Virus record (IMG/VR): IMGVR_UViG_3300021957_000009
Span: 37,047-101,046 of that record
Length of the DNA: 64,000 nucleotides
Direction: 5' to 3' (one strand)
Origin: a virus
The position numbers and the translations under genes are program-made. The notes under the pieces were generated by a model. It ran no database searches, had not been told where the DNA came from, and saw nothing but the letters and a program-made list of their open reading frames with translations. This document shows, piece by piece, positions 1 to 64,000 of the stretch (positions within the stretch are counted from its first letter, which is position 1; each line of letters starts with the position of its first letter).

Positions 1-13
1 CTAGATTCGACCT

Positions 14-484
14 TTAAAGGGCCTCTAGTCTTCCCATAAGTCGTTCTGCTCTGTTCGTTACTTGCTTGTACCATCTTGAATCTCTCCCCTCAACAGCCGC
101 AACCGGCCAATCACCACACTGCAGCGCTGCATTGTGCTTTTTAAATTTACTTAAGCGCGTAAGTCCCATGTTGAACATCATGTTCGCAATGACTTGTTTC
201 ACTTCTTGTGGATATCCATCCCATGCATCGTGTAATTTTTTACAATCTTCGATTACTGTTTCTACATCCTTGGCAAAGCATGATATAACTCTATCCTCTG
301 AGACATCAGTACCGACCGGAAGCCCAAATTCTGGGTCTCCTTCGATAACCAGGTGTCCAATACCAAATGTAGCATAACCGAGGTGATCATGATAAATTTC
401 ATTAACTTGTCCCTCGTCTATAATTAATTGTTCTCTTAATTGATCTACATCAATCACCGTTTTTTCTTCTTTGTCCCAAAACAT
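14..484 (-). CDS. e: T4-type lysozyme (endolysin)
   Basis: Peptidoglycan N-acetylmuramidase of the T4 lysozyme family (glycoside hydrolase 24), used to break the cell wall at lysis. The catalytic triad is visible with T4 spacing: Glu24, Asp33 and Thr39 in the IDEG...YHDHLGYATFGIGH stretch (T4 Glu11, Asp20, Thr26). At 156 residues it is close to the 164 of T4 e. No signal peptide or membrane segment is seen, so it probably needs a holin to reach the wall. The ATG is preceded by an AGAGGAAAG ribosome site. Family assignment is secure. A baseplate gp5-type role is unlikely because the protein has only the lysozyme domain. Confidence 0.92.
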   Translation of the reverse strand: MFWDKEEKTVIDVDQLREQLIIDEGQVNEIYHDHLGYATFGIGHLVIEGDPEFGLPVGTDVSEDRVISCFAKDVETVIEDCKKLHDAWDGYPQEVKQVIANMMFNMGLTRLSKFKKHNAALQCGDWPVAAVEGRDSRWYKQVTNRAERLMGRLEAL

Positions 485-614
485 TTTCTTTCCTCTTAAA
501 TTTATTATTTATCTCAAATAATAATTGTTCTTTTTTAACAACCTGCCAAAACTTCTTATCTACTTCTTTAAATAAATCAGTCTTATACTGTTGTTCTTGT
601 GTATGCTTTAACAT
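450..614 (-). CDS. small charged protein, unknown
   Basis: A 54-residue reading frame starting MLKHTQEQQ, rich in Lys, Glu and Gln and ending in a basic tail. The start at 614 is chosen because TAAGGA lies about eight bases upstream; a longer in-frame version to 647 has no such site. It overlaps the end of the upstream gene by 32 bases and the start of the lysozyme gene by 35, a tight packing seen elsewhere here. No family recognised. It may be a chance frame. Confidence 0.4.
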   Translation of the reverse strand: MLKHTQEQQYKTDLFKEVDKKFWQVVKKEQLLFEINNKFKRKENVLGQRRKNGD

Positions 615-1446
615 GAGTAATTTCCTTAGATGTAGTATTATATACACAGCCCCAAATAAATAACATTGGCTCTATCGTATCATCATCAGTATCATACGGG
701 AAGGTATAAGAGTTTGCTGTACACCATTCTCGTACTATTGTTGCATCTGCTTGAAAATAAACATCAACATTTGCATCAACATTATTAGACTTATCATGTA
801 TTCTAGCAAAGAATGTGTAACTACATGCAGGTAATAAATCATGTATTTCTTGCCATGCATTAATGTCTGTATTTTTCATTTCTTCATCTGAAATTACAAA
901 CTTTGCCAAAACTGTTTCAGTTACTGTATCAAATTTAAGGCCGTACCAATCTTTATATTCGTTATAAGTTGCGTTGAATGTTGTTTTAATTGTGTCTGTT
1001 GGAACATCAAAGTTATAGAATGAGATACTAGGATTACTATCATAAGGTGGTCTTGCTGCCGTATATTCTGCAACTAGATTCTGATTATTATTATCATAAG
1101 AAGCTACTTCATCTGGCCATGTAGCTTCTAATTTAGTTACTATAGCTTGGCCTTGTGTTGTACCCACAGCATAATCTACTCTTACTGAACTTCCACCCAT
1201 GTAAGTAGTGTCCATAATTTGAGAAGTATCAATAGTCTCTATCCTTTCTAACTGAGAGTTTACCGAGCCTATCATTTCGTGATAAGCTTTTAATGCTTTT
1301 TTTTCAGACCATGTTTCATCTACTTCGATTCCAGTATTATTTAGCTCTGATGGAGTTTCTACTAATGCTCCATTACTATCGGTAATTTTAGTAGTAAATC
1401 CACTTGGGCTTTCTAAATTTTCTGTGTGTGTATATGTTATAGTCAT
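583..1446 (-). CDS. hypothetical protein next to tail-fibre gene
   Basis: A 287-residue protein rich in Thr, Asn, Asp and Tyr, with no signal peptide and no membrane segment. Composition and position (its ATG immediately follows the stop codon of the fibre-like gene, and lysozyme follows it) suggest a virion or fibre-associated protein. I recognise no domain. An alternative is a fibre assembly chaperone, but it is larger than most such chaperones. The GAGATAG ribosome site before the ATG supports the start. Confidence 0.7.
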   Translation of the reverse strand: MTITYTHTENLESPSGFTTKITDSNGALVETPSELNNTGIEVDETWSEKKALKAYHEMIGSVNSQLERIETIDTSQIMDTTYMGGSSVRVDYAVGTTQGQAIVTKLEATWPDEVASYDNNNQNLVAEYTAARPPYDSNPSISFYNFDVPTDTIKTTFNATYNEYKDWYGLKFDTVTETVLAKFVISDEEMKNTDINAWQEIHDLLPACSYTFFARIHDKSNNVDANVDVYFQADATIVREWCTANSYTFPYDTDDDTIEPMLFIWGCVYNTTSKEITHVKAYTRTTV

Positions 1447-2736
1447 TTATTCTATCTCTACAAAGGTTGAAGTTGAAGATGTACCAAAATAAGTTGCCAG
1501 TGAAAAAGCGTTTGAGTAAGTCCACTGTGCTAAACTCGAGCCGGAGCTGGTATAAAAAGTAAAAGATGTCCTAGCTAAAGTAAGATCCGGACTTCCACTG
1601 TTATTTGTTTGATTTAGCCAAAATTTTATATTAGTCCAACCACTGTTATTAAATGTTCCAGTAGAGCTATCTGTTCGCGAAAAGGTGATGCCCATGGTTC
1701 CATTGAAATTACGCAAAATCGTAAGATCAACAGTATCACCGTCATATGTAAAACTACTTCCGCTCCAGGATCCTTGAGATAGACCATCAACGTACCCGCT
1801 ATACGCTGGCGAATATTGTGCAGGTGCACTGTAGTAGCTAGTCATTGTTCCGGAAGTTAGAGCTGTGACTATATCTACCTTTGTTTTACCTAAGAAGTCT
1901 GAAAACGCTATTTGTCCACTTGTTGGTATACCCGTTGTGTCATGTAAAGTACCTCCAGGTGTTCGATAGTAATCTGAAAGAGCAACATTAGAACTATCTG
2001 CTCCACCAAACTCTTCTGCAATTCCATTATTAACGGTTGTTGTAACATCAGGCCCCATAATTTCAAAACCTGATGTGCCAGAAGTATACATACTATCAAT
2101 CCCGTTATTACTAGTTGTGCTATTATATTCCCATGCCCAAGCGGTGCAACCATTACTACTAGAAGAATAGTGAGCGCTACTTCTAGTAAAAGTATAGGCA
2201 GTGCCACTACCAGTAAGTATAAGAGATTTAAATGTATTATCAGTATTAGGTACACTAGTTCCATTTAATACAAATATTACCCAGTGTCTAGTGTTATTGG
2301 GTGAAGGTGAAGACCCAGGATTTCCAAAAATAATTGCTCTAATAGTTCTTGTATTACTACTTGCGTCGGTATAGTACGTAGCGCCAATACTTCCAAATGT
2401 TGAGGTAGGTTCATAAATAAATGAAGGGATATTGCTCCTTACACCGTTGGCGCCGATTGGAAGTGAGTCTATCAATAGGCTGAGTATAGGAAGGGAAGTA
2501 CCACTCATCCACCGTGTACTGACACTGGTACCGCTCTGATAGCCTCCTACTTGGCCTTGCCATTCCACCTTATTACCAAAAGTATCGCCGCCGGGTAATT
2601 CGTATTGGCACGTAACATTAGTATAAGTGTCCTGTCCACGAGTTAAAGCATCGCTTTCTAATGAATTAGCCGCAGTAGTAGAACTATTAGTTCCAGCGTC
2701 TTGTAGTGCTAGAGCTCCGGATGCTAGTAGTGTCAT
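1447..2736 (-). CDS. tail fibre / receptor-binding-like protein
   Basis: A 429-residue protein extremely rich in Ser, Thr, Gly and Asn with almost no charge, as in extracellular beta-rich fibre proteins. It contains a GQIAFSDFLGKT segment around residue 270; similar GQIxxSDFxG segments recur in fibre and adhesin proteins of marine T4-like phages (recollection, not a search). Such proteins bind the host receptor at the tail. It is translationally coupled to the preceding gene by an ATGA overlap. Which fibre gene of T4 it corresponds to cannot be told; low conservation is normal for host-range determinants. Confidence 0.7.
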   Translation of the reverse strand: MTLLASGALALQDAGTNSSTTAANSLESDALTRGQDTYTNVTCQYELPGGDTFGNKVEWQGQVGGYQSGTSVSTRWMSGTSLPILSLLIDSLPIGANGVRSNIPSFIYEPTSTFGSIGATYYTDASSNTRTIRAIIFGNPGSSPSPNNTRHWVIFVLNGTSVPNTDNTFKSLILTGSGTAYTFTRSSAHYSSSSNGCTAWAWEYNSTTSNNGIDSMYTSGTSGFEIMGPDVTTTVNNGIAEEFGGADSSNVALSDYYRTPGGTLHDTTGIPTSGQIAFSDFLGKTKVDIVTALTSGTMTSYYSAPAQYSPAYSGYVDGLSQGSWSGSSFTYDGDTVDLTILRNFNGTMGITFSRTDSSTGTFNNSGWTNIKFWLNQTNNSGSPDLTLARTSFTFYTSSGSSLAQWTYSNAFSLATYFGTSSTSTFVEIE

Positions 2737-2996
2737 TTAATAATCTCCGTAATTAAATCTTCAAACTGTTCTATTTTAGCCACTCTGTTTGGCCATAGAA
2801 TATATTCCTTTTCAGGATTCTTTTTTAAATTTGTTAAAAGGGGAAGTATAGAGTTATAAAGCTTGTTTAGCTTATCCTCTAATTCTTGCGCGGTTGCTGA
2901 AGCTGTTGATGCCTCAGTCTTTACTGATTGTACGGCTTCAAGCTCGTTTTCATCAACGGCTGTAAAACCAAAATCAAAATCTAATAAATCACTCAT
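2733..2996 (-). CDS. conserved small acidic coiled-coil protein
   Basis: An 87-residue acidic protein with a heptad-like middle (roughly residues 20-55) and no membrane segment. It is the first gene of a late unit: a TATAAATA promoter lies about 20 bases upstream and an AGGAGAA ribosome site directly before the ATG. It overlaps the fibre-like gene by four bases, so a role in fibre assembly or as a small virion protein is possible. No function is known to me. Confidence 0.75.
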   Translation of the reverse strand: MSDLLDFDFGFTAVDENELEAVQSVKTEASTASATAQELEDKLNKLYNSILPLLTNLKKNPEKEYILWPNRVAKIEQFEDLITEIIK

Positions 2997-3014
2997 ATAA
3001 TTCTCCTGTACTGT

Positions 3015-3022
3015 TATTTATA
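3015..3022 (-). promoter_or_regulatory. late promoter TATAAATA
   Basis: On the minus strand this reads exactly TATAAATA, the T4 late promoter recognised by the gp55 sigma with the clamp gp45; both proteins are encoded in this window. It lies 19 bases before the ATG of the 87-residue gene and would start a fibre and lysozyme transcript. Confidence 0.8.
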
Positions 3023-3050
3023 CAAGTTAGAATGCTAAACTACTGATTTA

Positions 3051-3161
3051 TCAGTCAGAACATTGACGTTGCAGTTCTTTCAGTGTTTCTATGAGTTCTT
3101 CTATTGTACTAACATCCTGAGGATTCTCAGTGTCAATTTCTACGTTTATTGTTATTTTCAT
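3051..3161 (-). CDS. very small acidic protein
   Basis: A 36-residue frame beginning MKITINVEIDTENPQ. The ATG overlaps the stop codon of the upstream small membrane gene (ATGA), typical of coupled phage genes. The sequence is strongly acidic, with a predicted beta strand followed by a helix. A longer in-frame version to 3242 runs through the upstream gene in another frame and is rejected. No function known. Confidence 0.5.
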   Translation of the reverse strand: MKITINVEIDTENPQDVSTIEELIETLKELQRQCSD

Positions 3162-3337
3162 AATCCAACTAAAGCCCAGCCATGATTGGCTATAGCGTTG
3201 AGTATAATAAACCAACATGTAGCCATATGAGTAAGCCACCAAACAGTCCTAATACAAGCAACAATATTAGCTTGCTTATCTGTTTCTCCGACTTTTTCAC
3301 CTAGACTCTTGGCCCATATTCTCCACCATTTATGCAT
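3158..3337 (-). CDS. small membrane protein
   Basis: A 59-residue protein with a charged N-terminus (MHKWWRIWAKSLGEK) and a hydrophobic segment from about residue 32 to 58, so probably one membrane helix. It overlaps the genes on both sides (ATGA at its 3' end, eight bases at its 5' end), which supports it as coding although short. I recall similar WW..WA.SLG proteins in marine T4-like phages, function unknown. Confidence 0.7.
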   Translation of the reverse strand: MHKWWRIWAKSLGEKVGETDKQANIVACIRTVWWLTHMATCWFIILNAIANHGWALVGL

Positions 3338-3500
3338 TGCCGCGTCTTACTAATTCGTTACGAATCTTTTGCTTCTTTTTATTTGGAGTATTATTGCTAT
3401 CCATTGCAGATAATAGCTCATCTGTAGGAGTTGACTTCATATAAAAGTTTTGAACAGATCCATTTCTGTTCTTAATTGTTTCTTTAAATTTTACAGGCAT
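3330..3500 (-). CDS. conserved small basic protein
   Basis: A 56-residue protein with the pattern MPVKFK...YMKSTPTDELL....NKKKQKIRNELVRRG. I recognise this pattern from many T4-like marine phages, where it has no assigned function. It is basic and has no membrane segment. Its ATG follows directly on the stop codon of the nucleotidase-like gene upstream. Confidence 0.75.
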   Translation of the reverse strand: MPVKFKETIKNRNGSVQNFYMKSTPTDELLSAMDSNNTPNKKKQKIRNELVRRGNA

Positions 3501-4082
3501 TTAACTTTCTCCAGTAATGTGATTATATATATGCTTCCATTTCCAGTATCTTGGAATATCACCATCATAATATGCGTTATGTTCATGAGCAACTAGTATT
3601 GAATTAAGTCCAAGCTTCTCACCAACTTCTGCATTTTCAGGTTTATCTTCTACCCAAAAACATTCCGTGCCTTTATACTTGGCAAGGGCTTCGTCTTTAT
3701 CAGCGCCACATGGTAGATACACAAACTCATCAAAAATCTCTTTACCGAATAGTAATTCAAGGTTTTGGGTTCTTAATCTTTGCGCATACTTATCTTTGCT
3801 TAAAGATGTAATGCAGTGGAATCTATATCCATGCAACATGTTAAGTCTTTTGATGTAATACACCGCATCTCTTAATGGAGGCAAAAACGCAATAGAAGCC
3901 GAATCATTAAATTCTGCTACTACATTTTTTCCAAAATCTCCAGCCAAATTAAATCTTTTTGCTACATTATACTGTGTTGAATCTGATGTAGGATAACCTT
4001 TATGGTTCATCCATTGTGTGAATGAATATTCCCAATCACATAAAACACCATCACAATCTACTAAAATTATGTTCTCTTTCAT
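3501..4082 (-). CDS. HAD-family 5'(3')-deoxyribonucleotidase-like protein
   Basis: Starts with the HAD motif I VDCDGVLCDW (nucleophile Asp and the acid/base Asp two residues on). It also has a Thr/Ser motif II region (HCITSLS) and a C-terminal VEDKPENAE acidic motif. These fit the 5'-nucleotidase type C branch, which removes phosphate from deoxynucleotides and helps balance pools during replication. The ATG at 4082 has an AGAGAGA ribosome site; a TTG twelve bases upstream is a weaker option. At 193 residues its size is normal. Substrate is inferred. Confidence 0.75.
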   Translation of the reverse strand: MKENIILVDCDGVLCDWEYSFTQWMNHKGYPTSDSTQYNVAKRFNLAGDFGKNVVAEFNDSASIAFLPPLRDAVYYIKRLNMLHGYRFHCITSLSKDKYAQRLRTQNLELLFGKEIFDEFVYLPCGADKDEALAKYKGTECFWVEDKPENAEVGEKLGLNSILVAHEHNAYYDGDIPRYWKWKHIYNHITGES

Positions 4083-4090
4083 ATTCTCTC

Positions 4091-4312
4091 TCAATGAAAC
4101 ACTCTTTCCTTTCCGTCAATCACTAACTGGTCGACGTGAATATTACCTCTTAAGTCTATGAATCCTTGGCTAATAATCAACTCACAAAGTTGATCCCAAG
4201 CTCCATCGTCTTTAGAGACCGCTAAATCTACCATTTCTTTATTATATAATGGCACTTCGACTAGTACATCCTCATTGACAACCAGTCTTCCTTTTATTAC
4301 ATTTTTACTCAT
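4091..4312 (-). CDS. conserved hypothetical protein
   Basis: A 73-residue mixed alpha/beta protein with no cysteine pairs or membrane segment. It is the first gene after a strong early-type promoter and has an AAGGAAAT ribosome site. It lies just upstream of the HAD nucleotidase gene and may be cotranscribed with it. No family recognised. Confidence 0.7.
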   Translation of the reverse strand: MSKNVIKGRLVVNEDVLVEVPLYNKEMVDLAVSKDDGAWDQLCELIISQGFIDLRGNIHVDQLVIDGKERVFH

Positions 4313-4340
4313 TTATTTCCTTATCATTTAATATAGGTAT

Positions 4341-4369
4341 ATTATAACACACAATAAATGATTTGTACA
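4341..4369 (-). promoter_or_regulatory. early-type promoter
   Basis: Minus strand: TGTACA (-35), 17 bp, TATAAT (-10), preceded by an A-rich tract. It belongs to the repeated promoter class of this genome. The -10 and the transcribed start region up to CATTTA are nearly the same as at 29121-29149. Confidence 0.85.
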
Positions 4370-4383
4370 CACTTTTTTGCAAT

Positions 4384-4593
4384 TTATTTAAAATATTTTT
4401 CTAGCATGTTATACTTATCAACGTACTCAGCCATCATTCCAAGCTCTTTTTCAAGAGTTTCCATTTGATCTGAATGCTCTCCGACTGATACCTGATTACT
4501 CAAAATAATGTCAGCGTTCATTTGATGCTTTGCTGCTTGCGCTTGCATATATGCCATAGATGTTTTTACCATCTGATCTCTAAAATTTCTCAT
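4384..4593 (-). CDS. hypothetical helical protein
   Basis: A 69-residue protein starting MRNFRDQMVK. It is almost all helix-forming residues, rich in Met and Gln, with a likely coiled coil in the second half. The ATG at 4593 has GGGAG at good spacing; the TTG four codons upstream is less likely. It overlaps no domain I know and sits at the end of the PhoH/exonuclease operon. Confidence 0.7.
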   Translation of the reverse strand: MRNFRDQMVKTSMAYMQAQAAKHQMNADIILSNQVSVGEHSDQMETLEKELGMMAEYVDKYNMLEKYFK

Positions 4594-4594
4594 A

Positions 4595-5278
4595 TTATCT
4601 CCCAAATAATTTTCTACGTTTGTATTCTGCTATTGTATCCAATAGCTTTGTTGTCCAGTTATCGCGGTGCTCGATAAATACTTGAGCTCCTTGATCACCT
4701 GCGATTAAGGTTACCAGTTGTGTAATAGGCATACCTGTTCTTTCTTCCCACATAATCGCATATGCAGTTTCTTGAGTAAAGTAACCTTCACAATACTCTT
4801 TCTTCTTAGGTTTTGCTGAGGTTTTATAATCGATGATGGATGGTTTACCATTCCATACACCAACACAATCCACTCTTCCTGCTACACCTAAATGCTCAGA
4901 ATAAAGAGCAGCTTCTTGAGCGTAAACCGTTGTAAGGTTCTTATCAAGAATATCTTTTACTTCCATAAAGTTTGACTTAACAACAAGATTAGCATCTTGA
5001 AAATAGTCTTCTTCATTATCAACGTATCTTTCTAAGACTTCATGAACCGCTGTTCCACGTGTTGAAGCTCGATGAGAAACTCTATTGGCTTCTTCGTCTC
5101 CGACACGTGCTCTCCATCTTTGTATAGCTTCTTCGCTTAAGATTGAAAGTACTGTTGTAATAGAAGGATACTTAACACCATTAGGGGCGGCATATTTTCT
5201 GCCAGTATCAGTAGTGTTTGCCACCATGTCATCGTAGCCAAGATTAATTGATTCATGTTTAAAGTTTCCTATTTTCAT
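4595..5278 (-). CDS. PD-(D/E)XK exonuclease, RecB/Cas4-like
   Basis: Predicted single-strand or end-processing DNA exonuclease. The PD-(D/E)XK core is visible: His79-Glu80, Glu122, Asp137 in GRVDCVG, and Asp150-Tyr-Lys152 in IIDYKTS. The last is the typical DxK of RecB-like nucleases. No four-cysteine cluster is present, so no iron-sulfur centre of the Cas4 type. At 227 residues it is a stand-alone nuclease domain. It is coupled to phoH by overlap (20 bases) and probably acts in replication or recombination, or in degrading host DNA. Confidence 0.78.
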   Translation of the reverse strand: MKIGNFKHESINLGYDDMVANTTDTGRKYAAPNGVKYPSITTVLSILSEEAIQRWRARVGDEEANRVSHRASTRGTAVHEVLERYVDNEEDYFQDANLVVKSNFMEVKDILDKNLTTVYAQEAALYSEHLGVAGRVDCVGVWNGKPSIIDYKTSAKPKKKEYCEGYFTQETAYAIMWEERTGMPITQLVTLIAGDQGAQVFIEHRDNWTTKLLDTIAEYKRRKLFGR

Positions 5279-5942
5279 ATAATTCCTTTGTCATAATAAA
5301 GTCTCTTACAAATCCGCTTCGAACAATGTCTTCCCATTTAAATTCGATGTGATCAAAAGAGTTCATGTGTTGAATGATATTAATAAATTCTTTAATACCA
5401 TCTTGATCACCCTTTCGAGTGAAGTCTGATTGATAATAATCACCAGACATAATAAATCTACAGTCTTCTCCAAGACGTGTAATTACAGAGCATAGTTCAT
5501 GATAGTTACAGTTTTGTGACTCATCAACTATTACTATAGCATTTTTAATTGTAATTCCTCTTATAAAAGAAGTAGTTAAAAACTCTATGGTCTTTCCTGA
5601 AGTTAGCTTTGTCCACGCTTCTTGATCTAAAAATAAATCGTTTACAATTGCTTTATAAGGCGCAGTGTATGCATCTTCTTTTTCTTCCTGAGTTCCTGGT
5701 AAAAATCCCATGTCCCTTGTAGGAACAGCAGATCTTACAATGATTACTTTTTCATAATCTTTATTAAGTACTGCTTCTAACGCAAGATAAAGCGATATAA
5801 ACGTTTTACCAGTTCCGGCTGAACCATCTAAACATAAATGGTTACCTGAAGCAAAAGAATCAAAAGCTAATTTTTGATTTGCAGTCAATGGCTCTAGCTT
5901 TGTTAAATGCTCTAGCTTTAAACGTAAAGGTCTCTTATTCAT
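5259..5942 (-). CDS. phoH: PhoH-like P-loop ATPase
   Basis: PhoH-family ATPase. Walker A is GSAGTGKT at residues 40-47, Walker B with DESQN at 140-144, and the conserved RGIT and SGDYYQSD segments follow. PhoH-like genes are very common in marine phages. Their role is unsettled; RNA-related helicase or ATPase activity is the usual proposal, and phosphate regulation has been suggested in bacteria. At 227 residues it is only the core domain. It lies in an operon with the RecB-like nuclease. Confidence 0.93.
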   Translation of the reverse strand: MNKRPLRLKLEHLTKLEPLTANQKLAFDSFASGNHLCLDGSAGTGKTFISLYLALEAVLNKDYEKVIIVRSAVPTRDMGFLPGTQEEKEDAYTAPYKAIVNDLFLDQEAWTKLTSGKTIEFLTTSFIRGITIKNAIVIVDESQNCNYHELCSVITRLGEDCRFIMSGDYYQSDFTRKGDQDGIKEFINIIQHMNSFDHIEFKWEDIVRSGFVRDFIMTKELYENRKL

Positions 5943-6181
5943 TTTGTATCAATGTTTCCTCTTAATGAAGGTGGTAACCCACTCTTAATTCTTTGCTGAA
6001 CTTCTTTCCAACCATCGCCAGCCTTTCGGCCAACTGATCCAGACACTTCACCAATGATCTTTGGTGCACCAACAACTTGTTGAATGTTTGGATCTTTGAC
6101 ATACTCTTGCATGTCAGCAATAGACATCATCTTAGTTTCTATGTTACCTGTTTCTAAATTTTTAAAATCATACAATGGCAT
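5939..6181 (-). CDS. conserved phage protein, FmdB-like N-terminus without zinc ribbon
   Basis: An 80-residue protein beginning MPLYDFKNLETG, which resembles the opening of the FmdB-type zinc-ribbon proteins (MPxYxYxC...). All cysteines are missing, so no metal site can form. The C-terminal half (RKAGDGWKEVQQRIKSGLP) is basic. It is coupled by overlap to genes on both sides (ATGA with phoH, 14 bases with the 189-residue gene). Function unknown; the FmdB relation is inference. Confidence 0.7.
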   Translation of the reverse strand: MPLYDFKNLETGNIETKMMSIADMQEYVKDPNIQQVVGAPKIIGEVSGSVGRKAGDGWKEVQQRIKSGLPPSLRGNIDTK

Positions 6182-6737
6182 TAAACCACTCCGGTTGTTT
6201 ACGTTTAGTCCAAAGCATTTTGAACCTATCTTGTTTTGTTTGATAGAAATTTTGATAAGATTTTACTGCATCAGTACCACCTAATCCATGCACAATACAT
6301 TCAGGATTTGAACTCATAGCTAACTTAAACGGAGTTCTCCCGCTTGTACGTACAATATTATCTGGTAAATTTTTAAGTATCTTTCTTAGCTTAATATCTG
6401 TCGCATGTATCTTATCATATCTATAAGAATATTCGTCGCATAGTGCTATAAAATGATTATAGTGCCATGTGTAATTACAACAACTTTCACGTGACCATAC
6501 TGTAGATGGATGATTATAGTGACATGCCTTATATAAGATATCTTCTCTTTCATCATCCAGCTTAAAATATTGTAACATAGAACCAGACTTTGAAGGTCTA
6601 CGCTCCATAGTTCCATCAACCATACGATGCACCGTCGATAACATTTGTGCCGACTCTACAATCATTTTGACCACGTGTTTATCACATTGCTCTTGTGCTG
6701 CAATTATTGGGTCTTCATTTAATACAAATATATTCAT
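6168..6737 (-). CDS. conserved phage protein of unknown function
   Basis: A 189-residue protein opening MNIFVLNEDPIIAAQEQCDKHVVKMIVESAQMLS. I recognise this pattern (DP..AA...CDKH..KM..E.AQ.L) from many phages, always without function. Conserved Cys, His and Asp residues (CDKHVVKM, CHYNHPS, ESCCNYTWHY) hint at an enzyme or metal site. It is the first gene after the promoter with the symmetric inverted repeat at 6752-6810, and it leads the phoH operon. Confidence 0.8.
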   Translation of the reverse strand: MNIFVLNEDPIIAAQEQCDKHVVKMIVESAQMLSTVHRMVDGTMERRPSKSGSMLQYFKLDDEREDILYKACHYNHPSTVWSRESCCNYTWHYNHFIALCDEYSYRYDKIHATDIKLRKILKNLPDNIVRTSGRTPFKLAMSSNPECIVHGLGGTDAVKSYQNFYQTKQDRFKMLWTKRKQPEWFNAIV

Positions 6738-6751
6738 AATGTAACTCGCTT

Positions 6752-6810
6752 GGTTTACTTTTTTCGCGTTTAGAGTATTATTATACTACATATCTGACGA
6801 AAAGTAAACC
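6752..6810. repeat. inverted repeat around a shared -10 element
   Basis: Arms GGTTTACTTTTTTCG (6752-6766) and CGAAAAGTAAACC (6798-6810) face each other around the 14-base palindrome AGTATTATTATACT (6774-6787). Each arm carries a TTTACT -35 at 16-17 bp from the central -10, one per strand. This can be a two-way promoter or a repressor operator. Confidence 0.7.
6780..6808 (-). promoter_or_regulatory. promoter, TTTACT variant
   Basis: Minus strand GTTTACTTTT, 17 bp, TATAAT. The -35 matches the classical T4 early promoter form (GTTTAC) rather than the GTGTACA form used elsewhere in this window. It drives the 189-residue gene and the phoH operon. Confidence 0.75.
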
Positions 6811-6839
6811 CCTTTTTGAAACTATTTTCGCCAAGGGGT
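6808..6839 (-). terminator. probable intrinsic terminator overlapping a promoter
   Basis: Minus strand: ACCCCTT, a 18-base loop, AAGGGGT, then TTACTTTT. It follows the small gene at 6846-7016, and its U-rich tail is also the -35 of the next promoter, a compact end/start junction. The long loop makes it only moderately convincing. Confidence 0.5.
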
Positions 6840-6845
6840 CATTGC

Positions 6846-7016
6846 TTATTGTAACTTGTTTATTGCCTCCATATCATTTAGGAAATGATTTAAATGCGCG
6901 ATCTTTTTTTCCATCTTGTACGCTAGCACATCTTTTCCTTTTTTTATTAACTTCTTCTGATAGTATAGTGCCTCGTTTCTGTCTTTCTTTAGGCGTTCAA
7001 TTTGAATATAACTCAT
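6846..7016 (-). CDS. small coiled-coil protein
   Basis: A 56-residue, Lys-rich helical protein starting MSYIQIERLKK. GGAG sits seven bases before this ATG; the longer version to 7055 has no ribosome site. It looks like a single helix or a helical hairpin with a possible coiled coil. It is the last gene of its transcript, followed by the terminator at 6808-6839. Function unknown. Confidence 0.65.
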   Translation of the reverse strand: MSYIQIERLKKDRNEALYYQKKLIKKGKDVLAYKMEKKIAHLNHFLNDMEAINKLQ

Positions 7017-7081
7017 AAGCAATCTCCGGGTTAAGTGAATTGAAAAAACTATCATGATATAGATTGTATCGTTAGGCTCTC

Positions 7082-7501
7082 CTATTTAGATATCAAGTTT
7101 GGAAATGCGGCTTTAACTAATGTCTTTGTAATGTACTTGTATTTTAAGTTTTTATCTTTGGCATTACAGAAAAGAACTGCATCTTCCGGGTGAACAGATT
7201 CGAGCAAGTCGATGAAGACTGTCTCGCGTTTAAATTGGTTTAGGTTCGGCGAAGCGGCCTTTACGAAGTTTCTAAACTTAGGATATTCAAACCTGAGTTC
7301 TAGTAGAGTTCCTTTTACATCGGCCTTTTTGAAAGGTGGTTCACCTTCTGGTAACGACAGTTCTATGGCATCATCTAAGCCAATACGTAGAATGTCTTTT
7401 AGAGCAGTACAATCGTGCTCCTGTAAATAAGCGATCCTTTTTTCTTTAGATCCTAGTTTGTTGGCAGCTGCCAATATTTCTGATATTAATGGTTTATCCA
7501 T
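7082..7501 (-). CDS. conserved marine T4-like phage protein (DUF6433-like)
   Basis: A 139-residue protein starting MDKPLISEILAAAN. The core (TALKDILRIGLDD..ELSLPEGEPPFKK and ESVHPEDAVLFCNAKDK.LKYKY) matches my memory of a family found next to RNase H in marine T4-like phages, often labelled DUF6433. The ATG at 7501 is preceded by GGAGG, while an ATG eight codons earlier lacks a site. It overlaps the end of rnh by eight bases. Function unknown; a replication link is inferred from position. Confidence 0.75.
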   Translation of the reverse strand: MDKPLISEILAAANKLGSKEKRIAYLQEHDCTALKDILRIGLDDAIELSLPEGEPPFKKADVKGTLLELRFEYPKFRNFVKAASPNLNQFKRETVFIDLLESVHPEDAVLFCNAKDKNLKYKYITKTLVKAAFPNLISK

Positions 7502-8348
7502 TATAAAATTCCTCCACACTTTCAATCAATAGATTGCATCTTTTTTTAATTAAATAGTTTAACACTTTCATTTTCATTGGGACTTTTTGTCCGTTAAAAG
7601 TATTTATAACCTCGCTCTGAATAGATTCTGGTATTTCGTTTAGATCTATCAATGTTTTATTTCGTTGATAGTTTCTATACTCTTCCTCTGTCATAACTTC
7701 TTTTAAGTTATCTGAATTTTCAGCCCAATGTTGTATTTTCTTTTTAGTCATTGGTGACTGTCTAATCTCATCGATGATAGCGTTATCAGGAGATAAGATG
7801 TTAGGAATACCATCACCTTTATCACCTTTACATATATGCTCAAAGCAATACGTCCTAGGATTAGGATCAGATACCATTTTCTTTTGAATTGGTGAAAACT
7901 GTTTAACGTTAGTGTATTTGTGGAGTTGAATAAAGTCCTTATCCGAAGAGATAATCATAACTGGTTCGTGTTGACCAAATTCTTGAGTTTGCATTGCGAG
8001 TGTTCCAATAACATCATCGGCCTCACAACCTTCTAAATGAATAACCTTATATGGAAGGTTTTCTCTAATTTCTTCTCTAACCAAATTTAAAATCCTAAAT
8101 ATTTCAGGCCAATCTTGATCTGATTCAGATCTATTCTTTTTACGATGAGCTTTATACAAAGGAAAATAATCTTTTCTCCATGTATTCATTCCATCGGCAC
8201 AAATTACCATTTGTCCGTATTCATTACGATATTTTTTGTTGTACATACGAATACTATTAAGGATCATATGTCGTATCATATTCTCATCATTAAGTTTCTG
8301 TACTATAATATTTGATAGCGCTATCTGGCTATAGTCAAGTAAAATCAT
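7494..8348 (-). CDS. rnh: RNase H / 5'-3' flap exonuclease
   Basis: T4 RNase H-type enzyme of the FEN-1 family, which removes RNA primers from lagging-strand fragments. Metal ligands are visible: Asp5, Asp52, the Glu109-Ala-Asp111-Asp112 cluster (EGCEADDVIGTLA) and Asp136-Lys-Asp138 (SSDKDFIQL). Length 284 is near the 305 of T4 Rnh. A helix-hairpin-like GDKGDGIPN segment follows. It acts with gp43, gp41 and the clamp encoded further along. Start codon overlaps the preceding gene by four bases. Confidence 0.92.
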   Translation of the reverse strand: MILLDYSQIALSNIIVQKLNDENMIRHMILNSIRMYNKKYRNEYGQMVICADGMNTWRKDYFPLYKAHRKKNRSESDQDWPEIFRILNLVREEIRENLPYKVIHLEGCEADDVIGTLAMQTQEFGQHEPVMIISSDKDFIQLHKYTNVKQFSPIQKKMVSDPNPRTYCFEHICKGDKGDGIPNILSPDNAIIDEIRQSPMTKKKIQHWAENSDNLKEVMTEEEYRNYQRNKTLIDLNEIPESIQSEVINTFNGQKVPMKMKVLNYLIKKRCNLLIESVEEFYNG

Positions 8349-8677
8349 TCTTTCGCTTCCATTATTTGTTCATATATTACGTCAAAGTTGTCATGTAAAA
8401 AATGACTTGCTCCGCCGTATCTCATTAACATCGAAGATATCATATTTATGATTACGAACATGTCCCTTGATTCAGGTAATGACGAATCTCTAAAATCGAT
8501 ATATTCGAATGAGCTACTATCGTTTAATAATAGCTCTTCAATCATTAACAGTATAACCTGAGAAGTATCTTTACATTCTTCAGTGAACGCTTCGTATTCT
8601 TCTCTTTCATACTCAAGCTCGTCTTCGATCTGTTGTATTCTTTCCTTAATAGGAAATTGAATTATATTGTCTTTCAT
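8345..8677 (-). CDS. conserved acidic phage protein
   Basis: A 110-residue acidic protein, first in the rnh operon, directly after a strong early-type promoter. The N-terminal half (EDELEYEREEYEAF) is a long charged helix; the C-terminal half is mixed and Met-rich. No domain recognised, but it is coupled to rnh by an ATGA overlap, so a replication or nucleotide role is plausible. Confidence 0.75.
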   Translation of the reverse strand: MKDNIIQFPIKERIQQIEDELEYEREEYEAFTEECKDTSQVILLMIEELLLNDSSSFEYIDFRDSSLPESRDMFVIINMISSMLMRYGGASHFLHDNFDVIYEQIMEAKE

Positions 8678-8685
8678 ATGTATAT

Positions 8686-8714
8686 ATTATAACACGCTTT
8701 TTAAGAAATGTACA
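8686..8714 (-). promoter_or_regulatory. early-type promoter
   Basis: Minus strand GTGTACA, 17 bp, TATAAT, with an A-tract upstream of the -35. It drives the 110-residue gene, rnh and the DUF6433-like gene. Its spacer AAAGCGTG is shared with the plus-strand promoter at 55297. Confidence 0.85.
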
Positions 8715-8722
8715 CAGTTTTT

Positions 8723-9328
8723 TTAATAATTTCCTGAGGCTAATACGATCTTACATATATGATCTAACCTTTCAACGTGCTCAAATGCTCTCCATGGGGT
8801 TTCGTCAATTGCCACAACGCCGTGGCCCTTAATACCTATAACATCAAAAAAGCAGGTTCCATCTTCCTGTAAACCTAATCTTTTAAATGTTTCATCTGCC
8901 AATTCTTGGCTTATTGGTGGAACATCTGGAACATTCTCAGCAACTCTTGAGTATCTACCAAGTTCCGGGAATAATAGTACCAGATTATTTAATTGAATTC
9001 CAGCATGCATAGCCGCTACGATATACGTTGGATGTGTGTGTAACACTACTCGAGTATCTGTTGGAATGTTTTTTTGTAAGCCCCAGTGCAAAGGCAATTC
9101 ACCTGTAGCTTTTAGGCCGGATGCGATATCAGTGAAATACATCTCTTCACAATCATCGACTTTTAATTTTTTAAACATGTCGTATTGAATGACAGGTTTT
9201 CTAATGCCCGAAGGCGTAACATAGAAGTGATCTCTATCAGCATGTCGTATAGACACGTTACCATCTCTTGTACTTATCATACCTTTATCGTATGAATGCT
9301 TCATCACTTCACATATTGTTTCTAACAT
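8723..9328 (-). CDS. class II aldolase/adducin family protein
   Basis: Zn-dependent class II aldolase fold (fuculose-1-phosphate aldolase or ribulose-5-phosphate 4-epimerase type). The metal site is complete: Glu77 (TGELPLHW), His97-Thr-His99 (HTHPT) and His169 (KGHGVVAI). N-terminal GNVSIR and TPSG segments are also typical. At 201 residues it is a full single domain. Its substrate is not predictable: it could be a sugar-phosphate aldolase, epimerase or decarboxylase. It is best seen as an auxiliary metabolic gene altering host carbon flow, or as part of sugar supply for DNA or surface modification. Confidence 0.85.
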   Translation of the reverse strand: MLETICEVMKHSYDKGMISTRDGNVSIRHADRDHFYVTPSGIRKPVIQYDMFKKLKVDDCEEMYFTDIASGLKATGELPLHWGLQKNIPTDTRVVLHTHPTYIVAAMHAGIQLNNLVLLFPELGRYSRVAENVPDVPPISQELADETFKRLGLQEDGTCFFDVIGIKGHGVVAIDETPWRAFEHVERLDHICKIVLASGNY

Positions 9329-9337
9329 AATATATCC

Positions 9338-9760
9338 TTATTTAATTTTTTTAATTGCGTTACCACCAAGTCGTATTTGAATAATACCATTATAATAATC
9401 ATCCGTCAACAACACTTCTCTATCGAATTGCTCTTTAGCTTCCATGTATGAGCATTCGCCTTTTGTTTTGCAGAGGTGCAATATCTCTCTGTAAAACGTA
9501 TCTGGACCCATCTTTTCAACATCTTCGTTTAGATGTTTATTTGATCCATAATAACTTTTCCAATCAGACTCAACTAACGTTTTCTTTCGGCGTTTTCGAG
9601 TCTTCGTTATCGGCAATGTTTTTTGACTCCAAAAAAACTTCTTGCCTATGTATTTCCGACCCGTTGCTCGATTCGTTATCATGTATACAAAGCCATACAC
9701 GTCTTTGTGATTGAACTCTTCGGGTTCCTGCCATTCTGTGCCTTGATAATGCCACGTCAT
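9338..9760 (-). CDS. GIY-YIG nuclease-like protein
   Basis: A 140-residue protein with the GIY-YIG motif as YGFVYMI (22-28) and KYIGKKFF (36 on), then a basic region and a conserved Glu in YMEAKEQFDREVL. The family cleaves DNA as homing, repair or phage segregation endonucleases (T4 Seg, EndoII). There is no DNA-binding tail, so it is a single catalytic domain, common in marine T4-like phages. It is not inserted in an intron or split gene, so a free-standing housekeeping nuclease is more likely than an active homing enzyme. AAGGA lies very close to the ATG. Confidence 0.75.
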   Translation of the reverse strand: MTWHYQGTEWQEPEEFNHKDVYGFVYMITNRATGRKYIGKKFFWSQKTLPITKTRKRRKKTLVESDWKSYYGSNKHLNEDVEKMGPDTFYREILHLCKTKGECSYMEAKEQFDREVLLTDDYYNGIIQIRLGGNAIKKIK

Positions 9761-9764
9761 ATCC

Positions 9765-9905
9765 TTATTCGTTAAAATCTAGCTCATCTAGATCTTCGTC
9801 CTGTTTCTCACCACACATTGGACAAAATAAAACTATTTCGTCGTCTTCGTGGCCTATTATACTTTTATTATAACAATAATCACAATTGACGACTGTTCGT
9901 TTCAT
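9765..9905 (-). CDS. small zinc-ribbon protein
   Basis: A 46-residue protein with two CxxC pairs (CDYC at residues 8-11 and CPMC near 28-31) and a strongly acidic tail. This is a one-domain zinc ribbon, a type seen in phage regulators and RNA-polymerase-binding peptides. It sits between the glutaredoxin and GIY-YIG genes; its stop codon lies just before the GIY-YIG start. Function unknown. Confidence 0.7.
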   Translation of the reverse strand: MKRTVVNCDYCYNKSIIGHEDDEIVLFCPMCGEKQDEDLDELDFNE

Positions 9906-9908
9906 ATT

Positions 9909-10130
9909 TTATCCTAGTAGTTGTTTTAAGTTATCGTACCCACCAATCTTTTCTTCATTTACTATAATCTGCGGAAACGTTCTTGCATTTGGAAATGTAT
10001 CTAACATTTCGTTTCTACTAAAATCTATTCCGTAATGTTTATAGGTATATTCTAAACCTTTTAGTTCACATAAATTTTTAGCCATCACACAAAACGGGCA
10101 TGGCTCTTTACCCCAAATTTCTATATTCAA
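9909..10130 (-). CDS. nrdC: glutaredoxin / thioredoxin for ribonucleotide reductase
   Basis: A 73-residue glutaredoxin with the active site CPFC (Cys11-Cys14), cis-Pro in FPQIIV and GGYDNL near the end. It supplies electrons to the class Ia ribonucleotide reductase encoded directly upstream in the same operon. The start is TTG, overlapping the preceding TGA stop, with GGAG eight bases upstream; there is no ATG before the active site. Function is well supported by sequence and context. Confidence 0.9.
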   Translation of the reverse strand: MNIEIWGKEPCPFCVMAKNLCELKGLEYTYKHYGIDFSRNEMLDTFPNARTFPQIIVNEEKIGGYDNLKQLLG

Positions 10131-10321
10131 TTCACTACTCCATTAATTGTCCAAAATGATAATAACATAAAGCCAAATACAGCAACTTGAATTACTGCAG
10201 CCCAAAATATCTGTCTCATTGGATGTATTTCTGTTAATTTTTCTATCCACGATTCACTCGGTGATAGGTTTACTACTTGTAAAACTTTTTCCGGTTTTGT
10301 AAACCATGGTACATGTATCAT
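10127..10321 (-). CDS. small membrane protein in the nrd operon
   Basis: A 64-residue protein with one strong hydrophobic segment at about residues 38-60 and a Pro-rich N-terminal part. It sits between nrdB and nrdC with four-base overlaps on both sides, so it is made together with ribonucleotide reductase. No function known; a membrane anchor for the reductase complex is only speculation. Confidence 0.7.
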   Translation of the reverse strand: MIHVPWFTKPEKVLQVVNLSPSESWIEKLTEIHPMRQIFWAAVIQVAVFGFMLLSFWTINGVVN

Positions 10322-11391
10322 AGACTTAAACCGGCTAATGCGTTACTATCTATATCCTGCTTTACGCCACCGATTACATATGAACTAATTTCAGTTTCTT
10401 GTGGAGCAACTTGTACGTTACCTCCGCCAATCCATTTTTCAGTCCATGGTAATGGATTTGCCTGTGGAGTTACATAAGGGCAAGGTAATCCAATTGCTCT
10501 CATTCTTTTACAACCAATCCACTCGATATAATCACTTAATATCTTCTCATTTAGTCCAATCATTGAACCGTTCTGAAATAGATATTTAGCCCATTCTTTT
10601 TCTTGATTAATTACCTCTTCATATAAAGCAATTGATTCTGCTTCTAATTCTTTTGCAATCTTTTCAAAATCTTTATCTTCTTTCTTAAGAAGTTTTAGCA
10701 TAGTAGTAGTTGATGCTAAGTGTACATTTTCGTCACGAGCAATCAATTTAATAATCTTCGCATTACCTTCCATCTTTTTAAGTTCAGCAAATGCCCATGA
10801 ACACGCAAATGATACATAGAATCTTACACCTTCTAATGCATTAGCACTCATCATAGCCATCCAAATTGCTCGCTTATGATCCATTTTATTTGTCGGACCA
10901 TGATTCGCATCAATCAAATCATCATAGTATTTACCAATAGACTTACCACAATCCATAATATTCTTTTGTGATAATAAATCATCAAATACAAAAGATGGAT
11001 CTGGATAGATATTACGAATAATATGTGTGTATGATCTACTGTGAATTGTTTCAGAGAATGACCAGGTTTCAATCCAGTTCTCTACTTCAGGTAGTGATAC
11101 TATAGGTAGAAATGCTAAGTTAGGCGCACGTCCTTGCACACTATCAAGTAGAATTTGTCTTTTTAAATTGCTCGTAAAAATGTGTTGTTCATTTTCTGTA
11201 AGAGCATTAAAATCCTTTTTGTCTTTTGATACATCAACTTCTTCAGGTCTCCAAAAGAAACCTAATTGTTTATCTGTGATTTTATCCATCTGTGGATATT
11301 TTACTTCATCATATCGCTGAATATCAACCGCTTCATCAAGAAACATATTTTTCAGTAAGTGCGATTTTTTATTCTTCTTCAATACAGCCAT
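10318..11391 (-). CDS. nrdB: ribonucleoside-diphosphate reductase beta subunit, class Ia
   Basis: Makes the tyrosyl radical used by NrdA to reduce ribonucleotides. Di-iron and radical residues are visible: Asp83, Glu114 and His117 with Tyr121 in SETIHSRSYTH, and the second-half RDENVH motif. Length 357 matches class Ia beta subunits (E. coli 376). It forms an operon with nrdA, a small gene, a membrane protein and the glutaredoxin, all under the nrd promoter at 13883. Confidence 0.96.
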   Translation of the reverse strand: MAVLKKNKKSHLLKNMFLDEAVDIQRYDEVKYPQMDKITDKQLGFFWRPEEVDVSKDKKDFNALTENEQHIFTSNLKRQILLDSVQGRAPNLAFLPIVSLPEVENWIETWSFSETIHSRSYTHIIRNIYPDPSFVFDDLLSQKNIMDCGKSIGKYYDDLIDANHGPTNKMDHKRAIWMAMMSANALEGVRFYVSFACSWAFAELKKMEGNAKIIKLIARDENVHLASTTTMLKLLKKEDKDFEKIAKELEAESIALYEEVINQEKEWAKYLFQNGSMIGLNEKILSDYIEWIGCKRMRAIGLPCPYVTPQANPLPWTEKWIGGGNVQVAPQETEISSYVIGGVKQDIDSNALAGLSL

Positions 11392-11542
11392 TCATTTTTC
11401 CTTGTTTTCTAAATCGTTTATTATAACCTTTCTTAATACTCTTTGTAACACCAGGGCTCGTCAAGTACTTATACCACTTTCTTGCCGGAGTAAGAGCATC
11501 AAACTCGTCACCGCCTTTTAAAGGTATTCTTTTTTTCTTCAT
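11369..11542 (-). CDS. small basic conserved protein between nrdA and nrdB
   Basis: A 57-residue basic protein, MKKKRIPLKGGDEFDALT..RKWY.Y. The IPLKGG(D/S)E(F/Y)DALT opening is one I recognise from other phages. The ATG overlaps the nrdA stop (ATGA) and its 3' end overlaps the nrdB start by 23 bases. It fills what would otherwise be a 147-base gap in the operon. Function unknown. Confidence 0.7.
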   Translation of the reverse strand: MKKKRIPLKGGDEFDALTPARKWYKYLTSPGVTKSIKKGYNKRFRKQGKMNGCIEEE

Positions 11543-13854
11543 ATCTTACATGATTCACAATCATCTTCGTCCTCGTATTGTGAACTCTCTCCGTCATATG
11601 CGTGATGTGTTGTTTCGTCGACCATTTCTCCAGCACCATCAAAAGTGTTAAAGTAGTACAACTGCTTTAGACCGTATTTGTAAGACGTTACAAGATCAGT
11701 CAACATTACAGACATTGGTATCTTATTATCCTCATAGTGTTCTGGATTATAAGAAGTATTTACACTAATGCCTTGATCTATGTATTTTTGGAGAATAGCA
11801 CAGATCTTAAGATAACCATCAGGAGATTTTTGATCCCACAATAAGTCATACTTATTTTTTAAGTGATGATAGCCAGGAACAACCTGTGCCATCACACCAT
11901 CTTTCGACTGTTTGTAACTAACTAATGCTCGAGGTGGTTCAATACCATTCGTGCTATTAGAAATTTGAGCGCTTGTTTCCGCTGGCATAAGTGCCATGAG
12001 TGTGGAATTTCGAGTACCTGTTTCTTTGAGTTTCTCACGAAGCTCGTTCCACGGTAGTCTTTCCGTATGCTCTATTAAATTATCTAGCTCTCGTTTATAT
12101 GTATCAATTGGGAGAACTCCACCGGCATATTTTGTATCATTTTTTAAGTTTATTTCACCTTTTTCTACTGCTAATTTCTGTGAAGCTTCGATTAAGTAAT
12201 ATGACCATGCCTCTGCATATTCATCTACTGTTTCAAAGGCTCCTTCGTCATATTTAAGACCACGTTTGGCCAAAAAGTATGCTAGGTTAATAATACCAAT
12301 ACCCAGCGGTCTACGATTCATAGTCCCAACTTCAGCTGCGCGTACAGGGTAAGACTGATAATCAAGCAACTCATCCAAAGCACGAACAGAAAGATCGCAA
12401 TATTTTTTAAAGTCTTTGGGTTCATTGATTAATCCCCAATTGATTGCTGATAGTGTACATAGAGATATTTCACCTTCATCTGGATTGTCTGATAATGGAC
12501 TTGTTGGTAGATCAATTTCACAACATAGATTGCTCATACGTATTGGAGCTTTTTTTGCAATAAAAGAACCGTGATCATTTGCATGATCTACATTCATAGT
12601 ATATATTCGGCCTGTATCTTTTCGTTGTTGCATTAGAGTTGAGAATACTTCTGTTGCTGGTAAAGTCTTTTTACGAACAGAATATGCCCTTTCATATTTT
12701 TCATACAGTTCTCTAAATTTATCTTGATCGTCAAAGAACGACTCATATAACCCTGGAACATCATTAGGATCAAAGAAGGTTATATTACCACCAGTCAACA
12801 GTCTTTCATACATCAGCTTATTTAGCTGGAATGCATAGTCCATATGGCGAACACGATTTTCTTCAATGCCTTTATTGTTTTTAAGTACTACTAGATCTTC
12901 AAATTCATAATGCCATATAGGTAGATATACTGTTGCTGCACCACCGCGGACACCACCTTGTGAACAAGATTTTACCGCAGCTTGGAAATATTTTAAGAAT
13001 GGTATTAATCCAGTATGTACAACTGAACCATCACCAACTCTTGCGCCCTCGCCACGAATAGATCCAACTCCAATACCAATACCAGCTTTTTTACTAATAT
13101 ATTTTACGATGGAAGTTGCAGTAGCATTAATAGAATCGAGACTATCGCCAGATTCGATAAGCACACAACTTGAAAACTGACGGGTTGGAGTACGTACTCC
13201 TGCCATAATTGGTGTAGGTAACGAGATATAGAATAAAGAAATTGCATCATAATAGTCCTTCACGTATTTCATACGAGTTTCTGGTGGGTAATTAGAAAAC
13301 AGCGTTGCAGATATCATCATGTACAATATCTGAGGAGTTTCGTAATGTTGCTTTGTTTTACGATCTTGTACTAAGTACTTACCTCTAAACTGTTCCATGC
13401 CAGCATAAGTGAAGGTATCATCACGATCGTGTTTAATATATGCATCTAGCTCGTCAATTTCATCGCGGTTATATAACTTCATGATATTGCCGTCATAAAC
13501 TTCTCTATCGACATTATCGATAATAACACGAGCTAATGAATGCGGTTTAAAATCACCATATACTTCTTTACGAAGCTTATATGAAACTAATCGAGCTGCT
13601 ACAAATTGGTAATTAGGAGTGTGCTCAGAGATTAATTCTGCCGCTGATTTAATAAGAAGCTCATGTATATCATAAGCAGGTATTTTGTCGTACAGTTGTA
13701 TATTCGCTTTAAGCTCGATCTCAGAGATTGATACTCCGGATATATCGGCTGTGGCCCATTCTAAAACTTTGTGTACTTTCTCTAAGTCAAAGTCTTGTGA
13801 TGTTCCGTCGCGCTTGGTTACGTGCATCGTCATAAGTGGTTGTCCATCATTCAT
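11539..13854 (-). CDS. nrdA: ribonucleoside-diphosphate reductase alpha subunit, class Ia
   Basis: Catalytic subunit converting NDPs to dNDPs. It has the N-terminal ATP cone (VTKRDGTSQDF...LEWA), active-site cysteines (SSCVL and SNLCCEI segments), the radical-transfer Tyr pair region near the C-terminus (LYYFNT), and a C-terminal CxxC (ESCKI) that passes electrons from glutaredoxin. Length 771 is normal. With an intact ATP cone the enzyme may be subject to overall activity control. The first ATG has no obvious ribosome site, and an ATG seven codons later is an alternative start. Confidence 0.96.
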   Translation of the reverse strand: MNDGQPLMTMHVTKRDGTSQDFDLEKVHKVLEWATADISGVSISEIELKANIQLYDKIPAYDIHELLIKSAAELISEHTPNYQFVAARLVSYKLRKEVYGDFKPHSLARVIIDNVDREVYDGNIMKLYNRDEIDELDAYIKHDRDDTFTYAGMEQFRGKYLVQDRKTKQHYETPQILYMMISATLFSNYPPETRMKYVKDYYDAISLFYISLPTPIMAGVRTPTRQFSSCVLIESGDSLDSINATATSIVKYISKKAGIGIGVGSIRGEGARVGDGSVVHTGLIPFLKYFQAAVKSCSQGGVRGGAATVYLPIWHYEFEDLVVLKNNKGIEENRVRHMDYAFQLNKLMYERLLTGGNITFFDPNDVPGLYESFFDDQDKFRELYEKYERAYSVRKKTLPATEVFSTLMQQRKDTGRIYTMNVDHANDHGSFIAKKAPIRMSNLCCEIDLPTSPLSDNPDEGEISLCTLSAINWGLINEPKDFKKYCDLSVRALDELLDYQSYPVRAAEVGTMNRRPLGIGIINLAYFLAKRGLKYDEGAFETVDEYAEAWSYYLIEASQKLAVEKGEINLKNDTKYAGGVLPIDTYKRELDNLIEHTERLPWNELREKLKETGTRNSTLMALMPAETSAQISNSTNGIEPPRALVSYKQSKDGVMAQVVPGYHHLKNKYDLLWDQKSPDGYLKICAILQKYIDQGISVNTSYNPEHYEDNKIPMSVMLTDLVTSYKYGLKQLYYFNTFDGAGEMVDETTHHAYDGESSQYEDEDDCESCKI

Positions 13855-13882
13855 AGTCAGTTAATTAATTAATAATATATAT

Positions 13883-13911
13883 ATTATAACACAAAACCTA
13901 GGTTTTGTACA
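13883..13911 (-). promoter_or_regulatory. nrd operon promoter
   Basis: Minus strand ATGTACA, 17 bp, TATAAT. It lies 28 bases before nrdA and is the only promoter seen upstream of the nrdA-nrdB-nrdC block. Its spacer is occupied by a perfect palindrome. Confidence 0.85.
13891..13908. promoter_or_regulatory. 18-bp perfect palindrome, candidate operator
   Basis: ACAAAACCTAGGTTTTGT is identical on both strands and lies between the -10 and -35 of the nrd promoter, overlapping the first bases of the -35. No other promoter of this class in the window has such symmetry. This placement would block RNA polymerase if a dimeric regulator bound. Confidence 0.55.
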
Positions 13912-13914
13912 TGG

Positions 13915-14232
13915 TTATTTTTTCTTTTTTTCGAGTTTCTCGATTCGTGCGATGAGTTCTGGGTATACTTCGAACTCGTGTAGTTCCTTGCAAGGATGTG
14001 AACACTTTTCAACTTCATCTAATCTCTGCGCAGCAAGGGGATACTGCTTTCTAAACTTAGCGTCTTTCTTAGCAAGTTCAAGGTCGTACTTTTCTGCAAA
14101 GTGTTGCATAAATCTGTCTACTTGTTTTTGAAACCAAATGCCGCCAGTTGTGCCCTGAAACCAGTTATAGAATGATGATCCTATAACTGAACTAAGAATA
14201 GATTTTAATGATAGTATGAGTAGAAAGTACAT
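13915..14232 (-). CDS. hypothetical protein with N-terminal membrane segment
   Basis: A 105-residue protein. The first 20 residues are hydrophobic (MYFLLILSLKSILSSVIGSS), forming a membrane anchor or uncleaved signal; the rest is charged and helical with a short KKKK tail. It follows the lipase gene and ends just before the nrd promoter, in the lysis-like cluster with the spanin pair. A lysis-related role is possible from position only. Confidence 0.65.
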   Translation of the reverse strand: MYFLLILSLKSILSSVIGSSFYNWFQGTTGGIWFQKQVDRFMQHFAEKYDLELAKKDAKFRKQYPLAAQRLDEVEKCSHPCKELHEFEVYPELIARIEKLEKKKK

Positions 14233-14984
14233 TACTTTTCCTTAGCAAGCTTTTTAATAGCTTTAACGTAGTTAGGCATTCCATGATCTACAACTCCATC
14301 AAAGAATTTCCATCTTTTCCAAGAGTTAAGAATACCATAGAATGTATCAGTCCAAGTTGGCTTAAGTTGCTTATCACCAAATCTATTAAAGTAAATCATT
14401 TGACCGTGATGTCTAAATCCTAACCATGCAGGTGGGATTCTACATACGATATCGTTATTATTCATAAATCTATAATGATCTGCATTTATGTTTTTGATGA
14501 AGTGTTTACCACCGACTCTTGGTGAACCGAATGTAAATAACTCTTCTGGAGTATAACGAGTTGTAGCAATAGTGGCCATAGCTGCACCTAAAGAATGTCC
14601 AGTAAAGTATACGTCTTTTCTTACTTTTAACTGGTCATTATGATCAAGTTCTTTTACAATGTCCATCCATACGTCATCGACTTCTTCTTGGAATCCACCG
14701 TGAACTTTACCACCGGCTTTTGCAGTGTTTTTAATCACCTTTAAATCTGCTAATACATCATTTAGCTTAGAAGGTTCTGTTCCTCTAAAAGCAAACCATA
14801 GATCATTTCTATCCTTTGCGATGAGTACTTCAGCACCATCTCTACTAATAATTTTACCTGACGCAAATCCTAATTTTTTACAGGCAGTGTCAGCCGGCTT
14901 AGGATTCATATAGGCAATTGCTGATAGCTTTGCTGCTACTTCTGCTCTTTCCCATACCGTCATATCATCTTTCATTCTACTCAT
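14232..14984 (-). CDS. class 3 (fungal-type) lipase
   Basis: Alpha/beta hydrolase of the lipase class 3 family. The nucleophile elbow GHSLGAA (Ser about residue 131), the oxyanion-region FRGTE, and FGSPRVGG containing strand 6 are clear. Catalytic Asp (NNNDIVCRIPP) and His (DHGMPNYV or HHG) candidates follow in the right order. No signal peptide is seen, so it would act inside the cell until lysis. The ATG at 14984 overlaps the stop of the lipoprotein gene and has GGAG upstream; an earlier start at 15029 is less likely. Probable substrate: membrane lipids; role in lysis or lipid turnover is inferred. Confidence 0.83.
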   Translation of the reverse strand: MSRMKDDMTVWERAEVAAKLSAIAYMNPKPADTACKKLGFASGKIISRDGAEVLIAKDRNDLWFAFRGTEPSKLNDVLADLKVIKNTAKAGGKVHGGFQEEVDDVWMDIVKELDHNDQLKVRKDVYFTGHSLGAAMATIATTRYTPEELFTFGSPRVGGKHFIKNINADHYRFMNNNDIVCRIPPAWLGFRHHGQMIYFNRFGDKQLKPTWTDTFYGILNSWKRWKFFDGVVDHGMPNYVKAIKKLAKEK

Positions 14985-15471
14985 TTTCTTTCTCCACTTT
15001 AATTTCCACTGCTCCGCCATCTTCATCATTTATTGTCACGTTCCTATAGTAAACTATCACCTCACCGAGCTGATTAATATATCTTTTTATTTCTTGCGTA
15101 TTATAAGACATTAGCTCATAATCAGCAACACTCATGGCAACAAAAACAATATCGCCTCCGTGTTTCTTTTTAATATCATCGATAAATCTATCGAGATATG
15201 TATACCCTTCAGGGTACAAATCTTCTCTACCTAATTTACAGTTTGATTTTTTAGTTTCAGGATCCTTAAGACAATTCTCAATTATTTTTGTATCTGAAAC
15301 TACATACCATTTAGGTTCTTTTAAATCAATTGCTCTTGGCATCACAGGCTGAACAATATCTATTTTTACTGGTTTTGTTATAATCTCAACTTCTCTTGGA
15401 GCCTGCTGTAATAGACTACAACCACTAATCGTTAAGAGAGCTAATACGCTGACTATCTGCTTCAATCGCAT
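14977..15471 (-). CDS. outer-membrane lipoprotein, candidate o-spanin (Rz1-like)
   Basis: A 164-residue protein with a lipoprotein signal: basic start, hydrophobic stretch and a lipobox LTISGC with Cys18. Its start lies inside the end of the gene for a membrane-anchored coiled-coil protein, as in Rz/Rz1 pairs. The mature part, with a PEGYTYLDRFIDDI.KKHGGDIVFVAMSV segment, is longer than typical Rz1. GGAGG precedes the ATG. Lipoprotein export is well supported; the spanin role rests on gene arrangement. It could instead be another late phage lipoprotein. Confidence 0.65.
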   Translation of the reverse strand: MRLKQIVSVLALLTISGCSLLQQAPREVEIITKPVKIDIVQPVMPRAIDLKEPKWYVVSDTKIIENCLKDPETKKSNCKLGREDLYPEGYTYLDRFIDDIKKKHGGDIVFVAMSVADYELMSYNTQEIKRYINQLGEVIVYYRNVTINDEDGGAVEIKVEKENE

Positions 15472-15817
15472 CAAAGACCTCCTTCGTTTGAGCGTTTGCT
15501 CGGGTTTCTATCATACCAGGTTTTGCACTAGCAAGTTTAGCAATATTATGTCTTCTAAATATATCTAGATAATCTGCCATTTGTGTTTCGTATTGTTGAT
15601 TTTGTACTTGTAAACCACTCAAGGCTTGAGTGGTTTGTGCTAGGTTATTTTGAACTGCTTCAATAGTAGCTTTTTGTTCTTGATCTCTTAGATCTTGCGC
15701 TAAGATAACTTTAGTTTGTTCTTCGAGTTTGTTTTTCATAGGAACAACTGAGAACTGATAATACATCATTCCGGATAAACCCATAGCAACAATAATTCCA
15801 ATCAACAATTTACTCAT
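15425..15817 (-). CDS. membrane coiled-coil protein, candidate i-spanin (Rz-like)
   Basis: A 130-residue protein with one N-terminal membrane helix (residues 3-21) and a long periplasmic coiled coil rich in Gln and Glu (about 25-90), the plan of Rz-type inner-membrane spanins. The downstream lipoprotein gene starts inside its 3' end (47-base overlap). Spanin pairs fuse inner and outer membranes in the last step of lysis in Gram-negative hosts. No sequence match is claimed, only architecture and context. Confidence 0.65.
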   Translation of the reverse strand: MSKLLIGIIVAMGLSGMMYYQFSVVPMKNKLEEQTKVILAQDLRDQEQKATIEAVQNNLAQTTQALSGLQVQNQQYETQMADYLDIFRRHNIAKLASAKPGMIETRANAQTKEVFDAIEADSQRISSLND

Positions 15818-15818
15818 A

Positions 15819-16127
15819 CTACAATCTTTCTATATCTACACCAAGAACTTTTAATACTACTTTACGTATTTTTTTATCATCTGTTCCCCAATGTTTACTG
15901 TATGAGTTAAACCTAATAGAATCTCTCCTAATATCTAAATCTTTACCATTAACATCATATCCGGCCTGTTTAAATGCCTTTTCAACGTCATATCCGTGTG
16001 CGCCATTTCTAAGCTTAAGTTCCATACCACCGGATCTCCAGTACCTAAAGTCATTTTTACTAAACTTATAAGCTTCGGTAATCTCTTCTTTAGACAGTTC
16101 TTCTTTTAATTGTTCAAACGTTTTCAT
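15819..16127 (-). CDS. candidate internal head protein with capsid-targeting-like start
   Basis: A 102-residue protein starting MKTFEQLKEEL..EEITE|AYKF. The MKTF-acidic start and the ITE|A site match the T4 internal-protein tag (MKTYQEFIAE|A) and the gp21 cleavage rule. The rest (FRYWRSGG...ELKLRNGAHGYDVEKAFKQAGYDV) is a basic alpha/beta domain of unknown function. It is the last gene of the tagged block. Packaging is inferred from the tag alone. Confidence 0.7.
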   Translation of the reverse strand: MKTFEQLKEELSKEEITEAYKFSKNDFRYWRSGGMELKLRNGAHGYDVEKAFKQAGYDVNGKDLDIRRDSIRFNSYSKHWGTDDKKIRKVVLKVLGVDIERL

Positions 16128-16129
16128 AG

Positions 16130-16540
16130 TTATTCCTTTATCTTATACTTTTTAATAAGTATTTCTTTAGCCTGATGCATCGCCATATTTGCAGCATCTG
16201 TATTCTTTATTGTATCAAAGATGATATCGCCGCCACCGTAATCAAAGAACCTTTCAACATCTCTTAGACTTTTAATTCTGTCTTTCTTAAAAGCTTTTTC
16301 AAGAGAAGGCATAACCTTTTTTACATCAGAGTTTACACTTTCTTTAACTTCTTTTTTAGCCTCAGCAGCTTTTCTTCTGTTTAAAATTCTTTCAACGAAT
16401 CGTCTTCCGGCTTTAGTTCTACCATCATAGACTGTTTTGCTTTTCTTTTTCTTATCGTGCACTGCATCAGATGGCATTGATACACCACCAGCTCCTACTG
16501 AATTAGCTGCGTCTTCCCATACATCTTTAAATGTTTTCAT
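16130..16540 (-). CDS. basic protein with MKTF start, candidate internal head protein
   Basis: A 136-residue Lys/Arg-rich protein starting MKTFKDVWEDAANS. The tag resembles its neighbours but the site (VWE|D) is not canonical for gp21. The middle is very basic (HDKKKKSK, ERILNRRKAAEAKKEVKES), which fits DNA contact inside the head. A C-terminal helical region follows. It overlaps the upstream gene by four bases. Confidence 0.65.
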   Translation of the reverse strand: MKTFKDVWEDAANSVGAGGVSMPSDAVHDKKKKSKTVYDGRTKAGRRFVERILNRRKAAEAKKEVKESVNSDVKKVMPSLEKAFKKDRIKSLRDVERFFDYGGGDIIFDTIKNTDAANMAMHQAKEILIKKYKIKE

Positions 16541-17133
16541 CTTTTTATATCCGCACTCGTTATGAGTATTTGTTGTTTAGTTAAAACATGTTCTACTTGA
16601 TACACGTTTAAACCAAAAATAGAACCGCTAGGTTCTGTAAAATCTAGTACGCTTACCATACTATTTATATGTGCAATCACTTCAGCCGTTTGTGGAGATG
16701 CAATATCTTGCACTAATTTATATTTCCCTGGAGCGAGTTTGTTATCTTTCTCAAACCATGCCGCGCTTTCAGACAAATCAATGTTTTCATCAAAGTCACC
16801 AAATATATCATTCAGCATTGTTTGTAGCTCAACGTCTTGTAATCCTGTTTCTTCTTTAACTAAAAATAAAGCAGAAGCGTATGTTGCTAGCTTAGTGCCT
16901 AATGTTCCAGGCACTTTATTCAACAATCTTTTAATGTTAAACACTAATCTATGGAAAATAGTAAAGGCCGATTTTTCCTGAGGTGTTTTACGGTCAACTT
17001 TTTTCTTAAGTATCTTTCCGTTTCCGTCAATGATACCAAGCCTATAAGCTTCCATATTTTCCCAAGGTGTTACTAATAGCTTTAGAAACCTAAAGGCATA
17101 GAATAAATCACCTGTTCTCGAGATTACTCCCAT
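16537..17133 (-). CDS. conserved marine T4-like phage protein
   Basis: A 198-residue protein opening MGVISRTGDLFYAFRFLKLLVTPWE and containing a FTIFHRLVFNIKRLLNKVPG segment. I recall this conserved pattern from cyanophage-type myoviruses, next to the same downstream partner as here. It lacks the MKTF tag of its neighbours and has no membrane segment. It is probably a structural or assembly protein because the operon is late, but no role has been assigned. Confidence 0.75.
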   Translation of the reverse strand: MGVISRTGDLFYAFRFLKLLVTPWENMEAYRLGIIDGNGKILKKKVDRKTPQEKSAFTIFHRLVFNIKRLLNKVPGTLGTKLATYASALFLVKEETGLQDVELQTMLNDIFGDFDENIDLSESAAWFEKDNKLAPGKYKLVQDIASPQTAEVIAHINSMVSVLDFTEPSGSIFGLNVYQVEHVLTKQQILITSADIKR

Positions 17134-17504
17134 TAAATTTTCCTCAGTCTCTCTATTACGTTTGTGTCTAAAGGTATTTCAACCTTATAATCTTCTGGCA
17201 AATAATTTAAGAAAACTAAAAATGTCTTTAGTTGAGAATAATGCTCGGGTTCTATTTTAAACCACATCATTCTGTTAGCAGCTTTAATACCAAATACATT
17301 ATACAAAACTATAATGTGGTTTAATATAAGCCTTTCTTGCAAATCGCCGTGTTGTTCATAACGTCTAAGTAATCTTTTAAGATACTTAAACCTTGTTAAA
17401 TCTTCTTTGAACTCTTCGACCTCAATACATTCCGGGTTATTGTAATGTTGAGATGCGAAGAGTTCAAAGTTCCTACTAGTCAAAGTGTCAAATATTTTCA
17501 TCAT
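17133..17504 (-). CDS. conserved marine T4-like phage protein
   Basis: A 123-residue protein with the pattern (M)MKIFDTL.S.NFELFA..HYNNP and RLILNHIIVLYNVFGI, which I recall as a widely conserved small protein of marine T4-like phages. Helical, without cysteine or membrane segments. No strong ribosome site is seen before the double ATG, and its end overlaps the next gene start by one base (translational coupling). Function unknown. Confidence 0.75.
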   Translation of the reverse strand: MMKIFDTLTSRNFELFASQHYNNPECIEVEEFKEDLTRFKYLKRLLRRYEQHGDLQERLILNHIIVLYNVFGIKAANRMMWFKIEPEHYSQLKTFLVFLNYLPEDYKVEIPLDTNVIERLRKI

Positions 17505-17525
17505 ATATTATCTATAAAAGATATT

Positions 17526-18698
17526 TTAGCTATATTCTTTCTGCAACTCTTTGAATGTTTTACCTTCAAATCCCATAAAGTCTTGGAAATATTTAACTAG
17601 AGCTTTTTCATCACCGGTAAATATACCAGCATCTGAACCCATCATTCCGTCACCTTTACCTTTTTTAAATGAAACTTTAATCTTCATCTTTTTAGCAGCT
17701 TTGTCACCACCAACGTTTTTCATTTCATCTGAGTCAAAAGATGTTCTGATTTGAGCTTCTGCAATAGTTTCTTCTTTAACTGATTCATCTTTATCACTTT
17801 CGTTATCAGCTTCATAGTTCTTATCAACGTAATCAAAGAATTCTTTCTTTTTATCGCCTTTAAGCTGAGCTGGAGAATCTACTCCAAATTTCTTAAGAGC
17901 AGACTTAAAGAATTTCTGATATCTTTCTTTATCTTCTTGCATCTTAGACTTAGCTTCGTTCATAGCGTGAGCTTCAGTTACTACTTCTTCAGTAACTTCT
18001 TCATTTGCCATTTGTAAAGCAGCTTTTACTTCTGGGTCGTCAGATAAACCTTTTTTCATCTTTTCGATTTTGTTAACAGCACCAGTCATATTACCACCCA
18101 TCTTTAATGCAGTGTCGGTAGCTTTTTTCAATAAAGCTTTTGAAAACTTAGACTTAGCTTCCATTAATTCTGGAAAAAAGTCTTCAATATCTTCTGGATC
18201 CATATCGTAATCTTTTGATTGCAGATACGCCAAAATGTCTTTCTTTTGACCAGAAATATCGTATCCATCTCTTGTTTGCTTAAACTTAATTTTGAATTTT
18301 TTTGATGCCGCAGGAATTCCATCACCTGTATGATCAACATCAATTTTAGCTTTACCTTTACCAGCTTTTAGTTTAGCTTCGTCAAGAGTAATGGTTACTT
18401 CTTCTTTAACCACAGAACCATCTTCTTTAGCGCCTGATTTTTTAACAGTATGCTTAGCTTTAAATTCTTTTTCGCCTTTTGCTTTTGGCTCAGCAACTTC
18501 GTCAACTTCAGGCTTTTCGTGTGTATAACCTTTATCAGCAAGTGCTTTATGTTCGGCTTCGTCTTTAGCTACTTCTTTTTTACCTGTTTCAGGATGGAAC
18601 ATATCGTGTGGATATTTTCCCTCTTCTTTTACTTTACCTTCAAGTACATCGCTAACGGTTTCAGCAATGCTTAAAGTTGTGTTATCTTTAAGTTTCAT
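17526..18698 (-). CDS. large lysine-rich head-associated protein with many gp21-like sites
   Basis: A 390-residue protein dominated by Lys, Glu and Ala. It starts MKLKDNTTLSIAE|TVSDVLE|GKVKEE, and further (L/V/I)xE|A sites are TLDE|A, LME|A, VTE|A, NE|A and IAE|A, spread along the chain. It has a SALKKFGVDSPAQLKGD..EFFDYVDKNY module that I recall from head proteins of marine T4-like phages. It may be a precursor chopped by the prohead protease into several peptides. No enzymatic motif. Scaffold or packaged-peptide function is inferred. Confidence 0.7.
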   Translation of the reverse strand: MKLKDNTTLSIAETVSDVLEGKVKEEGKYPHDMFHPETGKKEVAKDEAEHKALADKGYTHEKPEVDEVAEPKAKGEKEFKAKHTVKKSGAKEDGSVVKEEVTITLDEAKLKAGKGKAKIDVDHTGDGIPAASKKFKIKFKQTRDGYDISGQKKDILAYLQSKDYDMDPEDIEDFFPELMEAKSKFSKALLKKATDTALKMGGNMTGAVNKIEKMKKGLSDDPEVKAALQMANEEVTEEVVTEAHAMNEAKSKMQEDKERYQKFFKSALKKFGVDSPAQLKGDKKKEFFDYVDKNYEADNESDKDESVKEETIAEAQIRTSFDSDEMKNVGGDKAAKKMKIKVSFKKGKGDGMMGSDAGIFTGDEKALVKYFQDFMGFEGKTFKELQKEYS

Positions 18699-18708
18699 AT
18701 TTTTTCTC

Positions 18709-19008
18709 CTAAGTTATGAAAAACATTCCTGTAATTGCTGTGGCTGCGCCTGCGATTACTATCCAGAATAATTTATTTATTACGTTTACAGTTTGTGCAT
18801 TCTCACGCACAAGTATTTCTAATCTATCAACTCTATTTATAAGAGTTAGTATCTGTTCTCCTTGTTGTTTACCGAATTCGGCCATTGTTGCAATTCTCTC
18901 TTCAGCTCTTGCTAATGAGATTATTACATCTGACATCCTATCGATTTTTTCTTCGATTCGATCAAGTCTTGCGGCTTGTTCTAATCTTTGCTCAGCTGCA
19001 CTAGCCAT
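18709..19008 (-). CDS. coiled-coil protein with C-terminal membrane helix, XhlA/holin-like
   Basis: A 99-residue protein: an N-terminal coiled coil (heptads over about residues 5-75) followed by one membrane helix at the C-terminus (LFWIVIAGAATAITGMFFIT). This is the layout of haemolysin XhlA-type lysis accessory proteins, so a holin or holin-partner role is possible. The ATG at 19008 is preferred (AGGATAT upstream) over 19041. It overlaps the upstream gene by eight bases. The lysis role is inference from architecture. Confidence 0.6.
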   Translation of the reverse strand: MASAAEQRLEQAARLDRIEEKIDRMSDVIISLARAEERIATMAEFGKQQGEQILTLINRVDRLEILVRENAQTVNVINKLFWIVIAGAATAITGMFFIT

Positions 19009-19273
19009 AGTTACATATCCTACATTTAAGCGGGGTTGCACCCTTGATTAATCTATGATATTCTTCTTTCTTAATTCTGAACACCATACCTTTTTTGAGA
19101 AGCCACGGCAAACAATCCTGTAATTGAAACTGCCAGCCTTCGCCTTCTAAAATTTCTATTTCTCGGTCATCTTCATCACGATGCCATACGTATTCACGAT
19201 CTTCTTTCGAAAGATCGAATTCTCTTATCGCACCGTCTTCCCAGTACGGTTTACCAAAAGTAAGATCCACCAC
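19001..19273 (-). CDS. cupin-like conserved phage protein, GTG start
   Basis: About 90 residues starting VVDLTFGKPYWEDGAIREFDLSKED, with a VWHRDEDDREIEILEGEGWQFQL...LPWLLKKGMVFRI segment and a final H.LIKG. The beta-rich pattern of His, Glu and Gly turns resembles a small cupin barrel. The longer frame to 19432 lies inside the preceding gene, so I place the start at a GTG at 19273 or 19270, next to AAAGG. The exact start is uncertain. Function unknown. Confidence 0.6.
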   Translation of the reverse strand: MVDLTFGKPYWEDGAIREFDLSKEDREYVWHRDEDDREIEILEGEGWQFQLQDCLPWLLKKGMVFRIKKEEYHRLIKGATPLKCRICNYG

Positions 19274-19622
19274 CTTTAAGCCCCAAGTCTTTGGCGTATT
19301 TAGGCAATCTACATGCCCAATACCCCGGTTTAGTTTTATCAGTCTTAGTATCACAATTATGACGTGATGCAAAATTCCTTGCTGCATCTCTATCATTAAT
19401 TTTAGATGTAAGGCCACCCTTTTCGTCACCAAATTCGATCTTTTTCACATTACCCGTTTTAGGATTTTTTACATAAACCACATACTTCTTTTTACCGCTA
19501 GATCGTTTCGGTTTATTTAACTCTTGATCTTCATCAATTTCAATCATAGGTTGTTCTAAAGGTACATGTTGACCTTCGTATAAACCAAATCTTTCTTCAA
19601 TGTGTTCTAAAAAACTATGCAT
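19251..19622 (-). CDS. candidate internal head protein with basic DUF5872-like domain
   Basis: A 123-residue protein starting MHSFLEHIEERFGLYE|GQH, a tag plus LYE|G site like its neighbours. The body (KKYVVYVKNPKTGNVKKIEFGDEKGG..SKIND..ARNFASRHNC.TKTDKTKPGYWACRLP) is a small basic domain with two cysteines that I recall from many marine phage head proteins, sometimes listed as DUF5872. Proposed role: packaged basic protein. Coupled by one base to the upstream gene. Confidence 0.72.
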   Translation of the reverse strand: MHSFLEHIEERFGLYEGQHVPLEQPMIEIDEDQELNKPKRSSGKKKYVVYVKNPKTGNVKKIEFGDEKGGLTSKINDRDAARNFASRHNCDTKTDKTKPGYWACRLPKYAKDLGLKGGGSYFW

Positions 19623-20074
19623 TATTTACCCTTAATAGTCCTTACAACTTTACTTAATATCATTTTAACAGCAGTGTAGTATGCAAATCCATGACCCCAT
19701 ACTATATGAAATGTGTGGTTCTTTTCAATTGCTGATTTACCGCCAAACTTCTTAGTCCAGTTATCTACGTATTCGCCTTTATATCTCAATACCGCGTGTG
19801 ATACTTTCCACTTACTAGGACCTACTAAGCATATACCGGCTTGATGCGTCAATAACATCCACCACATTTTAAGATGGCTTTCACCGCATAATCTATAGAG
19901 AATAGAAAGAGAATAGTCTTCACAATCGCCTACAAGCTTTCCTTCAGCGTCTTCTGAGTAAATAATTTTCCATGCATCAGCCATACCGTATTGTTCTTTA
20001 TCGTATCGATATTTCCACTTACTGTTAAATGATGATACAATTTTATCCCTCGCTTTTACTTCTTCTCTATTCAT
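19622..20074 (-). CDS. transglutaminase-like cysteine peptidase (BTLCP type)
   Basis: A 150-residue protein with a papain/transglutaminase-fold triad: Cys51 in GDCEDYSL, His93 in SHAVLRY and Asp104 in YVDNW. This pattern fits bacterial transglutaminase-like cysteine peptidases. There is no signal peptide and no MKTF tag, so it probably acts in the cytoplasm or on the particle. Possible roles are processing of head or host proteins or amide hydrolysis; none is proven. It overlaps genes on both sides by one to four bases. Confidence 0.65.
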   Translation of the reverse strand: MNREEVKARDKIVSSFNSKWKYRYDKEQYGMADAWKIIYSEDAEGKLVGDCEDYSLSILYRLCGESHLKMWWMLLTHQAGICLVGPSKWKVSHAVLRYKGEYVDNWTKKFGGKSAIEKNHTFHIVWGHGFAYYTAVKMILSKVVRTIKGK

Positions 20075-20562
20075 TTAACACCTCTTAATTTTTTTATACC
20101 TTTCTCTACCTCTTTATATGCTGAATCTAATTCTTTTTTTGCTTGAGCGATCTTGGCTTTGTTTAATGCTTTTTCATCAGCAGAAATTTCACCCAGTCTT
20201 TTACGTTCAGCTTCAATTCTTGATCTTGCGTCAAACAAATCTTCTTTAGACATTCTCAATTGAGTTAATCTATCTGCCTTTTTTATAGCTTTAGCTCTTT
20301 TACGATCTGCTACCGCTTGCTTAGAAAAATATTGTTGTAGTCCTTTACCACCTTTAACCGCACCTTTAGCACCAAGCTTAGCTACTATAGATCCATATTT
20401 AAATAGACCTTTTGTTGCTTTAATGCCTTGATCAACTACAAAATTAAGTGCTGAATCTGCGGCACCTTCATTCATATCTAATTGCATATTAGCTTCATGC
20501 AATGGCATGTCACATATTTCTTCTAGTGTCTTGGCTTCTACGTGTTCAGCAAATGTTCTCAT
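20071..20562 (-). CDS. candidate internal head protein, basic coiled coil
   Basis: A 163-residue protein starting MRTFAEHVEAKTLEEICDMPLHE|ANMQLDMNE|GAAD, with two gp21-like sites within the first 40 residues. The remainder is very basic and helical, with a Gly/Lys-rich stretch and then a Lys/Arg/Glu coiled coil to the end. The ATG at 20562 has AAAGGAC upstream; the frame opens six codons earlier. Likely DNA-associated packaged protein by tag and charge. Confidence 0.7.
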   Translation of the reverse strand: MRTFAEHVEAKTLEEICDMPLHEANMQLDMNEGAADSALNFVVDQGIKATKGLFKYGSIVAKLGAKGAVKGGKGLQQYFSKQAVADRKRAKAIKKADRLTQLRMSKEDLFDARSRIEAERKRLGEISADEKALNKAKIAQAKKELDSAYKEVEKGIKKLRGVK

Positions 20563-21233
20563 TTTTGTCCTTTTATCCATTTTACAGCAATGGAATTTTC
20601 TGGGGCTTTAGCAGCCCAGGTTTTTATATCTTTATACGCTTCTAATGTTGAGGCTTCTATATCAGAACCTTTAGAATTATCAATAACAATCATGCGGTTA
20701 CGAAAAAGGCCTTGAAACTTACCTATATTCTTTTGTACATCTTTCCACATTTTTGTTACTAAACTATCTTCTAGAGAACGTGGTCTCATTCTGTTTCTTT
20801 CCAATGCTGTATCCAAATCAGTGTTAACAAATAACATATGTACAGCATAACCAAGTGTTCTTAACAGATCAACTTGCTTTTTAATTTTAGCATAATCTTT
20901 ACCAGTACCATCAACAACAATGCCCATTCTACCTTCTAAAGCTCTAGTCATAATTTTACCAGTTAGAACTTTCGCTTTCGCTCTTACTGCTTGGCCCTGT
21001 GCAGATGCAATGTCATCAGCATCAGTAGTTAATCCAGCCCTTTTTAATCCTTTTTCAAAAGCATCATCAGAGTTAATTAATCTAAATCCTAATGCTTGTA
21101 AGGCAGTTTTACCTACAACAAATGATTTACCAGAACCTGGTCCACCTGCTAGGAATACTGCTTTAAAAATAGAAGGATCATTTACACCTTCCATAAGTTC
21201 TAAATGTTCTTTAAAATTATCCACCGAATTCAT
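20559..21233 (-). CDS. P-loop kinase / zeta-toxin-like protein with capsid-targeting-like start
   Basis: A 224-residue P-loop NTPase. Walker A is GGPGSGKS (residues 30-37), LINSDDAFE follows, then VVDGTGKDY and a RNRMRPRS arginine segment. These are features of zeta-toxin and nucleotide/polynucleotide-kinase-like enzymes (AAA_33). It begins MNSVDNFKEHLELME|GVND, so the enzyme domain starts right after a gp21-type site, as if it were packaged and trimmed. Substrate unknown: possibilities are UDP-sugars (zeta), nucleosides, RNA ends or 5-hydroxymethyl bases in DNA. Confidence 0.75.
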   Translation of the reverse strand: MNSVDNFKEHLELMEGVNDPSIFKAVFLAGGPGSGKSFVVGKTALQALGFRLINSDDAFEKGLKRAGLTTDADDIASAQGQAVRAKAKVLTGKIMTRALEGRMGIVVDGTGKDYAKIKKQVDLLRTLGYAVHMLFVNTDLDTALERNRMRPRSLEDSLVTKMWKDVQKNIGKFQGLFRNRMIVIDNSKGSDIEASTLEAYKDIKTWAAKAPENSIAVKWIKGQK

Positions 21234-21906
21234 GTCCTGCGACTCTCTTCATTTGCTTTTTAAATTCAGCAAAATCTGGTTTACTTTTGTAAAGTTTAAT
21301 AGATATCTCATCTCTATCTTTACCCTTAATTCTCCACTTATAACCTTTATCTAAATGTTCTGGCTTTGTGGTCTTTACTACTCTACGCTTAAATCCATCT
21401 TCCCAAGGCTCACTCTTACCTGTACCTTCTTCTAACTCTTCTTTCTTAGTTGTTAGTTTTTTACCTATAGACTTAATATCTAGAGATTTTAATTTTAATT
21501 TTTTACCACTACTCATTTTTAGTGCTTTAGCATAAATTTCTTTTGCTTTAGACTTATTCTTAACTGCTAAAACGCTTATCAATATAGTGCCTAGTGTTAC
21601 AGTTCCTACAGCAACCGCTTTACTAAATATTAAAGTTGCAGTCTTGGCCGATATCTCAACGCCTATCCATTTACCAACATCCATAATTAAACCAATACCG
21701 TATCTTTGTAGTTCAATTATTGCGTTTAAATCATATTTTTTTGCAATATTATAAATTACGGTTCCTTTTATAAAACCCTTCATACTCAAAGGAGGTCCAG
21801 CTAGCTTTGCTATTTCCTTACCAATCTTTAAAGCGACAGGTAAAATAAAGTTATAGGCCTCATCCAGATCCTGTTCATATAAAGAATGTTCCGCAAAAGT
21901 TTTCAT
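21217..21906 (-). CDS. candidate internal head protein with hydrophobic segments
   Basis: A 229-residue protein starting MKTFAEHSLYEQDLDE|AYNF, a strong tag and site. After it comes a hydrophobic, partly amphipathic region, with a clear membrane helix around residues 92-115 (TATLIFSKAVAVGTVTLGTILISV) and a Lys-rich part. A second site, LEE|GTGKS, precedes a C-terminal domain (WEDGFKRRVVK..KPEHLDKGYKWRI). A packaged membrane-active protein could assist DNA entry; this is inference. Confidence 0.7.
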   Translation of the reverse strand: MKTFAEHSLYEQDLDEAYNFILPVALKIGKEIAKLAGPPLSMKGFIKGTVIYNIAKKYDLNAIIELQRYGIGLIMDVGKWIGVEISAKTATLIFSKAVAVGTVTLGTILISVLAVKNKSKAKEIYAKALKMSSGKKLKLKSLDIKSIGKKLTTKKEELEEGTGKSEPWEDGFKRRVVKTTKPEHLDKGYKWRIKGKDRDEISIKLYKSKPDFAEFKKQMKRVAGHEFGG

Positions 21907-22250
21907 TTCTTTAAGTCGTACCTAAATGATTTGCCTTTAGCTTGGCCGTCTTTAGTAACTTTAAACCTACCAATACGAGCTAGGTTATTTACGGTTTCAA
22001 GATTTCCCTTCTTCATTTGCTTTTCTAATTCAGGCTTTACTTTCTTCCATATAGTTTCTAATATATCTTTATCAGACATAACAAGCGGGGCTTCACTTAA
22101 GTTATCTTCATTCTGAAGCCTATAAGCTTTTTGCTTAACTCTAAAGGCCATCTTTTTCTTTAACTGATCTTGTGACAGTTTTTTCTTTTTGGCATTAGAA
22201 ACGGTCTGCTTAGCAGATTTTTTTGCTTCTTGAATGTCTGAAAATTTCAT
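21903..22250 (-). CDS. candidate internal head protein, basic
   Basis: A 115-residue, Lys-rich protein starting MKFSDIQE|AKKSAKQ, with a second site NLSE|APLV near residue 54. The C-terminal half (DKDILETIWKKVKPELEKQMKKGNLETVNNLARIGRFKV) resembles a small folded domain. Overlaps the next gene by four bases. Role in the head is inferred from tag and charge. Confidence 0.7.
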   Translation of the reverse strand: MKFSDIQEAKKSAKQTVSNAKKKKLSQDQLKKKMAFRVKQKAYRLQNEDNLSEAPLVMSDKDILETIWKKVKPELEKQMKKGNLETVNNLARIGRFKVTKDGQAKGKSFRYDLKK

Positions 22251-22251
22251 A

Positions 22252-22776
22252 TTAATCCCTTGGTGTAGGCTTAGCTAATATAGATCTAGCTTTTGATTTA
22301 TCGTTTTTAAGTAAAGTTGCTGCATCTTGTAAATATCCTTCGGTCTCTCCGTACTTAAGTTTTCTCCAAGATTTACCATCTTCATGTGCAAGGTATTTGG
22401 CTATTCTTAATCCGTCAAAGGCACCACCGTCATTAGCAGTATATCTTCCTTCCCTGAGTTTACCACTAGCAAGGTCATCAAGGTTTTTATCTAACCAATT
22501 AATAAATTCGTCTTCTTCTTTTCCACGAATCTCACCAGCATCTACTGCCCAACGCTCTAGTTCACGCGTTGCTTTATTAGATAATTCTAATTGACCTGTT
22601 TTTACTGCCTTTTGAAGTTCTTTTTTATACTTACGAGCTATGTCTTGAATTTTCTTAGCTTCTTCAACTGTTTCTTCAGGTACACAGTTTGGAACGTCTT
22701 TTCCGCCCTTCTTTTTCGTACCTACTTGCTTATACCCTTTCCAACAAGCCTCTCTAACATCTTTAAATGTTTTCAT
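22252..22776 (-). CDS. candidate internal head protein with CWKGYKQVG module
   Basis: A 174-residue protein starting MKTFKDVRE|ACWKGYKQVG, then KKKGGKDVPNCVPEE. The CW.GYKQVG.KKKGG..VPNCVPE module recurs, in my memory, in head-related proteins of marine T4-like phages and may bind metal or nucleic acid through its two cysteines. A helical region and a mixed C-terminal domain follow. The tag site sits immediately before the module, so cleavage would free it. Confidence 0.72.
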   Translation of the reverse strand: MKTFKDVREACWKGYKQVGTKKKGGKDVPNCVPEETVEEAKKIQDIARKYKKELQKAVKTGQLELSNKATRELERWAVDAGEIRGKEEDEFINWLDKNLDDLASGKLREGRYTANDGGAFDGLRIAKYLAHEDGKSWRKLKYGETEGYLQDAATLLKNDKSKARSILAKPTPRD

Positions 22777-23027
22777 TTTACTCTTTTTCCCTTTTTCAAG
22801 ACAGCCATTGCATCTCTCTTATCCATTGCCATACTATTTTTATCTACTAGCCACGCTAAAAGATCTTTGACATTTCCTGACACTTTAATAGTAGCATTTT
22901 TTCTGTCCCATCGATCTAGGTAAACACCGACATCTTGGAAATCGCCTTGATATTCCCTAGGATCATCCATGTCCCAATTAACTTCTATCTGCTTATTTGC
23001 TTCTCTTATTTCTTGAAATGTTTTCAC
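22773..23027 (-). CDS. small candidate internal head protein, GTG start
   Basis: An 84-residue protein starting (GTG) MKTFQEIRE|ANKQIEVNW. After the tag comes a compact domain (DFQDVGVYLDRWDRKNATIKVSGNVKDLLAWLVDKN) with a basic tail. GTG is the only sensible start, and its position directly after the upstream stop supports it. No known function. Confidence 0.7.
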   Translation of the reverse strand: MKTFQEIREANKQIEVNWDMDDPREYQGDFQDVGVYLDRWDRKNATIKVSGNVKDLLAWLVDKNSMAMDKRDAMAVLKKGKRVK

Positions 23028-23028
23028 T

Positions 23029-23442
23029 TTACTTTTTTTCCTTAGACATCATTGCTGCTATCTTCATCAAAGTTTCTTTATCCTTATCTGAAATTTTATC
23101 TAATTGTTTTTTCTTGGCAATAGCTTCTAACGACTTTGCCCATGAAGCTGAAGATTCTTCAACAGACTCTTTCTTAACCGCCTTTGAACTATTTTTGTTA
23201 ATGAAATCAGCTGATTTATTTTGAGCACCACGATCGCCACCTCTAGCATATCCATCTAAATATGCTTGAGCATGAGCTTCGGCGTGCTTAGGTGATTTCC
23301 AGCCAACTGATCCAAGGTACATCACTTTACCAGTTTTTTTGTTTTTAACTTCAGCTCGATAACCGCCGAATTTAGACTTTTCTGACCCTACAACATATTC
23401 TGCTGGATCAAATCTCTCTCTTAATTCTGTAAATTTTTTCAT
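23029..23442 (-). CDS. protein with MKKF-type start, candidate internal head protein
   Basis: A 137-residue protein starting MKKFTELRERFDPAEYVVGSEKSKFGGYRAEVKNKKTG. The start resembles the block tag but without a perfect gp21 site (LRE|R). A small beta domain with H-rich AEAHAQAYLDGYA follows, then a Lys-rich helical tail. It sits in the middle of the tagged block. Function unknown. Confidence 0.68.
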   Translation of the reverse strand: MKKFTELRERFDPAEYVVGSEKSKFGGYRAEVKNKKTGKVMYLGSVGWKSPKHAEAHAQAYLDGYARGGDRGAQNKSADFINKNSSKAVKKESVEESSASWAKSLEAIAKKKQLDKISDKDKETLMKIAAMMSKEKK

Positions 23443-23443
23443 T

Positions 23444-24625
23444 TTATCCCCTTACTTTAGCAGCTAGGTCTTTATCAGCCCCGCCCCATGTTCCTTTTGA
23501 TTTTGTTGCGAATGAATTAACTCGCGCTAATCCCCATTGAGTCGGATTTGTTCCTGGTCTATGGCTTGAACTCCAAGCCGCATATCCTCTATCAAATACC
23601 TTTTTTAATATACCATAAGGCATACCTGTTTTATCGGCCTTTTTCATAAGTGCCGCCTTTGCATCGGCTTCTTCTAATGATTGTGAGAAGCTTTTCATTT
23701 CACCAAACTTCTTTTTAAAATCTTTTGTGTGATCACTTTCTGGAGCATTTGGTCTTGGCTTATTGTGTGCTGCTTTTTCTTTTGCATTCATATCAGAATA
23801 TTTCTTCTCTTCTAAATGCTCAACATCATCAAGCCAAACTCTTTTCTTCCAATCTCCAAACTCGACTACTAAAAAGTTAGTGCCGCATCTTTGTATAACA
23901 CCAACTTGATTTGTTTCTTTAAGAACAACTTCGTCACCCTGTTTAAATAGATTGCCTTTAACAAACTTTTCTCTTTTCTCAGAGACCTTTTCTAATTCAA
24001 TATGCTTACGTACTGATTCTTTTTTAAGACCCATGCCTTTACGTAATGCATAATATAATTTTTGTATACCATCTCCTGGTATTTCTAAAGAGTTATCAGC
24101 AAATCCTTGTAAATCACCAGATGCAACAAAGGCTCTTAGTTTAGATGCTGACATACCTGAAACACCTTCTGCATCAGGATCACGTTCTCCGGCCGAAATA
24201 ACTTTGATTCCATCTTCGAAATTATAAAAACCATGACGAGCTTTTTGGCCATTATACTTATTTAACAATGTCTCAAATTCTTTAACTCGATCACTACCAG
24301 CAACCATAGAAACTTTAGTATATCCTTGATCATACAATTTTACTGCAATATCAATTACTGTTCTAACATCGGCATCTGCCATAATATTTCGAGCATGCTT
24401 AGGAAACATTTTACGCATAAACTTAATTTTTTCTTTAAACGTAAGAGGATTCTTTTTAGCATCTTGCGACTTAGACGCGTATATACGATATGAACCGCCT
24501 GAAACTTTTTTAAGTTTTTCAAAAAGCTTTTCATGGCCGGTAGTAGGAGGATTAAATCTACCAAAGACAAAGGTCATTTCACCCTTTGCTTCAGTCAGAT
24601 AATCACTGAAACTTTTAAACTGCAT
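23444..24625 (-). CDS. nucleotidyltransferase fused to a second tagged domain
   Basis: A 393-residue two-part protein. It starts MQFKSFSDYLTE|AKGE, then a cytidylyltransferase/NMN-adenylyltransferase-like domain (FGRFNPPTTGHEKL at 21-34, SGMSASKLR later as the ISSTxxR-like motif). An SH3-like segment follows (GDEVVLKETNQVGVIQRCG...EFGDWKKRVWL). At residue 310 a second tag appears, MKSFSQSLEE|ADAK, heading an 84-residue domain (TGMPYGILKKVFDRGYAAWSSSHRPGT..WGLARVNSF) of the DUF5824 type as I recall it. It looks like a natural fusion of two internal proteins. Substrate unproven. Confidence 0.75.
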   Translation of the reverse strand: MQFKSFSDYLTEAKGEMTFVFGRFNPPTTGHEKLFEKLKKVSGGSYRIYASKSQDAKKNPLTFKEKIKFMRKMFPKHARNIMADADVRTVIDIAVKLYDQGYTKVSMVAGSDRVKEFETLLNKYNGQKARHGFYNFEDGIKVISAGERDPDAEGVSGMSASKLRAFVASGDLQGFADNSLEIPGDGIQKLYYALRKGMGLKKESVRKHIELEKVSEKREKFVKGNLFKQGDEVVLKETNQVGVIQRCGTNFLVVEFGDWKKRVWLDDVEHLEEKKYSDMNAKEKAAHNKPRPNAPESDHTKDFKKKFGEMKSFSQSLEEADAKAALMKKADKTGMPYGILKKVFDRGYAAWSSSHRPGTNPTQWGLARVNSFATKSKGTWGGADKDLAAKVRG

Positions 24626-25008
24626 TATTCACCGCCCTTGCTTTTCAATTTTGCTCTATCTTTCTTTTTAATTCCAGGAAGAAGCTTCTTGGCTATTTTT
24701 GCAATCGCGCCTTTTTTGTTGGCTAGTTTCTTTTCTATACCGGCACGTGCGGAAAATGATAGGTCACTTTTCTTTTTATTTTTGAGGAGTTTTTTAATGA
24801 GTAATTCTCTAGCAGCCTTATTTGCTCTAGATTTTAACTTTTCCGGGGATGCTAACTTCTTGGCTGCTTTCTTTTTGCCAAGTGCGATTTTAGCTTTGTT
24901 TTTTCGAAATGCAGCTTTCATCTTCATACGATGTTGAAGTGACATGGCTTCTGAAAAGTCTACGCTTTCTTCAGATATGTCTGCATTGTGTTCTTTGAAC
25001 GATTTCAT
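24625..25008 (-). CDS. very basic internal head protein candidate
   Basis: A 127-residue protein starting MKSFKEHNADISEESVDFSE|AMSLQHRMKMKAAFRKNKAK. After the probable cleavage site nearly a third of residues are Lys or Arg, with few acids, like a DNA-binding packaged protein. The ATG at 25008 has GAGG five bases upstream; the earlier ATG at 25026 has none. I recall similar SLQxRMKMK proteins in marine T4-like phages. Confidence 0.75.
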   Translation of the reverse strand: MKSFKEHNADISEESVDFSEAMSLQHRMKMKAAFRKNKAKIALGKKKAAKKLASPEKLKSRANKAARELLIKKLLKNKKKSDLSFSARAGIEKKLANKKGAIAKIAKKLLPGIKKKDRAKLKSKGGE

Positions 25009-25026
25009 CTTATCCTCGGTTCCCAT

Positions 25027-26268
25027 TTAGTTAGGATTATCCCAACCTTTAATTATATCTTTGCTAAAGTTGTTAGTAGAAAATTCTAATCTATCAACAA
25101 GCTTAACAGCTCCACCTTCCATACGATCTATAGCAACAAAACCTTCGGGGTTGGTTACTTTAAATCCGGACTTAGTCTTTACAAACGTACTAATTTTATT
25201 TAGTTTGTTTAGTTTATTTATAATAATTAATTTGCTATCTGTTACTAAATTATGTAAATCGAACACATTTTGTAGGTTTTTTATATTAGATTTGTCAAAA
25301 AATGCGAGTAATTGATCTCTTTTAGCTATCTGAACATCTTTACCCTTTTGACTGCTTCTCTTGTCAATTTCTTTTTGATACCGTGCATTTACCCACATTA
25401 CTAAACCTGTTGCATGTTTCTTAGTATCAGTAATGCGTTGTCCGTCCCTTACTTTACTATTGTTATAAACATTAATCATAAGATTTAGTTCTTTATTAGA
25501 TTCTATTTCTTTAAGAGTTGAAGCTGATATTTTTCGAAATAGTTTACCAGCATCAGAAAGCTTTTTATTTAGTGCATCTGTTTCTGACTTGGTTAGTGTT
25601 GCGGTTCCTGATAGATCATCTAATGTTGCATCTTGCATCCATACATCTTTAGAAGATCTAAGCTTGGTGACAATTTCTCTACCAAACTCAGCTCTCATCG
25701 TTTCGAACGTTGCTCCTGAGTAGGTTGTATGCCAAACAATTCCGATCTTAGCTGATCCAATCGTCTTAGCGAGAGCACTACCAGTAGGTACTGCGTAAGC
25801 GATAGTGTTAGGATGAAACACAATATGACTAACTCCATTTATATTCTCCTTTTTAAGGTCCGACTTATCAAACATAAAGTCGCCTTGTATAACACCTTTA
25901 ATTCCTAAAGGCTTAAGATAATCATATGCCATTTTTAATTTTTTAGATAGATCTCCACTTGTATCAGCATCTATATCTGCGTGTGATTTATATACTTTTG
26001 GGTCGGCATTAAATATGCCTTTTTTTGCTACGAAGAATTGACCATCACGTGGATCTTCTCCTGCAAATACGGCGGGGGCACCGTCCCACTTTACGGTTAC
26101 GTCTACTGCAGCTTTCGTATTACCGGATAACATATCTCGCAACGACCTGAGTGCGATGATAGCTTGGCGCGCCCCCTTAACTCCGCCGTCAATGATAAGA
26201 TCCTCGATATGAATCATATGAGTGTTCTTTCCTGCGGCTTCTGATAATTGATTTTTAAATGATTTCAT
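25027..26268 (-). CDS. KxDG nucleotidyltransferase, DNA/RNA ligase-like, with capsid tag
   Basis: A 413-residue protein starting MKSFKNQLSE|AAGKN. It carries VKWDGAPAVF (Lys60-Trp-Asp-Gly), FFVAKKGIF, GVIQGDFMF and KIGIVWHTTYSG, in the order of motifs I, Ia, III and IV of the ATP-dependent ligase/capping-enzyme superfamily. Lys60 would carry AMP or GMP. A C-terminal helical half follows. The motif III acidic residue is shifted (QGD), so activity is not certain. It may be an RNA or DNA end-sealing enzyme carried in the head. Confidence 0.65.
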   Translation of the reverse strand: MKSFKNQLSEAAGKNTHMIHIEDLIIDGGVKGARQAIIALRSLRDMLSGNTKAAVDVTVKWDGAPAVFAGEDPRDGQFFVAKKGIFNADPKVYKSHADIDADTSGDLSKKLKMAYDYLKPLGIKGVIQGDFMFDKSDLKKENINGVSHIVFHPNTIAYAVPTGSALAKTIGSAKIGIVWHTTYSGATFETMRAEFGREIVTKLRSSKDVWMQDATLDDLSGTATLTKSETDALNKKLSDAGKLFRKISASTLKEIESNKELNLMINVYNNSKVRDGQRITDTKKHATGLVMWVNARYQKEIDKRSSQKGKDVQIAKRDQLLAFFDKSNIKNLQNVFDLHNLVTDSKLIIINKLNKLNKISTFVKTKSGFKVTNPEGFVAIDRMEGGAVKLVDRLEFSTNNFSKDIIKGWDNPN

Positions 26269-27542
26269 TTTAAGTACTCGTCGTAGTCTTCTGGATCGAT
26301 ACCAGCAAATGATACTGCACCACTTACTGCTCTTTTTTCACCTTCTTTTACACCGAAGGTTACAATAGTTTTTCCGGTGGGCCCTTTAATATTTAAAGTG
26401 ACTCTTCCTTTTGGATTTTCTAATGTAATATTATCCATATCCAAGTCCGGATGTTTAGCTATAATTTGGCTTTTCTTTTCTGTTGTAATTGCCATTAACA
26501 TTTTTGTTTCTTTATCGTTAAAACCCATAATGTTTAAAATGTTTGTAGAAAACTCTTTAGTTTTAGAATATGGTTTTAGTACTTCATACACAATAGCAGC
26601 AACTCTAGGATTTATCGGCTCTCGTGCAGCCTTTCTTTCTGTTTCAATTTGCTTTTGATCTAGTGCTTCTATTTGAGAGTCGGTCAAACCGCGCAAGCTT
26701 TTTAATCTGTTTGTGGCTTTTTCATCGCCTCGGAGGTGTTGCTTATGATCTTGTTTAATTTTATTAAGATCATTTGCTTTTTGGACTAGTTGGTTTAATT
26801 CAGAATCTCTTTTATAAACCGAATCAAATTCTTTAGCAGCTTTGTCACCAACCAGGTGATCGCACAATCCTCTCGCTGTTGTATTTGCTAAGCCAACTGA
26901 TTTAGATGAATAGAGTTTTAGTGAATAACCATCAAGAATTTGTTTACCTTCTTTCATAACAGCAACTCTAATATCTGCTTTGAAATCTATTCCGTCTTGA
27001 AATGCTAGGTTGTCTAGATAACAACCAATGATAGTTGCCTTTTCTAATACTGCATTTGAGATAAGATAGTTTGCCATATCGGCACTACCCTTTCTAATAA
27101 TTTTAATTGCAGAACTATAATTTTTTGGATTGAGCGCACGCTTTAATTGTGCATCCCAATCAGAAACTGTTTTATTAATACCACTTCTATATTTTTCGTA
27201 ATCTTTACTAATTGCAACCTGAGAACCACTATAATCGTATATGAATTTGCAGACTAAAGCTTCGTTGTAATTACCTTTAATTGCTGATAAAGCTCCGGTA
27301 TTTTCTGCTATAGTAAAACCATTCATAGTGATATCCTCTTTAATCTGTGACGGTATTGAAATCACAGTAGGTTCAAATAATTCAGCGGCTTTTAGTTTTT
27401 TCTTAAACTGTCCTCGAATCTTAGATTTTAACGATGTCCAAACGGCTTTTAATTTTCTAATTAAAGGTTTAGCAATTTTTAATTCGTTAATAAACCGGTC
27501 TTCACCGGCCTGAAGTTCTAGTTTTAATGGTAATAGTTGCAT
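26265..27542 (-). CDS. conserved phage protein, possible nuclease fold
   Basis: A 425-residue protein, first gene of the late operon, with a TATAAATA promoter 34 bases upstream of its ATG. The N-terminal 70 residues are basic (LKSKIRGQFKKKLKA). In the middle, NYNEALVCKFIYDY and a later IDFKADIRVAV...ILDGYSLKLYSSKS could supply the Glu, Asp and xK of a PD-(D/E)XK-type core, but this is weak. It lacks the MKTF tag. It overlaps the ligase-like gene by four bases. Confidence 0.68.
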   Translation of the reverse strand: MQLLPLKLELQAGEDRFINELKIAKPLIRKLKAVWTSLKSKIRGQFKKKLKAAELFEPTVISIPSQIKEDITMNGFTIAENTGALSAIKGNYNEALVCKFIYDYSGSQVAISKDYEKYRSGINKTVSDWDAQLKRALNPKNYSSAIKIIRKGSADMANYLISNAVLEKATIIGCYLDNLAFQDGIDFKADIRVAVMKEGKQILDGYSLKLYSSKSVGLANTTARGLCDHLVGDKAAKEFDSVYKRDSELNQLVQKANDLNKIKQDHKQHLRGDEKATNRLKSLRGLTDSQIEALDQKQIETERKAAREPINPRVAAIVYEVLKPYSKTKEFSTNILNIMGFNDKETKMLMAITTEKKSQIIAKHPDLDMDNITLENPKGRVTLNIKGPTGKTIVTFGVKEGEKRAVSGAVSFAGIDPEDYDEYLK

Positions 27543-27575
27543 AGTATTATAACCCTGTAAAATAAATTATAATAC

Positions 27576-27583
27576 TATTTATA
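27576..27583 (-). promoter_or_regulatory. late promoter TATAAATA
   Basis: Exact TATAAATA on the minus strand, 34 bases before the ATG at 27542. It is the only late promoter found upstream of the long operon from 27.5 kb down to the spanin and lipase genes. Confidence 0.8.
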
Positions 27584-27769
27584 CTATTTTGTAACTCGGT
27601 GTTTAGGGTTATACGACTTATTTGGAAAGACTTCATCATTTTCATCAACATTAATAATGCCGATTACTTCTAACATGTCAATCATGTTCTCTCCGCCTTC
27701 TTTTAATCCGATCTTATAAGAAGTCCATCCGACTCCTAAGACACAAATAGTAAAAATAAGATATTCCAT
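27584..27769 (-). CDS. small membrane protein
   Basis: A 61-residue protein with an N-terminal hydrophobic helix (MEYLIFTICVLGVGWTSYKIG) followed by an acidic tail. The TAATG overlap with the preceding gene indicates coupling. It is the last gene before the late promoter at 27576. Function unknown. Confidence 0.65.
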   Translation of the reverse strand: MEYLIFTICVLGVGWTSYKIGLKEGGENMIDMLEVIGIINVDENDEVFPNKSYNPKHRVTK

Positions 27770-27927
27770 TACACGTCAACTTGAAAACATACGCATTCAT
27801 AACCTTTATCGATCATGTCTTCGTAAAACATTACTGCTTCATCTTTAATAGCAAATAAGTATTCTGCCACTAAATCGTTGTGTTCATCTACTGCAATAAC
27901 TTTCCAGCTATCCATCCAAACTTCCAT
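27769..27927 (-). CDS. small acidic conserved protein
   Basis: A 52-residue protein MEVWMDSWKVIAVDEHND...AIKDEAVMFYEDMIDKGYECVCF. It has a beta-alpha-beta feel and two cysteines near the end. TAATG overlaps with the genes on both sides show that it is a real coupled gene in spite of its size. No known function. Confidence 0.7.
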   Translation of the reverse strand: MEVWMDSWKVIAVDEHNDLVAEYLFAIKDEAVMFYEDMIDKGYECVCFQVDV

Positions 27928-28160
27928 TATCCATTCCTCATGTATTTCGACGCGGGTTTTAGCTCAATAAACTTCCTACGTGATTTAGAAAACTGCTTCA
28001 TTGGAGATTTAAATTGTGTGTACTTCTTAGTACCAGTCGATTTAAAACCTACGCAATGACCATGTTCGTTTAAGATATAGGTGTGATTCAGGACTTTATA
28101 TCCTGCATCATCCCATTGTGTAATTTCTTTTAAAGCCTTATACTGTGTAGACATAGACAT
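27927..28160 (-). CDS. conserved hypothetical protein
   Basis: A 77-residue basic protein with a beta-rich start (YKALKEITQWDDAGYKVLNHTYILNEHGHCVGF) and basic end (KQFSKSRRKFIELKP). It overlaps the upstream gene by 23 bases. Expressed from the early-type promoter at 28500. No family recognised. Confidence 0.65.
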   Translation of the reverse strand: MSMSTQYKALKEITQWDDAGYKVLNHTYILNEHGHCVGFKSTGTKKYTQFKSPMKQFSKSRRKFIELKPASKYMRNG

Positions 28161-28464
28161 CCAACCTTTCTGCGTGTCTTAGTGGAAGAGACTGATCGTA
28201 TTTTCTAGGATGTTTTCCATCAGCTATTGCAGCCGAGGTTCTTGGTCCTCTACCTTGACACTTAACTCTGTATCTAGTAGACTTAACAGGTTCTAAATCT
28301 GTCCAGCCACTTTGATATCTGTAATTATTCATTTTGTCTTTTTGAGCAGCCATTTTGTTTATAGCTTTTACAGTTGACCTAACAGTCTCGAGTTCCAGCA
28401 TATCACCTGCGCTTTTAGTGTGTGCAGTCATTACATAGCTATCGCTTATATTTCTTTTTTTCAT
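28138..28464 (-). CDS. hypothetical basic protein
   Basis: A 108-residue basic protein, first after the early-type promoter at 28500-28528. It has a helical N-terminal half and an Arg-rich part (RYRVKCQGRGPR). An early, basic, small protein may act on the host transcription or nucleoid, but nothing in the sequence proves this. Confidence 0.65.
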   Translation of the reverse strand: MKKRNISDSYVMTAHTKSAGDMLELETVRSTVKAINKMAAQKDKMNNYRYQSGWTDLEPVKSTRYRVKCQGRGPRTSAAIADGKHPRKYDQSLPLRHAERLDVYVYTV

Positions 28465-28499
28465 AATTTAATTCCTTATCAATTGTTTAATACAAAGTT

Positions 28500-28528
28500 A
28501 TTATACAGCAGTTTTACGCATTTGTACA
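28500..28528 (-). promoter_or_regulatory. early-type promoter
   Basis: TGTACA, 17 bp, TATAAT on the minus strand. The stretch upstream of the A-tract (TACGTATA...CTATATACTATTT) is shared with the promoter at 51757, suggesting duplicated promoter DNA. Confidence 0.85.
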
Positions 28529-28568
28529 CACTTTTTTTAATAAATAGTATATAGATTCTATACGTATT

Positions 28569-28745
28569 TTATACGCCACTTGTCATGTGAACGTAAGAAT
28601 CTTTACATTCTTCTAGCTTGTCGCCACATGAACAAGTCTCAGACTCTTCGATTGAAGGAGCTCCAACGATAGATCTTACTTGATCTTCCGCGAGCGTCAC
28701 TCCAACCAGACTTGCGATTACTTGTTCTAAATTCATATTTTCCAT
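28569..28745 (-). CDS. small protein with C-terminal cysteine cluster
   Basis: A 58-residue protein MENMNLEQVIASLVG..., a helical first half and then ETCSCGDKLEECKD with three cysteines that may bind metal. The ATG at 28745 has AGAGGAAAAAC upstream; the frame opens nine codons earlier without a site. Unknown function. Confidence 0.6.
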   Translation of the reverse strand: MENMNLEQVIASLVGVTLAEDQVRSIVGAPSIEESETCSCGDKLEECKDSYVHMTSGV

Positions 28746-28756
28746 AGTTTTTCCTC

Positions 28757-29089
28757 TTAAATTCCTGTCCATCTTACTGTAGCTTTGTTGTAACCTTCAA
28801 GGACATTTCCTCTTGCAAAGTTAGTAGCTGGAGCGTTATATCCAGCAGCCATTAGCATATCACCAATCTTAAACTTCTCATTAGTTTTGTTATCGATGGC
28901 TTTAGGTGATTTTTTGACGATGAAACCGACTACGCTTGAACGACCGTCCTCCTGTTGTCTAAGCAACTTAATATAGTTTCTTCCTTCTTCAAAGACATAC
29001 ATATCAGTTTTAGTGTGCTCATACTTAGCATGCAATTGGTCTTGCATGATAGTTAAAAGTTCTTGGGTTTTTTCAATTAGTTCGTTCAT
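28757..29089 (-). CDS. hypothetical early protein
   Basis: A 110-residue protein starting MNELIEKTQELLTIMQDQL, mixed alpha/beta, first in an early-type unit. A GAGGAAAG ribosome site fixes the start at 29089 instead of 29107. The YNKATVRWTG end and GRSSVVGFIVKK suggest a beta sheet domain. No family recognised. Confidence 0.7.
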   Translation of the reverse strand: MNELIEKTQELLTIMQDQLHAKYEHTKTDMYVFEEGRNYIKLLRQQEDGRSSVVGFIVKKSPKAIDNKTNEKFKIGDMLMAAGYNAPATNFARGNVLEGYNKATVRWTGI

Positions 29090-29120
29090 ATTCGCTTTCC
29101 TCATCATTTAATATAGGTAT

Positions 29121-29149
29121 ATTATACACCACTTTTATGGCTTTGTACA
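29121..29149 (-). promoter_or_regulatory. early-type promoter
   Basis: GTGTACA, 17 bp, TATAAT on the minus strand, with a long A-tract upstream. The -10 and initial transcribed sequence are nearly identical to the promoter at 4341. Confidence 0.85.
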
Positions 29150-29217
29150 CCTTTTTTTGAAAAAAAATGTACTTTTTTTATATCTATTTGTTATATGTAA
29201 TATGGTAACTATAACTA

Positions 29218-29877
29218 CTATATTACATCATCTAAGGGAAATATTTGATATATCGCTTCTGCGCAAGCTTTAGCAATTTCTTGATGTTCTTTCTGAGTGC
29301 CATTTGCCGCTCTCAACTGAATGTAATGAATCCAAGATCTTAGTGTTCCGTTGACATACATACGAGACATTGTCAAACCTTCAGGTAGAATTGCTCTAGC
29401 CTGTTCCTTTGCGATGCCGGCATCAATAGCCCATTCATAAGCGTGTTTACAACGCTCGATAATAACTTCTTGATACGATTCCCATATATGATGGATAGGA
29501 TCATCTAGTGAAATATCTACTGAATTTTGACGATTCTTATCATCTTGCATTCTAGCTTCTCTAGTCACAAAGCTTAGATCTTTAGTAGGATCAGCATATC
29601 GCTGACTAAACTCTTGAAACGAAAAAGATCGATGTCTAAGAATTTGTCTAGCGATATCCCGAGTAGTATCGATTTCCATACAGACACTGGCCATCTCTAA
29701 AGGTGACCAGTGCTGGTGTTTAATCAGATACTTGACTAATTTTTCCGCGGTTTCTTCATTATTTTGATTATTTGGATTTGATACACGAGCGCAATATGCG
29801 ACCATCTGTAACAAATCATCTTTCAATTCAACGCCAATTGCTGGCTTACTATACGAAACAACACGTACTTTAAACAT
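29218..29877 (-). CDS. thyX: FAD-dependent thymidylate synthase ThyX
   Basis: Makes dTMP from dUMP using methylene-tetrahydrofolate and FAD. The signature RHRSFSFQEFSQRY (81-94; RHRxxSxxxxSxRY) is complete, and the Ser/Arg-rich nucleotide-binding C-terminal region (LRSWIHYIQLR) is present. At 219 residues it is typical. The phage also has a ThyA-family hydroxymethylase, so dTMP supply and base modification are separated. Its end is near 110 bases of promoter DNA. Confidence 0.96.
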   Translation of the reverse strand: MFKVRVVSYSKPAIGVELKDDLLQMVAYCARVSNPNNQNNEETAEKLVKYLIKHQHWSPLEMASVCMEIDTTRDIARQILRHRSFSFQEFSQRYADPTKDLSFVTREARMQDDKNRQNSVDISLDDPIHHIWESYQEVIIERCKHAYEWAIDAGIAKEQARAILPEGLTMSRMYVNGTLRSWIHYIQLRAANGTQKEHQEIAKACAEAIYQIFPLDDVI

Positions 29878-29880
29878 TTA

Positions 29881-30045
29881 TTAGTCCTCTTTCTTCACCA
29901 ATGTGTAGATACCATATCCTAAACCGACCCAAGCTAACAACTTAGCTAAGCCTCCAAATAACACCACTGAACCGCAAACTGCGATCAATGCAATACCATC
30001 ATGTGAAGTTCTTTCAACCAATCTAGCTTTTATCCAATCTAACAT
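29881..30045 (-). CDS. small membrane protein
   Basis: A 54-residue protein, MLDWIKARLVERTSHDGIALIAVCG.. with a hydrophobic span of about 35 residues that could cross the membrane once or twice, and a KKED tail. AGGAGAAATAT precedes the ATG. I recall very similar MLDW.K.RL.ERTS.DG.AL proteins in cyanophages, function unknown; sometimes considered holin-like. It lies between gp41 and thyX. Confidence 0.7.
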   Translation of the reverse strand: MLDWIKARLVERTSHDGIALIAVCGSVVLFGGLAKLLAWVGLGYGIYTLVKKED

Positions 30046-30054
30046 ATATTTCTC

Positions 30055-31443
30055 CTATACTTTAAATTCCGCAAACGTGTCTTTATTTTCTCTATCCCCC
30101 CACGTTGCGATGGGTTTATCGGGGATACTCATATCTGACATAATATCAGATTGAGCGGATTCTTCTACATCGTACAATTTCATTCTTGCACGATCGATTC
30201 CGACTACAAATCTTTTAAATTTAGTCGGATCATTATATCTGTTTTTGAGTTGCTTTACCATTACCTGATTCAACTCGTCCAATTCTTCAGTCGCTATTAA
30301 TGCAAACATCAAATCGGCTGTTGCTGGTAAACCGAAAGATTCTGATGTATCTTCAAGACCTACATCCGTATTACTAAAGCCGGAACGTGTAGTTTGAGTT
30401 GCTGTCATTATTGGCAGATTAAACTCAATTGCTAGACCGCGTAACTCTTCAGCAATAGCTTTAATGTAAGTATAACTATTTATACTACCACCCATAGCTT
30501 TCATACGAGATGACGAACATATGTTTAGGTAGTCTATGTATATAATATCTGGAGCAAACTTCTTTTTAAGCTTTAATTCATTCAATAAAGCTCTAAAGTG
30601 ACCAGAATGTGCAGCACCAGTAGGATATTCTTTAATCAACAATTTACCAATTGTGCCCTTTGCAATTTTCTGAATCTTTTCAGAGAATACATCTTTGGGC
30701 AATGATTCTAGTTGTTGAATAGGTAGATCCATAAGATTAGCATCAATACGTTCGGCAATTCTTTCTTCAGCCATTTCCATAGTAATGTATAAAACGTTTT
30801 TACCTTGTTGTAAAACTGAAGCAGCATTATGACACATGAACAAAGATTTACCTACACCAGTACCAGCAAGACAAACGTTTAGCGTCTTGTTCGGAATACC
30901 GCCTTTAGTAATTTTGTTAAAGTAATCTAGATCCCACGGTATACGTTCTTCTGTTTTATTATAGAAATCAAAACGAGCCGACGAATCATCAATATAATCA
31001 TGGCCAATAGCTTGATCAAATGATACACCAAGAGCAGTTGAAAGTATTTCAGGTATAGCACCTTCAGATTTTTCAGGATCTTTGCCATCGATGATTCCAA
31101 TAGAATCCATAATAGCAAGATACACAGCTCTATCTTTGCACCACTTTTCTGTTTCATTGATGAGATAATCTGTATCTAAATCAGTTTTATTAGCAATCTC
31201 GTTGATTAACATAGATGACTGATTTAATATATCTTCTGGTGCTGACACTTTTTGTAGCTCAATATCTAAAACCCTACCTGTTGGCAGTTTGTTATGAGAT
31301 GCTACAAATCCTACAATAAGATCGAATACTACTTTATGCGTACCCTCAAAATATTCTTTTTGAAGATATGGTATTACGCGTCTGCAGTATTCTTCGTTAT
31401 TGAGTAGATGACTCAGTACGTGTGTCGGTATTTCGTTTTTCAA
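30055..31443 (-). CDS. 41: replicative DNA helicase gp41 (DnaB family)
   Basis: Hexameric 5'-3' helicase that unwinds the fork and works with primase. Walker A AGTGVGKS, a Walker B in IIYIDYLNIC, and the RecA-fold end LKNRYNDP...VGIDRARM are clear. Length about 463 (T4 gp41 475). No ATG lies near the start. I choose TTG at 31443, which has AAGGAACG seven bases upstream; a TTG at 31464 is the alternative. Confidence 0.93.
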   Translation of the reverse strand: MKNEIPTHVLSHLLNNEEYCRRVIPYLQKEYFEGTHKVVFDLIVGFVASHNKLPTGRVLDIELQKVSAPEDILNQSSMLINEIANKTDLDTDYLINETEKWCKDRAVYLAIMDSIGIIDGKDPEKSEGAIPEILSTALGVSFDQAIGHDYIDDSSARFDFYNKTEERIPWDLDYFNKITKGGIPNKTLNVCLAGTGVGKSLFMCHNAASVLQQGKNVLYITMEMAEERIAERIDANLMDLPIQQLESLPKDVFSEKIQKIAKGTIGKLLIKEYPTGAAHSGHFRALLNELKLKKKFAPDIIYIDYLNICSSSRMKAMGGSINSYTYIKAIAEELRGLAIEFNLPIMTATQTTRSGFSNTDVGLEDTSESFGLPATADLMFALIATEELDELNQVMVKQLKNRYNDPTKFKRFVVGIDRARMKLYDVEESAQSDIMSDMSIPDKPIATWGDRENKDTFAEFKV

Positions 31444-31714
31444 GATTTGTCGTTCCTTGTTCAATAATATGTGTTAATAAATCTCCGAGATAATTGTTAA
31501 AGTTCTCGTCGTTTCTCAATGTGTCGTGATCAAAATCACCTGGATCATTTATGTTATACGTAAATGATAATGTTGCAATATCAATTTCCGCTGATTCTTT
31601 AATAGATACAGTGCCGTAAATAAATCTCACACCATCATACGGCGAATTGTCGTTTAGATGAATTGCATAGAAATCTGATTCCGGATGTTCTACTGTAATA
31701 TAGTGATTATCCAT
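31397..31714 (-). CDS. hypothetical acidic protein between uvsX and gp41
   Basis: A 105-residue acidic protein (MDNHYITVEHPESDFYAIHLNDNSPYDGVRFIYGTVSIKE). It overlaps the end of uvsX and, by 47 bases, the start of gp41. The beta-rich N-terminal part suggests a small folded domain. Function unknown; position suggests a replication or recombination accessory role. Confidence 0.7.
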   Translation of the reverse strand: MDNHYITVEHPESDFYAIHLNDNSPYDGVRFIYGTVSIKESAEIDIATLSFTYNINDPGDFDHDTLRNDENFNNYLGDLLTHIIEQGTTNLEKRNTDTRTESSTQ

Positions 31715-32762
31715 GCTCTTGCTCGATATCTAATTCAATGTCTAACAGTGGCTTATGACCAATTTGATAATGGCCTTTTAAGAACTCTTTAAAGTTTGTG
31801 CCATCAAATATTGGCTTCCAGAACTCTTCTTGTAAAGTATCTTTTTCTCTTACTTTAGGCTGAACCAATTCTCCGGTTTCCATATCAACTCTGCAATACC
31901 AACCTACATTTGGTTTTTGAACATAACCACCGGCTAATGCCACATCTAGTAATCCTGAATATGGAGCAATACCACCTTCCCAAGTTACTGTAATAGGAAT
32001 TTTAGATTTCTCTTTTACAAACCTTGATTTCTCAACGTTGATTACAAAGTTATAGCCTTTGACTTCCATTCCTTGCTTCTGTTGCTGTCTTCCTAAAATC
32101 CAGATGTTATCCGCAGAGTAATAAATACCTGTTCCGCCAGATACAATCGCTTTAGGGAATAAACCAATTTCTTGATATGTGTGATTAACAGCAAGTAAAG
32201 GAATATTCTTCATAGCCAGATAAGGAGTGACCATTCTGAATAGACCTTTAAGTGCTTTGGCTCTTGACATATCAGCAACTGATTTTTCATTTAGTGCGTC
32301 TTCTAATTCTTTCTTAGAAGCTAGGTTACCGATAGAATCGATTACAACAATAACTTTGTCGTTACGTTCAATGTTTTCTAGTTGACCTACTAAATCAAAT
32401 TTTAGTTGCTCTACGTCTGTAATCGGCGTGTGCAATACTCTATCAGTATTAATACCAAACGACTCGAAATATGATTGCGGTGAACCAAACTCTGAATCAT
32501 AAAATAGTAACACTGCATCTTCGTGTTCCTTTAAATATGCACCTGCCATTAATAAGGCAAATGATGTTTTAAAGTGTTTAGAAGGACCGGCTAAAACGGT
32601 TAAACCAGGACTTAATCCACCATCTGGATCTCCCGATAAAGCTACGTTTATCATTGGTACTTCTGTTGGTGTCATTTCTTTATCGCTAAAGAACACCGAT
32701 TTCGAAAGAACTGCTGAAGATTTAATCTTAGAGTTCTTTTTTAGTTTGTCCATTACTGACAT
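31707..32762 (-). CDS. uvsX: RecA-like recombinase UvsX
   Basis: Strand-exchange protein for recombination-dependent replication, loaded by UvsY (also in this window). The Walker A has the UvsX form GPSKHFKT (59-66), and VIVVIDSIGNL is the Walker B. Length 351 (T4 391). It shares a transcript with bS21 upstream: the UvsX start overlaps the bS21 stop by one base. Confidence 0.95.
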   Translation of the reverse strand: MSVMDKLKKNSKIKSSAVLSKSVFFSDKEMTPTEVPMINVALSGDPDGGLSPGLTVLAGPSKHFKTSFALLMAGAYLKEHEDAVLLFYDSEFGSPQSYFESFGINTDRVLHTPITDVEQLKFDLVGQLENIERNDKVIVVIDSIGNLASKKELEDALNEKSVADMSRAKALKGLFRMVTPYLAMKNIPLLAVNHTYQEIGLFPKAIVSGGTGIYYSADNIWILGRQQQKQGMEVKGYNFVINVEKSRFVKEKSKIPITVTWEGGIAPYSGLLDVALAGGYVQKPNVGWYCRVDMETGELVQPKVREKDTLQEEFWKPIFDGTNFKEFLKGHYQIGHKPLLDIELDIEQEHG

Positions 32763-33040
32763 TATCTCTTTCTCCTACCGAATTGTGTTTGCTCTTGAGA
32801 CCTTAGTTGTCTCTTATGGCGCGCGATTGCTTCGGCCTTTTTGCGCTTACGTTTTGCTGTAGGTTTCTCATAGAATTCTTTAGCACGAACATCTTGTAAG
32901 ATACCCGCAGCTTCTACAGCCTTTTTGAATTTTCTTAATGCTACGTCAAAAGGCATATCTTGAGGCGGACGATTATCTCGGTTACCTTTCCGATTTTTGT
33001 TGAACTTTCTCGGTTGAGCTTTTAAATTTATACTTGGCAT
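32762..33040 (-). CDS. rpsU: ribosomal protein bS21 (phage-encoded)
   Basis: A 92-residue basic protein whose core [43 protein letters not shown] is the bS21 family. bS21 sits near the anti-Shine-Dalgarno end of 16S rRNA and is needed for initiation on many mRNAs. Phage copies may exchange into host ribosomes and bias translation toward phage messages. An extra basic N-terminal 28 residues and C-terminal tail exceed the 71 residues of E. coli. Driven by its own strong early-type promoter and followed by uvsX. Confidence 0.92.
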
Positions 33041-33068
33041 ATTTCCTCTTTTATTAATTAATGTGTAT

Positions 33069-33097
33069 ATTATAACATGAAATCAGTCAATTGTACA
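33069..33097 (-). promoter_or_regulatory. early-type promoter for rpsU-uvsX
   Basis: TGTACA, 17 bp, TATAAT on the minus strand. It lies inside the last codons of the SGNH-like gene and 29 bases before the bS21 ATG, so bS21, UvsX and probably gp41 are transcribed early. Confidence 0.85.
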
Positions 33098-34023
33098 CAG
33101 TTAATTCCCCAATTTTTGCGTCTATATGACTCAGGAGATAAGTGTACCGATGATGTGCTTTCCATATGGTCCTTTGCGTATGCTTCACTATTCATTGTGA
33201 GCCACTCTTCAGGATATTCAACCCTCTTCATACCAAGTTCATCCATGTTGGAAATCCATTGGTTTAAAGCGTTGATTCTTTCTTCGCGAGAACCCCAAAA
33301 TGGTTTATCTTTATAGTAACCAGTTTTTGGTAGTTTTCTCTCTTCGAATTCTATTGGCCATGGTGTTGAGTATTCTACTTTTATTCCTTTACGTTCTAAC
33401 TCGTCACCGTATTTTTTCCATTCTTTTAGCATAGGCATACTATCTGCATTCAATCTACAAATGTGATGTCTAATATCTATATTGCCAAATGACATTGTAA
33501 TTCCTTTCGGCATACATTCTAATATATGTTTAGTAACATATTCAAAGTCAGTTTTTATTTGCCCGTTAAGTGTTAGCCCATCAGTTTTTATCACCATTGA
33601 ACTGTCCTTAGAATATGCAGCAGTATGGGAATCGCCAATCGTCAACCAATGTAAATCTGCTATATCTGTAGATTTTAACGTTCTTGCAGTTGCGCACTTT
33701 TCCGATACTTTATCACACCAGTCTTTATCTAATACATCTTTACGTTTCTTGAGCATTGCGCCATAATCTGGCATATCGATATCTAGTGAATATACAAGCC
33801 TTGCTTCTAAGAAATTATTTATTCTTTTTTCGAGATCTTCAGTAAACCCACCAAATAAATTTAGTGATCCACCGAAATTGACACCGTGATCTAAATACAG
33901 AACGTCAACAACATCCGCTTCGTGATTAATACCTACATCTAGGTTTTCAGACCAAGTTCTGGCCCAACCGTATCCATGGCTATTTTTCTTTTTAGGTATT
34001 TTATTAAAAGTTCCTGTAATCAT
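33070..34023 (-). CDS. SGNH/GDSL hydrolase-like protein
   Basis: A 317-residue protein with the SGNH hydrolase blocks in order: GDSHT (130-134, nucleophile Ser132), FGNIDIRHH (180 on, the oxyanion Asn block) and [10 protein letters not shown] near the C-terminus (catalytic His). Such enzymes deacylate sugars, lipids or peptides. It is followed by rpsU and preceded, with a four-base overlap, by the PLP fold-II gene and the unknown 391-residue gene, so it may act in one pathway with them. Assignment is from motifs only. Confidence 0.6.
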
Positions 34024-34895
34024 AAATTCTTATCCCAATCTCTGTAACTATCAACTGTCTCGTATAGTGTTTCATCTGTTAATGTAGGCTCTGGTCCTAC
34101 ATTCCAGAATAATATATTTCTTCCCGTATTCTTCGGTATAAACTTCCATACTTTACCGTCATACGTGTCAATACAAGGAAATGGTGGAAGGTTTTCTGTT
34201 TTCTCAGAAGCAGTAAACGCCTTTGGCTCACTTATAACTTCTGCTCTACCCAGTTCTCCAGCTTTCATATTTCTCGATACTGCAACAGATGTAAACTTGG
34301 CATTAGGCCATGCTATTTGTAAAGCTCTCGTAAGAACTCCAGTTGATGTGGCCACATATACTTCGTCTGGCTCTCGAATTGCACTCGCAACTTTAACCAT
34401 ACCAGCAGTAACCATTTCATGTTTTAAACCTAGTGGTACAAAATAGTAACCAAGTTTTCTTGAATCTTCTAACGCTATTTTATTTAGGTTTGGCATTGCT
34501 GCTATTCTATGGAAGCTTACGTCAGCTCCTTGCTCTATACAACACGCTTGATGATGTGAAATCTTTTTACTAGATGGCATATACAATCTAACTTTTTTGT
34601 TATGTCTTTTAGCAGCATCTAAAATACTCACACCGGCTAAACCAGTTCGTGGTTGAACATACGCAATAGTATCTTCTTTAATTGTACTAATAAGACAATC
34701 GCCGCCTCTAGTTTTAGTACCGACAATCATATCATCTCGTATTACTCTAACACCTTCGTGCAATACTTCTACTGGAGATGGATTTGGATCTTCCCAATTC
34801 TTAGCCAAATCGAGGTAATATTCTTTTGCTTCATCAGGTTGCATTAACCCGATATCTTTATTAAATCCGTCTTCTATGTGTTTATTATGAGGCAT
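34020..34895 (-). CDS. PLP fold-type II enzyme-like protein
   Basis: A 291-residue protein resembling ACC deaminase/cysteine synthase-type PLP enzymes. RDDMIVGTKTRGG places a candidate PLP lysine at Lys61. QPRTGLAGVSILDAAKRHNKKVRLYMPSS...QACCIEQGADV is the cofactor-domain segment, and ATSTGVLTRAL the phosphate-loop region. PLP fold-II proteins of this RDD..GGTK type occur in phage DNA hypermodification loci (established for other phages). Here it is coupled to the SGNH-like and 391-residue genes by overlaps. Substrate unknown. Confidence 0.6.
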   Translation of the reverse strand: MPHNKHIEDGFNKDIGLMQPDEAKEYYLDLAKNWEDPNPSPVEVLHEGVRVIRDDMIVGTKTRGGDCLISTIKEDTIAYVQPRTGLAGVSILDAAKRHNKKVRLYMPSSKKISHHQACCIEQGADVSFHRIAAMPNLNKIALEDSRKLGYYFVPLGLKHEMVTAGMVKVASAIREPDEVYVATSTGVLTRALQIAWPNAKFTSVAVSRNMKAGELGRAEVISEPKAFTASEKTENLPPFPCIDTYDGKVWKFIPKNTGRNILFWNVGPEPTLTDETLYETVDSYRDWDKNL

Positions 34896-36060
34896 TTCTT
34901 ATATTCTTATCCATAGCTGAGTGTAGTATCATTGCTTTGTAATCATCTACTGTTAAATTGTTACTGTCTAAAATTTTAAGATCAGACGGATGTGAAGTCA
35001 TTCCATTGAATGTTTCTACTAAACCAAGTTCTAGCATCGCTTTTTGTCTTCCACGTGGATGATCTTTAATATCGCTGCTAGACCATAAATTATCGTAATC
35101 TAAATGCGCATAATCATTACCAGGTCTTACGTAATTCTCAACCCATCTGATATAATCACAACATACATCTTCAGCATTATACGGAACACTACCCGTATCA
35201 TTATAAATTTCTAACATAACTTCATCTAGAAAATCTTGTTTTTTAAGTTTGTTGTCATTTTTTGCCAAGTAAGAAATACATTCTACAGCATTTGTACCAT
35301 AGTAAAACATGCTTTCTTTGTTGACATAGTGTGGAAACCAATCGGCAATGTCTGCAACAACTGCCGCATACTGAAACTTATATTGTCTTAATCCGTTCTT
35401 TACATTCCAACTTAACATAAATTCACCGACTTCTCTTAAGTCTTTTTTACCGGGAATTGCTAAGAAGTGTGATAGTTCTTTTGCTAAACGTGGAGCATAT
35501 TCACATAAGAAATAGTCTCCGCCTTTTTTGTAATCTGATGTAGGTTTTGGAAATGCTGGAAACTGGTATCCGATAGAAGTGTAAAATGGCTTTCCTAATT
35601 TACCTTCGGCCTTAATTATCTTCTTCATATCATCTATGCCTTCTGCTAGATGAAGTTTAAATAGTAATGTGTTGTGATATCCGGATGGTTTAGTTCCATA
35701 GTTAATAGCAGAACCTGTAACTCTATGCAGAATAAAAAGATATAACCAAGTTTCAAGTGAATGCGACTTACCAGTCCAGTTTTTAGCAACTAGTTCTCTT
35801 TGAGCAGTCGCTTCTCCAGCTTGCATTCTATCCCAATAAGGATGTTTATCAGTCCATCCGTAAAAGATGTCGTTAATAATCTGGGAAAACCCGGCGTACT
35901 TACGTTCAACTACATCGTATAGTTCTACGTTTTCCATTAGATCGTCATTCATATTGCTTTCAAGGTGCGGCATAAAGTTTGGCACATTGCATTTGATCTG
36001 CTGATCTTTTGCCAGTTTGAAGTACTTTAAAAAGTCATAATAATATTCAGTTTTTATCAT
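34885..36060 (-). CDS. large conserved phage protein, possible amino-acid:DNA transferase type
   Basis: A 391-residue protein with no classical enzyme motif. The segment LYLFILHRVTGSAINYGTK (about 125-145) followed by GYHNTLL, and a C-terminal half with many conserved Asp/Tyr/Trp, remind me of the helix-hairpin-helix glycosylase-fold proteins that attach amino acids or amines to hydroxymethyl-pyrimidines in phage DNA. This is a weak resemblance from memory. Its partners (PLP-like, hydroxymethylase, hydrolase) make that reading coherent. Confidence 0.45.
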   Translation of the reverse strand: MIKTEYYYDFLKYFKLAKDQQIKCNVPNFMPHLESNMNDDLMENVELYDVVERKYAGFSQIINDIFYGWTDKHPYWDRMQAGEATAQRELVAKNWTGKSHSLETWLYLFILHRVTGSAINYGTKPSGYHNTLLFKLHLAEGIDDMKKIIKAEGKLGKPFYTSIGYQFPAFPKPTSDYKKGGDYFLCEYAPRLAKELSHFLAIPGKKDLREVGEFMLSWNVKNGLRQYKFQYAAVVADIADWFPHYVNKESMFYYGTNAVECISYLAKNDNKLKKQDFLDEVMLEIYNDTGSVPYNAEDVCCDYIRWVENYVRPGNDYAHLDYDNLWSSSDIKDHPRGRQKAMLELGLVETFNGMTSHPSDLKILDSNNLTVDDYKAMILHSAMDKNIRNAS

Positions 36061-36344
36061 AGTATTGTAAACAAATTCCTCACTAAAAATAATAATCCTA
36101 CACCATTAAGAAGAATAAGTGCACGATCTTTCCATAAAATAGATACCACTAACCATAACAAAATACCCATAATTGATAGAATCACATCGTATGTTTGATA
36201 TCCCTCAATTCCCCTAATAGACATGGCGCATAACACAAACACAGAAGCAACCCACTTAATATACCAATCTATCGTATATTTAGGAGTTGCGCTCTTAAAA
36301 ATCCTTTTACTTTTCTCTAGCTCTTCTTTACTAAAGTCCGGCAT
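36057..36344 (-). CDS. membrane protein with three predicted helices
   Basis: A 95-residue protein starting MPDFSKEELEKSKRIFK. After a charged, helical N-terminus come three hydrophobic segments (about 33-48, 56-72 and 76-92). The ATG at 36344 directly follows the stop of the upstream gene; the longer frame to 36419 runs back through that gene. Function unknown; perhaps an accessory to infection at the membrane. Confidence 0.7.
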   Translation of the reverse strand: MPDFSKEELEKSKRIFKSATPKYTIDWYIKWVASVFVLCAMSIRGIEGYQTYDVILSIMGILLWLVVSILWKDRALILLNGVGLLFLVRNLFTIL

Positions 36345-36345
36345 C

Positions 36346-36555
36346 TTATTCGTGTTCAATTGGATCAAGTGATTTACGGTCGTACTTAGACTCGTCTTTA
36401 TGAGGCTTTGTACTAGCATGATCTGGCGTAATCTTACGGGTTTTTATATCAAGTTTTTTGCCAAAGATTTTGTCATAATTATCGCCATATGATTTGTCAT
36501 CTTGGTTTGTTCTGCGGCCGGAACCTTTTCCTCCGTGCCAGTTACTTTTTTTCAT
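36346..36555 (-). CDS. small hydrophilic conserved protein
   Basis: A 69-residue, strongly charged and probably disordered protein, MKKSNWHGGKGSGRRTNQDDKSYGDNYDKIFGKK. I recall W.GGKGS..R..D...Y..N.D.IFGK from other marine phages. No fold or function known. It lies in the operon between the membrane protein and the tRNA. Confidence 0.65.
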   Translation of the reverse strand: MKKSNWHGGKGSGRRTNQDDKSYGDNYDKIFGKKLDIKTRKITPDHASTKPHKDESKYDRKSLDPIEHE

Positions 36556-36564
36556 CGTTCTTTC

Positions 36565-36786
36565 CTAAAATAGTTCTAGTTGATCGGGTTCATTAAATAT
36601 CTTATTTTTCTGAGCCTTTCTAAAAAACAGATTTCCATTTTCAGTTTGTGTTAATACAAAAACATCGCCAACTTTGAATGGAGTCTTATCTATCTTTAAT
36701 AGACAGTCTGGCTCCAATAATGTGTCAGTGTCGACAAAAGTTAAACCCGCATCGGTCATTTCAAATTTGTAATCTATATAAAGCAT
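36565..36786 (-). CDS. hypothetical protein with SH3-like pattern
   Basis: A 73-residue protein, MLYIDYKFEMTDAGLTF...LLKIDKTPFKVGDVFVLTQTENGNLFFRK, that looks like a small beta barrel (KVGDVFVL). Its AAGGAACA ribosome site lies directly after the tRNA 3' end, so the two share a transcript. Function unknown. Confidence 0.65.
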   Translation of the reverse strand: MLYIDYKFEMTDAGLTFVDTDTLLEPDCLLKIDKTPFKVGDVFVLTQTENGNLFFRKAQKNKIFNEPDQLELF

Positions 36787-36803
36787 TTTAATGTTCCTTT
36801 TTT

Positions 36804-36880
36804 TGGCGCACCCTCCAGGATTCGAACCTGGGACCCACAGCTTAGAAGGCTGTTGCTCTATCCAGCTGAGCTAAGGGCGC
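36804..36880 (-). tRNA. tRNA-Arg (anticodon UCU)
   Basis: A complete 77-base cloverleaf on the minus strand: 7-bp acceptor (GCGCCCT/AGGGTGC with one G-U), D stem GCTC/GAGC, anticodon stem ACAGC/GCTGT with loop CTTCTAA (anticodon TCT), T stem CCAGG/CCTGG with TTCGAAT, discriminator G and an encoded CCA. It reads AGA codons, which are frequent in these AT-rich genes. It is embedded in an operon between two coding genes. Confidence 0.97.
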
Positions 36881-36885
36881 AATTC

Positions 36886-37194
36886 TTATTGAGCTGGATC
36901 CTGTTGTTTCTTCCAGTCGTCAAAAGCTTTCCAGCTAGTATCAGCCGTAAGCGCATCGTGTTCTTTAAATTGTTCGGTTTTGATCATCTCTTCAAAGATG
37001 CTCCAAACTTTTTCCATTCGTAATTCAAATATATATTTTAATCCAAGCATTTGATTTTGTAATGTATCACAATCTTTAGGATTTAAAATTAAGTTATCTG
37101 TATTATGATATACGAGATCTAGATCTTCAGATGTTGCCCATGCATTCATGATCGCTTGCTCTAAGTCAAACCTGTCTTTTTTAAATGAAGTCAT
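36886..37194 (-). CDS. conserved helical phage protein
   Basis: A 102-residue acidic, all-helical protein, MTSFKKDRFDLEQAIMNAWATSEDLDLVY...LGLKYIFELRMEKVWSIFEEMIK. The DLE.AIM..W....D pattern recurs in marine T4-like phages without a known function. The MTSF start is not followed by a gp21 site, so I do not count it with the tagged head proteins. Coupled by overlap to the dCMP deaminase gene. Confidence 0.7.
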   Translation of the reverse strand: MTSFKKDRFDLEQAIMNAWATSEDLDLVYHNTDNLILNPKDCDTLQNQMLGLKYIFELRMEKVWSIFEEMIKTEQFKEHDALTADTSWKAFDDWKKQQDPAQ

Positions 37195-37642
37195 ATATTA
37201 CTTCAGCCTCTTCAAACATTTTTTTAGTTAATTGTGTAGATTCCACCCATCGTTCTGGCATAGAATCATCTATTTCTGTAGTTACTACTCTTTTGATACC
37301 GACTTGAATAATGCCCTTTGCGCATTCTGAACAAACTGGTAATCCGTGAATGTACATAGTAGCTCCGTCAAGTGATGTACCATTATACGTAGCATTATAT
37401 ATACAGTTCATTTCGGCATGAACTACATGTTGATACTTAACAACTTTGTTTTCATACATCGATTCTTGATCGTCGATTCCTCTAGGAAATCCGTTATAAC
37501 CTTGAGCTAGAACTTGTCCTTTTTCTCCAACAGCCACCGCACCAATCTTTCGTGACGGATCTTTTGACCATGTAGAAATATGTTCGGCTAAAGCTAAATA
37601 GCGTTTATCCCATTTATAAATTTTTGCAGTGTCCCAATTCAT
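37181..37642 (-). CDS. cd: dCMP deaminase
   Basis: Zn-dependent deoxycytidylate deaminase, making dUMP for thymidylate or hydroxymethyl-dUMP synthesis. The zinc site is complete: His75-Ala-Glu77 (HAEMN) and Cys104/Cys107 (PVCSECA). At 153 residues it is shorter than T4 Cd (193). It is adjacent to the ThyA-family hydroxymethylase gene (they share one base), so pyrimidine flow for thymine or a modified base is coordinated. Confidence 0.93.
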   Translation of the reverse strand: MNWDTAKIYKWDKRYLALAEHISTWSKDPSRKIGAVAVGEKGQVLAQGYNGFPRGIDDQESMYENKVVKYQHVVHAEMNCIYNATYNGTSLDGATMYIHGLPVCSECAKGIIQVGIKRVVTTEIDDSMPERWVESTQLTKKMFEEAEVIYDFI

Positions 37643-38307
37643 TACTTTACCAAATCAAAGTGACGTTCGTAAACGTGTAAATTTTGTACTTGCCAATAGA
37701 TCTCACCGTCGTTGACGCCTAAGTCATCTGCAAGTGAACATAATACATATTCTTGCCATGCGTAATCATTACGGTAACCAAAGATCACATCGTTAGATCG
37801 CATTTGAACTACACAATGCAATGCACCATCCCGAATATAGTATGTTACAGCATTTGTACAAATAAAATCATTTTTGCCTTGATCATTGTATTCTACCCAT
37901 ATCGAAGGACGTTGATAAATCATTGACGCTCTACGAGAATCTGGGTTACTAGTTAATTCAATTAGAACTTGGTCGTACTGAGCATGGTACTTTTCATTAA
38001 AAATAAGGTAACCATAATTAGAATTAATTTCACCATGATCATTGCCAGTCATTTTCCAGGCTGCAGGTGGACTTTTAGAATCAAAGTCGGTTCCATAAAT
38101 GTCATTAATGTTTGTAGACTGAGAATCATACCACGCAAGTTCAGCGTCAATATATTCTTGATTTGGAGTGCCAAATATAGCAGGCTCACTAGCATGAAAT
38201 GATGCACCAAGCAATTCAATAGTCTTACTACCGTTGCGGTCGATAACAAAGTTCTCTTCTGCAAGTTCCTGTTTGAAGTGCTCTCTAATTGCGTTTAAAT
38301 AAATCAT
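37642..38307 (-). CDS. thymidylate synthase-family deoxynucleotide hydroxymethylase
   Basis: A 221-residue ThyA-fold protein. Catalytic Cys150 (FICTNA), Arg170 and Asp173 (QMRSNDVIFG), and a C-terminal NLHVYERH are visible. The position equal to Asn177 of E. coli ThyA is Asp181 (GYRNDYAW), the change that gives T4 gp42 its preference for dCMP. This favours 5-hydroxymethyl-dCMP synthesis, though dUMP cannot be excluded. With ThyX present for dTMP, a base-modification role is more likely than plain thymidylate synthesis. Confidence 0.75.
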   Translation of the reverse strand: MIYLNAIREHFKQELAEENFVIDRNGSKTIELLGASFHASEPAIFGTPNQEYIDAELAWYDSQSTNINDIYGTDFDSKSPPAAWKMTGNDHGEINSNYGYLIFNEKYHAQYDQVLIELTSNPDSRRASMIYQRPSIWVEYNDQGKNDFICTNAVTYYIRDGALHCVVQMRSNDVIFGYRNDYAWQEYVLCSLADDLGVNDGEIYWQVQNLHVYERHFDLVK

Positions 38308-38609
38308 GATTTATACCTGTCGTCTAGTTCTGGATGTTCTTTACAATGCATCATTAAGATCATTAATTGTGTTGCAGCATGAGACAGATGAGTTTTACCA
38401 GATTCTGGATCTAGGTCTTCACCTGCATGCCATGCGTTAAGATGTCTTTGAATTGATGAATAAGTTCGTAGCTTACTGGTTGAATCGCCGTCATCACGCC
38501 AGTTGTTTACACCATACTTTTCAGCGCCGAAGCCAAAGACTTCTGCGATTTCTAATAATGCTTCTGGTGGTATTAAAGCTAATGGAGCTTTGCCTTCATC
38601 GAATTTCAT
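38304..38609 (-). CDS. dNTP pyrophosphohydrolase-like protein (DUF5664/MazZ type)
   Basis: A 101-residue protein, MKFDEGKAPLALIPPEALLEIAEVFGFGAEKYG.NNWR, then RHL.AWHAGEDLDPESGKTHLSHAATQLMILM. This matches the DUF5664 pattern, whose studied member MazZ dephosphorylates dATP/dGTP in phages with diaminopurine DNA. Acidic residues in E..KYG, GEDLDPESG and H..HA would bind metal. Here it leads the hydroxymethylase operon after an early-type promoter. No PurZ gene is visible in this window, so a Z-genome is not implied. Confidence 0.7.
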   Translation of the reverse strand: MKFDEGKAPLALIPPEALLEIAEVFGFGAEKYGVNNWRDDGDSTSKLRTYSSIQRHLNAWHAGEDLDPESGKTHLSHAATQLMILMMHCKEHPELDDRYKS

Positions 38610-38638
38610 AATAATGCCTTTTTGATTTTGATATGGTT

Positions 38639-38667
38639 ATTATAACACAAGTAACTTAGAATGTACA
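38639..38667 (-). promoter_or_regulatory. early-type promoter
   Basis: GTGTACA, 17 bp, TATAAT on the minus strand, starting the operon of the MazZ-like, hydroxymethylase and dCMP deaminase genes, possibly down to the PLP-like gene. Confidence 0.85.
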
Positions 38668-38679
38668 CACTTTTTTTAA

Positions 38680-39138
38680 TTATTTTAATGGAAATTTAAA
38701 CCTTTGTTTACCATCTACATATTCTAGATTGTCTACAGCTTCTTTCGCGTCGACAACCCCTAAAATTTCGTATGATACTGGTGTATTTTCATTTAAATCT
38801 GGAGCAAAATTATTAGGCAACCATTTCCAGATGACTAGTTTTTGTGTGTGGCCTGACAAAATTGATCTTTTTATAAATGGAGAAATATGTACACCAGACT
38901 TAGCATATTGTTTATAATCTAATGTAACATTATCAACAAGATGCATTGTGTCATACCGCATCTCTCCGTCCTTAGATAAAACTTGGTTTGGATCCATACT
39001 AGCCTGATCATGTTCAGGAAATTCACAGTTTGCTCCACGAATTCCTGCATCTAAGTGTTCTACCATTTTATCCCTACGAGCTATAAACTCCGGAGTAACT
39101 ATAGCGCTATAACATCCTTTGAGATCTTCAAGCTTCAT
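38680..39138 (-). CDS. hypothetical protein
   Basis: A 152-residue protein starting MKLEDLKGCYSAIVTPEF. It has several conserved-looking His/Asp segments (EHLDAG, FPEHDQAS, YDTMHLVDN) and a beta-rich second half. ATG 39138 is chosen over a TTG two codons upstream, with AAGG nine bases away. It overlaps the nuclease gene by 11 bases. No family recognised. Confidence 0.7.
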   Translation of the reverse strand: MKLEDLKGCYSAIVTPEFIARRDKMVEHLDAGIRGANCEFPEHDQASMDPNQVLSKDGEMRYDTMHLVDNVTLDYKQYAKSGVHISPFIKRSILSGHTQKLVIWKWLPNNFAPDLNENTPVSYEILGVVDAKEAVDNLEYVDGKQRFKFPLK

Positions 39139-39544
39139 ATACAATACCTTGCTCGTTTAATGCTTTTCTATTTTCCAAATGGTGCCTTTCAGTCTCGTCT
39201 TTGTTACCACCATAATATGGAACAGCATGATTGTTATTAATCATAGTTTGATTAACTGAAGTTTCTAATCCGTCTATAAAGAGTTCACCTAAAATTCTAC
39301 CGAACTTACCTTTGTCATGAGACACTAGTTGAATCTTTTGATCTTTTAATAAACTCTCTAAAAAGTACTTTGATTGCTTACCATAGAATTTCTCTTCTAA
39401 ATCCCTAGTTCTAGATTCAGGAGTATCGATTGCCATCATTCTCACTCTTTGCTTTTTTAGAACCGTACTAAACCCTAGGTCGACATCTACATCAACGGTA
39501 TCTCCGTCAACAACTCTTGTAATATAAACTCTGTACCTATACAC
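39128..39544 (-). CDS. staphylococcal-nuclease-like nuclease (TNase)
   Basis: Ca-dependent nuclease of the SNase family. VVDGDTVDVDVDLGF, RVRMMAIDTPESR and FGRILGEL are present, with Arg35, Asp40 and Glu43 at exactly the positions of the staphylococcal enzyme, and Arg83 for its Arg87. It has no signal peptide, so it acts in the cell, perhaps degrading host nucleic acid. The start is GTG with AAGGCGG six bases upstream. It overlaps the GroES-like gene. Confidence 0.85.
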   Translation of the reverse strand: MYRYRVYITRVVDGDTVDVDVDLGFSTVLKKQRVRMMAIDTPESRTRDLEEKFYGKQSKYFLESLLKDQKIQLVSHDKGKFGRILGELFIDGLETSVNQTMINNNHAVPYYGGNKDETERHHLENRKALNEQGIVYEA

Positions 39545-39803
39545 TTATTACCGCCTTGATATGTTCAACATCAATAATTCCTGCTGCGGTTCCGTCATAG
39601 TCAATCGGCATTACTTTCGTCCAATCAAGAAATACTCTATCTCCTGACATAACCTTACCGAGTGCGCCTCCGCTTACTTCCAACACTAAAGCAGGTTTTG
39701 AACCCTTCGTAGTATCTCCAGTAAGAATAATACCACCTGCTGTAGTTTCTTCTTTTTCAGTTGCTGTTACTAAGACTTCATTGTGTAACATTTTAATCGC
39801 CAT
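39537..39803 (-). CDS. GroES-like co-chaperonin (gp31 functional analogue)
   Basis: An 88-residue Cpn10-fold protein, MAIKMLHNEVLVTATEKEETTAGGIIL, with the mobile-loop region between EETTAGGIIL and TKGSKPALV. A C-terminal GDRVFLDWTK..PIDYDG follows. It would cap host GroEL to help fold the major capsid protein, as T4 gp31 does. Slightly shorter than GroES (97). Sequence is closer to bacterial GroES than to gp31 in its GG(I/L)xL motif. Confidence 0.85.
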   Translation of the reverse strand: MAIKMLHNEVLVTATEKEETTAGGIILTGDTTKGSKPALVLEVSGGALGKVMSGDRVFLDWTKVMPIDYDGTAAGIIDVEHIKAVISV

Positions 39804-39812
39804 TTTTTTCTC

Positions 39813-40730
39813 CTATATATTATTTCGAAAGACAAAATCAATTGCTCTTTCTGCTTCTTTTACCATATCCCGTTTACCATACCATCCACCGGTGTCATTG
39901 TCCAAGTCTGAACAAATCCAGGCAATTTCTTTTGCTGAGATGGGATAACCTCTCTGCATTGCGTTGCCTGCGGTAGAAACCATAATTTTGTACATTTGTA
40001 AATACCAGCCAGAGCCAGTAATTTTTTTGTAATCTTCGATTTGCTTTTTGTTTACAAAAGGGCAGTCTTTATATCCTGTCCATGAAAAGTCAGTGTTGTT
40101 GAGTTTTTCCTGTCGATGTTGTATAAGACTCCTTTTAATAGAGTCTGGTAGCTTATCGAAAAACGATTCATTTGATACGACGTATCTGTGTCGTTCCATG
40201 AGTTCATTCGGATCCATGGTAATTCCATCGTGTGTGAATATGAAGTTGTACGACCCTTTGTATCTTGAAGGGACGTAGTACATTCTGCTAAGATCTTTTG
40301 TTTGAGCATCTGCGATGTCTCCTATTTCTTTATTAAGTGCGAACCAGAAATGTTTGATTTTATCGGCATCAACATATTGTGTCAATGGAAATACTAATCT
40401 AAACTTTGGATGCGCTTTAGTTGAGCTTGCTGTCGAATAGCAAACGTATTTGTATTTAGAATACTTCTCATGAATATCATCAATAGATCCTTCATAATCA
40501 TCGACATCGACAATGCCGAAACCACCCCAACTAATAACATTTGCATTAGCTCGAGTGGTTTCGGTCTTATATGTGGCCGGTGATATTAAAGGAGCATCAG
40601 CTTTTTTCTGATACTTATCACTATTGGCCAATTTGTATAATACTTTTTCAAAGTCATCAAACGAATTATAATCAACGCGCTTGACAGTTTTGTTATCGTA
40701 TATACTATCGAATATCGTTAAAGATACCAT
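39813..40730 (-). CDS. archaeo-eukaryotic-type primase (AEP/prim-pol-like)
   Basis: A 305-residue protein with the AEP core: two acids in GIVDVDDYEG (about 75 and 77), a Ser/Lys/Arg motif in STKAHPKFRLVFPL, and a third acid in DLSRMYYVPSR. A helical C-terminal domain resembles PriCT-type tails. It would make primers for gp43. T4 uses a DnaG-type primase (gp61), which is not in this window. The start at 40730 (AAGG five bases before) is preferred to an ATG at 40742. Confidence 0.65.
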   Translation of the reverse strand: MVSLTIFDSIYDNKTVKRVDYNSFDDFEKVLYKLANSDKYQKKADAPLISPATYKTETTRANANVISWGGFGIVDVDDYEGSIDDIHEKYSKYKYVCYSTASSTKAHPKFRLVFPLTQYVDADKIKHFWFALNKEIGDIADAQTKDLSRMYYVPSRYKGSYNFIFTHDGITMDPNELMERHRYVVSNESFFDKLPDSIKRSLIQHRQEKLNNTDFSWTGYKDCPFVNKKQIEDYKKITGSGWYLQMYKIMVSTAGNAMQRGYPISAKEIAWICSDLDNDTGGWYGKRDMVKEAERAIDFVFRNNI

Positions 40731-41118
40731 GGTTACCTTCATGAGATGGAGCTTTCCAACCTTCAGGTTTCATGAGGTCTGGAAGTCCCAGTGGATTTGG
40801 TCGACCTTCTTTTACGCCAACATTTTTTGTCATATTAGCTTTAAGAACTTCATCCCAAGCTTTATACGCATCAACACCAAAAGCATCAAGCGTTCCGATT
40901 GCTACAACACATAGATCGATTAAACCATCAACGATTTCTTCACCATCCATTGTTTCGTACGCAGTTTTGGTTTCGTCTAGTTCTTCTTGTAAGAAGTCAA
41001 TACGAAACTTTAAAAACTTTTTAAGCTTTTCGGTATCTGTTTTATTATCGAATACCCAATCAAGAGTTCCGAATTTATCTTGCATCTTTTCGATGTCTTC
41101 TACCCAGTTTTGGCTCAT
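40705..41118 (-). CDS. MazG-like NTP pyrophosphohydrolase
   Basis: A 137-residue all-helical protein. The metal-binding pattern is FLQEELDET...EEIVDGLIDLCVVAIGTLDAFG (ExxE then ExxD). MazG-like enzymes hydrolyse non-canonical NTPs, dNTPs or (p)ppGpp. It is upstream of and overlapping the primase gene, in the operon that starts at the promoter at 41414. Likely a pool sanitiser; substrate unknown. Confidence 0.75.
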   Translation of the reverse strand: MSQNWVEDIEKMQDKFGTLDWVFDNKTDTEKLKKFLKFRIDFLQEELDETKTAYETMDGEEIVDGLIDLCVVAIGTLDAFGVDAYKAWDEVLKANMTKNVGVKEGRPNPLGLPDLMKPEGWKAPSHEGNHGIFNDIR

Positions 41119-41390
41119 ACTATAATTCCTTGTTTTGGTGGAGTTACGATACCGCTAGTCATAGATCTAACTTGATCTACTATTTCATCAACCGGATCTA
41201 CAATCATGACTACGAATTCTTTACTAATTTGGAATTCTTTATCTTTTGCATAAGCCATAAAAGGAATAAATCCGATTTTACCAGGCTCGGTAGCTATCAT
41301 TGAAAAACCATCAGTTATAGTAACTGAGTTTTCTGTTTCTTTGACCTTACAAATGACTTCATCACCCGTTGTCAGTCTTACTATTTTCAT
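41115..41390 (-). CDS. Sm-like small beta-barrel protein (paralogue 1)
   Basis: A 91-residue protein, MKIVRLTTGDEVICKVKE, beta-rich, with FIPFMAYAKDKEFQISKEFVVMIVDPVDE. The opening (K)LTTGDE.I..V suggests an Sm-like barrel. A second copy of the same plan is at 55355-55726. I recall such proteins in many marine T4-like phages. Function unknown; RNA or protein binding is possible. First gene after an early-type promoter. Confidence 0.65.
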   Translation of the reverse strand: MKIVRLTTGDEVICKVKETENSVTITDGFSMIATEPGKIGFIPFMAYAKDKEFQISKEFVVMIVDPVDEIVDQVRSMTSGIVTPPKQGIIV

Positions 41391-41413
41391 ATTTTTTCTC
41401 CTGTATGTGGTAT

Positions 41414-41442
41414 ATTATAACACGACTTTAATGGTTTGTACA
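41414..41442 (-). promoter_or_regulatory. early-type promoter
   Basis: TGTACA, 17 bp, TATAAT on the minus strand, between gp43 and the Sm-like gene. It starts the operon Sm-like, MazG-like, primase, GroES, nuclease. Confidence 0.85.
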
Positions 41443-41450
41443 CAGTTATT

Positions 41451-43967
41451 TTAAAAGAATTCATCGAGTGTCGCGATCTCTTTGGAATTCCATCCAACAG
41501 CCGATAAAATCGGGTCAATAACATCCAAGAATGTTTTGTTGAATTGTGTATCGTAATCAATATAGCGATGTAGACCAAACTCCTCTGGAAGGTAATCTAA
41601 GAAAGAAATTACATTTTCCTTGATGTGATTTGGAGTTCGCAAGTATATAAACTTGATCTTCTCGCCATTTTGAATTTTGTTGTATTGCTTATCTAGGGAA
41701 AGATCCTTTAGCATCTTATTGTATAAGATACCGCCACGTGCGTGGATAGGAGTTCCTTTTCGATAGATTGTTTGTTTGTCTTTAAATTGAGTTAGATTTG
41801 TAATACCACGTGGGAATGCAATCTGATCTGGTGACAAAGTTTTAAAATATGTTCGGAACGATTCGATGTTGTTTTGTACATCACGTTCGGTTCCACCAAT
41901 AATAGTCTTAAACATTTCCTTTAGAGCTTCGCGGCATGGTGCAGGAGTTGAAGACTTAATAGCTTCGATACCCATAATTTTTAGCTTAGGTTCTGCGTAA
42001 CGAACACCTTCGTTGTCAAGTACATTTAGGATATAACGTTTCTTGGCAGTCCAAATACCACGGTCAGCAATAGCTTCACGTTTCATCACCATACGATTTT
42101 CAATACCACCCATGATATCAAACAAATCACCATAAGATTTTTCTAGAACATCTTCAAGCTTTTCTTTGCAAACAGTATCGACAAACTCTAATGGATTTTT
42201 TGGGTTAACAGCAGATACAAGATCATCTAAGCAAACATACACTGAATCGGTGTCGATCGCAAGAACATAGTCTTTCTTAGTTTTAAGCACTGAGTTAAGG
42301 TAAGTGTTAATTGCCTTTTCGGCCCATCGAATTGTGAGCTGTCCAGTAAGTGTAATTCCTTCTGCGATTCGCTGATCGAAGAATCTGAAGTACTTGTTGC
42401 CGAGAGCACCATAAAGAGAATTAAGGAGAATCTTAATAGACATTTGCTGATTCTCTGCGATCGCAATATCACGCTGAACTCGATATAATTCCTGTTTGTC
42501 ATTTTTGTCAATCCTTTCAAGTTCTTTTTGAGACGCGATCATTTGTCGTTTAATGACAACACGCTCGCTATACATTTCATCGATAATCTTTGGCAGAATA
42601 CCTTGCTCATCAGTTTTAAAATACTGACCTGATGCGGAAGCACATTCATTAGCATCGAGTCTAGGTTTAATTTCTCCAGAAAGAAGATTATCAACGTTAA
42701 CATTAGCAACTTTGCCTGGAATAATAGTTTCCGGTGACATGTTATTTTGCATAATGATGGATGGATATAGTGAGTTTAAATCAAAAGAAACTACCCATTT
42801 GTGCATTCCAACATGTGGATCTTTAACATAACCACCAGGATATGGAGTTTTAAACTTCTCTTCGGCAAATGGAATTATAACTTGATTCGCATATAGATTA
42901 CGAAATATGATAGCATCCCATATTGCAGTAGTACCCATGACATCGCTGTAGTTTACACCACCACGATACGCCATTGTGAGTGCCAATGTAATAAGGCCCA
43001 TCTTATCTTCGAAACGATCTACTAGATCTACGTCTTTAATGTTATAATCAATAAACTTTTGATGATCATGCTTATATAAAGTATGCAAATTGCCGTGCTC
43101 TTCATAACTTAGTTTCTTCTCACCAAGAACTACTGATGCAATATGATCTAGTTTGTATGTTTCTTGTGGACCATAAGAGTAACCGAACTTTTTAAACAAG
43201 TCTAGATAATCCATTTGAGCAATGCCCTGAATTTCATATGCCATTTGTTTACGTTGCATTGTTGTAATATCGCGACGGTCAATTAATCCCCATGGAGATA
43301 ATCTGCGAACAAACTCTTCACCGTGGATTTTTATGATTCGATTTACAATGTAAGGTATATCAAAGAAGCGTGAATTCCAACCGGTAATTACGTCTGGACA
43401 TTGCGATGGTAAAGACCAATGTGCAATAAATTCAAGTAAAAGTTCTGATTCGGTTTTGCAGTGTTTATAGACCACACGATTTTCTTGCATGATACTATTT
43501 TCTACATCATAGTCTTTAAGACCCCACACATAAAATGTGTTGTCAATATTGTTTTTCATACAGATAGCTGTAATTTCGTGAGCTGCTTGTTCTGGCTCTG
43601 GAAAACCTGCATCTGATTGCACCTCGATATCGATCGTAGATACATTAATTTGGTTTCTATCAAAAGCGATTTCACCTGGAAATTCGTCGTTGATAAAAGC
43701 AGGAATATGTTTGTTATTGCCGTAGATGTGTCTACCGACAACTTGAGAATTTACCTGTAACCATTCTTTCGCGTCGCGCATAGAATCAAAATTGATTGGA
43801 GATACATTAGCTCCATCGAGTGATTTCCAGTTAGAAGGTTTTGCCGTACTTACAAAATAAGTAGGTTGGTATTTAATTTTTGTTTGTATTTTTTTACCGT
43901 TTTTATAACCACGATATAGCAATGAATTGCCATAACGAGAAACGTTAGTGTAAAATTTTGTGTTCAT
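41451..43967 (-). CDS. 43: DNA polymerase gp43, family B
   Basis: Replicative polymerase with proofreading exonuclease. Exo I is STIDIEVQSD, Exo II WNSRFFDIPY, Exo III near YNIKDVDLVDRFE; polymerase motifs are SLYPSII (A), KILLNSLYGALGNKYF (B) and AIDTDSVY (C). Length 838 (T4 898). The very C-terminus (LDEFF) resembles the clamp-binding tail. It has its own promoter and upstream triple repeat, and RegA and gp44/62/45 are encoded just upstream. Confidence 0.97.
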   Translation of the reverse strand: MNTKFYTNVSRYGNSLLYRGYKNGKKIQTKIKYQPTYFVSTAKPSNWKSLDGANVSPINFDSMRDAKEWLQVNSQVVGRHIYGNNKHIPAFINDEFPGEIAFDRNQINVSTIDIEVQSDAGFPEPEQAAHEITAICMKNNIDNTFYVWGLKDYDVENSIMQENRVVYKHCKTESELLLEFIAHWSLPSQCPDVITGWNSRFFDIPYIVNRIIKIHGEEFVRRLSPWGLIDRRDITTMQRKQMAYEIQGIAQMDYLDLFKKFGYSYGPQETYKLDHIASVVLGEKKLSYEEHGNLHTLYKHDHQKFIDYNIKDVDLVDRFEDKMGLITLALTMAYRGGVNYSDVMGTTAIWDAIIFRNLYANQVIIPFAEEKFKTPYPGGYVKDPHVGMHKWVVSFDLNSLYPSIIMQNNMSPETIIPGKVANVNVDNLLSGEIKPRLDANECASASGQYFKTDEQGILPKIIDEMYSERVVIKRQMIASQKELERIDKNDKQELYRVQRDIAIAENQQMSIKILLNSLYGALGNKYFRFFDQRIAEGITLTGQLTIRWAEKAINTYLNSVLKTKKDYVLAIDTDSVYVCLDDLVSAVNPKNPLEFVDTVCKEKLEDVLEKSYGDLFDIMGGIENRMVMKREAIADRGIWTAKKRYILNVLDNEGVRYAEPKLKIMGIEAIKSSTPAPCREALKEMFKTIIGGTERDVQNNIESFRTYFKTLSPDQIAFPRGITNLTQFKDKQTIYRKGTPIHARGGILYNKMLKDLSLDKQYNKIQNGEKIKFIYLRTPNHIKENVISFLDYLPEEFGLHRYIDYDTQFNKTFLDVIDPILSAVGWNSKEIATLDEFF

Positions 43968-43997
43968 AGTATAACCATATCAATTTTATATGTACAT

Positions 43998-44026
43998 ATT
44001 ATATCATATTTTAAACATGTTGTACA
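43998..44026 (-). promoter_or_regulatory. early-type promoter of gp43
   Basis: GTGTACA, 17 bp, TATAAT on the minus strand, 31 bases before the gp43 ATG. Its -35 is formed by the first of three 33-bp-spaced repeats. Confidence 0.85.
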
Positions 44027-44108
44027 CTTTTATGTACGAAAAAATGTAAAAATGTTGCACTTTTATGTACGAAAAAGTGCCGAGGTACTACACTTTTATG
44101 TAGGAAAA
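44025..44108. repeat. three tandem 33-bp-period repeats upstream of gp43
   Basis: The 19-base unit CACTTTTATGTACGAAAAA occurs at 44025-44043 and 44058-44076 exactly, and at 44091-44108 with one change. The spacing is 33 bp each time, about three helical turns, so all copies face the same side of the helix. The copy nearest the gene overlaps the -35. It could be a regulator array or origin iterons. Confidence 0.8.
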
Positions 44109-44110
44109 TT

Positions 44111-44130
44111 GGGAGAGATCACTCTCTCCC
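44111..44130 (-). terminator. intrinsic terminator of the hsp20 unit
   Basis: Minus strand GGGAGAG, loop AGTGAT, CTCTCCC, followed by AATTTTCC. It ends the late hsp20 transcript before the gp43 control region. Confidence 0.75.
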
Positions 44131-44142
44131 GCTCCGATTCCT

Positions 44143-44262
44143 TTAGAATGAATTCAGCTGCAAATAAATTATAACGGGTGAAATTGCTAAAATTCCACAC
44201 ATTAAAAATATAAGTTCGAATCCAGTCCTAATGCCATCTTTGTGTTTACGTATGTAACCCAT
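44143..44262 (-). CDS. very small membrane peptide
   Basis: A 39-residue frame MGYIRKHKDGIRTGFELIFLMCGILAISPVIIYLQ.., with a basic start and one membrane helix. TGGAGT seven bases before the ATG, and position between hsp20 and its terminator, support expression. It occupies most of the 180 bases after hsp20. No known function. Confidence 0.5.
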   Translation of the reverse strand: MGYIRKHKDGIRTGFELIFLMCGILAISPVIIYLQLNSF

Positions 44263-44321
44263 GATTTGACTCCAGTAAATTGATTATTACAATCCACTGA
44301 GTTTTCGCTGCTCACCGGAAT

Positions 44322-44777
44322 CTATTCTTGAATAAATTCCTTCTTCTTTGATGCCCCAGCAGACCCGATTTCGATCTTTCTAGGACGCCTCTCTTCTGGA
44401 ACTTCAACCCTGGCATTCACCACAAGTATCCCATTCACAAGTTCGGCCCCGTCTATTACGACAAATTCAGAGAGTCGAAAGGACTTCTCAAATTTGCGGG
44501 ATGAAATCCCTTTGTGTGCGTATTCACGATCATCATCATCAGAATTTTGACCTTTAATTAATAGAATACCATCCTTTACTTCTACAGAAATGTCTTCTTC
44601 CGAAAATCCTGCAACAGCAAGTTCGATATTGAAGTTATCGTTATCGACCTTTACAACGTTATGTGGGGGATAGTTGTCTTGAGATCTTCCAGCTGAGTGG
44701 ATTCTTTCAAGTTCATTTAATATTGGATCAAATCCAATGAATAGTGAACGCGGTACGTTCATAGTATTTCTTACCAT
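44322..44777 (-). CDS. small heat-shock protein Hsp20 (alpha-crystallin)
   Basis: A 151-residue Hsp20 chaperone with the alpha-crystallin domain: NIELAVAGFSEEDISVEVKDGILLIKG, then FEKSFRLSEF and GAELVNGILVVNARV near the end. It prevents aggregation of host or virion proteins. The ATG at 44777 has AGGAGAAAC upstream; the longer frame to 44837 would translate the structured leader. It is a late gene: TATAAATA lies 62 bases upstream, and the leader carries the hairpin shared with the gene at 46990. Confidence 0.92.
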   Translation of the reverse strand: MVRNTMNVPRSLFIGFDPILNELERIHSAGRSQDNYPPHNVVKVDNDNFNIELAVAGFSEEDISVEVKDGILLIKGQNSDDDDREYAHKGISSRKFEKSFRLSEFVVIDGAELVNGILVVNARVEVPEERRPRKIEIGSAGASKKKEFIQE

Positions 44778-44807
44778 TTTGTTTCTCCTATTTAAAGCAA
44801 GATTAAT

Positions 44808-44837
44808 ATGTGGACCCGACCAATTCGGCATCCACAT
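44808..44837 (-). ncRNA. structured 5' leader motif, copy A (hsp20)
   Basis: Minus-strand RNA forms AUGUGGA / UCCACAU (7 bp) enclosing UGCCGAAUUGGUCGGG, itself a CCGA/UCGG stem with loop AUUGG. The core of 20 bases (44813-44832) is identical to copy B at 47298-47317. It begins within a few bases of the predicted transcript start. Confidence 0.7.
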
Positions 44838-44838
44838 T

Positions 44839-44846
44839 TATTTATA
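44839..44846 (-). promoter_or_regulatory. late promoter TATAAATA (hsp20)
   Basis: Exact TATAAATA on the minus strand; the leader hairpin follows immediately, so it would form the very 5' end of the mRNA. Confidence 0.8.
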
Positions 44847-44858
44847 CAACTCTCGTTG

Positions 44859-44951
44859 CTAGTTTAAACATTTTTTGCAAACTTTATTTAGTCTGCCGGA
44901 CTTCATAAACTTATGAAATGTAGTCCATGCTTTTTTAAGTTTTTTCTCCAT
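44859..44951 (-). CDS. possible 30-residue basic peptide after regA
   Basis: MEKKLKKAWTTFHKFMKSGRLNKVCKKCLN, very basic and ending in a CxxC. The ATG lies inside the end of regA with GGAAATAG upstream. Short length keeps confidence low. It might be a small nucleic-acid-binding peptide or chance. Confidence 0.3.
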   Translation of the reverse strand: MEKKLKKAWTTFHKFMKSGRLNKVCKKCLN

Positions 44952-45324
44952 TATTACTATTTCCTATATTGTATTTAGGACATAGTTGCCATTCTGTTTT
45001 TTCCTTAAATGGAATTACTTTAATCTGTCTTAACGGTGCAATATCTTTAGCTTGATCGGCGGTAACAAAAGTTACGAGTCCCCAATCTGCCAGCAATGTA
45101 GCAATTGTATTCCTACGCTGGATATCGTTCAACATTAGATTAGAAGGTTTCCCATCTAATAAGAATAACTCTTTAAAGTGCACAATAAAGTATCTTCCTT
45201 GTTTGTGCAATATATGACATGATTGGTATAGCTTTTGATCTTTTCTAGACGCCACACCAATTCTGGTTAATGTTTCTCTTATTTTGAGAAAGTCATCTGG
45301 TTCGTTGAGAGTAATCTCCAACAT
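44935..45324 (-). CDS. regA: RegA translational repressor
   Basis: RNA-binding repressor of phage early mRNAs. From Met at 45324 it reads MLEITLNEPDDFLKIRETLTRIGVASRKDQKLYQSCHILHKQGRYFIVHFKE, in line with T4 RegA throughout, ending EWQLCPKYNIGN as in T4. The result is 129 residues (T4 122). A GTG at 45369 would add 15 residues; I prefer the ATG because of the match to T4. It follows the clamp-loader genes as in T4. Confidence 0.93.
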   Translation of the reverse strand: MLEITLNEPDDFLKIRETLTRIGVASRKDQKLYQSCHILHKQGRYFIVHFKELFLLDGKPSNLMLNDIQRRNTIATLLADWGLVTFVTADQAKDIAPLRQIKVIPFKEKTEWQLCPKYNIGNSNNGEKT

Positions 45325-45352
45325 AGAAGCTGGAGTCCACTGGACTTCAATA

Positions 45353-45733
45353 TTATTTTCGTTTTCCACCTTTATACATCCTTAATTTCAATTCGTTAAT
45401 TTGTTCGCCATTTAACAATGACAATACAGATTTAGCTTTTTCATTACTATATCCATAATATTCTTTTATAAGTTCCAAGTTCTCTATGTTGATAGGCTTT
45501 GCCCATTTAGAGAATCTTTTCTTCTTCTTAATTATATTTATAAAAAAATCAAATTGAAGACGATGATCTATATGGTGGTTCACATTCATTTCATTTGCGA
45601 AAAGAATTGTGTCGGGAAAATATGAAAGTCCTCGATTAACCATAAACGATGCGTATGCTTTTTCAGCCACATCATCAACCATTATATCCTTTTTAGTCGT
45701 GTTAATTGCGTTTAGATAATCGAAGGGGCTCAT
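45353..45733 (-). CDS. 62: clamp loader small subunit gp62
   Basis: A 126-residue protein with MSPFDYLNAINTTKKDIM..DDVAEKAYASFMVNRGLSYFPDTILFANEMN, the typical gp62 opening, and a basic FSKWAKP segment. It forms the 4:1 loader with gp44 that places gp45 on DNA. It is shorter than T4 gp62 (187). Its start overlaps the gp44 stop by four bases. Confidence 0.9.
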   Translation of the reverse strand: MSPFDYLNAINTTKKDIMVDDVAEKAYASFMVNRGLSYFPDTILFANEMNVNHHIDHRLQFDFFINIIKKKKRFSKWAKPINIENLELIKEYYGYSNEKAKSVLSLLNGEQINELKLRMYKGGKRK

Positions 45734-46665
45734 TTGAATGAAACCCCAGCCATTACCTCAGTAAGACAAGCAACTGTATTAAGTTCGTGATCTGCAACAA
45801 ACGAATTCTTATATTGATAGTCCGCTAGAATAAGTACCAGTTGTGGTATACTCTGAGGATCAATATAGTCATTCATGTTATCGTATATTTTACGATAAAT
45901 TGCTGCAGGTTCAGAATCAATATTGTTACTTACCCACTGACGCATACCTTTAAAGTTCTTCTGCTTCAAGTGGATCATAAGATCATTGAGAGATACCTCC
46001 GATAAAGATACTAAAATGCCTGTGTCAATAGTACCACTACTTCCATAACGCTGAAGCTCATTAAGAACTTTACGCCAATCAGGCATGTGTTTCATTATTA
46101 ATTCAGCAACAACTTTCTCATCATAATCAATACCTTCATCTTTTAGGATGTTAGTACATCTTTTGAGAAATTGCCCACAAAGTGGAGCTGCTTGTTTTTT
46201 AGAAACATTAAACTCAATTGTAGTACAACGAGAATGCAATGGTTCAATGATTCGATTCTTGAAATTGCATGTCAATATAAATCGACAATTATTCGAGAAC
46301 TCTTCAATAAAACCACGCAATGCGGGTTGTGTCGATTGAGCGTTGAGATAATCTGCTTCATCAAGGATAACTACCTTGTAACCACCTTGTAGTGAAACAG
46401 TAGATGCAAACTGCTTAATTTTGTTTCTAAGCGTATCGATGCCAGACTCTTCGGATCCATTGATCAAAAGATAATCCAAGTCAAGTTCATTGCACAAAGC
46501 TTTCGCAACTGTTGTTTTACCTAAGCCGGCTGTCCCGGTAAGAAGCATATTGTGTAGGTCACCTCCTCTAACAATATCTTCAAAAGTTTTCTTGATTGAT
46601 TTCGGTAAAATACAATCTTGAATTTTTTGTGGTCGATATTTTTCAACCCAAAGAAATTCTGACAT
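45730..46665 (-). CDS. 44: clamp loader large subunit gp44
   Basis: AAA+ ATPase of the RFC/DnaX type. It starts MSEFLWVEKYRPQKIQ, then Walker A GTAGLGKT, Walker B VVILDEADYL, sensor 1 LTCNFKNRI and the SRC motif HSRC. 311 residues (T4 319). The ATG at 46665 has GGGAGG upstream and overlaps the stop of the upstream gene (TAATG); the frame opens further upstream without a site. Confidence 0.95.
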   Translation of the reverse strand: MSEFLWVEKYRPQKIQDCILPKSIKKTFEDIVRGGDLHNMLLTGTAGLGKTTVAKALCNELDLDYLLINGSEESGIDTLRNKIKQFASTVSLQGGYKVVILDEADYLNAQSTQPALRGFIEEFSNNCRFILTCNFKNRIIEPLHSRCTTIEFNVSKKQAAPLCGQFLKRCTNILKDEGIDYDEKVVAELIMKHMPDWRKVLNELQRYGSSGTIDTGILVSLSEVSLNDLMIHLKQKNFKGMRQWVSNNIDSEPAAIYRKIYDNMNDYIDPQSIPQLVLILADYQYKNSFVADHELNTVACLTEVMAGVSFK

Positions 46666-46922
46666 TATAGTACCTCCCAACCAAGAACTGTGTTTACACG
46701 AAACGATCTCCATGCGTCTTTATCCAGAGACCAAACAGCTAAGTGCTCAGTTTCTGAACTAACGTTTTCGATAACAGCTTGTACGCCATTAGCTTTGAGA
46801 ACAGTAGGGTTGAGAGAACAAGGCATGACTCGAACTTCTTCTGAGTCAATCTTTTGAAAGGTCACCGTGACAGTACCTTTCTTTAGCGCTTCGATTAAGC
46901 GTGTTAATTCATTGCGATCCAT
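46665..46922 (-). CDS. DUF2693/WYL_2-like small beta-barrel protein
   Basis: An 85-residue protein, VTVTFQKIDSEEVRVMPCSLNP...HLAVWSLDKDAWRSFRVNTVLGWE. The TF.K.DG/S..R.M.C.L and D...WRSFRV segments are those of the DUF2693/WYL_2 family of small Sm- or SH3-like barrels in phages. Coupled to gp44 by TAATG. Function unknown. Confidence 0.8.
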   Translation of the reverse strand: MDRNELTRLIEALKKGTVTVTFQKIDSEEVRVMPCSLNPTVLKANGVQAVIENVSSETEHLAVWSLDKDAWRSFRVNTVLGWEVL

Positions 46923-46953
46923 AATATATCCTTCATAATAAAATTAATAAAAT

Positions 46954-46972
46954 GCGAGGGAGCTACCCCCGC
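46954..46972 (-). terminator. intrinsic terminator
   Basis: Minus strand GCGGGGG, loop TAGCT, CCCTCGC (one G-U), followed by ATTTTATTAATTTT. It ends the short late transcript of the 90-residue gene. Confidence 0.75.
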
Positions 46973-46989
46973 AATAAGCTAGTTCGAAA

Positions 46990-47262
46990 TTAAGCTTCTT
47001 CAGCTTCAACTTCTTCCGGAAGATCGGAACCTGCTGGTACCATACCTTCTGGAGTTTCTTGCCCTTGAGCTTCAGACGCAGCATTTAGAAACGCTACTGT
47101 CTTATTTCTTAGACCACCAACAGCTTCCAACTCAGCGCCTTCAAAACCACCTCTTTTAGAACAGATATCGATAATCTGTACGAAAGTTGAGATGTCTTGT
47201 AGAGACAATTGTGGAGCTTGTTGCTCTTCTGCACCTTCAGGTGCCATTACTTCTTCAGTCAT
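46990..47262 (-). CDS. conserved 90-residue late protein, unknown
   Basis: An acidic protein with a central conserved helix pair (LQDISTFVQIIDICSKRGGFEGAELEAVGGLRNKTVAFLNAA) between disordered Glu/Pro/Gln-rich ends. I recall the same core in cyanophage-type myoviruses without function. It is a single-gene late unit: TATAAATA promoter, structured leader shared with hsp20, AAAGGAGAAG ribosome site and its own terminator. This suggests strong, separately tuned expression, perhaps a virion or assembly protein. Confidence 0.8.
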   Translation of the reverse strand: MTEEVMAPEGAEEQQAPQLSLQDISTFVQIIDICSKRGGFEGAELEAVGGLRNKTVAFLNAASEAQGQETPEGMVPAGSDLPEEVEAEEA

Positions 47263-47293
47263 TTTCTTCTCCTTTGCAAAGTAGACTAATTAT

Positions 47294-47323
47294 GAGAGAC
47301 CCGACCAATTCGGCATCTTCTCT
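47294..47323 (-). ncRNA. structured 5' leader motif, copy B (90-residue gene)
   Basis: Minus-strand RNA AGAGAAGA / UCUCUC (6 bp with a bulged A) encloses the same UGCCGAAUUGGUCGGG core as copy A. The lower stem differs completely in sequence from copy A but still pairs, which is covariation in favour of a real RNA structure. Confidence 0.7.
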
Positions 47324-47330
47324 TATTATC

Positions 47331-47346
47331 CTCATAATATTATGAG
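47331..47346. repeat. perfect 16-base palindrome in the late leader
   Basis: CTCATAATATTATGAG is self-complementary and lies 20 bases after the TATAAATA, upstream of leader motif B. It can form an 8-bp hairpin only with a very tight loop, or act as a DNA site. Confidence 0.55.
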
Positions 47347-47365
47347 AATTTTTTCTGTGCATAGT

Positions 47366-47373
47366 TATTTATA
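47366..47373 (-). promoter_or_regulatory. late promoter TATAAATA inside the gp45 stop
   Basis: The last codons of gp45 read GGT GTA TAA, and that TAA is part of TATAAATA. So the clamp gene ends in the late promoter of the next unit, compact coding of a promoter that itself needs gp45. Confidence 0.8.
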
Positions 47374-48034
47374 CACCGAAACTTGACGATTTCTCTAAAG
47401 CAATAAAATAATCCAAAGGATTATCCGCATTTCTCCAGTTGGAGATTAGCCTAGATGAAATCGATACCTTATAATCACCTTGTAGCATTTTCAGATTTGA
47501 AATACTAAATACGTAATTAAAGGTTTCAGTAGATGATGTGCCTAGATTAATGTCAAATGTATTCGCAGTAGAATCTTTCTCATTGAATACAGAAGCAATA
47601 ACTTCACCACCTTCACTACTGAAAGCTAATTCTGAATGTCCAAGAACTGCAGCAGCTTTCCTAATCTTATCTAGGTTCGTGGCCGAAAGATCTAGGATAA
47701 CTTCGCACTCTGGCATATTGATATCTTTACTAGGTTGTGTAAGAATCTCAATCTCAGAATAGTAGTACTTAATCCTTTGAGAACCATCAGACATTGTTAA
47801 GAACTTATCGCTAAATTCTAAGTCAGGTTCATCCATAAGATTGTACAGAGACAAAAATTCATTAAGATCGTATACGCCAAACGTTTGAGGAAAGTCCTCG
47901 AGGATTGATGCATTCGCCATAATGGTTTTTGCTTCGGAAATAGTCTTAAGTTCCTTTCCAGGCTTAAAGACTAGGTTCGAATTTATTCCCGAAAAGTTTT
48001 TCAGGATGTTAATAGTTTCACTTGATATTTTCAT
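47369..48034 (-). CDS. 45: sliding clamp gp45
   Basis: Trimeric DNA clamp for polymerase and activator of late transcription. MKISSETINILKNFSGINSNLVFKPGKELKTISEAKTIMANA is the typical gp45 opening. 221 residues (T4 228). It has its own early-type promoter and lies upstream of gp44/62 as in T4. Confidence 0.95.
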   Translation of the reverse strand: MKISSETINILKNFSGINSNLVFKPGKELKTISEAKTIMANASILEDFPQTFGVYDLNEFLSLYNLMDEPDLEFSDKFLTMSDGSQRIKYYYSEIEILTQPSKDINMPECEVILDLSATNLDKIRKAAAVLGHSELAFSSEGGEVIASVFNEKDSTANTFDINLGTSSTETFNYVFSISNLKMLQGDYKVSISSRLISNWRNADNPLDYFIALEKSSSFGV

Positions 48035-48062
48035 AATTTACCTTTTTTAATTTGTTACCAGT

Positions 48063-48091
48063 ATTATAACACAGTTTCACGTGTTTGTACA
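48063..48091 (-). promoter_or_regulatory. early-type promoter of gp45
   Basis: TGTACA, 17 bp, TATAAT on the minus strand, 29 bases before the gp45 ATG. Confidence 0.85.
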
Positions 48092-48095
48092 CCTT

Positions 48096-48380
48096 TTATT
48101 TTGAGTTAGACCTATCGTGCTCATAAAGCGCAAGTAATCCATAATGTAGTACCTTCATAAGATCTTTTCTATGATCATCTGAAGTTCCTTTCTTACCATA
48201 CCTAGCATTATATTTGTCAACATTTCCAAGGAAAAATCCAAGGCCATGGCCACGATCAATTATTACTTCGGAAGATTGTAATCCCCCTTGGCCATAATGC
48301 TGTCCGTACGTAGAATCGATATACGATTGGAACTCTTTAATAAGAGCTCCTTCGTTAAATTTGTAATTAGGCTGTTTCAT
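48096..48380 (-). CDS. DUF3310-like protein
   Basis: A 94-residue protein, MKQPNYKFNEGALIKEFQSYIDSTYGQHYGQG..QSSEVIID, then GNVDKYNARYGKKGTSDDHRKDLMKVLHYGLLALYEH. The GNV.KY..RYG.K....DL.K..HY pattern is that of DUF3310, also found in T7 gp1.7 nucleotide kinase. ATG 48380 has AGAGGAAA upstream and overlaps the MoxR-type gene. Enzyme function is not assured. Confidence 0.7.
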   Translation of the reverse strand: MKQPNYKFNEGALIKEFQSYIDSTYGQHYGQGGLQSSEVIIDRGHGLGFFLGNVDKYNARYGKKGTSDDHRKDLMKVLHYGLLALYEHDRSNSK

Positions 48381-49491
48381 TAATTTCCTCTTCAATGTTT
48401 AATACGCCATCATCGACCTTTGTGTAAAGATCTAAGAAAGCTGACTTAGTGTCGTCATCAAACCTAGCAATACATAAGTCAATCGCCTTAGCTCTATTCT
48501 TAAAGATAGAGAAAGTTTGTGCGATGTGACAAAGCCTTCTAGTTGAAATAACTTCATCTACTCCGTCATCATAGAATGTTTTTCTAATAATGTCTGCCCA
48601 TGTAACTAGCTTTTCAACAAAGTCAGTATCTTCTGTACCGAACTTAGTCATATGATTGTTAAGTATTTTAGTTTCGATAGATGGTGATGGAAACTTCTGA
48701 TCAATCGCAACAGTAAACCTTTCTAAGAAAGCTTCGTCAATGATTGAAGCAGCAGTAAACCTACCATCTTCTGATCCTTTACCTTTAGTATTCGCAGTTG
48801 CTATAACATTGAAGCCAGGCGCAGGAGTAATTGTTTCACCCGTTTTTTTAACGAGAACAGGTTTACCTTCAAGAATACCTTGAAGACACATAATTTTATT
48901 TGTAGCTCTATCAATTTCGTCGAGAAGAAGGATCGCGCCATTCTCCATCGCTTTAAGAACCGGTCCTTTAGAGAATACAGTCTCTCCGTTAATAAGTCTA
49001 AATCCACCAAGTAAATCATCCTCGTCAGTTTCAGGGTTAATTTGAACCCTTATAAATTCTCTGTTTAGTTTTGAACAAGCTTGCTCTACCATAAAAGTTT
49101 TACCATTTCCAGATAAACCAGAAACGTATACAGGATAGAACATCTGCGATTTAATCATTTTTACAACATCGTGAAATGCTCCCCATGGAACAAACGTTGG
49201 ATCCGCTTTTGCGAATGATTTTTCTTCGTTAACGATCGATTGCATTTTTGCTGCAGACGAAATGTCTATCACCTTATTGTCAACCTCTACAGTTTGTAGT
49301 AAAGCGCTTAAATCATAAGTGCCTATTTTGACTCTTGTTTCTGCGGTAAGCATAGGATAAAAGTCTTTTCCTGTGTAACCCATGGACTTTGCCGTGGATT
49401 CAATCACGTTCTTTCTGAACGCAGTTTGATCTGGATAATTTGTAGCCAGTTCTTTTAAAATATTTTGTGTTGAGATTTTCATATCTTTCAT
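48367..49491 (-). CDS. cobS: MoxR/CobS-type AAA+ ATPase
   Basis: AAA+ ATPase with Walker A GLSGNGKT, Walker B ILLLDEIDRA, sensor 1 VIATANTKG and an arginine-finger LERF. Closest type is CobS/MoxR, which remodels partners carrying a VWA domain; such a partner is the next gene upstream. It starts MKDMKISTQN with AAGGAAC before the ATG; the frame opens at a TTG six codons earlier. CobS genes are common in cyanophages and are often linked to cobalamin, but MoxR-like remodelling is equally possible. Confidence 0.85.
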   Translation of the reverse strand: MKDMKISTQNILKELATNYPDQTAFRKNVIESTAKSMGYTGKDFYPMLTAETRVKIGTYDLSALLQTVEVDNKVIDISSAAKMQSIVNEEKSFAKADPTFVPWGAFHDVVKMIKSQMFYPVYVSGLSGNGKTFMVEQACSKLNREFIRVQINPETDEDDLLGGFRLINGETVFSKGPVLKAMENGAILLLDEIDRATNKIMCLQGILEGKPVLVKKTGETITPAPGFNVIATANTKGKGSEDGRFTAASIIDEAFLERFTVAIDQKFPSPSIETKILNNHMTKFGTEDTDFVEKLVTWADIIRKTFYDDGVDEVISTRRLCHIAQTFSIFKNRAKAIDLCIARFDDDTKSAFLDLYTKVDDGVLNIEEEINETA

Positions 49492-49523
49492 AATGTAGTT
49501 CCTTATCAATTGTGTATGTGTAT

Positions 49524-49552
49524 ATTATACCATGGTTCTAGGGGTTTGTACA
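49524..49552 (-). promoter_or_regulatory. early-type promoter of the MoxR-type gene
   Basis: TGTACA, 17 bp, TATAAT on the minus strand, with a long A-tract upstream and AAGGAAC after it. Confidence 0.85.
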
Positions 49553-49589
49553 CCTTTTTTTGAAAAAAAGTATACATTTTTTAGCAGTA

Positions 49590-51728
49590 TTATGCGACAC
49601 ATCTTCCGAATGTGGTCATAAGAACCTTGTTCTGCTTTTTGCTCTTAGAGTACTTTTTAAACGCAGTAGCCATTTGGCCTCTAGTGTGATCTGAAGTGAC
49701 TTCGAAATCGTCATCCGCAGTTTCAAGATTGTTACCGCCTTTAATTAAGTAAAATTCATTGTATCCAAGAGCGTTAGTTCTAACAACACATTTGTTTTTT
49801 CTGTACTCTTTTTGAGCTTCCTTTCTTTCATCTTCAGCCCAAGCATTACCGCAAATATCGTCGACTTTAAAGTTAAAATCTCTGTTGTTATCAGCCATAA
49901 AGAATCCGATGCAGTTTGTGGCAAGTCTTTTGTTTATATTTTCTAATATTGCCGCTGTCGCTGCCTCTCTAGCTTCGGATTTTACTAACTTTCCGTCAAT
50001 CATCATGTTAATACCTTTCCACATTCCGTGAGAAGCTACTTTGTTATCTTCAAGAGATTGATCCTGGTAAGCTTGCATTCTGTTCGCATCTCCGTCAGAG
50101 AAAACGACTAGATTCATTTTTTCGATTGCGTGCTTAACTTTGAATTCTTTAATTAGATGATGTGACATAATCAAAGCTTGATTTAACGGAGTTGAACCAA
50201 AGTCTTCTGATTTTCCAATTATCTGTCTTGACACGTAAGAACCAGCCGTTGCTCTAATATGAAGAGCTTTAAGCGAAGCTTCGAAATCAGATTTTTTAAG
50301 ACTCGAAGAAGTCAAAAGCGGCATGCTTATTCCATCTAAATCCATATCTCCATCAAACAGTAAACCTTGAGTTTTAAGATCGTAATAATCAATATTGCTG
50401 TTTTGTGTTGTAAACGCATAGACGTCAAAAGGAATATTAACTTGCTTACAAAACAATACTAAGTGAATTAGCTGATCTAAAACATTAGGTAATGACTCAT
50501 ACATAGATCCTGAGTAGTCAATCAACATTATCATTCCATGGCTTTTAGCATCATGAAGTCTAGTTGTTTGTTTGAATATGTCCTCATTAGTCTTGTATGA
50601 AAACAGTTTGTTTACGTCAATAACTCCAGTTTTTGCGGTTGTCGCTTTAGCCCACTGAGTAGCGGCCTTTCTCATTTCGAATTCTTTAACTGCGACAGCA
50701 ACACTTCTTTTAGTTGTCTTGATATACGTAGGATATTCCATAGTTGCCTTAGCAATATCTTCTAAGATATACTCACCGGCATGTTCTGTTGAAATAGCTC
50801 TCTCTGCTTGAAGATCTTTAAAGTCAACAACTATCTTTTTTCTGATCTCTTTGTGAATATCAGAAACGACAAGTGTTTGTTGACCATCTTCGTCAGTGTC
50901 AAGTAGTGATTTTTCTGCTTTTCTAAAAGCTTCATCTGTTACTGAAACACCATTATGTCCGTCCGCTCCGTCACCAAGAGAAACAGAACCTTCGTCAGAT
51001 TGTCCGTTATCTTCTTCGTCTTCTTCATCTCCTGAAGAATTAGGAGTATTTTGTTCTTGTTGATCGTCAGGTTGATCATCTCCACCTTGCTGTGAAGGAT
51101 CACTTTCTTCTTCTGATTCAGTTTCATCAGTCTCGTCAAATTTGTTTTCGTCTGGAGTTTCTTCTTCCTCTTTATCTTCTTCTTGTGTTTTATCGTAAGC
51201 TACGATGTCTTTAACAAGTTCTAAGACTTCTTGAAAGTCCTCAGTTCTCATAGCTCTATCCATAAAGACTTGCTCTTCGTCAGTAAACTCTATATCAATA
51301 TGAGATCCGACTTTAGCTTGAAGATTAATTTTATCAATAATTCTTAGTTCTGAAACATCTATATCTTCAGTTCCAAAAAAGTTGTCTTCGAATAAGTTAG
51401 CGTATGCTCTAGAGAATGGACCGACTAAACCAGGATATCTAGTTTTTACTTTTCTCTCAATCCTAGCATCTTCTATTACGTTAATATAGGACCTAGGACA
51501 ACCCTGAAGTTTTTCAGGACTGTCGTGCCATCCTTCATATGGAGTTTCTAATGCATGGCCAACTTCATGACCTACAAATAAGTCATATACGTCTTTACCC
51601 ATGTCCTTCCACAGAGGAAGGCCGAGAACACGGTTTTTGATGTCAAACCATGGGGTTTGATAATTACCATGACGAATCGTAAGATTCTCTTTCGCTAGTA
51701 ATTTTGGTAGACTTGAATTGTGATACAT
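49590..51728 (-). CDS. VWA-domain protein with HExxH metalloprotease-like start (CobT-like)
   Basis: A 712-residue protein with three parts. The N-terminal part carries HEVGH (54-58) and a downstream Glu in NVIEDARIE (about 86), a zinc-metallopeptidase-like site. A long Glu/Asp/Gln/Pro-rich disordered linker follows (about 195-265). The C-terminal part is a VWA domain with the MIDAS DYSGS in MIMLIDYSGSMYES. This is the partner plan of MoxR/CobS ATPases; CobT has the same acid linker plus VWA. Its target, protein remodelling or metal insertion, is unknown. Confidence 0.8.
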   Translation of the reverse strand: MYHNSSLPKLLAKENLTIRHGNYQTPWFDIKNRVLGLPLWKDMGKDVYDLFVGHEVGHALETPYEGWHDSPEKLQGCPRSYINVIEDARIERKVKTRYPGLVGPFSRAYANLFEDNFFGTEDIDVSELRIIDKINLQAKVGSHIDIEFTDEEQVFMDRAMRTEDFQEVLELVKDIVAYDKTQEEDKEEEETPDENKFDETDETESEEESDPSQQGGDDQPDDQQEQNTPNSSGDEEDEEDNGQSDEGSVSLGDGADGHNGVSVTDEAFRKAEKSLLDTDEDGQQTLVVSDIHKEIRKKIVVDFKDLQAERAISTEHAGEYILEDIAKATMEYPTYIKTTKRSVAVAVKEFEMRKAATQWAKATTAKTGVIDVNKLFSYKTNEDIFKQTTRLHDAKSHGMIMLIDYSGSMYESLPNVLDQLIHLVLFCKQVNIPFDVYAFTTQNSNIDYYDLKTQGLLFDGDMDLDGISMPLLTSSSLKKSDFEASLKALHIRATAGSYVSRQIIGKSEDFGSTPLNQALIMSHHLIKEFKVKHAIEKMNLVVFSDGDANRMQAYQDQSLEDNKVASHGMWKGINMMIDGKLVKSEAREAATAAILENINKRLATNCIGFFMADNNRDFNFKVDDICGNAWAEDERKEAQKEYRKNKCVVRTNALGYNEFYLIKGGNNLETADDDFEVTSDHTRGQMATAFKKYSKSKKQNKVLMTTFGRCVA

Positions 51729-51756
51729 ATTAACTCCTTATCTTTAATATGGTACC

Positions 51757-51785
51757 ATTATACCACGATATGAGGTGCTTGTACA
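51757..51785 (-). promoter_or_regulatory. early-type promoter of the VWA gene
   Basis: TGTACA, 17 bp, TATAAT on the minus strand; its upstream region is shared with the promoter at 28500. The remaining part of this 122-base gap holds AT-rich DNA with no gene. Confidence 0.82.
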
Positions 51786-51850
51786 CACTTTTTGCGAAAA
51801 TAGTATATAGTTTTTATACGTATTTTTTATATAGAACGCGGTTATTATAA

Positions 51851-53566
51851 CTATTTGATCTTAGAGAAGTTGCGTTCTTTGATAAATTCGATCTTAGATC
51901 TAAACTTGTTCTCTAGGATATCGCCCTTATGGGATATAATGAATACATTCGTACCATCTTCTAGAGTGTTTAGAATTTTAGTTAGATTGTCGATTCCATC
52001 ATGATCAAGAGAAGAATCAAAGGTTTCGTCTAATACGAGCAGATTCGTAGATGCTGAATTTTTCATCTTGGCAATCTGTCTCCAAGTGAATAACAATGAT
52101 AAATCGATTCTTTGTTTTTCGCCTTCACTAAAAGAAGCGTAGTTAAATGCATCACGATGACGCGATCTAATAGTCTCATTAAAGCTTTCGTCTAAATGAA
52201 ATGCAACAAAAAAGTCAAGTACTTGCAAATACTGATTAATAAGTCTATTCATGACAGGCAAGTATTGTTTAATCACTTTAGTTTTTATGCCTGTATCTTT
52301 CAACATCTCGCCTATAACTTCATTGTACGTGCGCTCTTCTACATACTCTAGCTTTTTTTCTGTTATTGAGTCTTTGCTATCACGTAATGTATTTAGTTCG
52401 TCTTTAGCAACTTTTATATCACCAGATGACTGTAACAAAGTACTGATTTCTTTCTGAATCTTTTCGATCTCTCTTTGCATGATATTTATTTTATCATTAT
52501 TAGAGTTAATCTGACGTTGCTTTGCTAAAAGCTCTTTCATATTATTTTGACATTCTAGTAACTGAGATGCGCATTTATCATTATCTAGTGATAACTCCTT
52601 CATACCTTGTTGTATATTTGCGGCTGTCGCTTTAATATGGTTTAGCTTATCATCTTTAATATTAGCATCGATGTCTTGGTCGCACGTCGGACATATTTCG
52701 TTTTCTTCAAAGAATTTTGCTTGGCTAACCAAGTCTTTAATCTTAGATTTAAACAATTTATCTTCCGACTTAATATCAGATACTTTCCTAGACAGTTCAT
52801 CTGATTTTTTATTTTCAAGCTCCGTTAACGCGTCAAGGTTTTTACCTAGATCTGCAGATTGATTGACCAATGCCTTTACATCATCTTCGTATGCTTCAAT
52901 TGAATTTTCTTTTGATGCAATCATATCCTTATTGATTGCTTGTAGATCTTTAATGTATTTAGATTGAGTGTCCATCTTAGCTTTATATAAATCTAAAGAA
53001 TGATTGATCTCACCGAGCTCTTCTTTTATCTTAGAATTACGCTCTTTCAACAATGTATTCATCTTACTAAATATATTAATGTCTAATAGATCTTCAATAA
53101 CAGATCTACGAGACCACGCAGGTAATTGCATAAAGGGAATAAAGGAACTACTACCTAATACAACAACCTGATGGAATGATTTATGATTTAACTTAAGAAT
53201 GTTCTGTTCTAAGAATTTCTGATAATCTCTAGCATTGGAAGACTGATTGATCATATTACCATTTTGCCAGATTTCAAACTTGTTAGGTTTAATACCTCTT
53301 AATATTCTAAAGTCTGAACTACCAATAGTAAACTCAACCTCGACAATTGTGCCTTTCTTATTAATACTATTGATCATTTGATCTTTCTTAATATCACGAT
53401 GTGGTTTACCAAACAATCCAAAAGATAATGCATCCAGCATCGTTGACTTACCTGCACCATTCGAACCGACAATAAGGGTTGATGGGGTTCTATCTAATTG
53501 TACTTTAATTGTGTCATTACCTGTTGAAAGAAAATTCTTCCAACTAACACTTTTAAAATTTATCAT
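51851..53566 (-). CDS. 46: recombination nuclease subunit gp46 (Rad50/SbcC-like)
   Basis: ABC-type ATPase with coiled-coil arms. Walker A is GSNGAGKS, the zinc hook CPTC lies at the arm tip (EICPTCDQDI), the signature is FSEGEKQR and Walker B LLVLDETFDSSLD. With gp47 it resects DNA ends for recombination-dependent replication and host DNA breakdown. 571 residues (T4 560). Overlaps the gp47 gene by four bases. Confidence 0.96.
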   Translation of the reverse strand: MINFKSVSWKNFLSTGNDTIKVQLDRTPSTLIVGSNGAGKSTMLDALSFGLFGKPHRDIKKDQMINSINKKGTIVEVEFTIGSSDFRILRGIKPNKFEIWQNGNMINQSSNARDYQKFLEQNILKLNHKSFHQVVVLGSSSFIPFMQLPAWSRRSVIEDLLDINIFSKMNTLLKERNSKIKEELGEINHSLDLYKAKMDTQSKYIKDLQAINKDMIASKENSIEAYEDDVKALVNQSADLGKNLDALTELENKKSDELSRKVSDIKSEDKLFKSKIKDLVSQAKFFEENEICPTCDQDIDANIKDDKLNHIKATAANIQQGMKELSLDNDKCASQLLECQNNMKELLAKQRQINSNNDKINIMQREIEKIQKEISTLLQSSGDIKVAKDELNTLRDSKDSITEKKLEYVEERTYNEVIGEMLKDTGIKTKVIKQYLPVMNRLINQYLQVLDFFVAFHLDESFNETIRSRHRDAFNYASFSEGEKQRIDLSLLFTWRQIAKMKNSASTNLLVLDETFDSSLDHDGIDNLTKILNTLEDGTNVFIISHKGDILENKFRSKIEFIKERNFSKIK

Positions 53567-54624
53567 ACGACCTCTAAGTTCTGAGCTTCTGTATAAAGCT
53601 TTCTCAATTCAATTTTCAAATGATCTTTATCTAGTTCAGTATCAACTGCTTCTACATAAGAATCCAATAGTTCAGTTGTATCCTCTAAAGATACTTTTTC
53701 ATCTTCAACGCTTTCACCTAAATATTCTTCAAAGCTTTCAGCGATTTTTAATTCATATGTTTCTATGTTTTGAAGCTTATCAACAAACTTGTCGAACATA
53801 TATAGATCGTTCTTGGTTAATACTATCAGCTTAATAAACTTGTGCTCACAATCAGTAAAGTCAAAGTTGCTATAATCGTTATTAGTATCATCATATACAA
53901 TCTTTTTAAACATAGTAATAGGATTACGCACAGCCGTAACTTCTCGTGTTTCTGTGTCAAGTATATGAAAATACTTTGGATCATCAACATCAGCCCATGT
54001 AAATTCAAACTGAGAACCTAAATAGTCGACATTATATCTGGACGATCTTGTATGAAAATGTCCAGATAATACTTTTTCAAACCGTGAAAATATTTCAGCG
54101 TTCATTCCGTGTGGATTAGTAATACCTGCCATCATTTCAAAGCCAGCAAGTTCTAAATGAGCACCTAGTATTGGCGCTTTACACTTCATAGCAAAATCAA
54201 CGTACTCTTTATAGTTAGCGTTATTAATCCATGGAATCACTGCTACACCTAAACCATCATAATCTAGTACAGTAGGTTTCATAATAATGTTTACATTACT
54301 GGTAAAATAACCAAGCAACTCTTTGAGGCTGCACAACTCGTTAGTGTTTTTGAAATAGACATCATGATTTCCGGGTATAATATCCATGGTAATGCTGGCA
54401 TCACGCATAGGCTCAAGAAAATGCTTACGATTAGCATTGAGCGCTTTAAAGTTAACGAATTTTCTGTGCTCATAATAGTCTCCCAAATGCAAGATATTCT
54501 TAATATTATGTTCTTTCAAATAAGGAAAGAATATCTCCTCGTAAAATCTCTCTTGATACTTTAGAAAAATATCTGATGAATTTCTTACACCACAATGTGT
54601 GTCATTTAATATAGCTACTTTCAT
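53563..54624 (-). CDS. 47: recombination nuclease subunit gp47 (Mre11/SbcD-like)
   Basis: Metallophosphoesterase nuclease with the motifs LNDTHCGVRN, LGDYYEHRK, PGNHDVYF and GHFHTRS in order. 353 residues (T4 339). Works with gp46. Two bases separate it from gp55 upstream, so it shares that operon. Confidence 0.96.
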   Translation of the reverse strand: MKVAILNDTHCGVRNSSDIFLKYQERFYEEIFFPYLKEHNIKNILHLGDYYEHRKFVNFKALNANRKHFLEPMRDASITMDIIPGNHDVYFKNTNELCSLKELLGYFTSNVNIIMKPTVLDYDGLGVAVIPWINNANYKEYVDFAMKCKAPILGAHLELAGFEMMAGITNPHGMNAEIFSRFEKVLSGHFHTRSSRYNVDYLGSQFEFTWADVDDPKYFHILDTETREVTAVRNPITMFKKIVYDDTNNDYSNFDFTDCEHKFIKLIVLTKNDLYMFDKFVDKLQNIETYELKIAESFEEYLGESVEDEKVSLEDTTELLDSYVEAVDTELDKDHLKIELRKLYTEAQNLEVV

Positions 54625-54625
54625 A

Positions 54626-55201
54626 TTATACCATAAACAATTCTAGTTTTTCTTTTTCTTTTTCTGCTTTCGCAAATTCTTTGATCTTATCATCTTTTAC
54701 TCTTATCTTATCGATTCTTTGTCTAAGAGTATCTACATATTCCATTGTTTGTTGTGCACCAGCATCATCCATTCCCATAGCAGCAAAGTCTTCAATTCCC
54801 ATTTTTTCGATAAATCTGAATTTAATTTCTTGTTGCTTTTTCTCTTTAGTGATCCTACGAATAAATGCAAAGAAACATATTTGTGTAAAATAAGAGAACG
54901 CATTAGGATTACCAGTCCTTGTTGCCGTTTCTATTTTATAGTTATTAATAGCTCTTAGACAGTTTTCGACACCATCCATAACCATCTCTTCACGATAAGT
55001 GTACCGAACGAAGTTCGGTCTGTGAGACAGGCCTTCTGATATTTTCATGAAGCAGGTTGCAATATAATTAGTTACTGTAGGAGTGACTTCGCCTGCATCC
55101 TTTGAGGCTCTTGCTGAAATCGCGTAATCCATAACAGCTTGAGAAAATTCCTTATTGTTTACGTAGTGTGGTTTATCTTTTGGTTTGATTTTTTTAGTCA
55201 T
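54626..55201 (-). CDS. 55: late-transcription sigma factor gp55
   Basis: A 191-residue sigma-like protein with NPFxYFTQ-type region 2 (GNPNAFSYFTQICFFAFIRRITKEKKQQ), RYTYREEMVMDGVENCLRA, and the C-terminal hydrophobic/acidic tail (KLELFMV) used to bind the clamp. It directs RNA polymerase to TATAAATA promoters, of which nine are seen here. 191 residues (T4 185). It is expressed early from its own promoter. Confidence 0.95.
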   Translation of the reverse strand: MTKKIKPKDKPHYVNNKEFSQAVMDYAISARASKDAGEVTPTVTNYIATCFMKISEGLSHRPNFVRYTYREEMVMDGVENCLRAINNYKIETATRTGNPNAFSYFTQICFFAFIRRITKEKKQQEIKFRFIEKMGIEDFAAMGMDDAGAQQTMEYVDTLRQRIDKIRVKDDKIKEFAKAEKEKEKLELFMV

Positions 55202-55223
55202 GTGTTTCTCCCGATAATAGTAT

Positions 55224-55252
55224 ATTATAACATAGTATGCAACAAATGTACA
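55224..55252 (-). promoter_or_regulatory. early-type promoter of gp55
   Basis: TGTACA, 17 bp, TATAAT on the minus strand, 23 bases before the gp55 ATG. It faces away from the plus-strand promoter at 55297. Confidence 0.85.
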
Positions 55253-55296
55253 CAGTTATTTTCATTAAATTAATTTAGTTTTTTTGCATAAAAAGG

Positions 55297-55325
55297 TGTA
55301 CAAATCGTCAAAAGCGTGATATAAT
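55297..55325 (+). promoter_or_regulatory. plus-strand promoter of the same class
   Basis: GTGTACA, 17 bp, TATAAT on the plus strand, as strong as any minus-strand member and with the same AAAGCGTG spacer as 8686. It is the only clear one on this strand. It reads into the 3' end of the gene at 55355 and of uvsW, so it would make antisense RNA. An AGGGG site and an ATG at 55358 follow. Confidence 0.75.
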
Positions 55326-55354
55326 ATAAGAGTCCACTTGAGGCCAGGGGTATA

Positions 55355-55726
55355 CTAATGTATTGTTTTAGGCTCTGTTTCATCAGATTCGTACTGTTCT
55401 TGGATATCATCTTCAAAGGTATCATAATCATAAGTCTCTATAGTATCTCTAATCTCATCTTGACAAGAATACTTTATATACGACTCTTTCGTCTCAGATA
55501 CAACCTCGGTATGGTTGATCACAAAGCGTTTCATAATTTTAAACACTTTCTTGTCGGAAAATGGAAACCAATCTGCAAAAGTCCACATACCAGCAGGTGA
55601 AGCCTGCACGGCCGCAGGCCGTTCTACAATGAACGCATGCTCGCTCGCCGACTGAACATAACAAATAATGTTTTCACCGTTTGTTAGTTTAAAATGCCTT
55701 ACATCTACTTCTTCGATTGATTCCAT
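55355..55726 (-). CDS. Sm-like small beta-barrel protein (paralogue 2)
   Basis: A 123-residue protein with HFKLTNGENIICYVQSASEHAFIVERP, DWFPFSDKKVFKIMKRFVI and an acidic tail. It shares its plan with the 91-residue protein at 41115 (LT.GE.IIC.V, PF...K.F.I...FV). TATAAATA lies exactly five bases before the ATG and there is no ribosome site, so it may be read from a leaderless late mRNA or by coupling to uvsW. Function unknown. Confidence 0.7.
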   Translation of the reverse strand: MESIEEVDVRHFKLTNGENIICYVQSASEHAFIVERPAAVQASPAGMWTFADWFPFSDKKVFKIMKRFVINHTEVVSETKESYIKYSCQDEIRDTIETYDYDTFEDDIQEQYESDETEPKTIH

Positions 55727-57235
55727 TTATATATTTATACCATGTATTTTATAGTCAAATTTTTCTCTACTGTATATTCTGATACGCTCTCCAGCATGAT
55801 TTAACGTATAATTCTTTCGGGCCTTCCAATGTAAATCATCAGCAATATCATATACCTTAGTATCTATACCATCTGCAGACTTCCTTAATCCACGTCCGAT
55901 ACTTTGAAGAACCCTAATTTGAGACTTACTCGGTGAAGCAAAAATAATGTTGTGTAAACGCTTAATATTAATACCTGTAGAAAAAGTGCCCATACTAGCG
56001 ACAATAATCGCGTCGTCCTGCTTCTCTGTAATCGCTCGAATCTCTTCCCTCGTATCCACGTCGGTCTCACCTGAGACATAAAACAACCTCCTCGTATTTC
56101 TTGGTAATTCATCAAACTTTTTCTTTAATAAATCGTGCAATGGTTTTCCGTGCTTATCGACAAACTGGAATAATATCAGCGAGTTCCCTTCTTGATCCAT
56201 CGCTAAATTTGCTATAAAATTATTCCGCGCTTCGTATTTTACAATAAAGTCAATCTCTTCTTGGTACTTCATCTTCGATACTAATCTGCAATGTTCATCG
56301 CTATATTTCAATAACAAGACAAATATGTCGAGTTGTGACAATGAGTTTTCTTCAATCAGCTTTTTAGTAGTAGTGACTTTATGCACAGGGCCAAATAGAC
56401 CTTCTAAAACTAACTGATGTGTCTGTGTGCCATCTAATGTTCCTGTTGTTCCTAAACGATATTGTGCATTCACGCACTTTTCCAATATAGCAGTTAAAGA
56501 CTTAGCTTTAAAATTATGCGCTTCATCACCAATCACCATGCCGTAATTTTCAAACCATGGGGTCTGCATTTTATATATTGATTGCCATGTAGTAATAATT
56601 ACACGGTGCTTTAAGTTATACTTTTCTTTGCCTGAATATATTTTATGGCAATTAGATTCTACCGACCATTCGTCGTTTGTGGAATAATCGCCAAAGTCTG
56701 AATACATTTGTTCAACTAGCGATGTTGTAGGCACAATAAGCAATACGTTTCTGTCATACATCTCTAAAAAATATCTAACAGCTAAATATATAATTAAACT
56801 TTTACCAGAAGCTGTAGGACTTAATAACAAAGAACTTTTATTAGTCAGCGCATGTGAGAGCGCACTTAGTTGATAATCTCTAGGTGTTATACTATCTCCG
56901 TTAGCCGTGAGCGTCACCTGTTTCAGCAAACTTTCAATATCATGAAGCTCTTCAATGTCGGGCCGTCCATACATAGAATTATCTTCTACTATAAACTCAT
57001 AATTACGAGCATTCGCAAATTCAATAAGGTACTTATAAAGTCCCGCGTAAATTTGTTTTTTTCTTAAATCGTACAATCGTATCTTACCATCCCACATACG
57101 ATTTTTGTATGACGGCATAAACTTATAACCTGGTACATAAAAACAGAAGTGTTCTGACAACTCCATTTCTATTCCTGGTTCAGTTATAACACTTAGAAAT
57201 ACCTCGTTCTTTTTCTTAACGACTATTTTTTCCAT
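55727..57235 (-). CDS. uvsW: helicase UvsW
   Basis: Superfamily 2 helicase that unwinds R-loops and branched DNA and helps switch from origin to recombination-driven replication. N-terminal DNA-binding domain (HFCFYVPGYKFMPSYKNRMWDGKIRLYD), Walker A SPTASGKS, DEAH in GDEAHNF, and motif VI QSIGRGLRKS. 502 residues (T4 503). The gene abuts uvsY as in T4. Confidence 0.96.
   Translation of the reverse strand: MEKIVVKKKNEVFLSVITEPGIEMELSEHFCFYVPGYKFMPSYKNRMWDGKIRLYDLRKKQIYAGLYKYLIEFANARNYEFIVEDNSMYGRPDIEELHDIESLLKQVTLTANGDSITPRDYQLSALSHALTNKSSLLLSPTASGKSLIIYLAVRYFLEMYDRNVLLIVPTTSLVEQMYSDFGDYSTNDEWSVESNCHKIYSGKEKYNLKHRVIITTWQSIYKMQTPWFENYGMVIGDEAHNFKAKSLTAILEKCVNAQYRLGTTGTLDGTQTHQLVLEGLFGPVHKVTTTKKLIEENSLSQLDIFVLLLKYSDEHCRLVSKMKYQEEIDFIVKYEARNNFIANLAMDQEGNSLILFQFVDKHGKPLHDLLKKKFDELPRNTRRLFYVSGETDVDTREEIRAITEKQDDAIIVASMGTFSTGINIKRLHNIIFASPSKSQIRVLQSIGRGLRKSADGIDTKVYDIADDLHWKARKNYTLNHAGERIRIYSREKFDYKIHGINI
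55732..55739 (-). promoter_or_regulatory. late promoter placed for a leaderless mRNA
   Basis: TATAAATA formed by the last uvsW codons (GGT ATA AAT ATA TAA). Five bases separate it from the ATG at 55726, so the T4-type start point would be the A of the ATG. Confidence 0.55.
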
Positions 57236-57681
57236 TACATCCCGCTAGTAAATTTGTTCCATTCAATAATATTTTTAATGTTCTGATGTCTCCACTTAAT
57301 GTTGTCAAGTATTTCTTTTAAAGTGTCAACTAGTTCTTGCGTGTAGTGCATTTTAGCTTGATGTTCTTGAATGAGTGGGTCCGCATCGTACCACTTATCC
57401 ATATCCCCTTTCAGCACTGTAAGTCCGTTCAAAGGATCGTAACCCCATCCTTTAGAATCCATTTCTTCTTGCGTGAGTTTACCGTTATAGTGCATGAATT
57501 TATCTTTCAATAAGACTTTAAATTCTAAGTCAAGCTTTTTAAATCTAAGTTTATTTATTGAGTATAACTCTAGGTACTTCGAATGAAGCTTTGCCGAATC
57601 TCTTGCCGATTGGTCTAATTGAAGCTCGTCTATAATCGAGTCTTTCTTCCACATCTCAAGTATTGTTTCTAAATTATTCAT
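57235..57681 (-). CDS. uvsY: recombination mediator UvsY
   Basis: A 148-residue protein opening MNNLETILEMWKKDSIIDELQLDQSARDSAKLHSKYLELY and closing RHQNIKNIIEWNKFTSGM, both typical of UvsY in marine T4-like phages. It loads UvsX on single-strand DNA coated by gp32. Sits next to uvsW as in T4. The 59-base upstream gap has a GTTTACTTT but no well-spaced -10. Confidence 0.9.
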   Translation of the reverse strand: MNNLETILEMWKKDSIIDELQLDQSARDSAKLHSKYLELYSINKLRFKKLDLEFKVLLKDKFMHYNGKLTQEEMDSKGWGYDPLNGLTVLKGDMDKWYDADPLIQEHQAKMHYTQELVDTLKEILDNIKWRHQNIKNIIEWNKFTSGM

Positions 57682-57740
57682 AATATCTCCATAGTATATC
57701 TATATGTGTACAAACACCGCCAAAAAGTAAACCGATATGT

Positions 57741-58199
57741 TTACTTGATTTCGTAGTATGTATACTTTAATGTCACGTCAGCTTGCAGGTATTCTATATC
57801 TGTTTGCTGAGTAGAAAATTCAACAGCAGATAGATTAGTAGGGAAACAGTCTCTAAAAGTAATCTCTTTCGTGACGTTATTGTGACTACTTAAAATAGAT
57901 AAAGTTGCATCAGACTTAAACGCTTCGCCTTTTTCAATAATCTTGTGCATCCAATTAAACATTTCAATATAGTTCTCCATATCTTCTGTTACGTTAAATC
58001 GTATTGCAAGATCACCGAAAGTAATCCTATCACCTGTAAAAGCCAAGTTAGATCCTTTGTAAGGATTCGGTGCTTCACCCAATGATAAGTCGGGAAGAGT
58101 TACAGCTGTACAAAAATACTCAACATTAGCATATTGAGTAGAATCTATTTTAAATTGAAATCCAGTAGGACTCAAAAAGTTTTTATTTTGTGTAGTCAT
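57741..58199 (-). CDS. second gp19-family tail protein (tube-like)
   Basis: A 152-residue protein with NFLSPTGFQFKIDST..ANVEYFCTAVTLPDLSLGEA and a C-terminal RDCFPTNLSAVEFSTQQTDIEYLQADVTLKYTYYEI. The latter is plainly related to the end of gp19 at 63577 (RGCFPTNLSTIELSYDNENQIEEFTVELQVQYWE). It is therefore a paralogue with the tube fold, perhaps a tube initiator (T4 gp54 role) or terminator. A TATAAATA five bases before the ATG and no ribosome site predict a leaderless late mRNA. Confidence 0.78.
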   Translation of the reverse strand: MTTQNKNFLSPTGFQFKIDSTQYANVEYFCTAVTLPDLSLGEAPNPYKGSNLAFTGDRITFGDLAIRFNVTEDMENYIEMFNWMHKIIEKGEAFKSDATLSILSSHNNVTKEITFRDCFPTNLSAVEFSTQQTDIEYLQADVTLKYTYYEIK

Positions 58200-58204
58200 A
58201 TATC

Positions 58205-58212
58205 TATTTATA
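58205..58212 (-). promoter_or_regulatory. late promoter placed for a leaderless mRNA
   Basis: TATAAATA, then GATAT, then ATG on the minus strand. The predicted start point is the A of the ATG of the gp19-like gene. Confidence 0.75.
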
Positions 58213-58266
58213 CTCTTTAAATGTTAGAATGTGCCATCCTTGGCCGGTTAACTCCTAAAACTTTAC

Positions 58267-58470
58267 TTATTTAGCTTTGGTCTCTTCAACACCAGTCTTA
58301 TCGGCAACACTTTTAATTGTTCCAGATACTACATCTAAAGTGCCAGTAGTAACTCCAGCAACGTCAGACGCAACACCACCAACAATATTCTTAGTGCCAT
58401 CAATTACTGAGTCAACTGTATTACAACCAGCTAACAAAACTACTGTCATTAATGCAAAAATCTTATGCAT
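58267..58470 (-). CDS. late outer-membrane lipoprotein
   Basis: A 67-residue lipoprotein: MHKIFALMTVVLLAGC with lipobox LAGC (Cys16), then a Gly/Val/Thr/Ser repeat-like mature part (VDSVIDGTKNIVGGVASDVAGVTTGTLDVVSGTIKSV). It is similar in style to entericidin-like small lipoproteins. Driven by its own late promoter right after the capsid terminator and preceded by a 92-base leader. Possible roles are lysis timing or blocking superinfection at the outer membrane. Confidence 0.8.
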   Translation of the reverse strand: MHKIFALMTVVLLAGCNTVDSVIDGTKNIVGGVASDVAGVTTGTLDVVSGTIKSVADKTGVEETKAK

Positions 58471-58562
58471 GATAATCTCCTATCCTGTAATTCCGGGGGT
58501 GGTTTCCTATCCACTCATGTGCAGTACGTACCACTTGATACGCAGAACGTCTTCCTTACATC

Positions 58563-58570
58563 TATTTATA
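58563..58570 (-). promoter_or_regulatory. late promoter TATAAATA (lipoprotein)
   Basis: TATAAATA on the minus strand, just after the gp23 terminator. It gives a long leader of about 90 bases with GTGG/CCAC and GTACGTAC pairing possibilities. Confidence 0.8.
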
Positions 58571-58573
58571 CAC

Positions 58574-58600
58574 ATAAAAAAAGGGACCCGAAGGTCCCTT
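58574..58600 (-). terminator. strong intrinsic terminator after gp23
   Basis: Minus strand AAGGGACC, TTCG loop, GGTCCCTT, then a run of seven T. It is the best terminator in the window and ends the head operon after the major capsid gene. Confidence 0.93.
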
Positions 58601-58621
58601 AATCGCATATCTAATTAAAGA

Positions 58622-59977
58622 TTAGCTGTTCTGCATGATTCCGTCTACTCTAAAGATTCTAAAGTATGGGTTTTCTCTTGCAGTACCAGTACCGTTAGAG
58701 GCTACATATGGGTTAGCGACCATGCCGTATCTAGTTTTGAAACCGATTCTTGGCTGGAAGTCTTCTTCACCAATTGCTTTAACCATAGTTAAAGGAACGT
58801 ATGGGCAATAGAAGATACCTGCGTCATATGGAGTATTACCTCTGTAACCTACAGTTACGTAGTCAGGGTTAGTACCAGTTGCATATGGATCAACATATAC
58901 TTTGAACTTACCGTTAAGAACACCAGCAAAAGTATTACCAGTATCATCAACATTCAGTGAAGTATTCAAAGCTGGGCTGTAGTCAAGCATTCCAGAAGCT
59001 GCTAGGATTGAAGCAACGTCAGAAGAACAGATAATATAGTTACCTTTTCCTCTTCTTGTTTCTTTAGCAATAACATTAGCTTCTCTTTCGATCTGTACAA
59101 TAAGACCTTTTGCTTTTTCAGCCAACCATCTGCCGTCTGAATCAGTGTGCAAGTTAAAGATACCTTTAACAGCAACGCTTGATTGTCCAGCACCTAGCTT
59201 AGCTTTTTGGTTTACAGTTCTAACAACTTCTCTGTTGATTTCCGCAAGGATTTCAGAAGAAAGGATGTTAGCAAGTTCACCTTCAGCGTCTAGACCGTGC
59301 ACAGCTTTAAGATCTTGTGCAAGTTCCATTGTGTACTCAGCTTTAAGAGCTCTTGACTTAGCAGTAACAGTAGACTTATCGATTGAGAAAGCCATCTCAC
59401 CGAAAGTAGTACCGCCGCCATCACCTAGTGCTTCAGATTGAGCAGTAGTTAGACCACCACCAACTGTTGAGAAAATCTCACCAGCAGTTTCACCAGTATT
59501 CAAATCACCGTCACCACTATCAACAGCAGCTTCTAGACCAGAAGGACCTGCTTCTTGAGTACCGCCACCTGAGAAAGCTGTATTAGCTTCATCAAACAAT
59601 GCTTCAGTACCGTCTTGAGTGCTATAGTTTGACTTCATAGCAAAGATAAGACCAGTAGGACCTGACATAGGTTGTACACCAGCGATATCATAAGCGATAA
59701 GGTTAGGCATAGCTCTTCTTACTAAAGAGATAAGAACAGGATCAAATCCTGCAATCTCACCTGCAGTAGCACCCATACCAGCGCCTACGGCATTAGCATG
59801 TACTTCTGAGATCATGTTACCTTTTACAGCATGAGCTTCTTCTCTTGCTGCGATTTCTTGGTTCTCTAACAATCGAGCAGTTACTGCTGCTTTATGACTG
59901 TCTTGAATTGATGGAACATCTGCGTGCCCGAGAACTGGAGCCCACTTTTCCATTAAGTTTTTGTCTGCGTTAAACAT
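58622..59977 (-). CDS. 23: major capsid protein gp23
   Basis: HK97-fold capsid subunit of 451 residues (T4 521). The N-terminal delta domain of about 60 residues is rich in Ala, Glu and Lys and would be cut by gp21 (sites of the xxE|x type around residues 40-60). GFDPVLISLVRRAMPNLIAYDIAGVQPMSGPTGLIFAMKS is the classic gp23 segment. Lacks a separate late promoter between gp22 and itself; read from gp20-gp22. Confidence 0.97.
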   Translation of the reverse strand: MFNADKNLMEKWAPVLGHADVPSIQDSHKAAVTARLLENQEIAAREEAHAVKGNMISEVHANAVGAGMGATAGEIAGFDPVLISLVRRAMPNLIAYDIAGVQPMSGPTGLIFAMKSNYSTQDGTEALFDEANTAFSGGGTQEAGPSGLEAAVDSGDGDLNTGETAGEIFSTVGGGLTTAQSEALGDGGGTTFGEMAFSIDKSTVTAKSRALKAEYTMELAQDLKAVHGLDAEGELANILSSEILAEINREVVRTVNQKAKLGAGQSSVAVKGIFNLHTDSDGRWLAEKAKGLIVQIEREANVIAKETRRGKGNYIICSSDVASILAASGMLDYSPALNTSLNVDDTGNTFAGVLNGKFKVYVDPYATGTNPDYVTVGYRGNTPYDAGIFYCPYVPLTMVKAIGEEDFQPRIGFKTRYGMVANPYVASNGTGTARENPYFRIFRVDGIMQNS

Positions 59978-59997
59978 TTTTAGTTTCCCCTATTAGA

Positions 59998-61131
59998 CTA
60001 TTTGTTAAATTTTGAAATAGCTGAAGTGTATCTAGCCATAACATCACTGATATCAGCCGGAGCCTCGTCAGTACCAACTAAGTTTTGAGCTTCATCTACT
60101 GATTCTTGAGCTTCAGATCTGAAGTATGATTCTTTAACAACATTCACTTTCATTTCGAAAGATTCTGCGTCGTCAAAATCAATATCTTCTACCAAAGATG
60201 CAAGCTTTTCAGCTTCAGTCAATGCTAGCCCAGAAGATGCATTTCTTACAACTTCGGCTCTTTCCAATGAGGAAACAGACTCAGTCAGTGCGATATTATC
60301 TTCCGTTGATTTATTTAATGATTCTTCCAGTTCAGCAACTTGGTCGGCTAATTCGTCGACTAGGTCTACCTTACCTTCAGGAACCTCGATATAGTGCTCT
60401 TTAAACACTGATTGTAAAGAAGACATAAAGTCCTCAGCAATCTCAGTCCTAAGACCAGTACTTACTGCAACTTCGTTCTCTGTCATCCAGTTAGTAACAA
60501 CATAGTTAAGATAAGAATCTACCTTTTCTACGAGCTCTGACTTGATTTCAGTTACTTCTTCTTCAAGATTTGCGACATACTCAGATTCCAGTCTATCAAT
60601 CTCTGCACCTACTTTAGATTTTAAAGCAGCTTCAAAGATGATTCCAGCCTTTGCCTGAAAACCGTCGGATAGTGTAGCTTCTTCAGCCACCAATGAATCC
60701 AAATCTTCAGAGTAGTCAATATGGTCGACATTTACGTCTTCCTTAACTGGCTTCTCTTCTTCTTCGTCATCACCTTCATCACTTTCCATAGTTTTACAAA
60801 CACTTGCATAAATCTTTTGTGCGTCTAGTTTTTTTGATTTCTTCAACATATCATTTACTGATGCCATAATAGCAGCCTTAGTTTTAGGCATTTCGACTAC
60901 AGGTTTTTCGTCTTCGTCGTCATCCTCATCGGAATCTTCCTTAACTTCTTCTTCGTCTTCGTCGTCTTCATCAGACTCCTTGACTTCCTCTTCGTCATCA
61001 TCCTTCTCTTCAGCTTCTTTTCTAGCTTTAGCTTCTATGATTTCTTCGTCTTGAACTTGTTCGTCTTCAACGAGCTCCTCACTTTCTGATACGTCTTCGA
61101 CTAAACCATATTTATTTTCGTCATTAGACAT
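59998..61131 (-). CDS. 22: prohead scaffold core protein gp22
   Basis: A 377-residue, extremely acidic, mostly helical protein. The N-terminal third consists of Glu/Asp/Lys runs; the remainder is coiled coil, ending ISDVMARYTSAISKFNK as typical gp22. It builds the core around which gp23 assembles and is digested by gp21. The acidic N-terminal extension is longer than in T4 (269 residues). Confidence 0.92.
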   Translation of the reverse strand: MSNDENKYGLVEDVSESEELVEDEQVQDEEIIEAKARKEAEEKDDDEEEVKESDEDDEDEEEVKEDSDEDDDEDEKPVVEMPKTKAAIMASVNDMLKKSKKLDAQKIYASVCKTMESDEGDDEEEEKPVKEDVNVDHIDYSEDLDSLVAEEATLSDGFQAKAGIIFEAALKSKVGAEIDRLESEYVANLEEEVTEIKSELVEKVDSYLNYVVTNWMTENEVAVSTGLRTEIAEDFMSSLQSVFKEHYIEVPEGKVDLVDELADQVAELEESLNKSTEDNIALTESVSSLERAEVVRNASSGLALTEAEKLASLVEDIDFDDAESFEMKVNVVKESYFRSEAQESVDEAQNLVGTDEAPADISDVMARYTSAISKFNK

Positions 61132-61145
61132 AATTTATTCTCCTA

Positions 61146-61799
61146 TTAAGAATTTACAAGTTTAGAGAGGAAATTTTTAAAAGCTTTAATCTCTACATCA
61201 GATGATCTCATGTTTCGAGCTTCCTTGATTTCAGTCTCAATTTTCTCAACTTCTTGTGGGCAAAGTACACCATTATTCCATACCCAATCAACACCTTCCA
61301 TAATTCCATTGACAAATGCCTCTGGAGCTGAAGGATCCTGAACGATATCTACGGTAGACAACATAAAGTCATCTTTCACATACATAGTGCCATTTTTTTG
61401 CACAAGACTTCCCATACCACGACTTGATACACCAAGCTTAACGCCACCTTCGAGAAGACCTTTTACGATCTGTCCCATAGGGGTTTCTAAGATTGATGCC
61501 TTTCCAATAACATTACTTCCGTCAAATTTGAGTTCAGTAATCTTATGTGAAACTTTATCTAAGTTAATAGTAGGACCTTCAGGGTGGTTTAATTCCCCAA
61601 CGGCTCTACCTTGACTTACTTGTTCTTTTACATATTTGTTAACTGCATTTTCTAAAATGCTCTTTTCATATATCCGGCCATTTCTATTCTTGGCATCGGC
61701 TTGCATGAAAACACCCTCTATGCAAAGGGTCTTTTTACCGTTAACTTTCTCTTCAATAACCTCTAGGTTATTGTCGTTATATTCTGCTATAAGTTTCAT
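61146..61799 (-). CDS. 21: prohead protease gp21
   Basis: Herpesvirus-type serine protease (peptidase family S77) with His72 in GELNHPEGP and Ser125/126 in KLGVSSRGMGS. It cuts after (L/I)xE in scaffold, capsid and tagged internal proteins. 217 residues (T4 212). Located between gp67 and gp22 as in T4. Its presence gives meaning to the many xxE|A sites in the 15.8-26.3 kb block. Confidence 0.95.
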   Translation of the reverse strand: MKLIAEYNDNNLEVIEEKVNGKKTLCIEGVFMQADAKNRNGRIYEKSILENAVNKYVKEQVSQGRAVGELNHPEGPTINLDKVSHKITELKFDGSNVIGKASILETPMGQIVKGLLEGGVKLGVSSRGMGSLVQKNGTMYVKDDFMLSTVDIVQDPSAPEAFVNGIMEGVDWVWNNGVLCPQEVEKIETEIKEARNMRSSDVEIKAFKNFLSKLVNS

Positions 61800-61815
61800 T
61801 TACTTATTTCCGTTG

Positions 61816-61983
61816 TTATTCCTCTTCTTTAGAGGCCTGCCTGTCTTGTAATGAAGAAGCAATTTCAATCTTCTTTGCATCAAGAGCAGCAGTTAATTTA
61901 TCGGCCATAACGGAATTAAACTGCTTACTAGCAGCAACGTTATCGCCATTTTTTACATCATTAATTAAATTTTCAATACTCAT
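61816..61983 (-). CDS. 67: prohead core protein gp67
   Basis: A 55-residue protein MSIENLINDVKNGDNVAASKQFNSVMADKLTAALDAKKIEIASSL. It matches the short gp67-type core proteins of marine T4-like phages and sits between gp20 and gp21, the T4 position. It has its own TATAAATA promoter and an AAGGAC ribosome site. T4 gp67 is 80 residues. Confidence 0.85.
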   Translation of the reverse strand: MSIENLINDVKNGDNVAASKQFNSVMADKLTAALDAKKIEIASSLQDRQASKEEE

Positions 61984-62004
61984 TTATTTTTGTCCTTCGT
62001 TATA

Positions 62005-62012
62005 TATTTATA
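62005..62012 (-). promoter_or_regulatory. late promoter TATAAATA (gp67-gp21-gp22-gp23)
   Basis: Exact TATAAATA on the minus strand just after the gp20 stop. It starts the prohead operon that ends at the terminator at 58574. Confidence 0.8.
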
Positions 62013-62017
62013 ATATT

Positions 62018-63508
62018 TTAAATGTCAAGGTCGTCATCATCTTCAATATCGCCTGATGCTTTTTCAGCAGCGATTTGTTTTTGAATTTCAGCGATCTCAT
62101 CATCAGTTTGTCGTAAGATATTCTTACGAATCCATTCATTTGATACGTATTTTCCAACATACTCATCCATTTGAGCTAACATTTCGAAACGTTCTCTTGT
62201 TATCTCAGATTCTTTTAATTCACTAAAGTAATTATCTTCAATAAAGTCAAAGTATATATCTTCCTTCCATTTCAACCAATCTTCTTTAGTAATAATGCCT
62301 TTCAGCATTAACTGCGTTTTTAGCAATTGTAAGAATAGATCACTAAACCTCTTTCTCAATCTATCTAAAAACTTCTTAAACTTAACCTCATCTCTAGTGA
62401 TCTCAGTAGATCTACCTAGATTAAATCCAGACTCTTGCTCTAAACGATTAGCTGGAACGTTGAGCGACTTGTACAGCTTCTTTTGGAAGTAGATGATGTC
62501 GTCGATTTGTCCGAGGTTTTCCCCGCCGGGTAACGTTGAAATTTCTGTACCTCTACCACCTTCTCTACGCGGTAGGAAGAAGTCTTCCAACATCGACATG
62601 TGCTTACGATCATCTTTAATATCTCCAGTCTTAGCATCGTATACTAATTTATTTCTATACTGACCCATGATATTTTTTAAGTATTCTTCAGCTTTACCTT
62701 TAGGAAGGTTACCTACATCAATATAAAAAATTCTTCTTTCCGGAGCTCTACTTATTCTGTATATAACCAATGAGTCTTCCATCATTCTTAATTGATTAAC
62801 TGGTTTAATCGCTTTATGTAAGAATGATAATATTCTTTTACGACTTGGATCTAACATTCCTGAAGTACAATATGCTATTGAGTCAGGGTGTATCTTTAAT
62901 CCTTTGTCGTCACCCTGCATCTTAGTATCTTGGAACAAAAAGTACTCTTCAGACTTTTTAATAATTCTTGCACCAGTTCTAGGATCGGTTTCTTCTTCTA
63001 TTTCTTTGATCTTTCTTAGTTTAGTTGGATCAATATATCTTAATTCTTGAATACCCTTCTTAGGGTTTTTGTTGTCGATAATGATATGATACGGCAATCT
63101 ACCGTCTACATACCATTTTCTAAAAATATCGTGTGAGTAACTATTAAATTTGAGTAATGAGATAATATTCTCAAACTCTTCTTTCATAAGTTTCTTTATT
63201 TTATCAGATGCTTCCATTTCATCCATAACAATTTCAATAGGTGCTGACTTATTGTCACCTACAATTGCTTCATTTATAATATCCTCTACGGCTGCATCGC
63301 ATTCTGGATGTGAAGCAACATCTCTATATTTGTATATAAGATCTACTTCGTTTTTTGCAGTATCACCGTCAATATCAACATACTGGCCAAAGTGACCACC
63401 ACTGTTAATAACGCCAACACCGTCTTCGTCTGTGTCCGGAACAAAGGAAGGAAGCTCTGGAAGCTTTTGCCCCTTTCTATTGATCTCAAAACCAAAAAGT
63501 TCTGCCAT
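62018..63508 (-). CDS. 20: portal protein gp20
   Basis: Dodecameric head-tail portal and DNA gate, 496 residues (T4 524). Clear family segments: GHFGQYVDIDGDTAKNEVDLIYKYRDVASHPECDAAVEDIINEAIV, WYVDGRLPYHIIID, and ITRDEVKFKKFLDRLRKRFSDLF. A TATAAATA and a perfect 8-bp hairpin lie in its leader. Confidence 0.97.
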   Translation of the reverse strand: MAELFGFEINRKGQKLPELPSFVPDTDEDGVGVINSGGHFGQYVDIDGDTAKNEVDLIYKYRDVASHPECDAAVEDIINEAIVGDNKSAPIEIVMDEMEASDKIKKLMKEEFENIISLLKFNSYSHDIFRKWYVDGRLPYHIIIDNKNPKKGIQELRYIDPTKLRKIKEIEEETDPRTGARIIKKSEEYFLFQDTKMQGDDKGLKIHPDSIAYCTSGMLDPSRKRILSFLHKAIKPVNQLRMMEDSLVIYRISRAPERRIFYIDVGNLPKGKAEEYLKNIMGQYRNKLVYDAKTGDIKDDRKHMSMLEDFFLPRREGGRGTEISTLPGGENLGQIDDIIYFQKKLYKSLNVPANRLEQESGFNLGRSTEITRDEVKFKKFLDRLRKRFSDLFLQLLKTQLMLKGIITKEDWLKWKEDIYFDFIEDNYFSELKESEITRERFEMLAQMDEYVGKYVSNEWIRKNILRQTDDEIAEIQKQIAAEKASGDIEDDDDLDI

Positions 63509-63532
63509 TTTCTATTTACCTCAATATTATCG

Positions 63533-63553
63533 GAGGGGAGATTAACTCCCCTC
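63533..63553 (-). promoter_or_regulatory. perfect hairpin in the gp20 leader
   Basis: GAGGGGAG, loop of five, CTCCCCTC, an 8-bp perfect stem near the 5' end of the predicted gp20 mRNA. It lacks a T-run, so it is more likely a 5' stabilising or regulatory hairpin than a terminator for gp19. Confidence 0.6.
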
Positions 63554-63562
63554 GTTTAATAT

Positions 63563-63570
63563 TATTTATA
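63563..63570 (-). promoter_or_regulatory. late promoter TATAAATA (gp20)
   Basis: Exact TATAAATA on the minus strand, 55 bases before the gp20 ATG and just after the gp19 stop. Confidence 0.82.
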
Positions 63571-63576
63571 CAGCTT

Positions 63577-64000
63577 TTAAGAAGTAGTATTTGACTCCCA
63601 ATATTGTACCTGTAACTCAACTGTAAATTCTTCAATCTGATTTTCATTATCGTATGAAAGTTCGATTGTAGAAAGATTAGTTGGGAAACAACCACGCATA
63701 TCGTAAGTCTTAGTTACTTCGCCTTGCTTGTTTAACTGCTCAACAATAATGTCAGCCATATAATCAGTAGGATTACTTTGACCAGTGTTATTGTTGTGTT
63801 CGCTAATACCATTCATCCATCTTTCGAATGAGTTTCTTACTTCAAAACCAGTATCATTAATCACTGTTAAAGATACAGGTTCAAAAGTTCTGTCACCAGC
63901 TAGTTGTAGTTGTCTGCCTCTGAATAATACAGGGACAGGAGCTACGACTGATGAAGGAAACTGAGCACCCTTAATCATGAAGGAAGATAGTTCAACGTCA
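63577..64000 (-). CDS. 19: tail tube protein gp19 (5' end beyond the window)
   Basis: C-terminal 141 residues of the tail tube subunit; the frame is still open at base 64000 (VELSSFMIKGAQFPSS...), so the start lies outside. Segments LAGDRTFEPVSLTVINDTGFEVRNSFERWMNGI and DMRGCFPTNLSTIELSYD are typical of gp19. Position upstream of gp20 is as in T4. The apparent Met at 63978 is internal, not the start. Confidence 0.92.
   Translation of the reverse strand, partial: DVELSSFMIKGAQFPSSVVAPVPVLFRGRQLQLAGDRTFEPVSLTVINDTGFEVRNSFERWMNGISEHNNNTGQSNPTDYMADIIVEQLNKQGEVTKTYDMRGCFPTNLSTIELSYDNENQIEEFTVELQVQYWESNTTS

What the first reader, a model, noticed from the sequence alone, without database searches (positions are those of the whole stretch)
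44808..47323. Shared structured RNA leader in two late genes
The hsp20 leader (44808-44837) and the leader of the 90-residue gene (47294-47323) contain the same 20-base core, folded as a CCGA/UCGG stem with an AUUGG loop. The lower stems have unrelated sequences (GUGGA/UCCAC versus GAGAaGA/UCUCUC) yet both pair. Identity of the core and covariation of the stem argue for an RNA element. Both genes also have TATAAATA promoters and are ended by their own terminators. It may be a protein-binding site (for example RegA or another phage RNA-binding protein), a stabiliser, or a ligand or temperature sensor.
Basis: seen in the sequence. Interest (0 to 1): 0.8.

Follow-up and report, generated by a model that had tools for sequence, protein, structure and literature searches.

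The report
Phage heat-shock gene RNA thermometer leader
The shared hairpin is the first half of a ROSE-type leader, a kind of RNA that in bacteria opens with heat to let a small heat-shock protein be made; here it sits exactly at the start of the heat-shock-protein message across T4-like ocean phages, and this phage group also uses the hairpin on a second, unknown gene.

Summary
In detail: the 20-mer GATGCCGAATTGGTCGGGTC occurs exactly twice in the 101-kb record and pairs in both leaders. [quoted passage not shown] In the record, Rfam ROSE_3 has only two matches, these two leaders (31.4 and 20.5 bits), both below its gathering score of 43. Downstream lies the ROSE anti-Shine-Dalgarno CUUGCU, able to pair AGGAG with a bulged G. 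A model trained only on hsp20 leaders finds the element in 90 of 91 related hsp20 loci and independently finds the 90-residue gene's leader. Hairpin I covaries heavily (8 of 9 pairs change on both sides). What stays fixed is a bulged G between a Y:R pair and a C-G pair, the same U-G-C/G-G motif as in the SD hairpin, so the leader holds two ROSE-type modules in tandem. In 82 hsp20 leaders pairing switches on at the 6th base after TATAAATA, the expected late start: the hairpin opens the transcript. The 90-residue gene carries hairpin I inside a three-hairpin leader that also occludes its SD. Thermosensing itself is inferred; folding calculations did not discriminate it. No open paper found reports ROSE in phages.

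The parts
44839..44846 (-). T4-type late promoter TATAAATA of hsp20
   Evidence: TATAAATA or TATATATA 8-14 nt before the bulged G in 82 related hsp20 leaders
44833..44833 (-). predicted transcription start of hsp20 (6th base after the box, G)
   Evidence: lower-stem pairing jumps from 56% at the 5th to 89% at the 6th base after the box in 82 leaders; G in 72 of 82
44808..44837 (-). hairpin I of the hsp20 leader; about 44812-44833 lies within the predicted transcript; bulged G at 44829
44796..44801 (-). ROSE anti-SD CUUGCU, bulged G
   Evidence: Rfam ROSE_3 alignment; five pairs with AGGAG near-invariant in relatives; predicted SD hairpin
44785..44789 (-). Shine-Dalgarno AGGAG of hsp20, paired with the anti-SD
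44322..44777 (-). hsp20 (151 aa small heat-shock protein)
   Evidence: PHROG 432 E 7.8e-36; Pfam PF00011 E 1.6e-17
44111..44130 (-). terminator-like hairpin downstream of hsp20
47366..47373 (-). late promoter TATAAATA of the 90-residue gene (overlaps the end of gp45)
47328..47349 (-). extra upstream hairpin (CUCAU...AUGAG) in the 90-residue leader
47294..47322 (-). hairpin I of the 90-residue leader; bulged G at 47314
47265..47285 (-). SD hairpin UCU-A-CUUU-GCAAA-GGAG-A-AGA of the 90-residue gene
   Evidence: palindrome CTTTGCAAAG / CTATGCATAG / CTTTGATCAAAG in relatives
46990..47262 (-). 90-residue acidic protein gene between genes 45 and 44, function unknown
   Evidence: PHROG 13789 unknown function; no Pfam or PDB match; predicted two-helix core
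46953..46973 (-). terminator-like hairpin after the 90-residue gene

Best explanation
The hsp20 leader is a two-hairpin ROSE-like translation gate under a phage late promoter. Shown by sequence: hairpin I starts at the predicted first transcribed base, covaries strongly and keeps only a bulged G flanked by a Y:R pair and a C-G pair; hairpin II can pair the Shine-Dalgarno AGGAG with CUUGCU around a second bulged G. Inferred: hairpin II keeps hsp20 translation low until warmth (or removal of a bound repressor, most plausibly Hsp20 itself when it is drawn off by unfolded proteins) opens it, while the stable 5'-terminal hairpin I protects the message and helps fold or presents the same bulged-G motif to a binder. 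In this phage clade hairpin I is also part of a three-hairpin leader of a 90-residue gene whose SD is occluded by its own hairpin, so that gene is probably controlled together with hsp20.
For: Rfam ROSE_3 in the 101-kb record: only two matches at E<=1, the two leaders (31.4 bits E 5.7e-6; 20.5 bits E 0.0032); ROSE_3 consensus has the same bulged-G first hairpin and the CUcGCu/aGgAG second hairpin. Model R1, trained on 42 hsp20 leaders without any 90-residue leader: own record hsp20 67.5 bits (this leader was in the training set), 90-residue leader 30.5 bits (E 2.8e-5), next best 12.5 bits; 90 of 91 related hsp20 loci; 50 of 50 90-residue loci; in eight of nine marine T4-like isolates at the hsp20 leader and absent from S-TIM5. 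Covariation on a sequence-only alignment: 80 double-changed cells versus 24.7 shuffled and at most 30 slid. Bulged base is G in 119 of 121 leaders, the two exceptions being wrong picks. Pair below the bulge: UG 77/CG 10/UA 1 in hairpin I, UG 77/CG 11 in the SD hairpin, the motif seen in a ROSE-like crystal structure (U.G wobble, bulged G, C-G; PMC11342760). Short two-hairpin ROSE-like leaders are proven thermometers in Pseudomonas ibpA (PMC3669281). Start-site geometry. Gene-blind pattern scan: 65 of 71 hits are, or look like, hsp20 leaders; the other six look like chance matches.
Against: No expression, probing or melting data. Rfam gathering scores are not reached. Nearest-neighbour folding does not separate these leaders from ordinary genes: over 94 leaders SD unpaired 0.45 at 15 C to 0.59 at 45 C, versus 0.44 to 0.50 in 22 control genes; for the window leader the result depends on the stretch folded (0.11 to 0.74 from 10 to 40 C in one, about 0.8 throughout in another). 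The 90-residue SD hairpin is not a canonical ROSE module and shows no predicted temperature response. The residue needed for mRNA binding by E. coli IbpA (R93) is R in 85 and K in 33 of 118 phage Hsp20; K abolishes it in E. coli (PMC10474464).
Confidence: 0.7

Rival explanations
1. Autogenous protein control is the main function: phage Hsp20 oligomers bind the bulged-G modules and block translation; when clients occupy Hsp20 both hsp20 and the 90-residue gene are released. Temperature melting is secondary.
For: E. coli IbpA represses its own translation by binding its structured 5'UTR (PMC10474464). The equivalent aromatic residue (Y34) is kept in 118 of 118 phage Hsp20 and R93 in 85 of 118. 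Fixed bulged G with freely varying stems looks like a recognition feature. The second gene shares hairpin I but not the ROSE SD module.
Against: K at the R93 position in 33 of 118. In most phages only hsp20 has the element. No binding data; stem sequences of the two leaders in one genome are not matched, so there is no sign of fine sequence co-evolution.
Confidence: 0.35
2. Hairpin I is only a 5'-terminal stabiliser of a late mRNA (blocking 5'-end-dependent decay); no sensing.
For: In hsp20 leaders pairing begins exactly at the predicted first base; PMC3669281 suggests stabilisation for Pseudomonas hairpin I.
Against: A stabiliser needs no invariant bulged G; hairpin I in the 90-residue transcript is about 40 bases from the predicted 5' end; it does not explain the invariant CUUGCU/AGGAG pairing.
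Confidence: 0.15
3. Binding site of RegA or another phage translational repressor.
For: regA lies directly upstream of hsp20 here and in S-CAM7 and P-HM1.
Against: The same hairpin and anti-SD occur in bacterial hsp20/ibpA leaders that have no RegA and in hsp20 leaders of non-T4-like jumbo phages (L093, L094).
Confidence: 0.05
4. DNA-level element (operator or downstream promoter part), or chance duplication between the two leaders.
For: It overlaps the start region of a late promoter.
Against: Compensatory changes in both stems; pairing restricted to predicted transcribed positions; the second copy is about 50 bases downstream of its promoter; conserved across many divergent phages.
Confidence: 0.02

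Closest known systems
ROSE_3 (Rfam RF02523), ROSE-like RNA thermometers
   Same: Leader of a small heat-shock gene; first hairpin GAUGCC..GGGUC with bulged G; second hairpin pairing UYGCU with AGGAG around a bulged G.
   Different: Score 31.4 bits, below the gathering score of 43; late phage promoter; more AU-rich second hairpin; hairpin I opens the transcript.
Short two-hairpin ROSE-like thermometers of Pseudomonas ibpA (PMC3669281)
   Same: About 60 nt, two hairpins, conserved stable hairpin I and labile SD hairpin with U(U/C)GCU.
   Different: Host sigma-32 promoter; temperature response proven there, not tested here; phage hairpin I sequence varies widely around a fixed bulged G.
Enterobacterial ROSE_2 (Rfam RF01832), ibpA
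   Same: Salmonella hairpin next to the SD hairpin is GGCCU-G-UCC..GGA-AGGUC, also with a bulged G.
   Different: Further upstream hairpins; longer leader.
RNA thermometers known in phages: lambda cIII, SPbeta blyA, sigma-70 fourU (PMC11182007)
   Same: Phage-encoded translational control by a 5' leader.
   Different: According to that paper those are fourU-type or other; none is ROSE-type or in a T4-like late gene.
IbpA autoregulation through its ROSE 5'UTR (PMC10474464)
   Same: Small heat-shock protein whose mRNA has a ROSE leader; key residues largely kept.
   Different: Binding not tested for phage Hsp20; K replaces the essential R in 28% of the phage proteins compared.

Membership tests
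ROSE-like RNA thermometer | Lies in the 5' leader of a small heat-shock gene (hsp20/ibpA) | tested here: met
   hsp20 by PHROG and Pfam; 90 of 91 related hsp20 loci carry it
ROSE-like RNA thermometer | U(U/C)GCU pairing with the Shine-Dalgarno around a bulged G | tested here: met
   CUUGCU with AGGAG, 98.9% of cells paired, U.G or C-G below the bulge
ROSE-like RNA thermometer | Two to four hairpins, the last holding the SD | tested here: met
   hsp20: two hairpins; 90-residue gene: three
ROSE_3 (RF02523) | Reaches the curated gathering score (43 bits) | tested here: not met
   31.4 and 20.5 bits; best of the records tested 35.5
ROSE-like RNA thermometer | SD opens and translation rises with temperature | not testable with these tools
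   Energy-model folding inconclusive
ROSE-like RNA thermometer (90-residue leader) | U(U/C)GCU anti-SD with bulged G on the SD | tested here: not met
   SD pairs with CUUU; third pair of the ROSE module not formed in 24 of 25 rows
IbpA-type autoregulated leader | Protein binds its own leader | not testable with these tools
   Only residue conservation checked: aromatic 118/118, R 85/118
T4-type late transcription unit | TATAAATA about 6 bases before the start | tested here: met
   (start site inferred, not mapped)

The most novel reading that the evidence does not exclude
Marine T4-like phages run a small chaperone regulon: hairpins with the same U-G-C/G-G bulged-G module act as binding sites for the phage's own Hsp20, which gates its own message and, in this clade, a second late protein; the ROSE 'thermometer' is then chiefly a chaperone-occupancy sensor with two docking modules, which would explain the long unexplained hairpin I of ROSE leaders.
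Probability: 0.25. Interest if true: 0.8.

Novelty: new variant of a known kind. Interest (0 to 1): 0.62.

Why it matters
hsp20 is a core gene of T4-like cyanophages, among the commonest viruses in the sea; the evidence implies that its translation is gated by a ROSE-type leader in most marine T4-like phages sampled, and the paper read on phage thermometers lists only three, none of ROSE type. The role of the 5' hairpin in ROSE leaders is described as not fully understood (PMC3669281). The phage alignments show that everything in that hairpin may vary except a bulged G and its two flanking pairs, the same module as on the Shine-Dalgarno, and that one phage clade reuses it on another gene. That makes its function (docking site, folding aid or 5' cap) directly testable with point mutants.

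Tried and rejected
Rfam at gathering threshold: only a tRNA in the window. manA-type leader (recalled from memory): no match at E<=1. L028, an exact 18-mer copy: inside a coding region, chance. Matched stem sequences of the two leaders within a genome as a sign of co-evolution: not found. Nearest-neighbour thermal folding: did not discriminate. Distant jumbo-phage homologues of the 90-residue protein: no hairpin in their leaders. Second R1 match in Atu_ph07: intergenic on the wrong strand. R1 in six bacterial genomes: too weak to rise above background. Fold of the 90-residue protein against PDB: no significant match. Blastn of the leader against phage records: nothing. A third bulged-G hairpin at 37239-37267 is coding. 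A first script for 90-residue leader melting failed on a naming error and was not rerun.

Full report
WHAT IS THERE. The window is part of a 101-kb T4-like marine phage record. On the minus strand the order is gene 45, a 90-residue gene, an 85-residue gene, 44, 62, regA, hsp20, 43.

IT IS WIDESPREAD AND TIED TO HSP20. A scan of viral contigs with the 18-base core gave 52 stretches and, with the two from the record itself, 62 copies; all but one lead either hsp20 genes, some only 37-50% identical to this one, or the 90-residue gene. A gene-blind scan with a looser pattern gave 71 newly fetched stretches: 58 hsp20 leaders, 7 truncated ones that look like hsp20 leaders, 6 apparent chance matches. 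Isolated marine T4-like phages (C48C1, Melnitz, Mosig, HTVC008M, S-CAM8, P-SSM3, S-CAM7, P-HM1) have the same hairpin with other loops (UUCG, AUAA) in front of hsp20; S-TIM5 does not.

IT IS THE FIRST HAIRPIN OF A ROSE-LIKE LEADER. With permissive settings Rfam's ROSE_3 aligns end to end with the hsp20 leaders, including a bulged G in the first hairpin and CUcGCu pairing with aGgAG in the second. In the whole record its only two matches at E<=1 are the two leaders. Gathering scores are not met.

A MODEL OF OUR OWN. From 42 divergent hsp20 leaders aligned by sequence only (A2) I built R1. Hairpin I: 8 of 9 pairs change on both sides, 80 double-changed cells against 24.7 in shuffles and 13-30 when slid; with 91 aligned matches 215 against 48 (that alignment is fitted to the model). 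R1, which saw no 90-residue leader, finds that leader in the record at 30.5 bits, E 2.8e-5, the next match being 12.5 bits, and in 50 of 50 related 90-residue loci, where hairpin I again covaries (7 of 9 pairs). It finds 90 of 91 hsp20 loci; the one without a match, L151, keeps hairpin I but has lost CUUGCU.

THE FIXED FEATURE IS A BULGED G. In 121 distinct hsp20 leaders the bulged base is G in 119, and the two exceptions are wrong hairpin picks whose true hairpin also has G. Below it the pair is U.G, C-G or U-A, above it C-G or rarely U-A. The Shine-Dalgarno hairpin has the same local motif with almost the same counts (UG 77/CG 11 against UG 77/CG 10/UA 1). It is the motif seen in a ROSE-like crystal structure: U.G wobble, bulged G, C-G (PMC11342760). 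So the leader holds two such modules in tandem, only one of them on the SD. Salmonella ibpA (GGCCU-G-UCC..GGA-AGGUC) and several bacterial hsp20 leaders (L071, L072, L084, L414, L440) have the same first hairpin, so the feature is not confined to phages. The bacterial sample is small: in the second, narrow screen only 6 of 37 loci passed.

WHERE THE TRANSCRIPT STARTS. In 82 hsp20 leaders with a late box the chance that a lower-stem position pairs is 35-56% for the five bases after the box and 89-100% from the sixth on; the sixth is G in 72. T4 late transcripts start about there (own knowledge). The hairpin therefore begins with the predicted first transcribed base, which supports an RNA role and a 5'-terminal hairpin. 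In the 90-residue unit TATAAATA is about 50 bases further up, and the transcript would hold an extra hairpin, then hairpin I, then an SD hairpin UCU-A-CUUU-GCAAA-GGAG-A-AGA, whose palindrome changes in step in relatives (CTTTGCAAAG, CTATGCATAG).

MECHANISM. Shown: structure, covariation, location, gene association. Inferred: hairpin II holds back hsp20 translation and opens with warmth, as proven for the two-hairpin Pseudomonas leaders (PMC3669281); hairpin I stabilises or presents a binding module. E. coli IbpA binds its own leader and needs Y34 and R93 (PMC10474464); the phage proteins keep the aromatic residue in 118 of 118 and R in 85, with K in 33, which is suggestive but not decisive. 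Thermal folding in silico was inconclusive: for the window leader SD exposure rises from 0.11 at 10 C to 0.74 at 40 C with one choice of ends but not with another, and over 94 leaders the rise is small.

THE SECOND GENE. The 90-residue protein is acidic, of unknown function (PHROG 13789), without Pfam or PDB relatives; its predicted core is two helices with no significant fold match. It sits in its own late unit with a terminator. Related jumbo-phage proteins lack the hairpin, so joining the control is a trait of this clade.

NOVELTY. Five of my searches of the open-access library bore on ROSE or RNA thermometers in phages; none turned up a paper reporting a ROSE element in a phage; one paper lists only lambda cIII, SPbeta blyA and a sigma-70 fourU element as phage thermometers (PMC11182007). 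I rate it a new variant of a known kind. Subscription papers could not be checked.

Noticed in passing
47328-47349 (minus strand): A conserved inverted repeat CTCAT...ATGAG followed by GGATAAT lies between the late promoter and hairpin I of the 90-residue leader in most of the clade; it could be a further leader hairpin, an operator or part of a second promoter.
   Followed up: partly
46665-46922 (minus strand): The 85-residue gene between the 90-residue gene and gene 44 matches Pfam WYL_2 (E 3.2e-7).
   Followed up: no
L151 (hsp20 start 1492) and L336 (match at 108-128): hsp20 leaders that keep hairpin I but have lost the CUUGCU anti-SD: a natural experiment separating the two halves.
   Followed up: no
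L067, L068, L069, L070: Phage-like contigs binned into bacterial genomes (a Rhodobacteraceae bin, a gammaproteobacterial MAG, a Planctomycetaceae MAG): hsp20 72-92% identical to this phage's, with the phage leader.
   Followed up: partly
L414: hsp20 leader of a 1.4-Mb genome in the class of L071 is built just like the phage one (GUAUU-G-CCU..AGG-GAUAC, CUUGCU..AGGAG), a possible source or recipient of the phage gene.
   Followed up: no
48367-49509 (minus strand): ATPase gene matching PHROG 249 (labelled porphyrin biosynthesis) upstream of gene 45.
   Followed up: no
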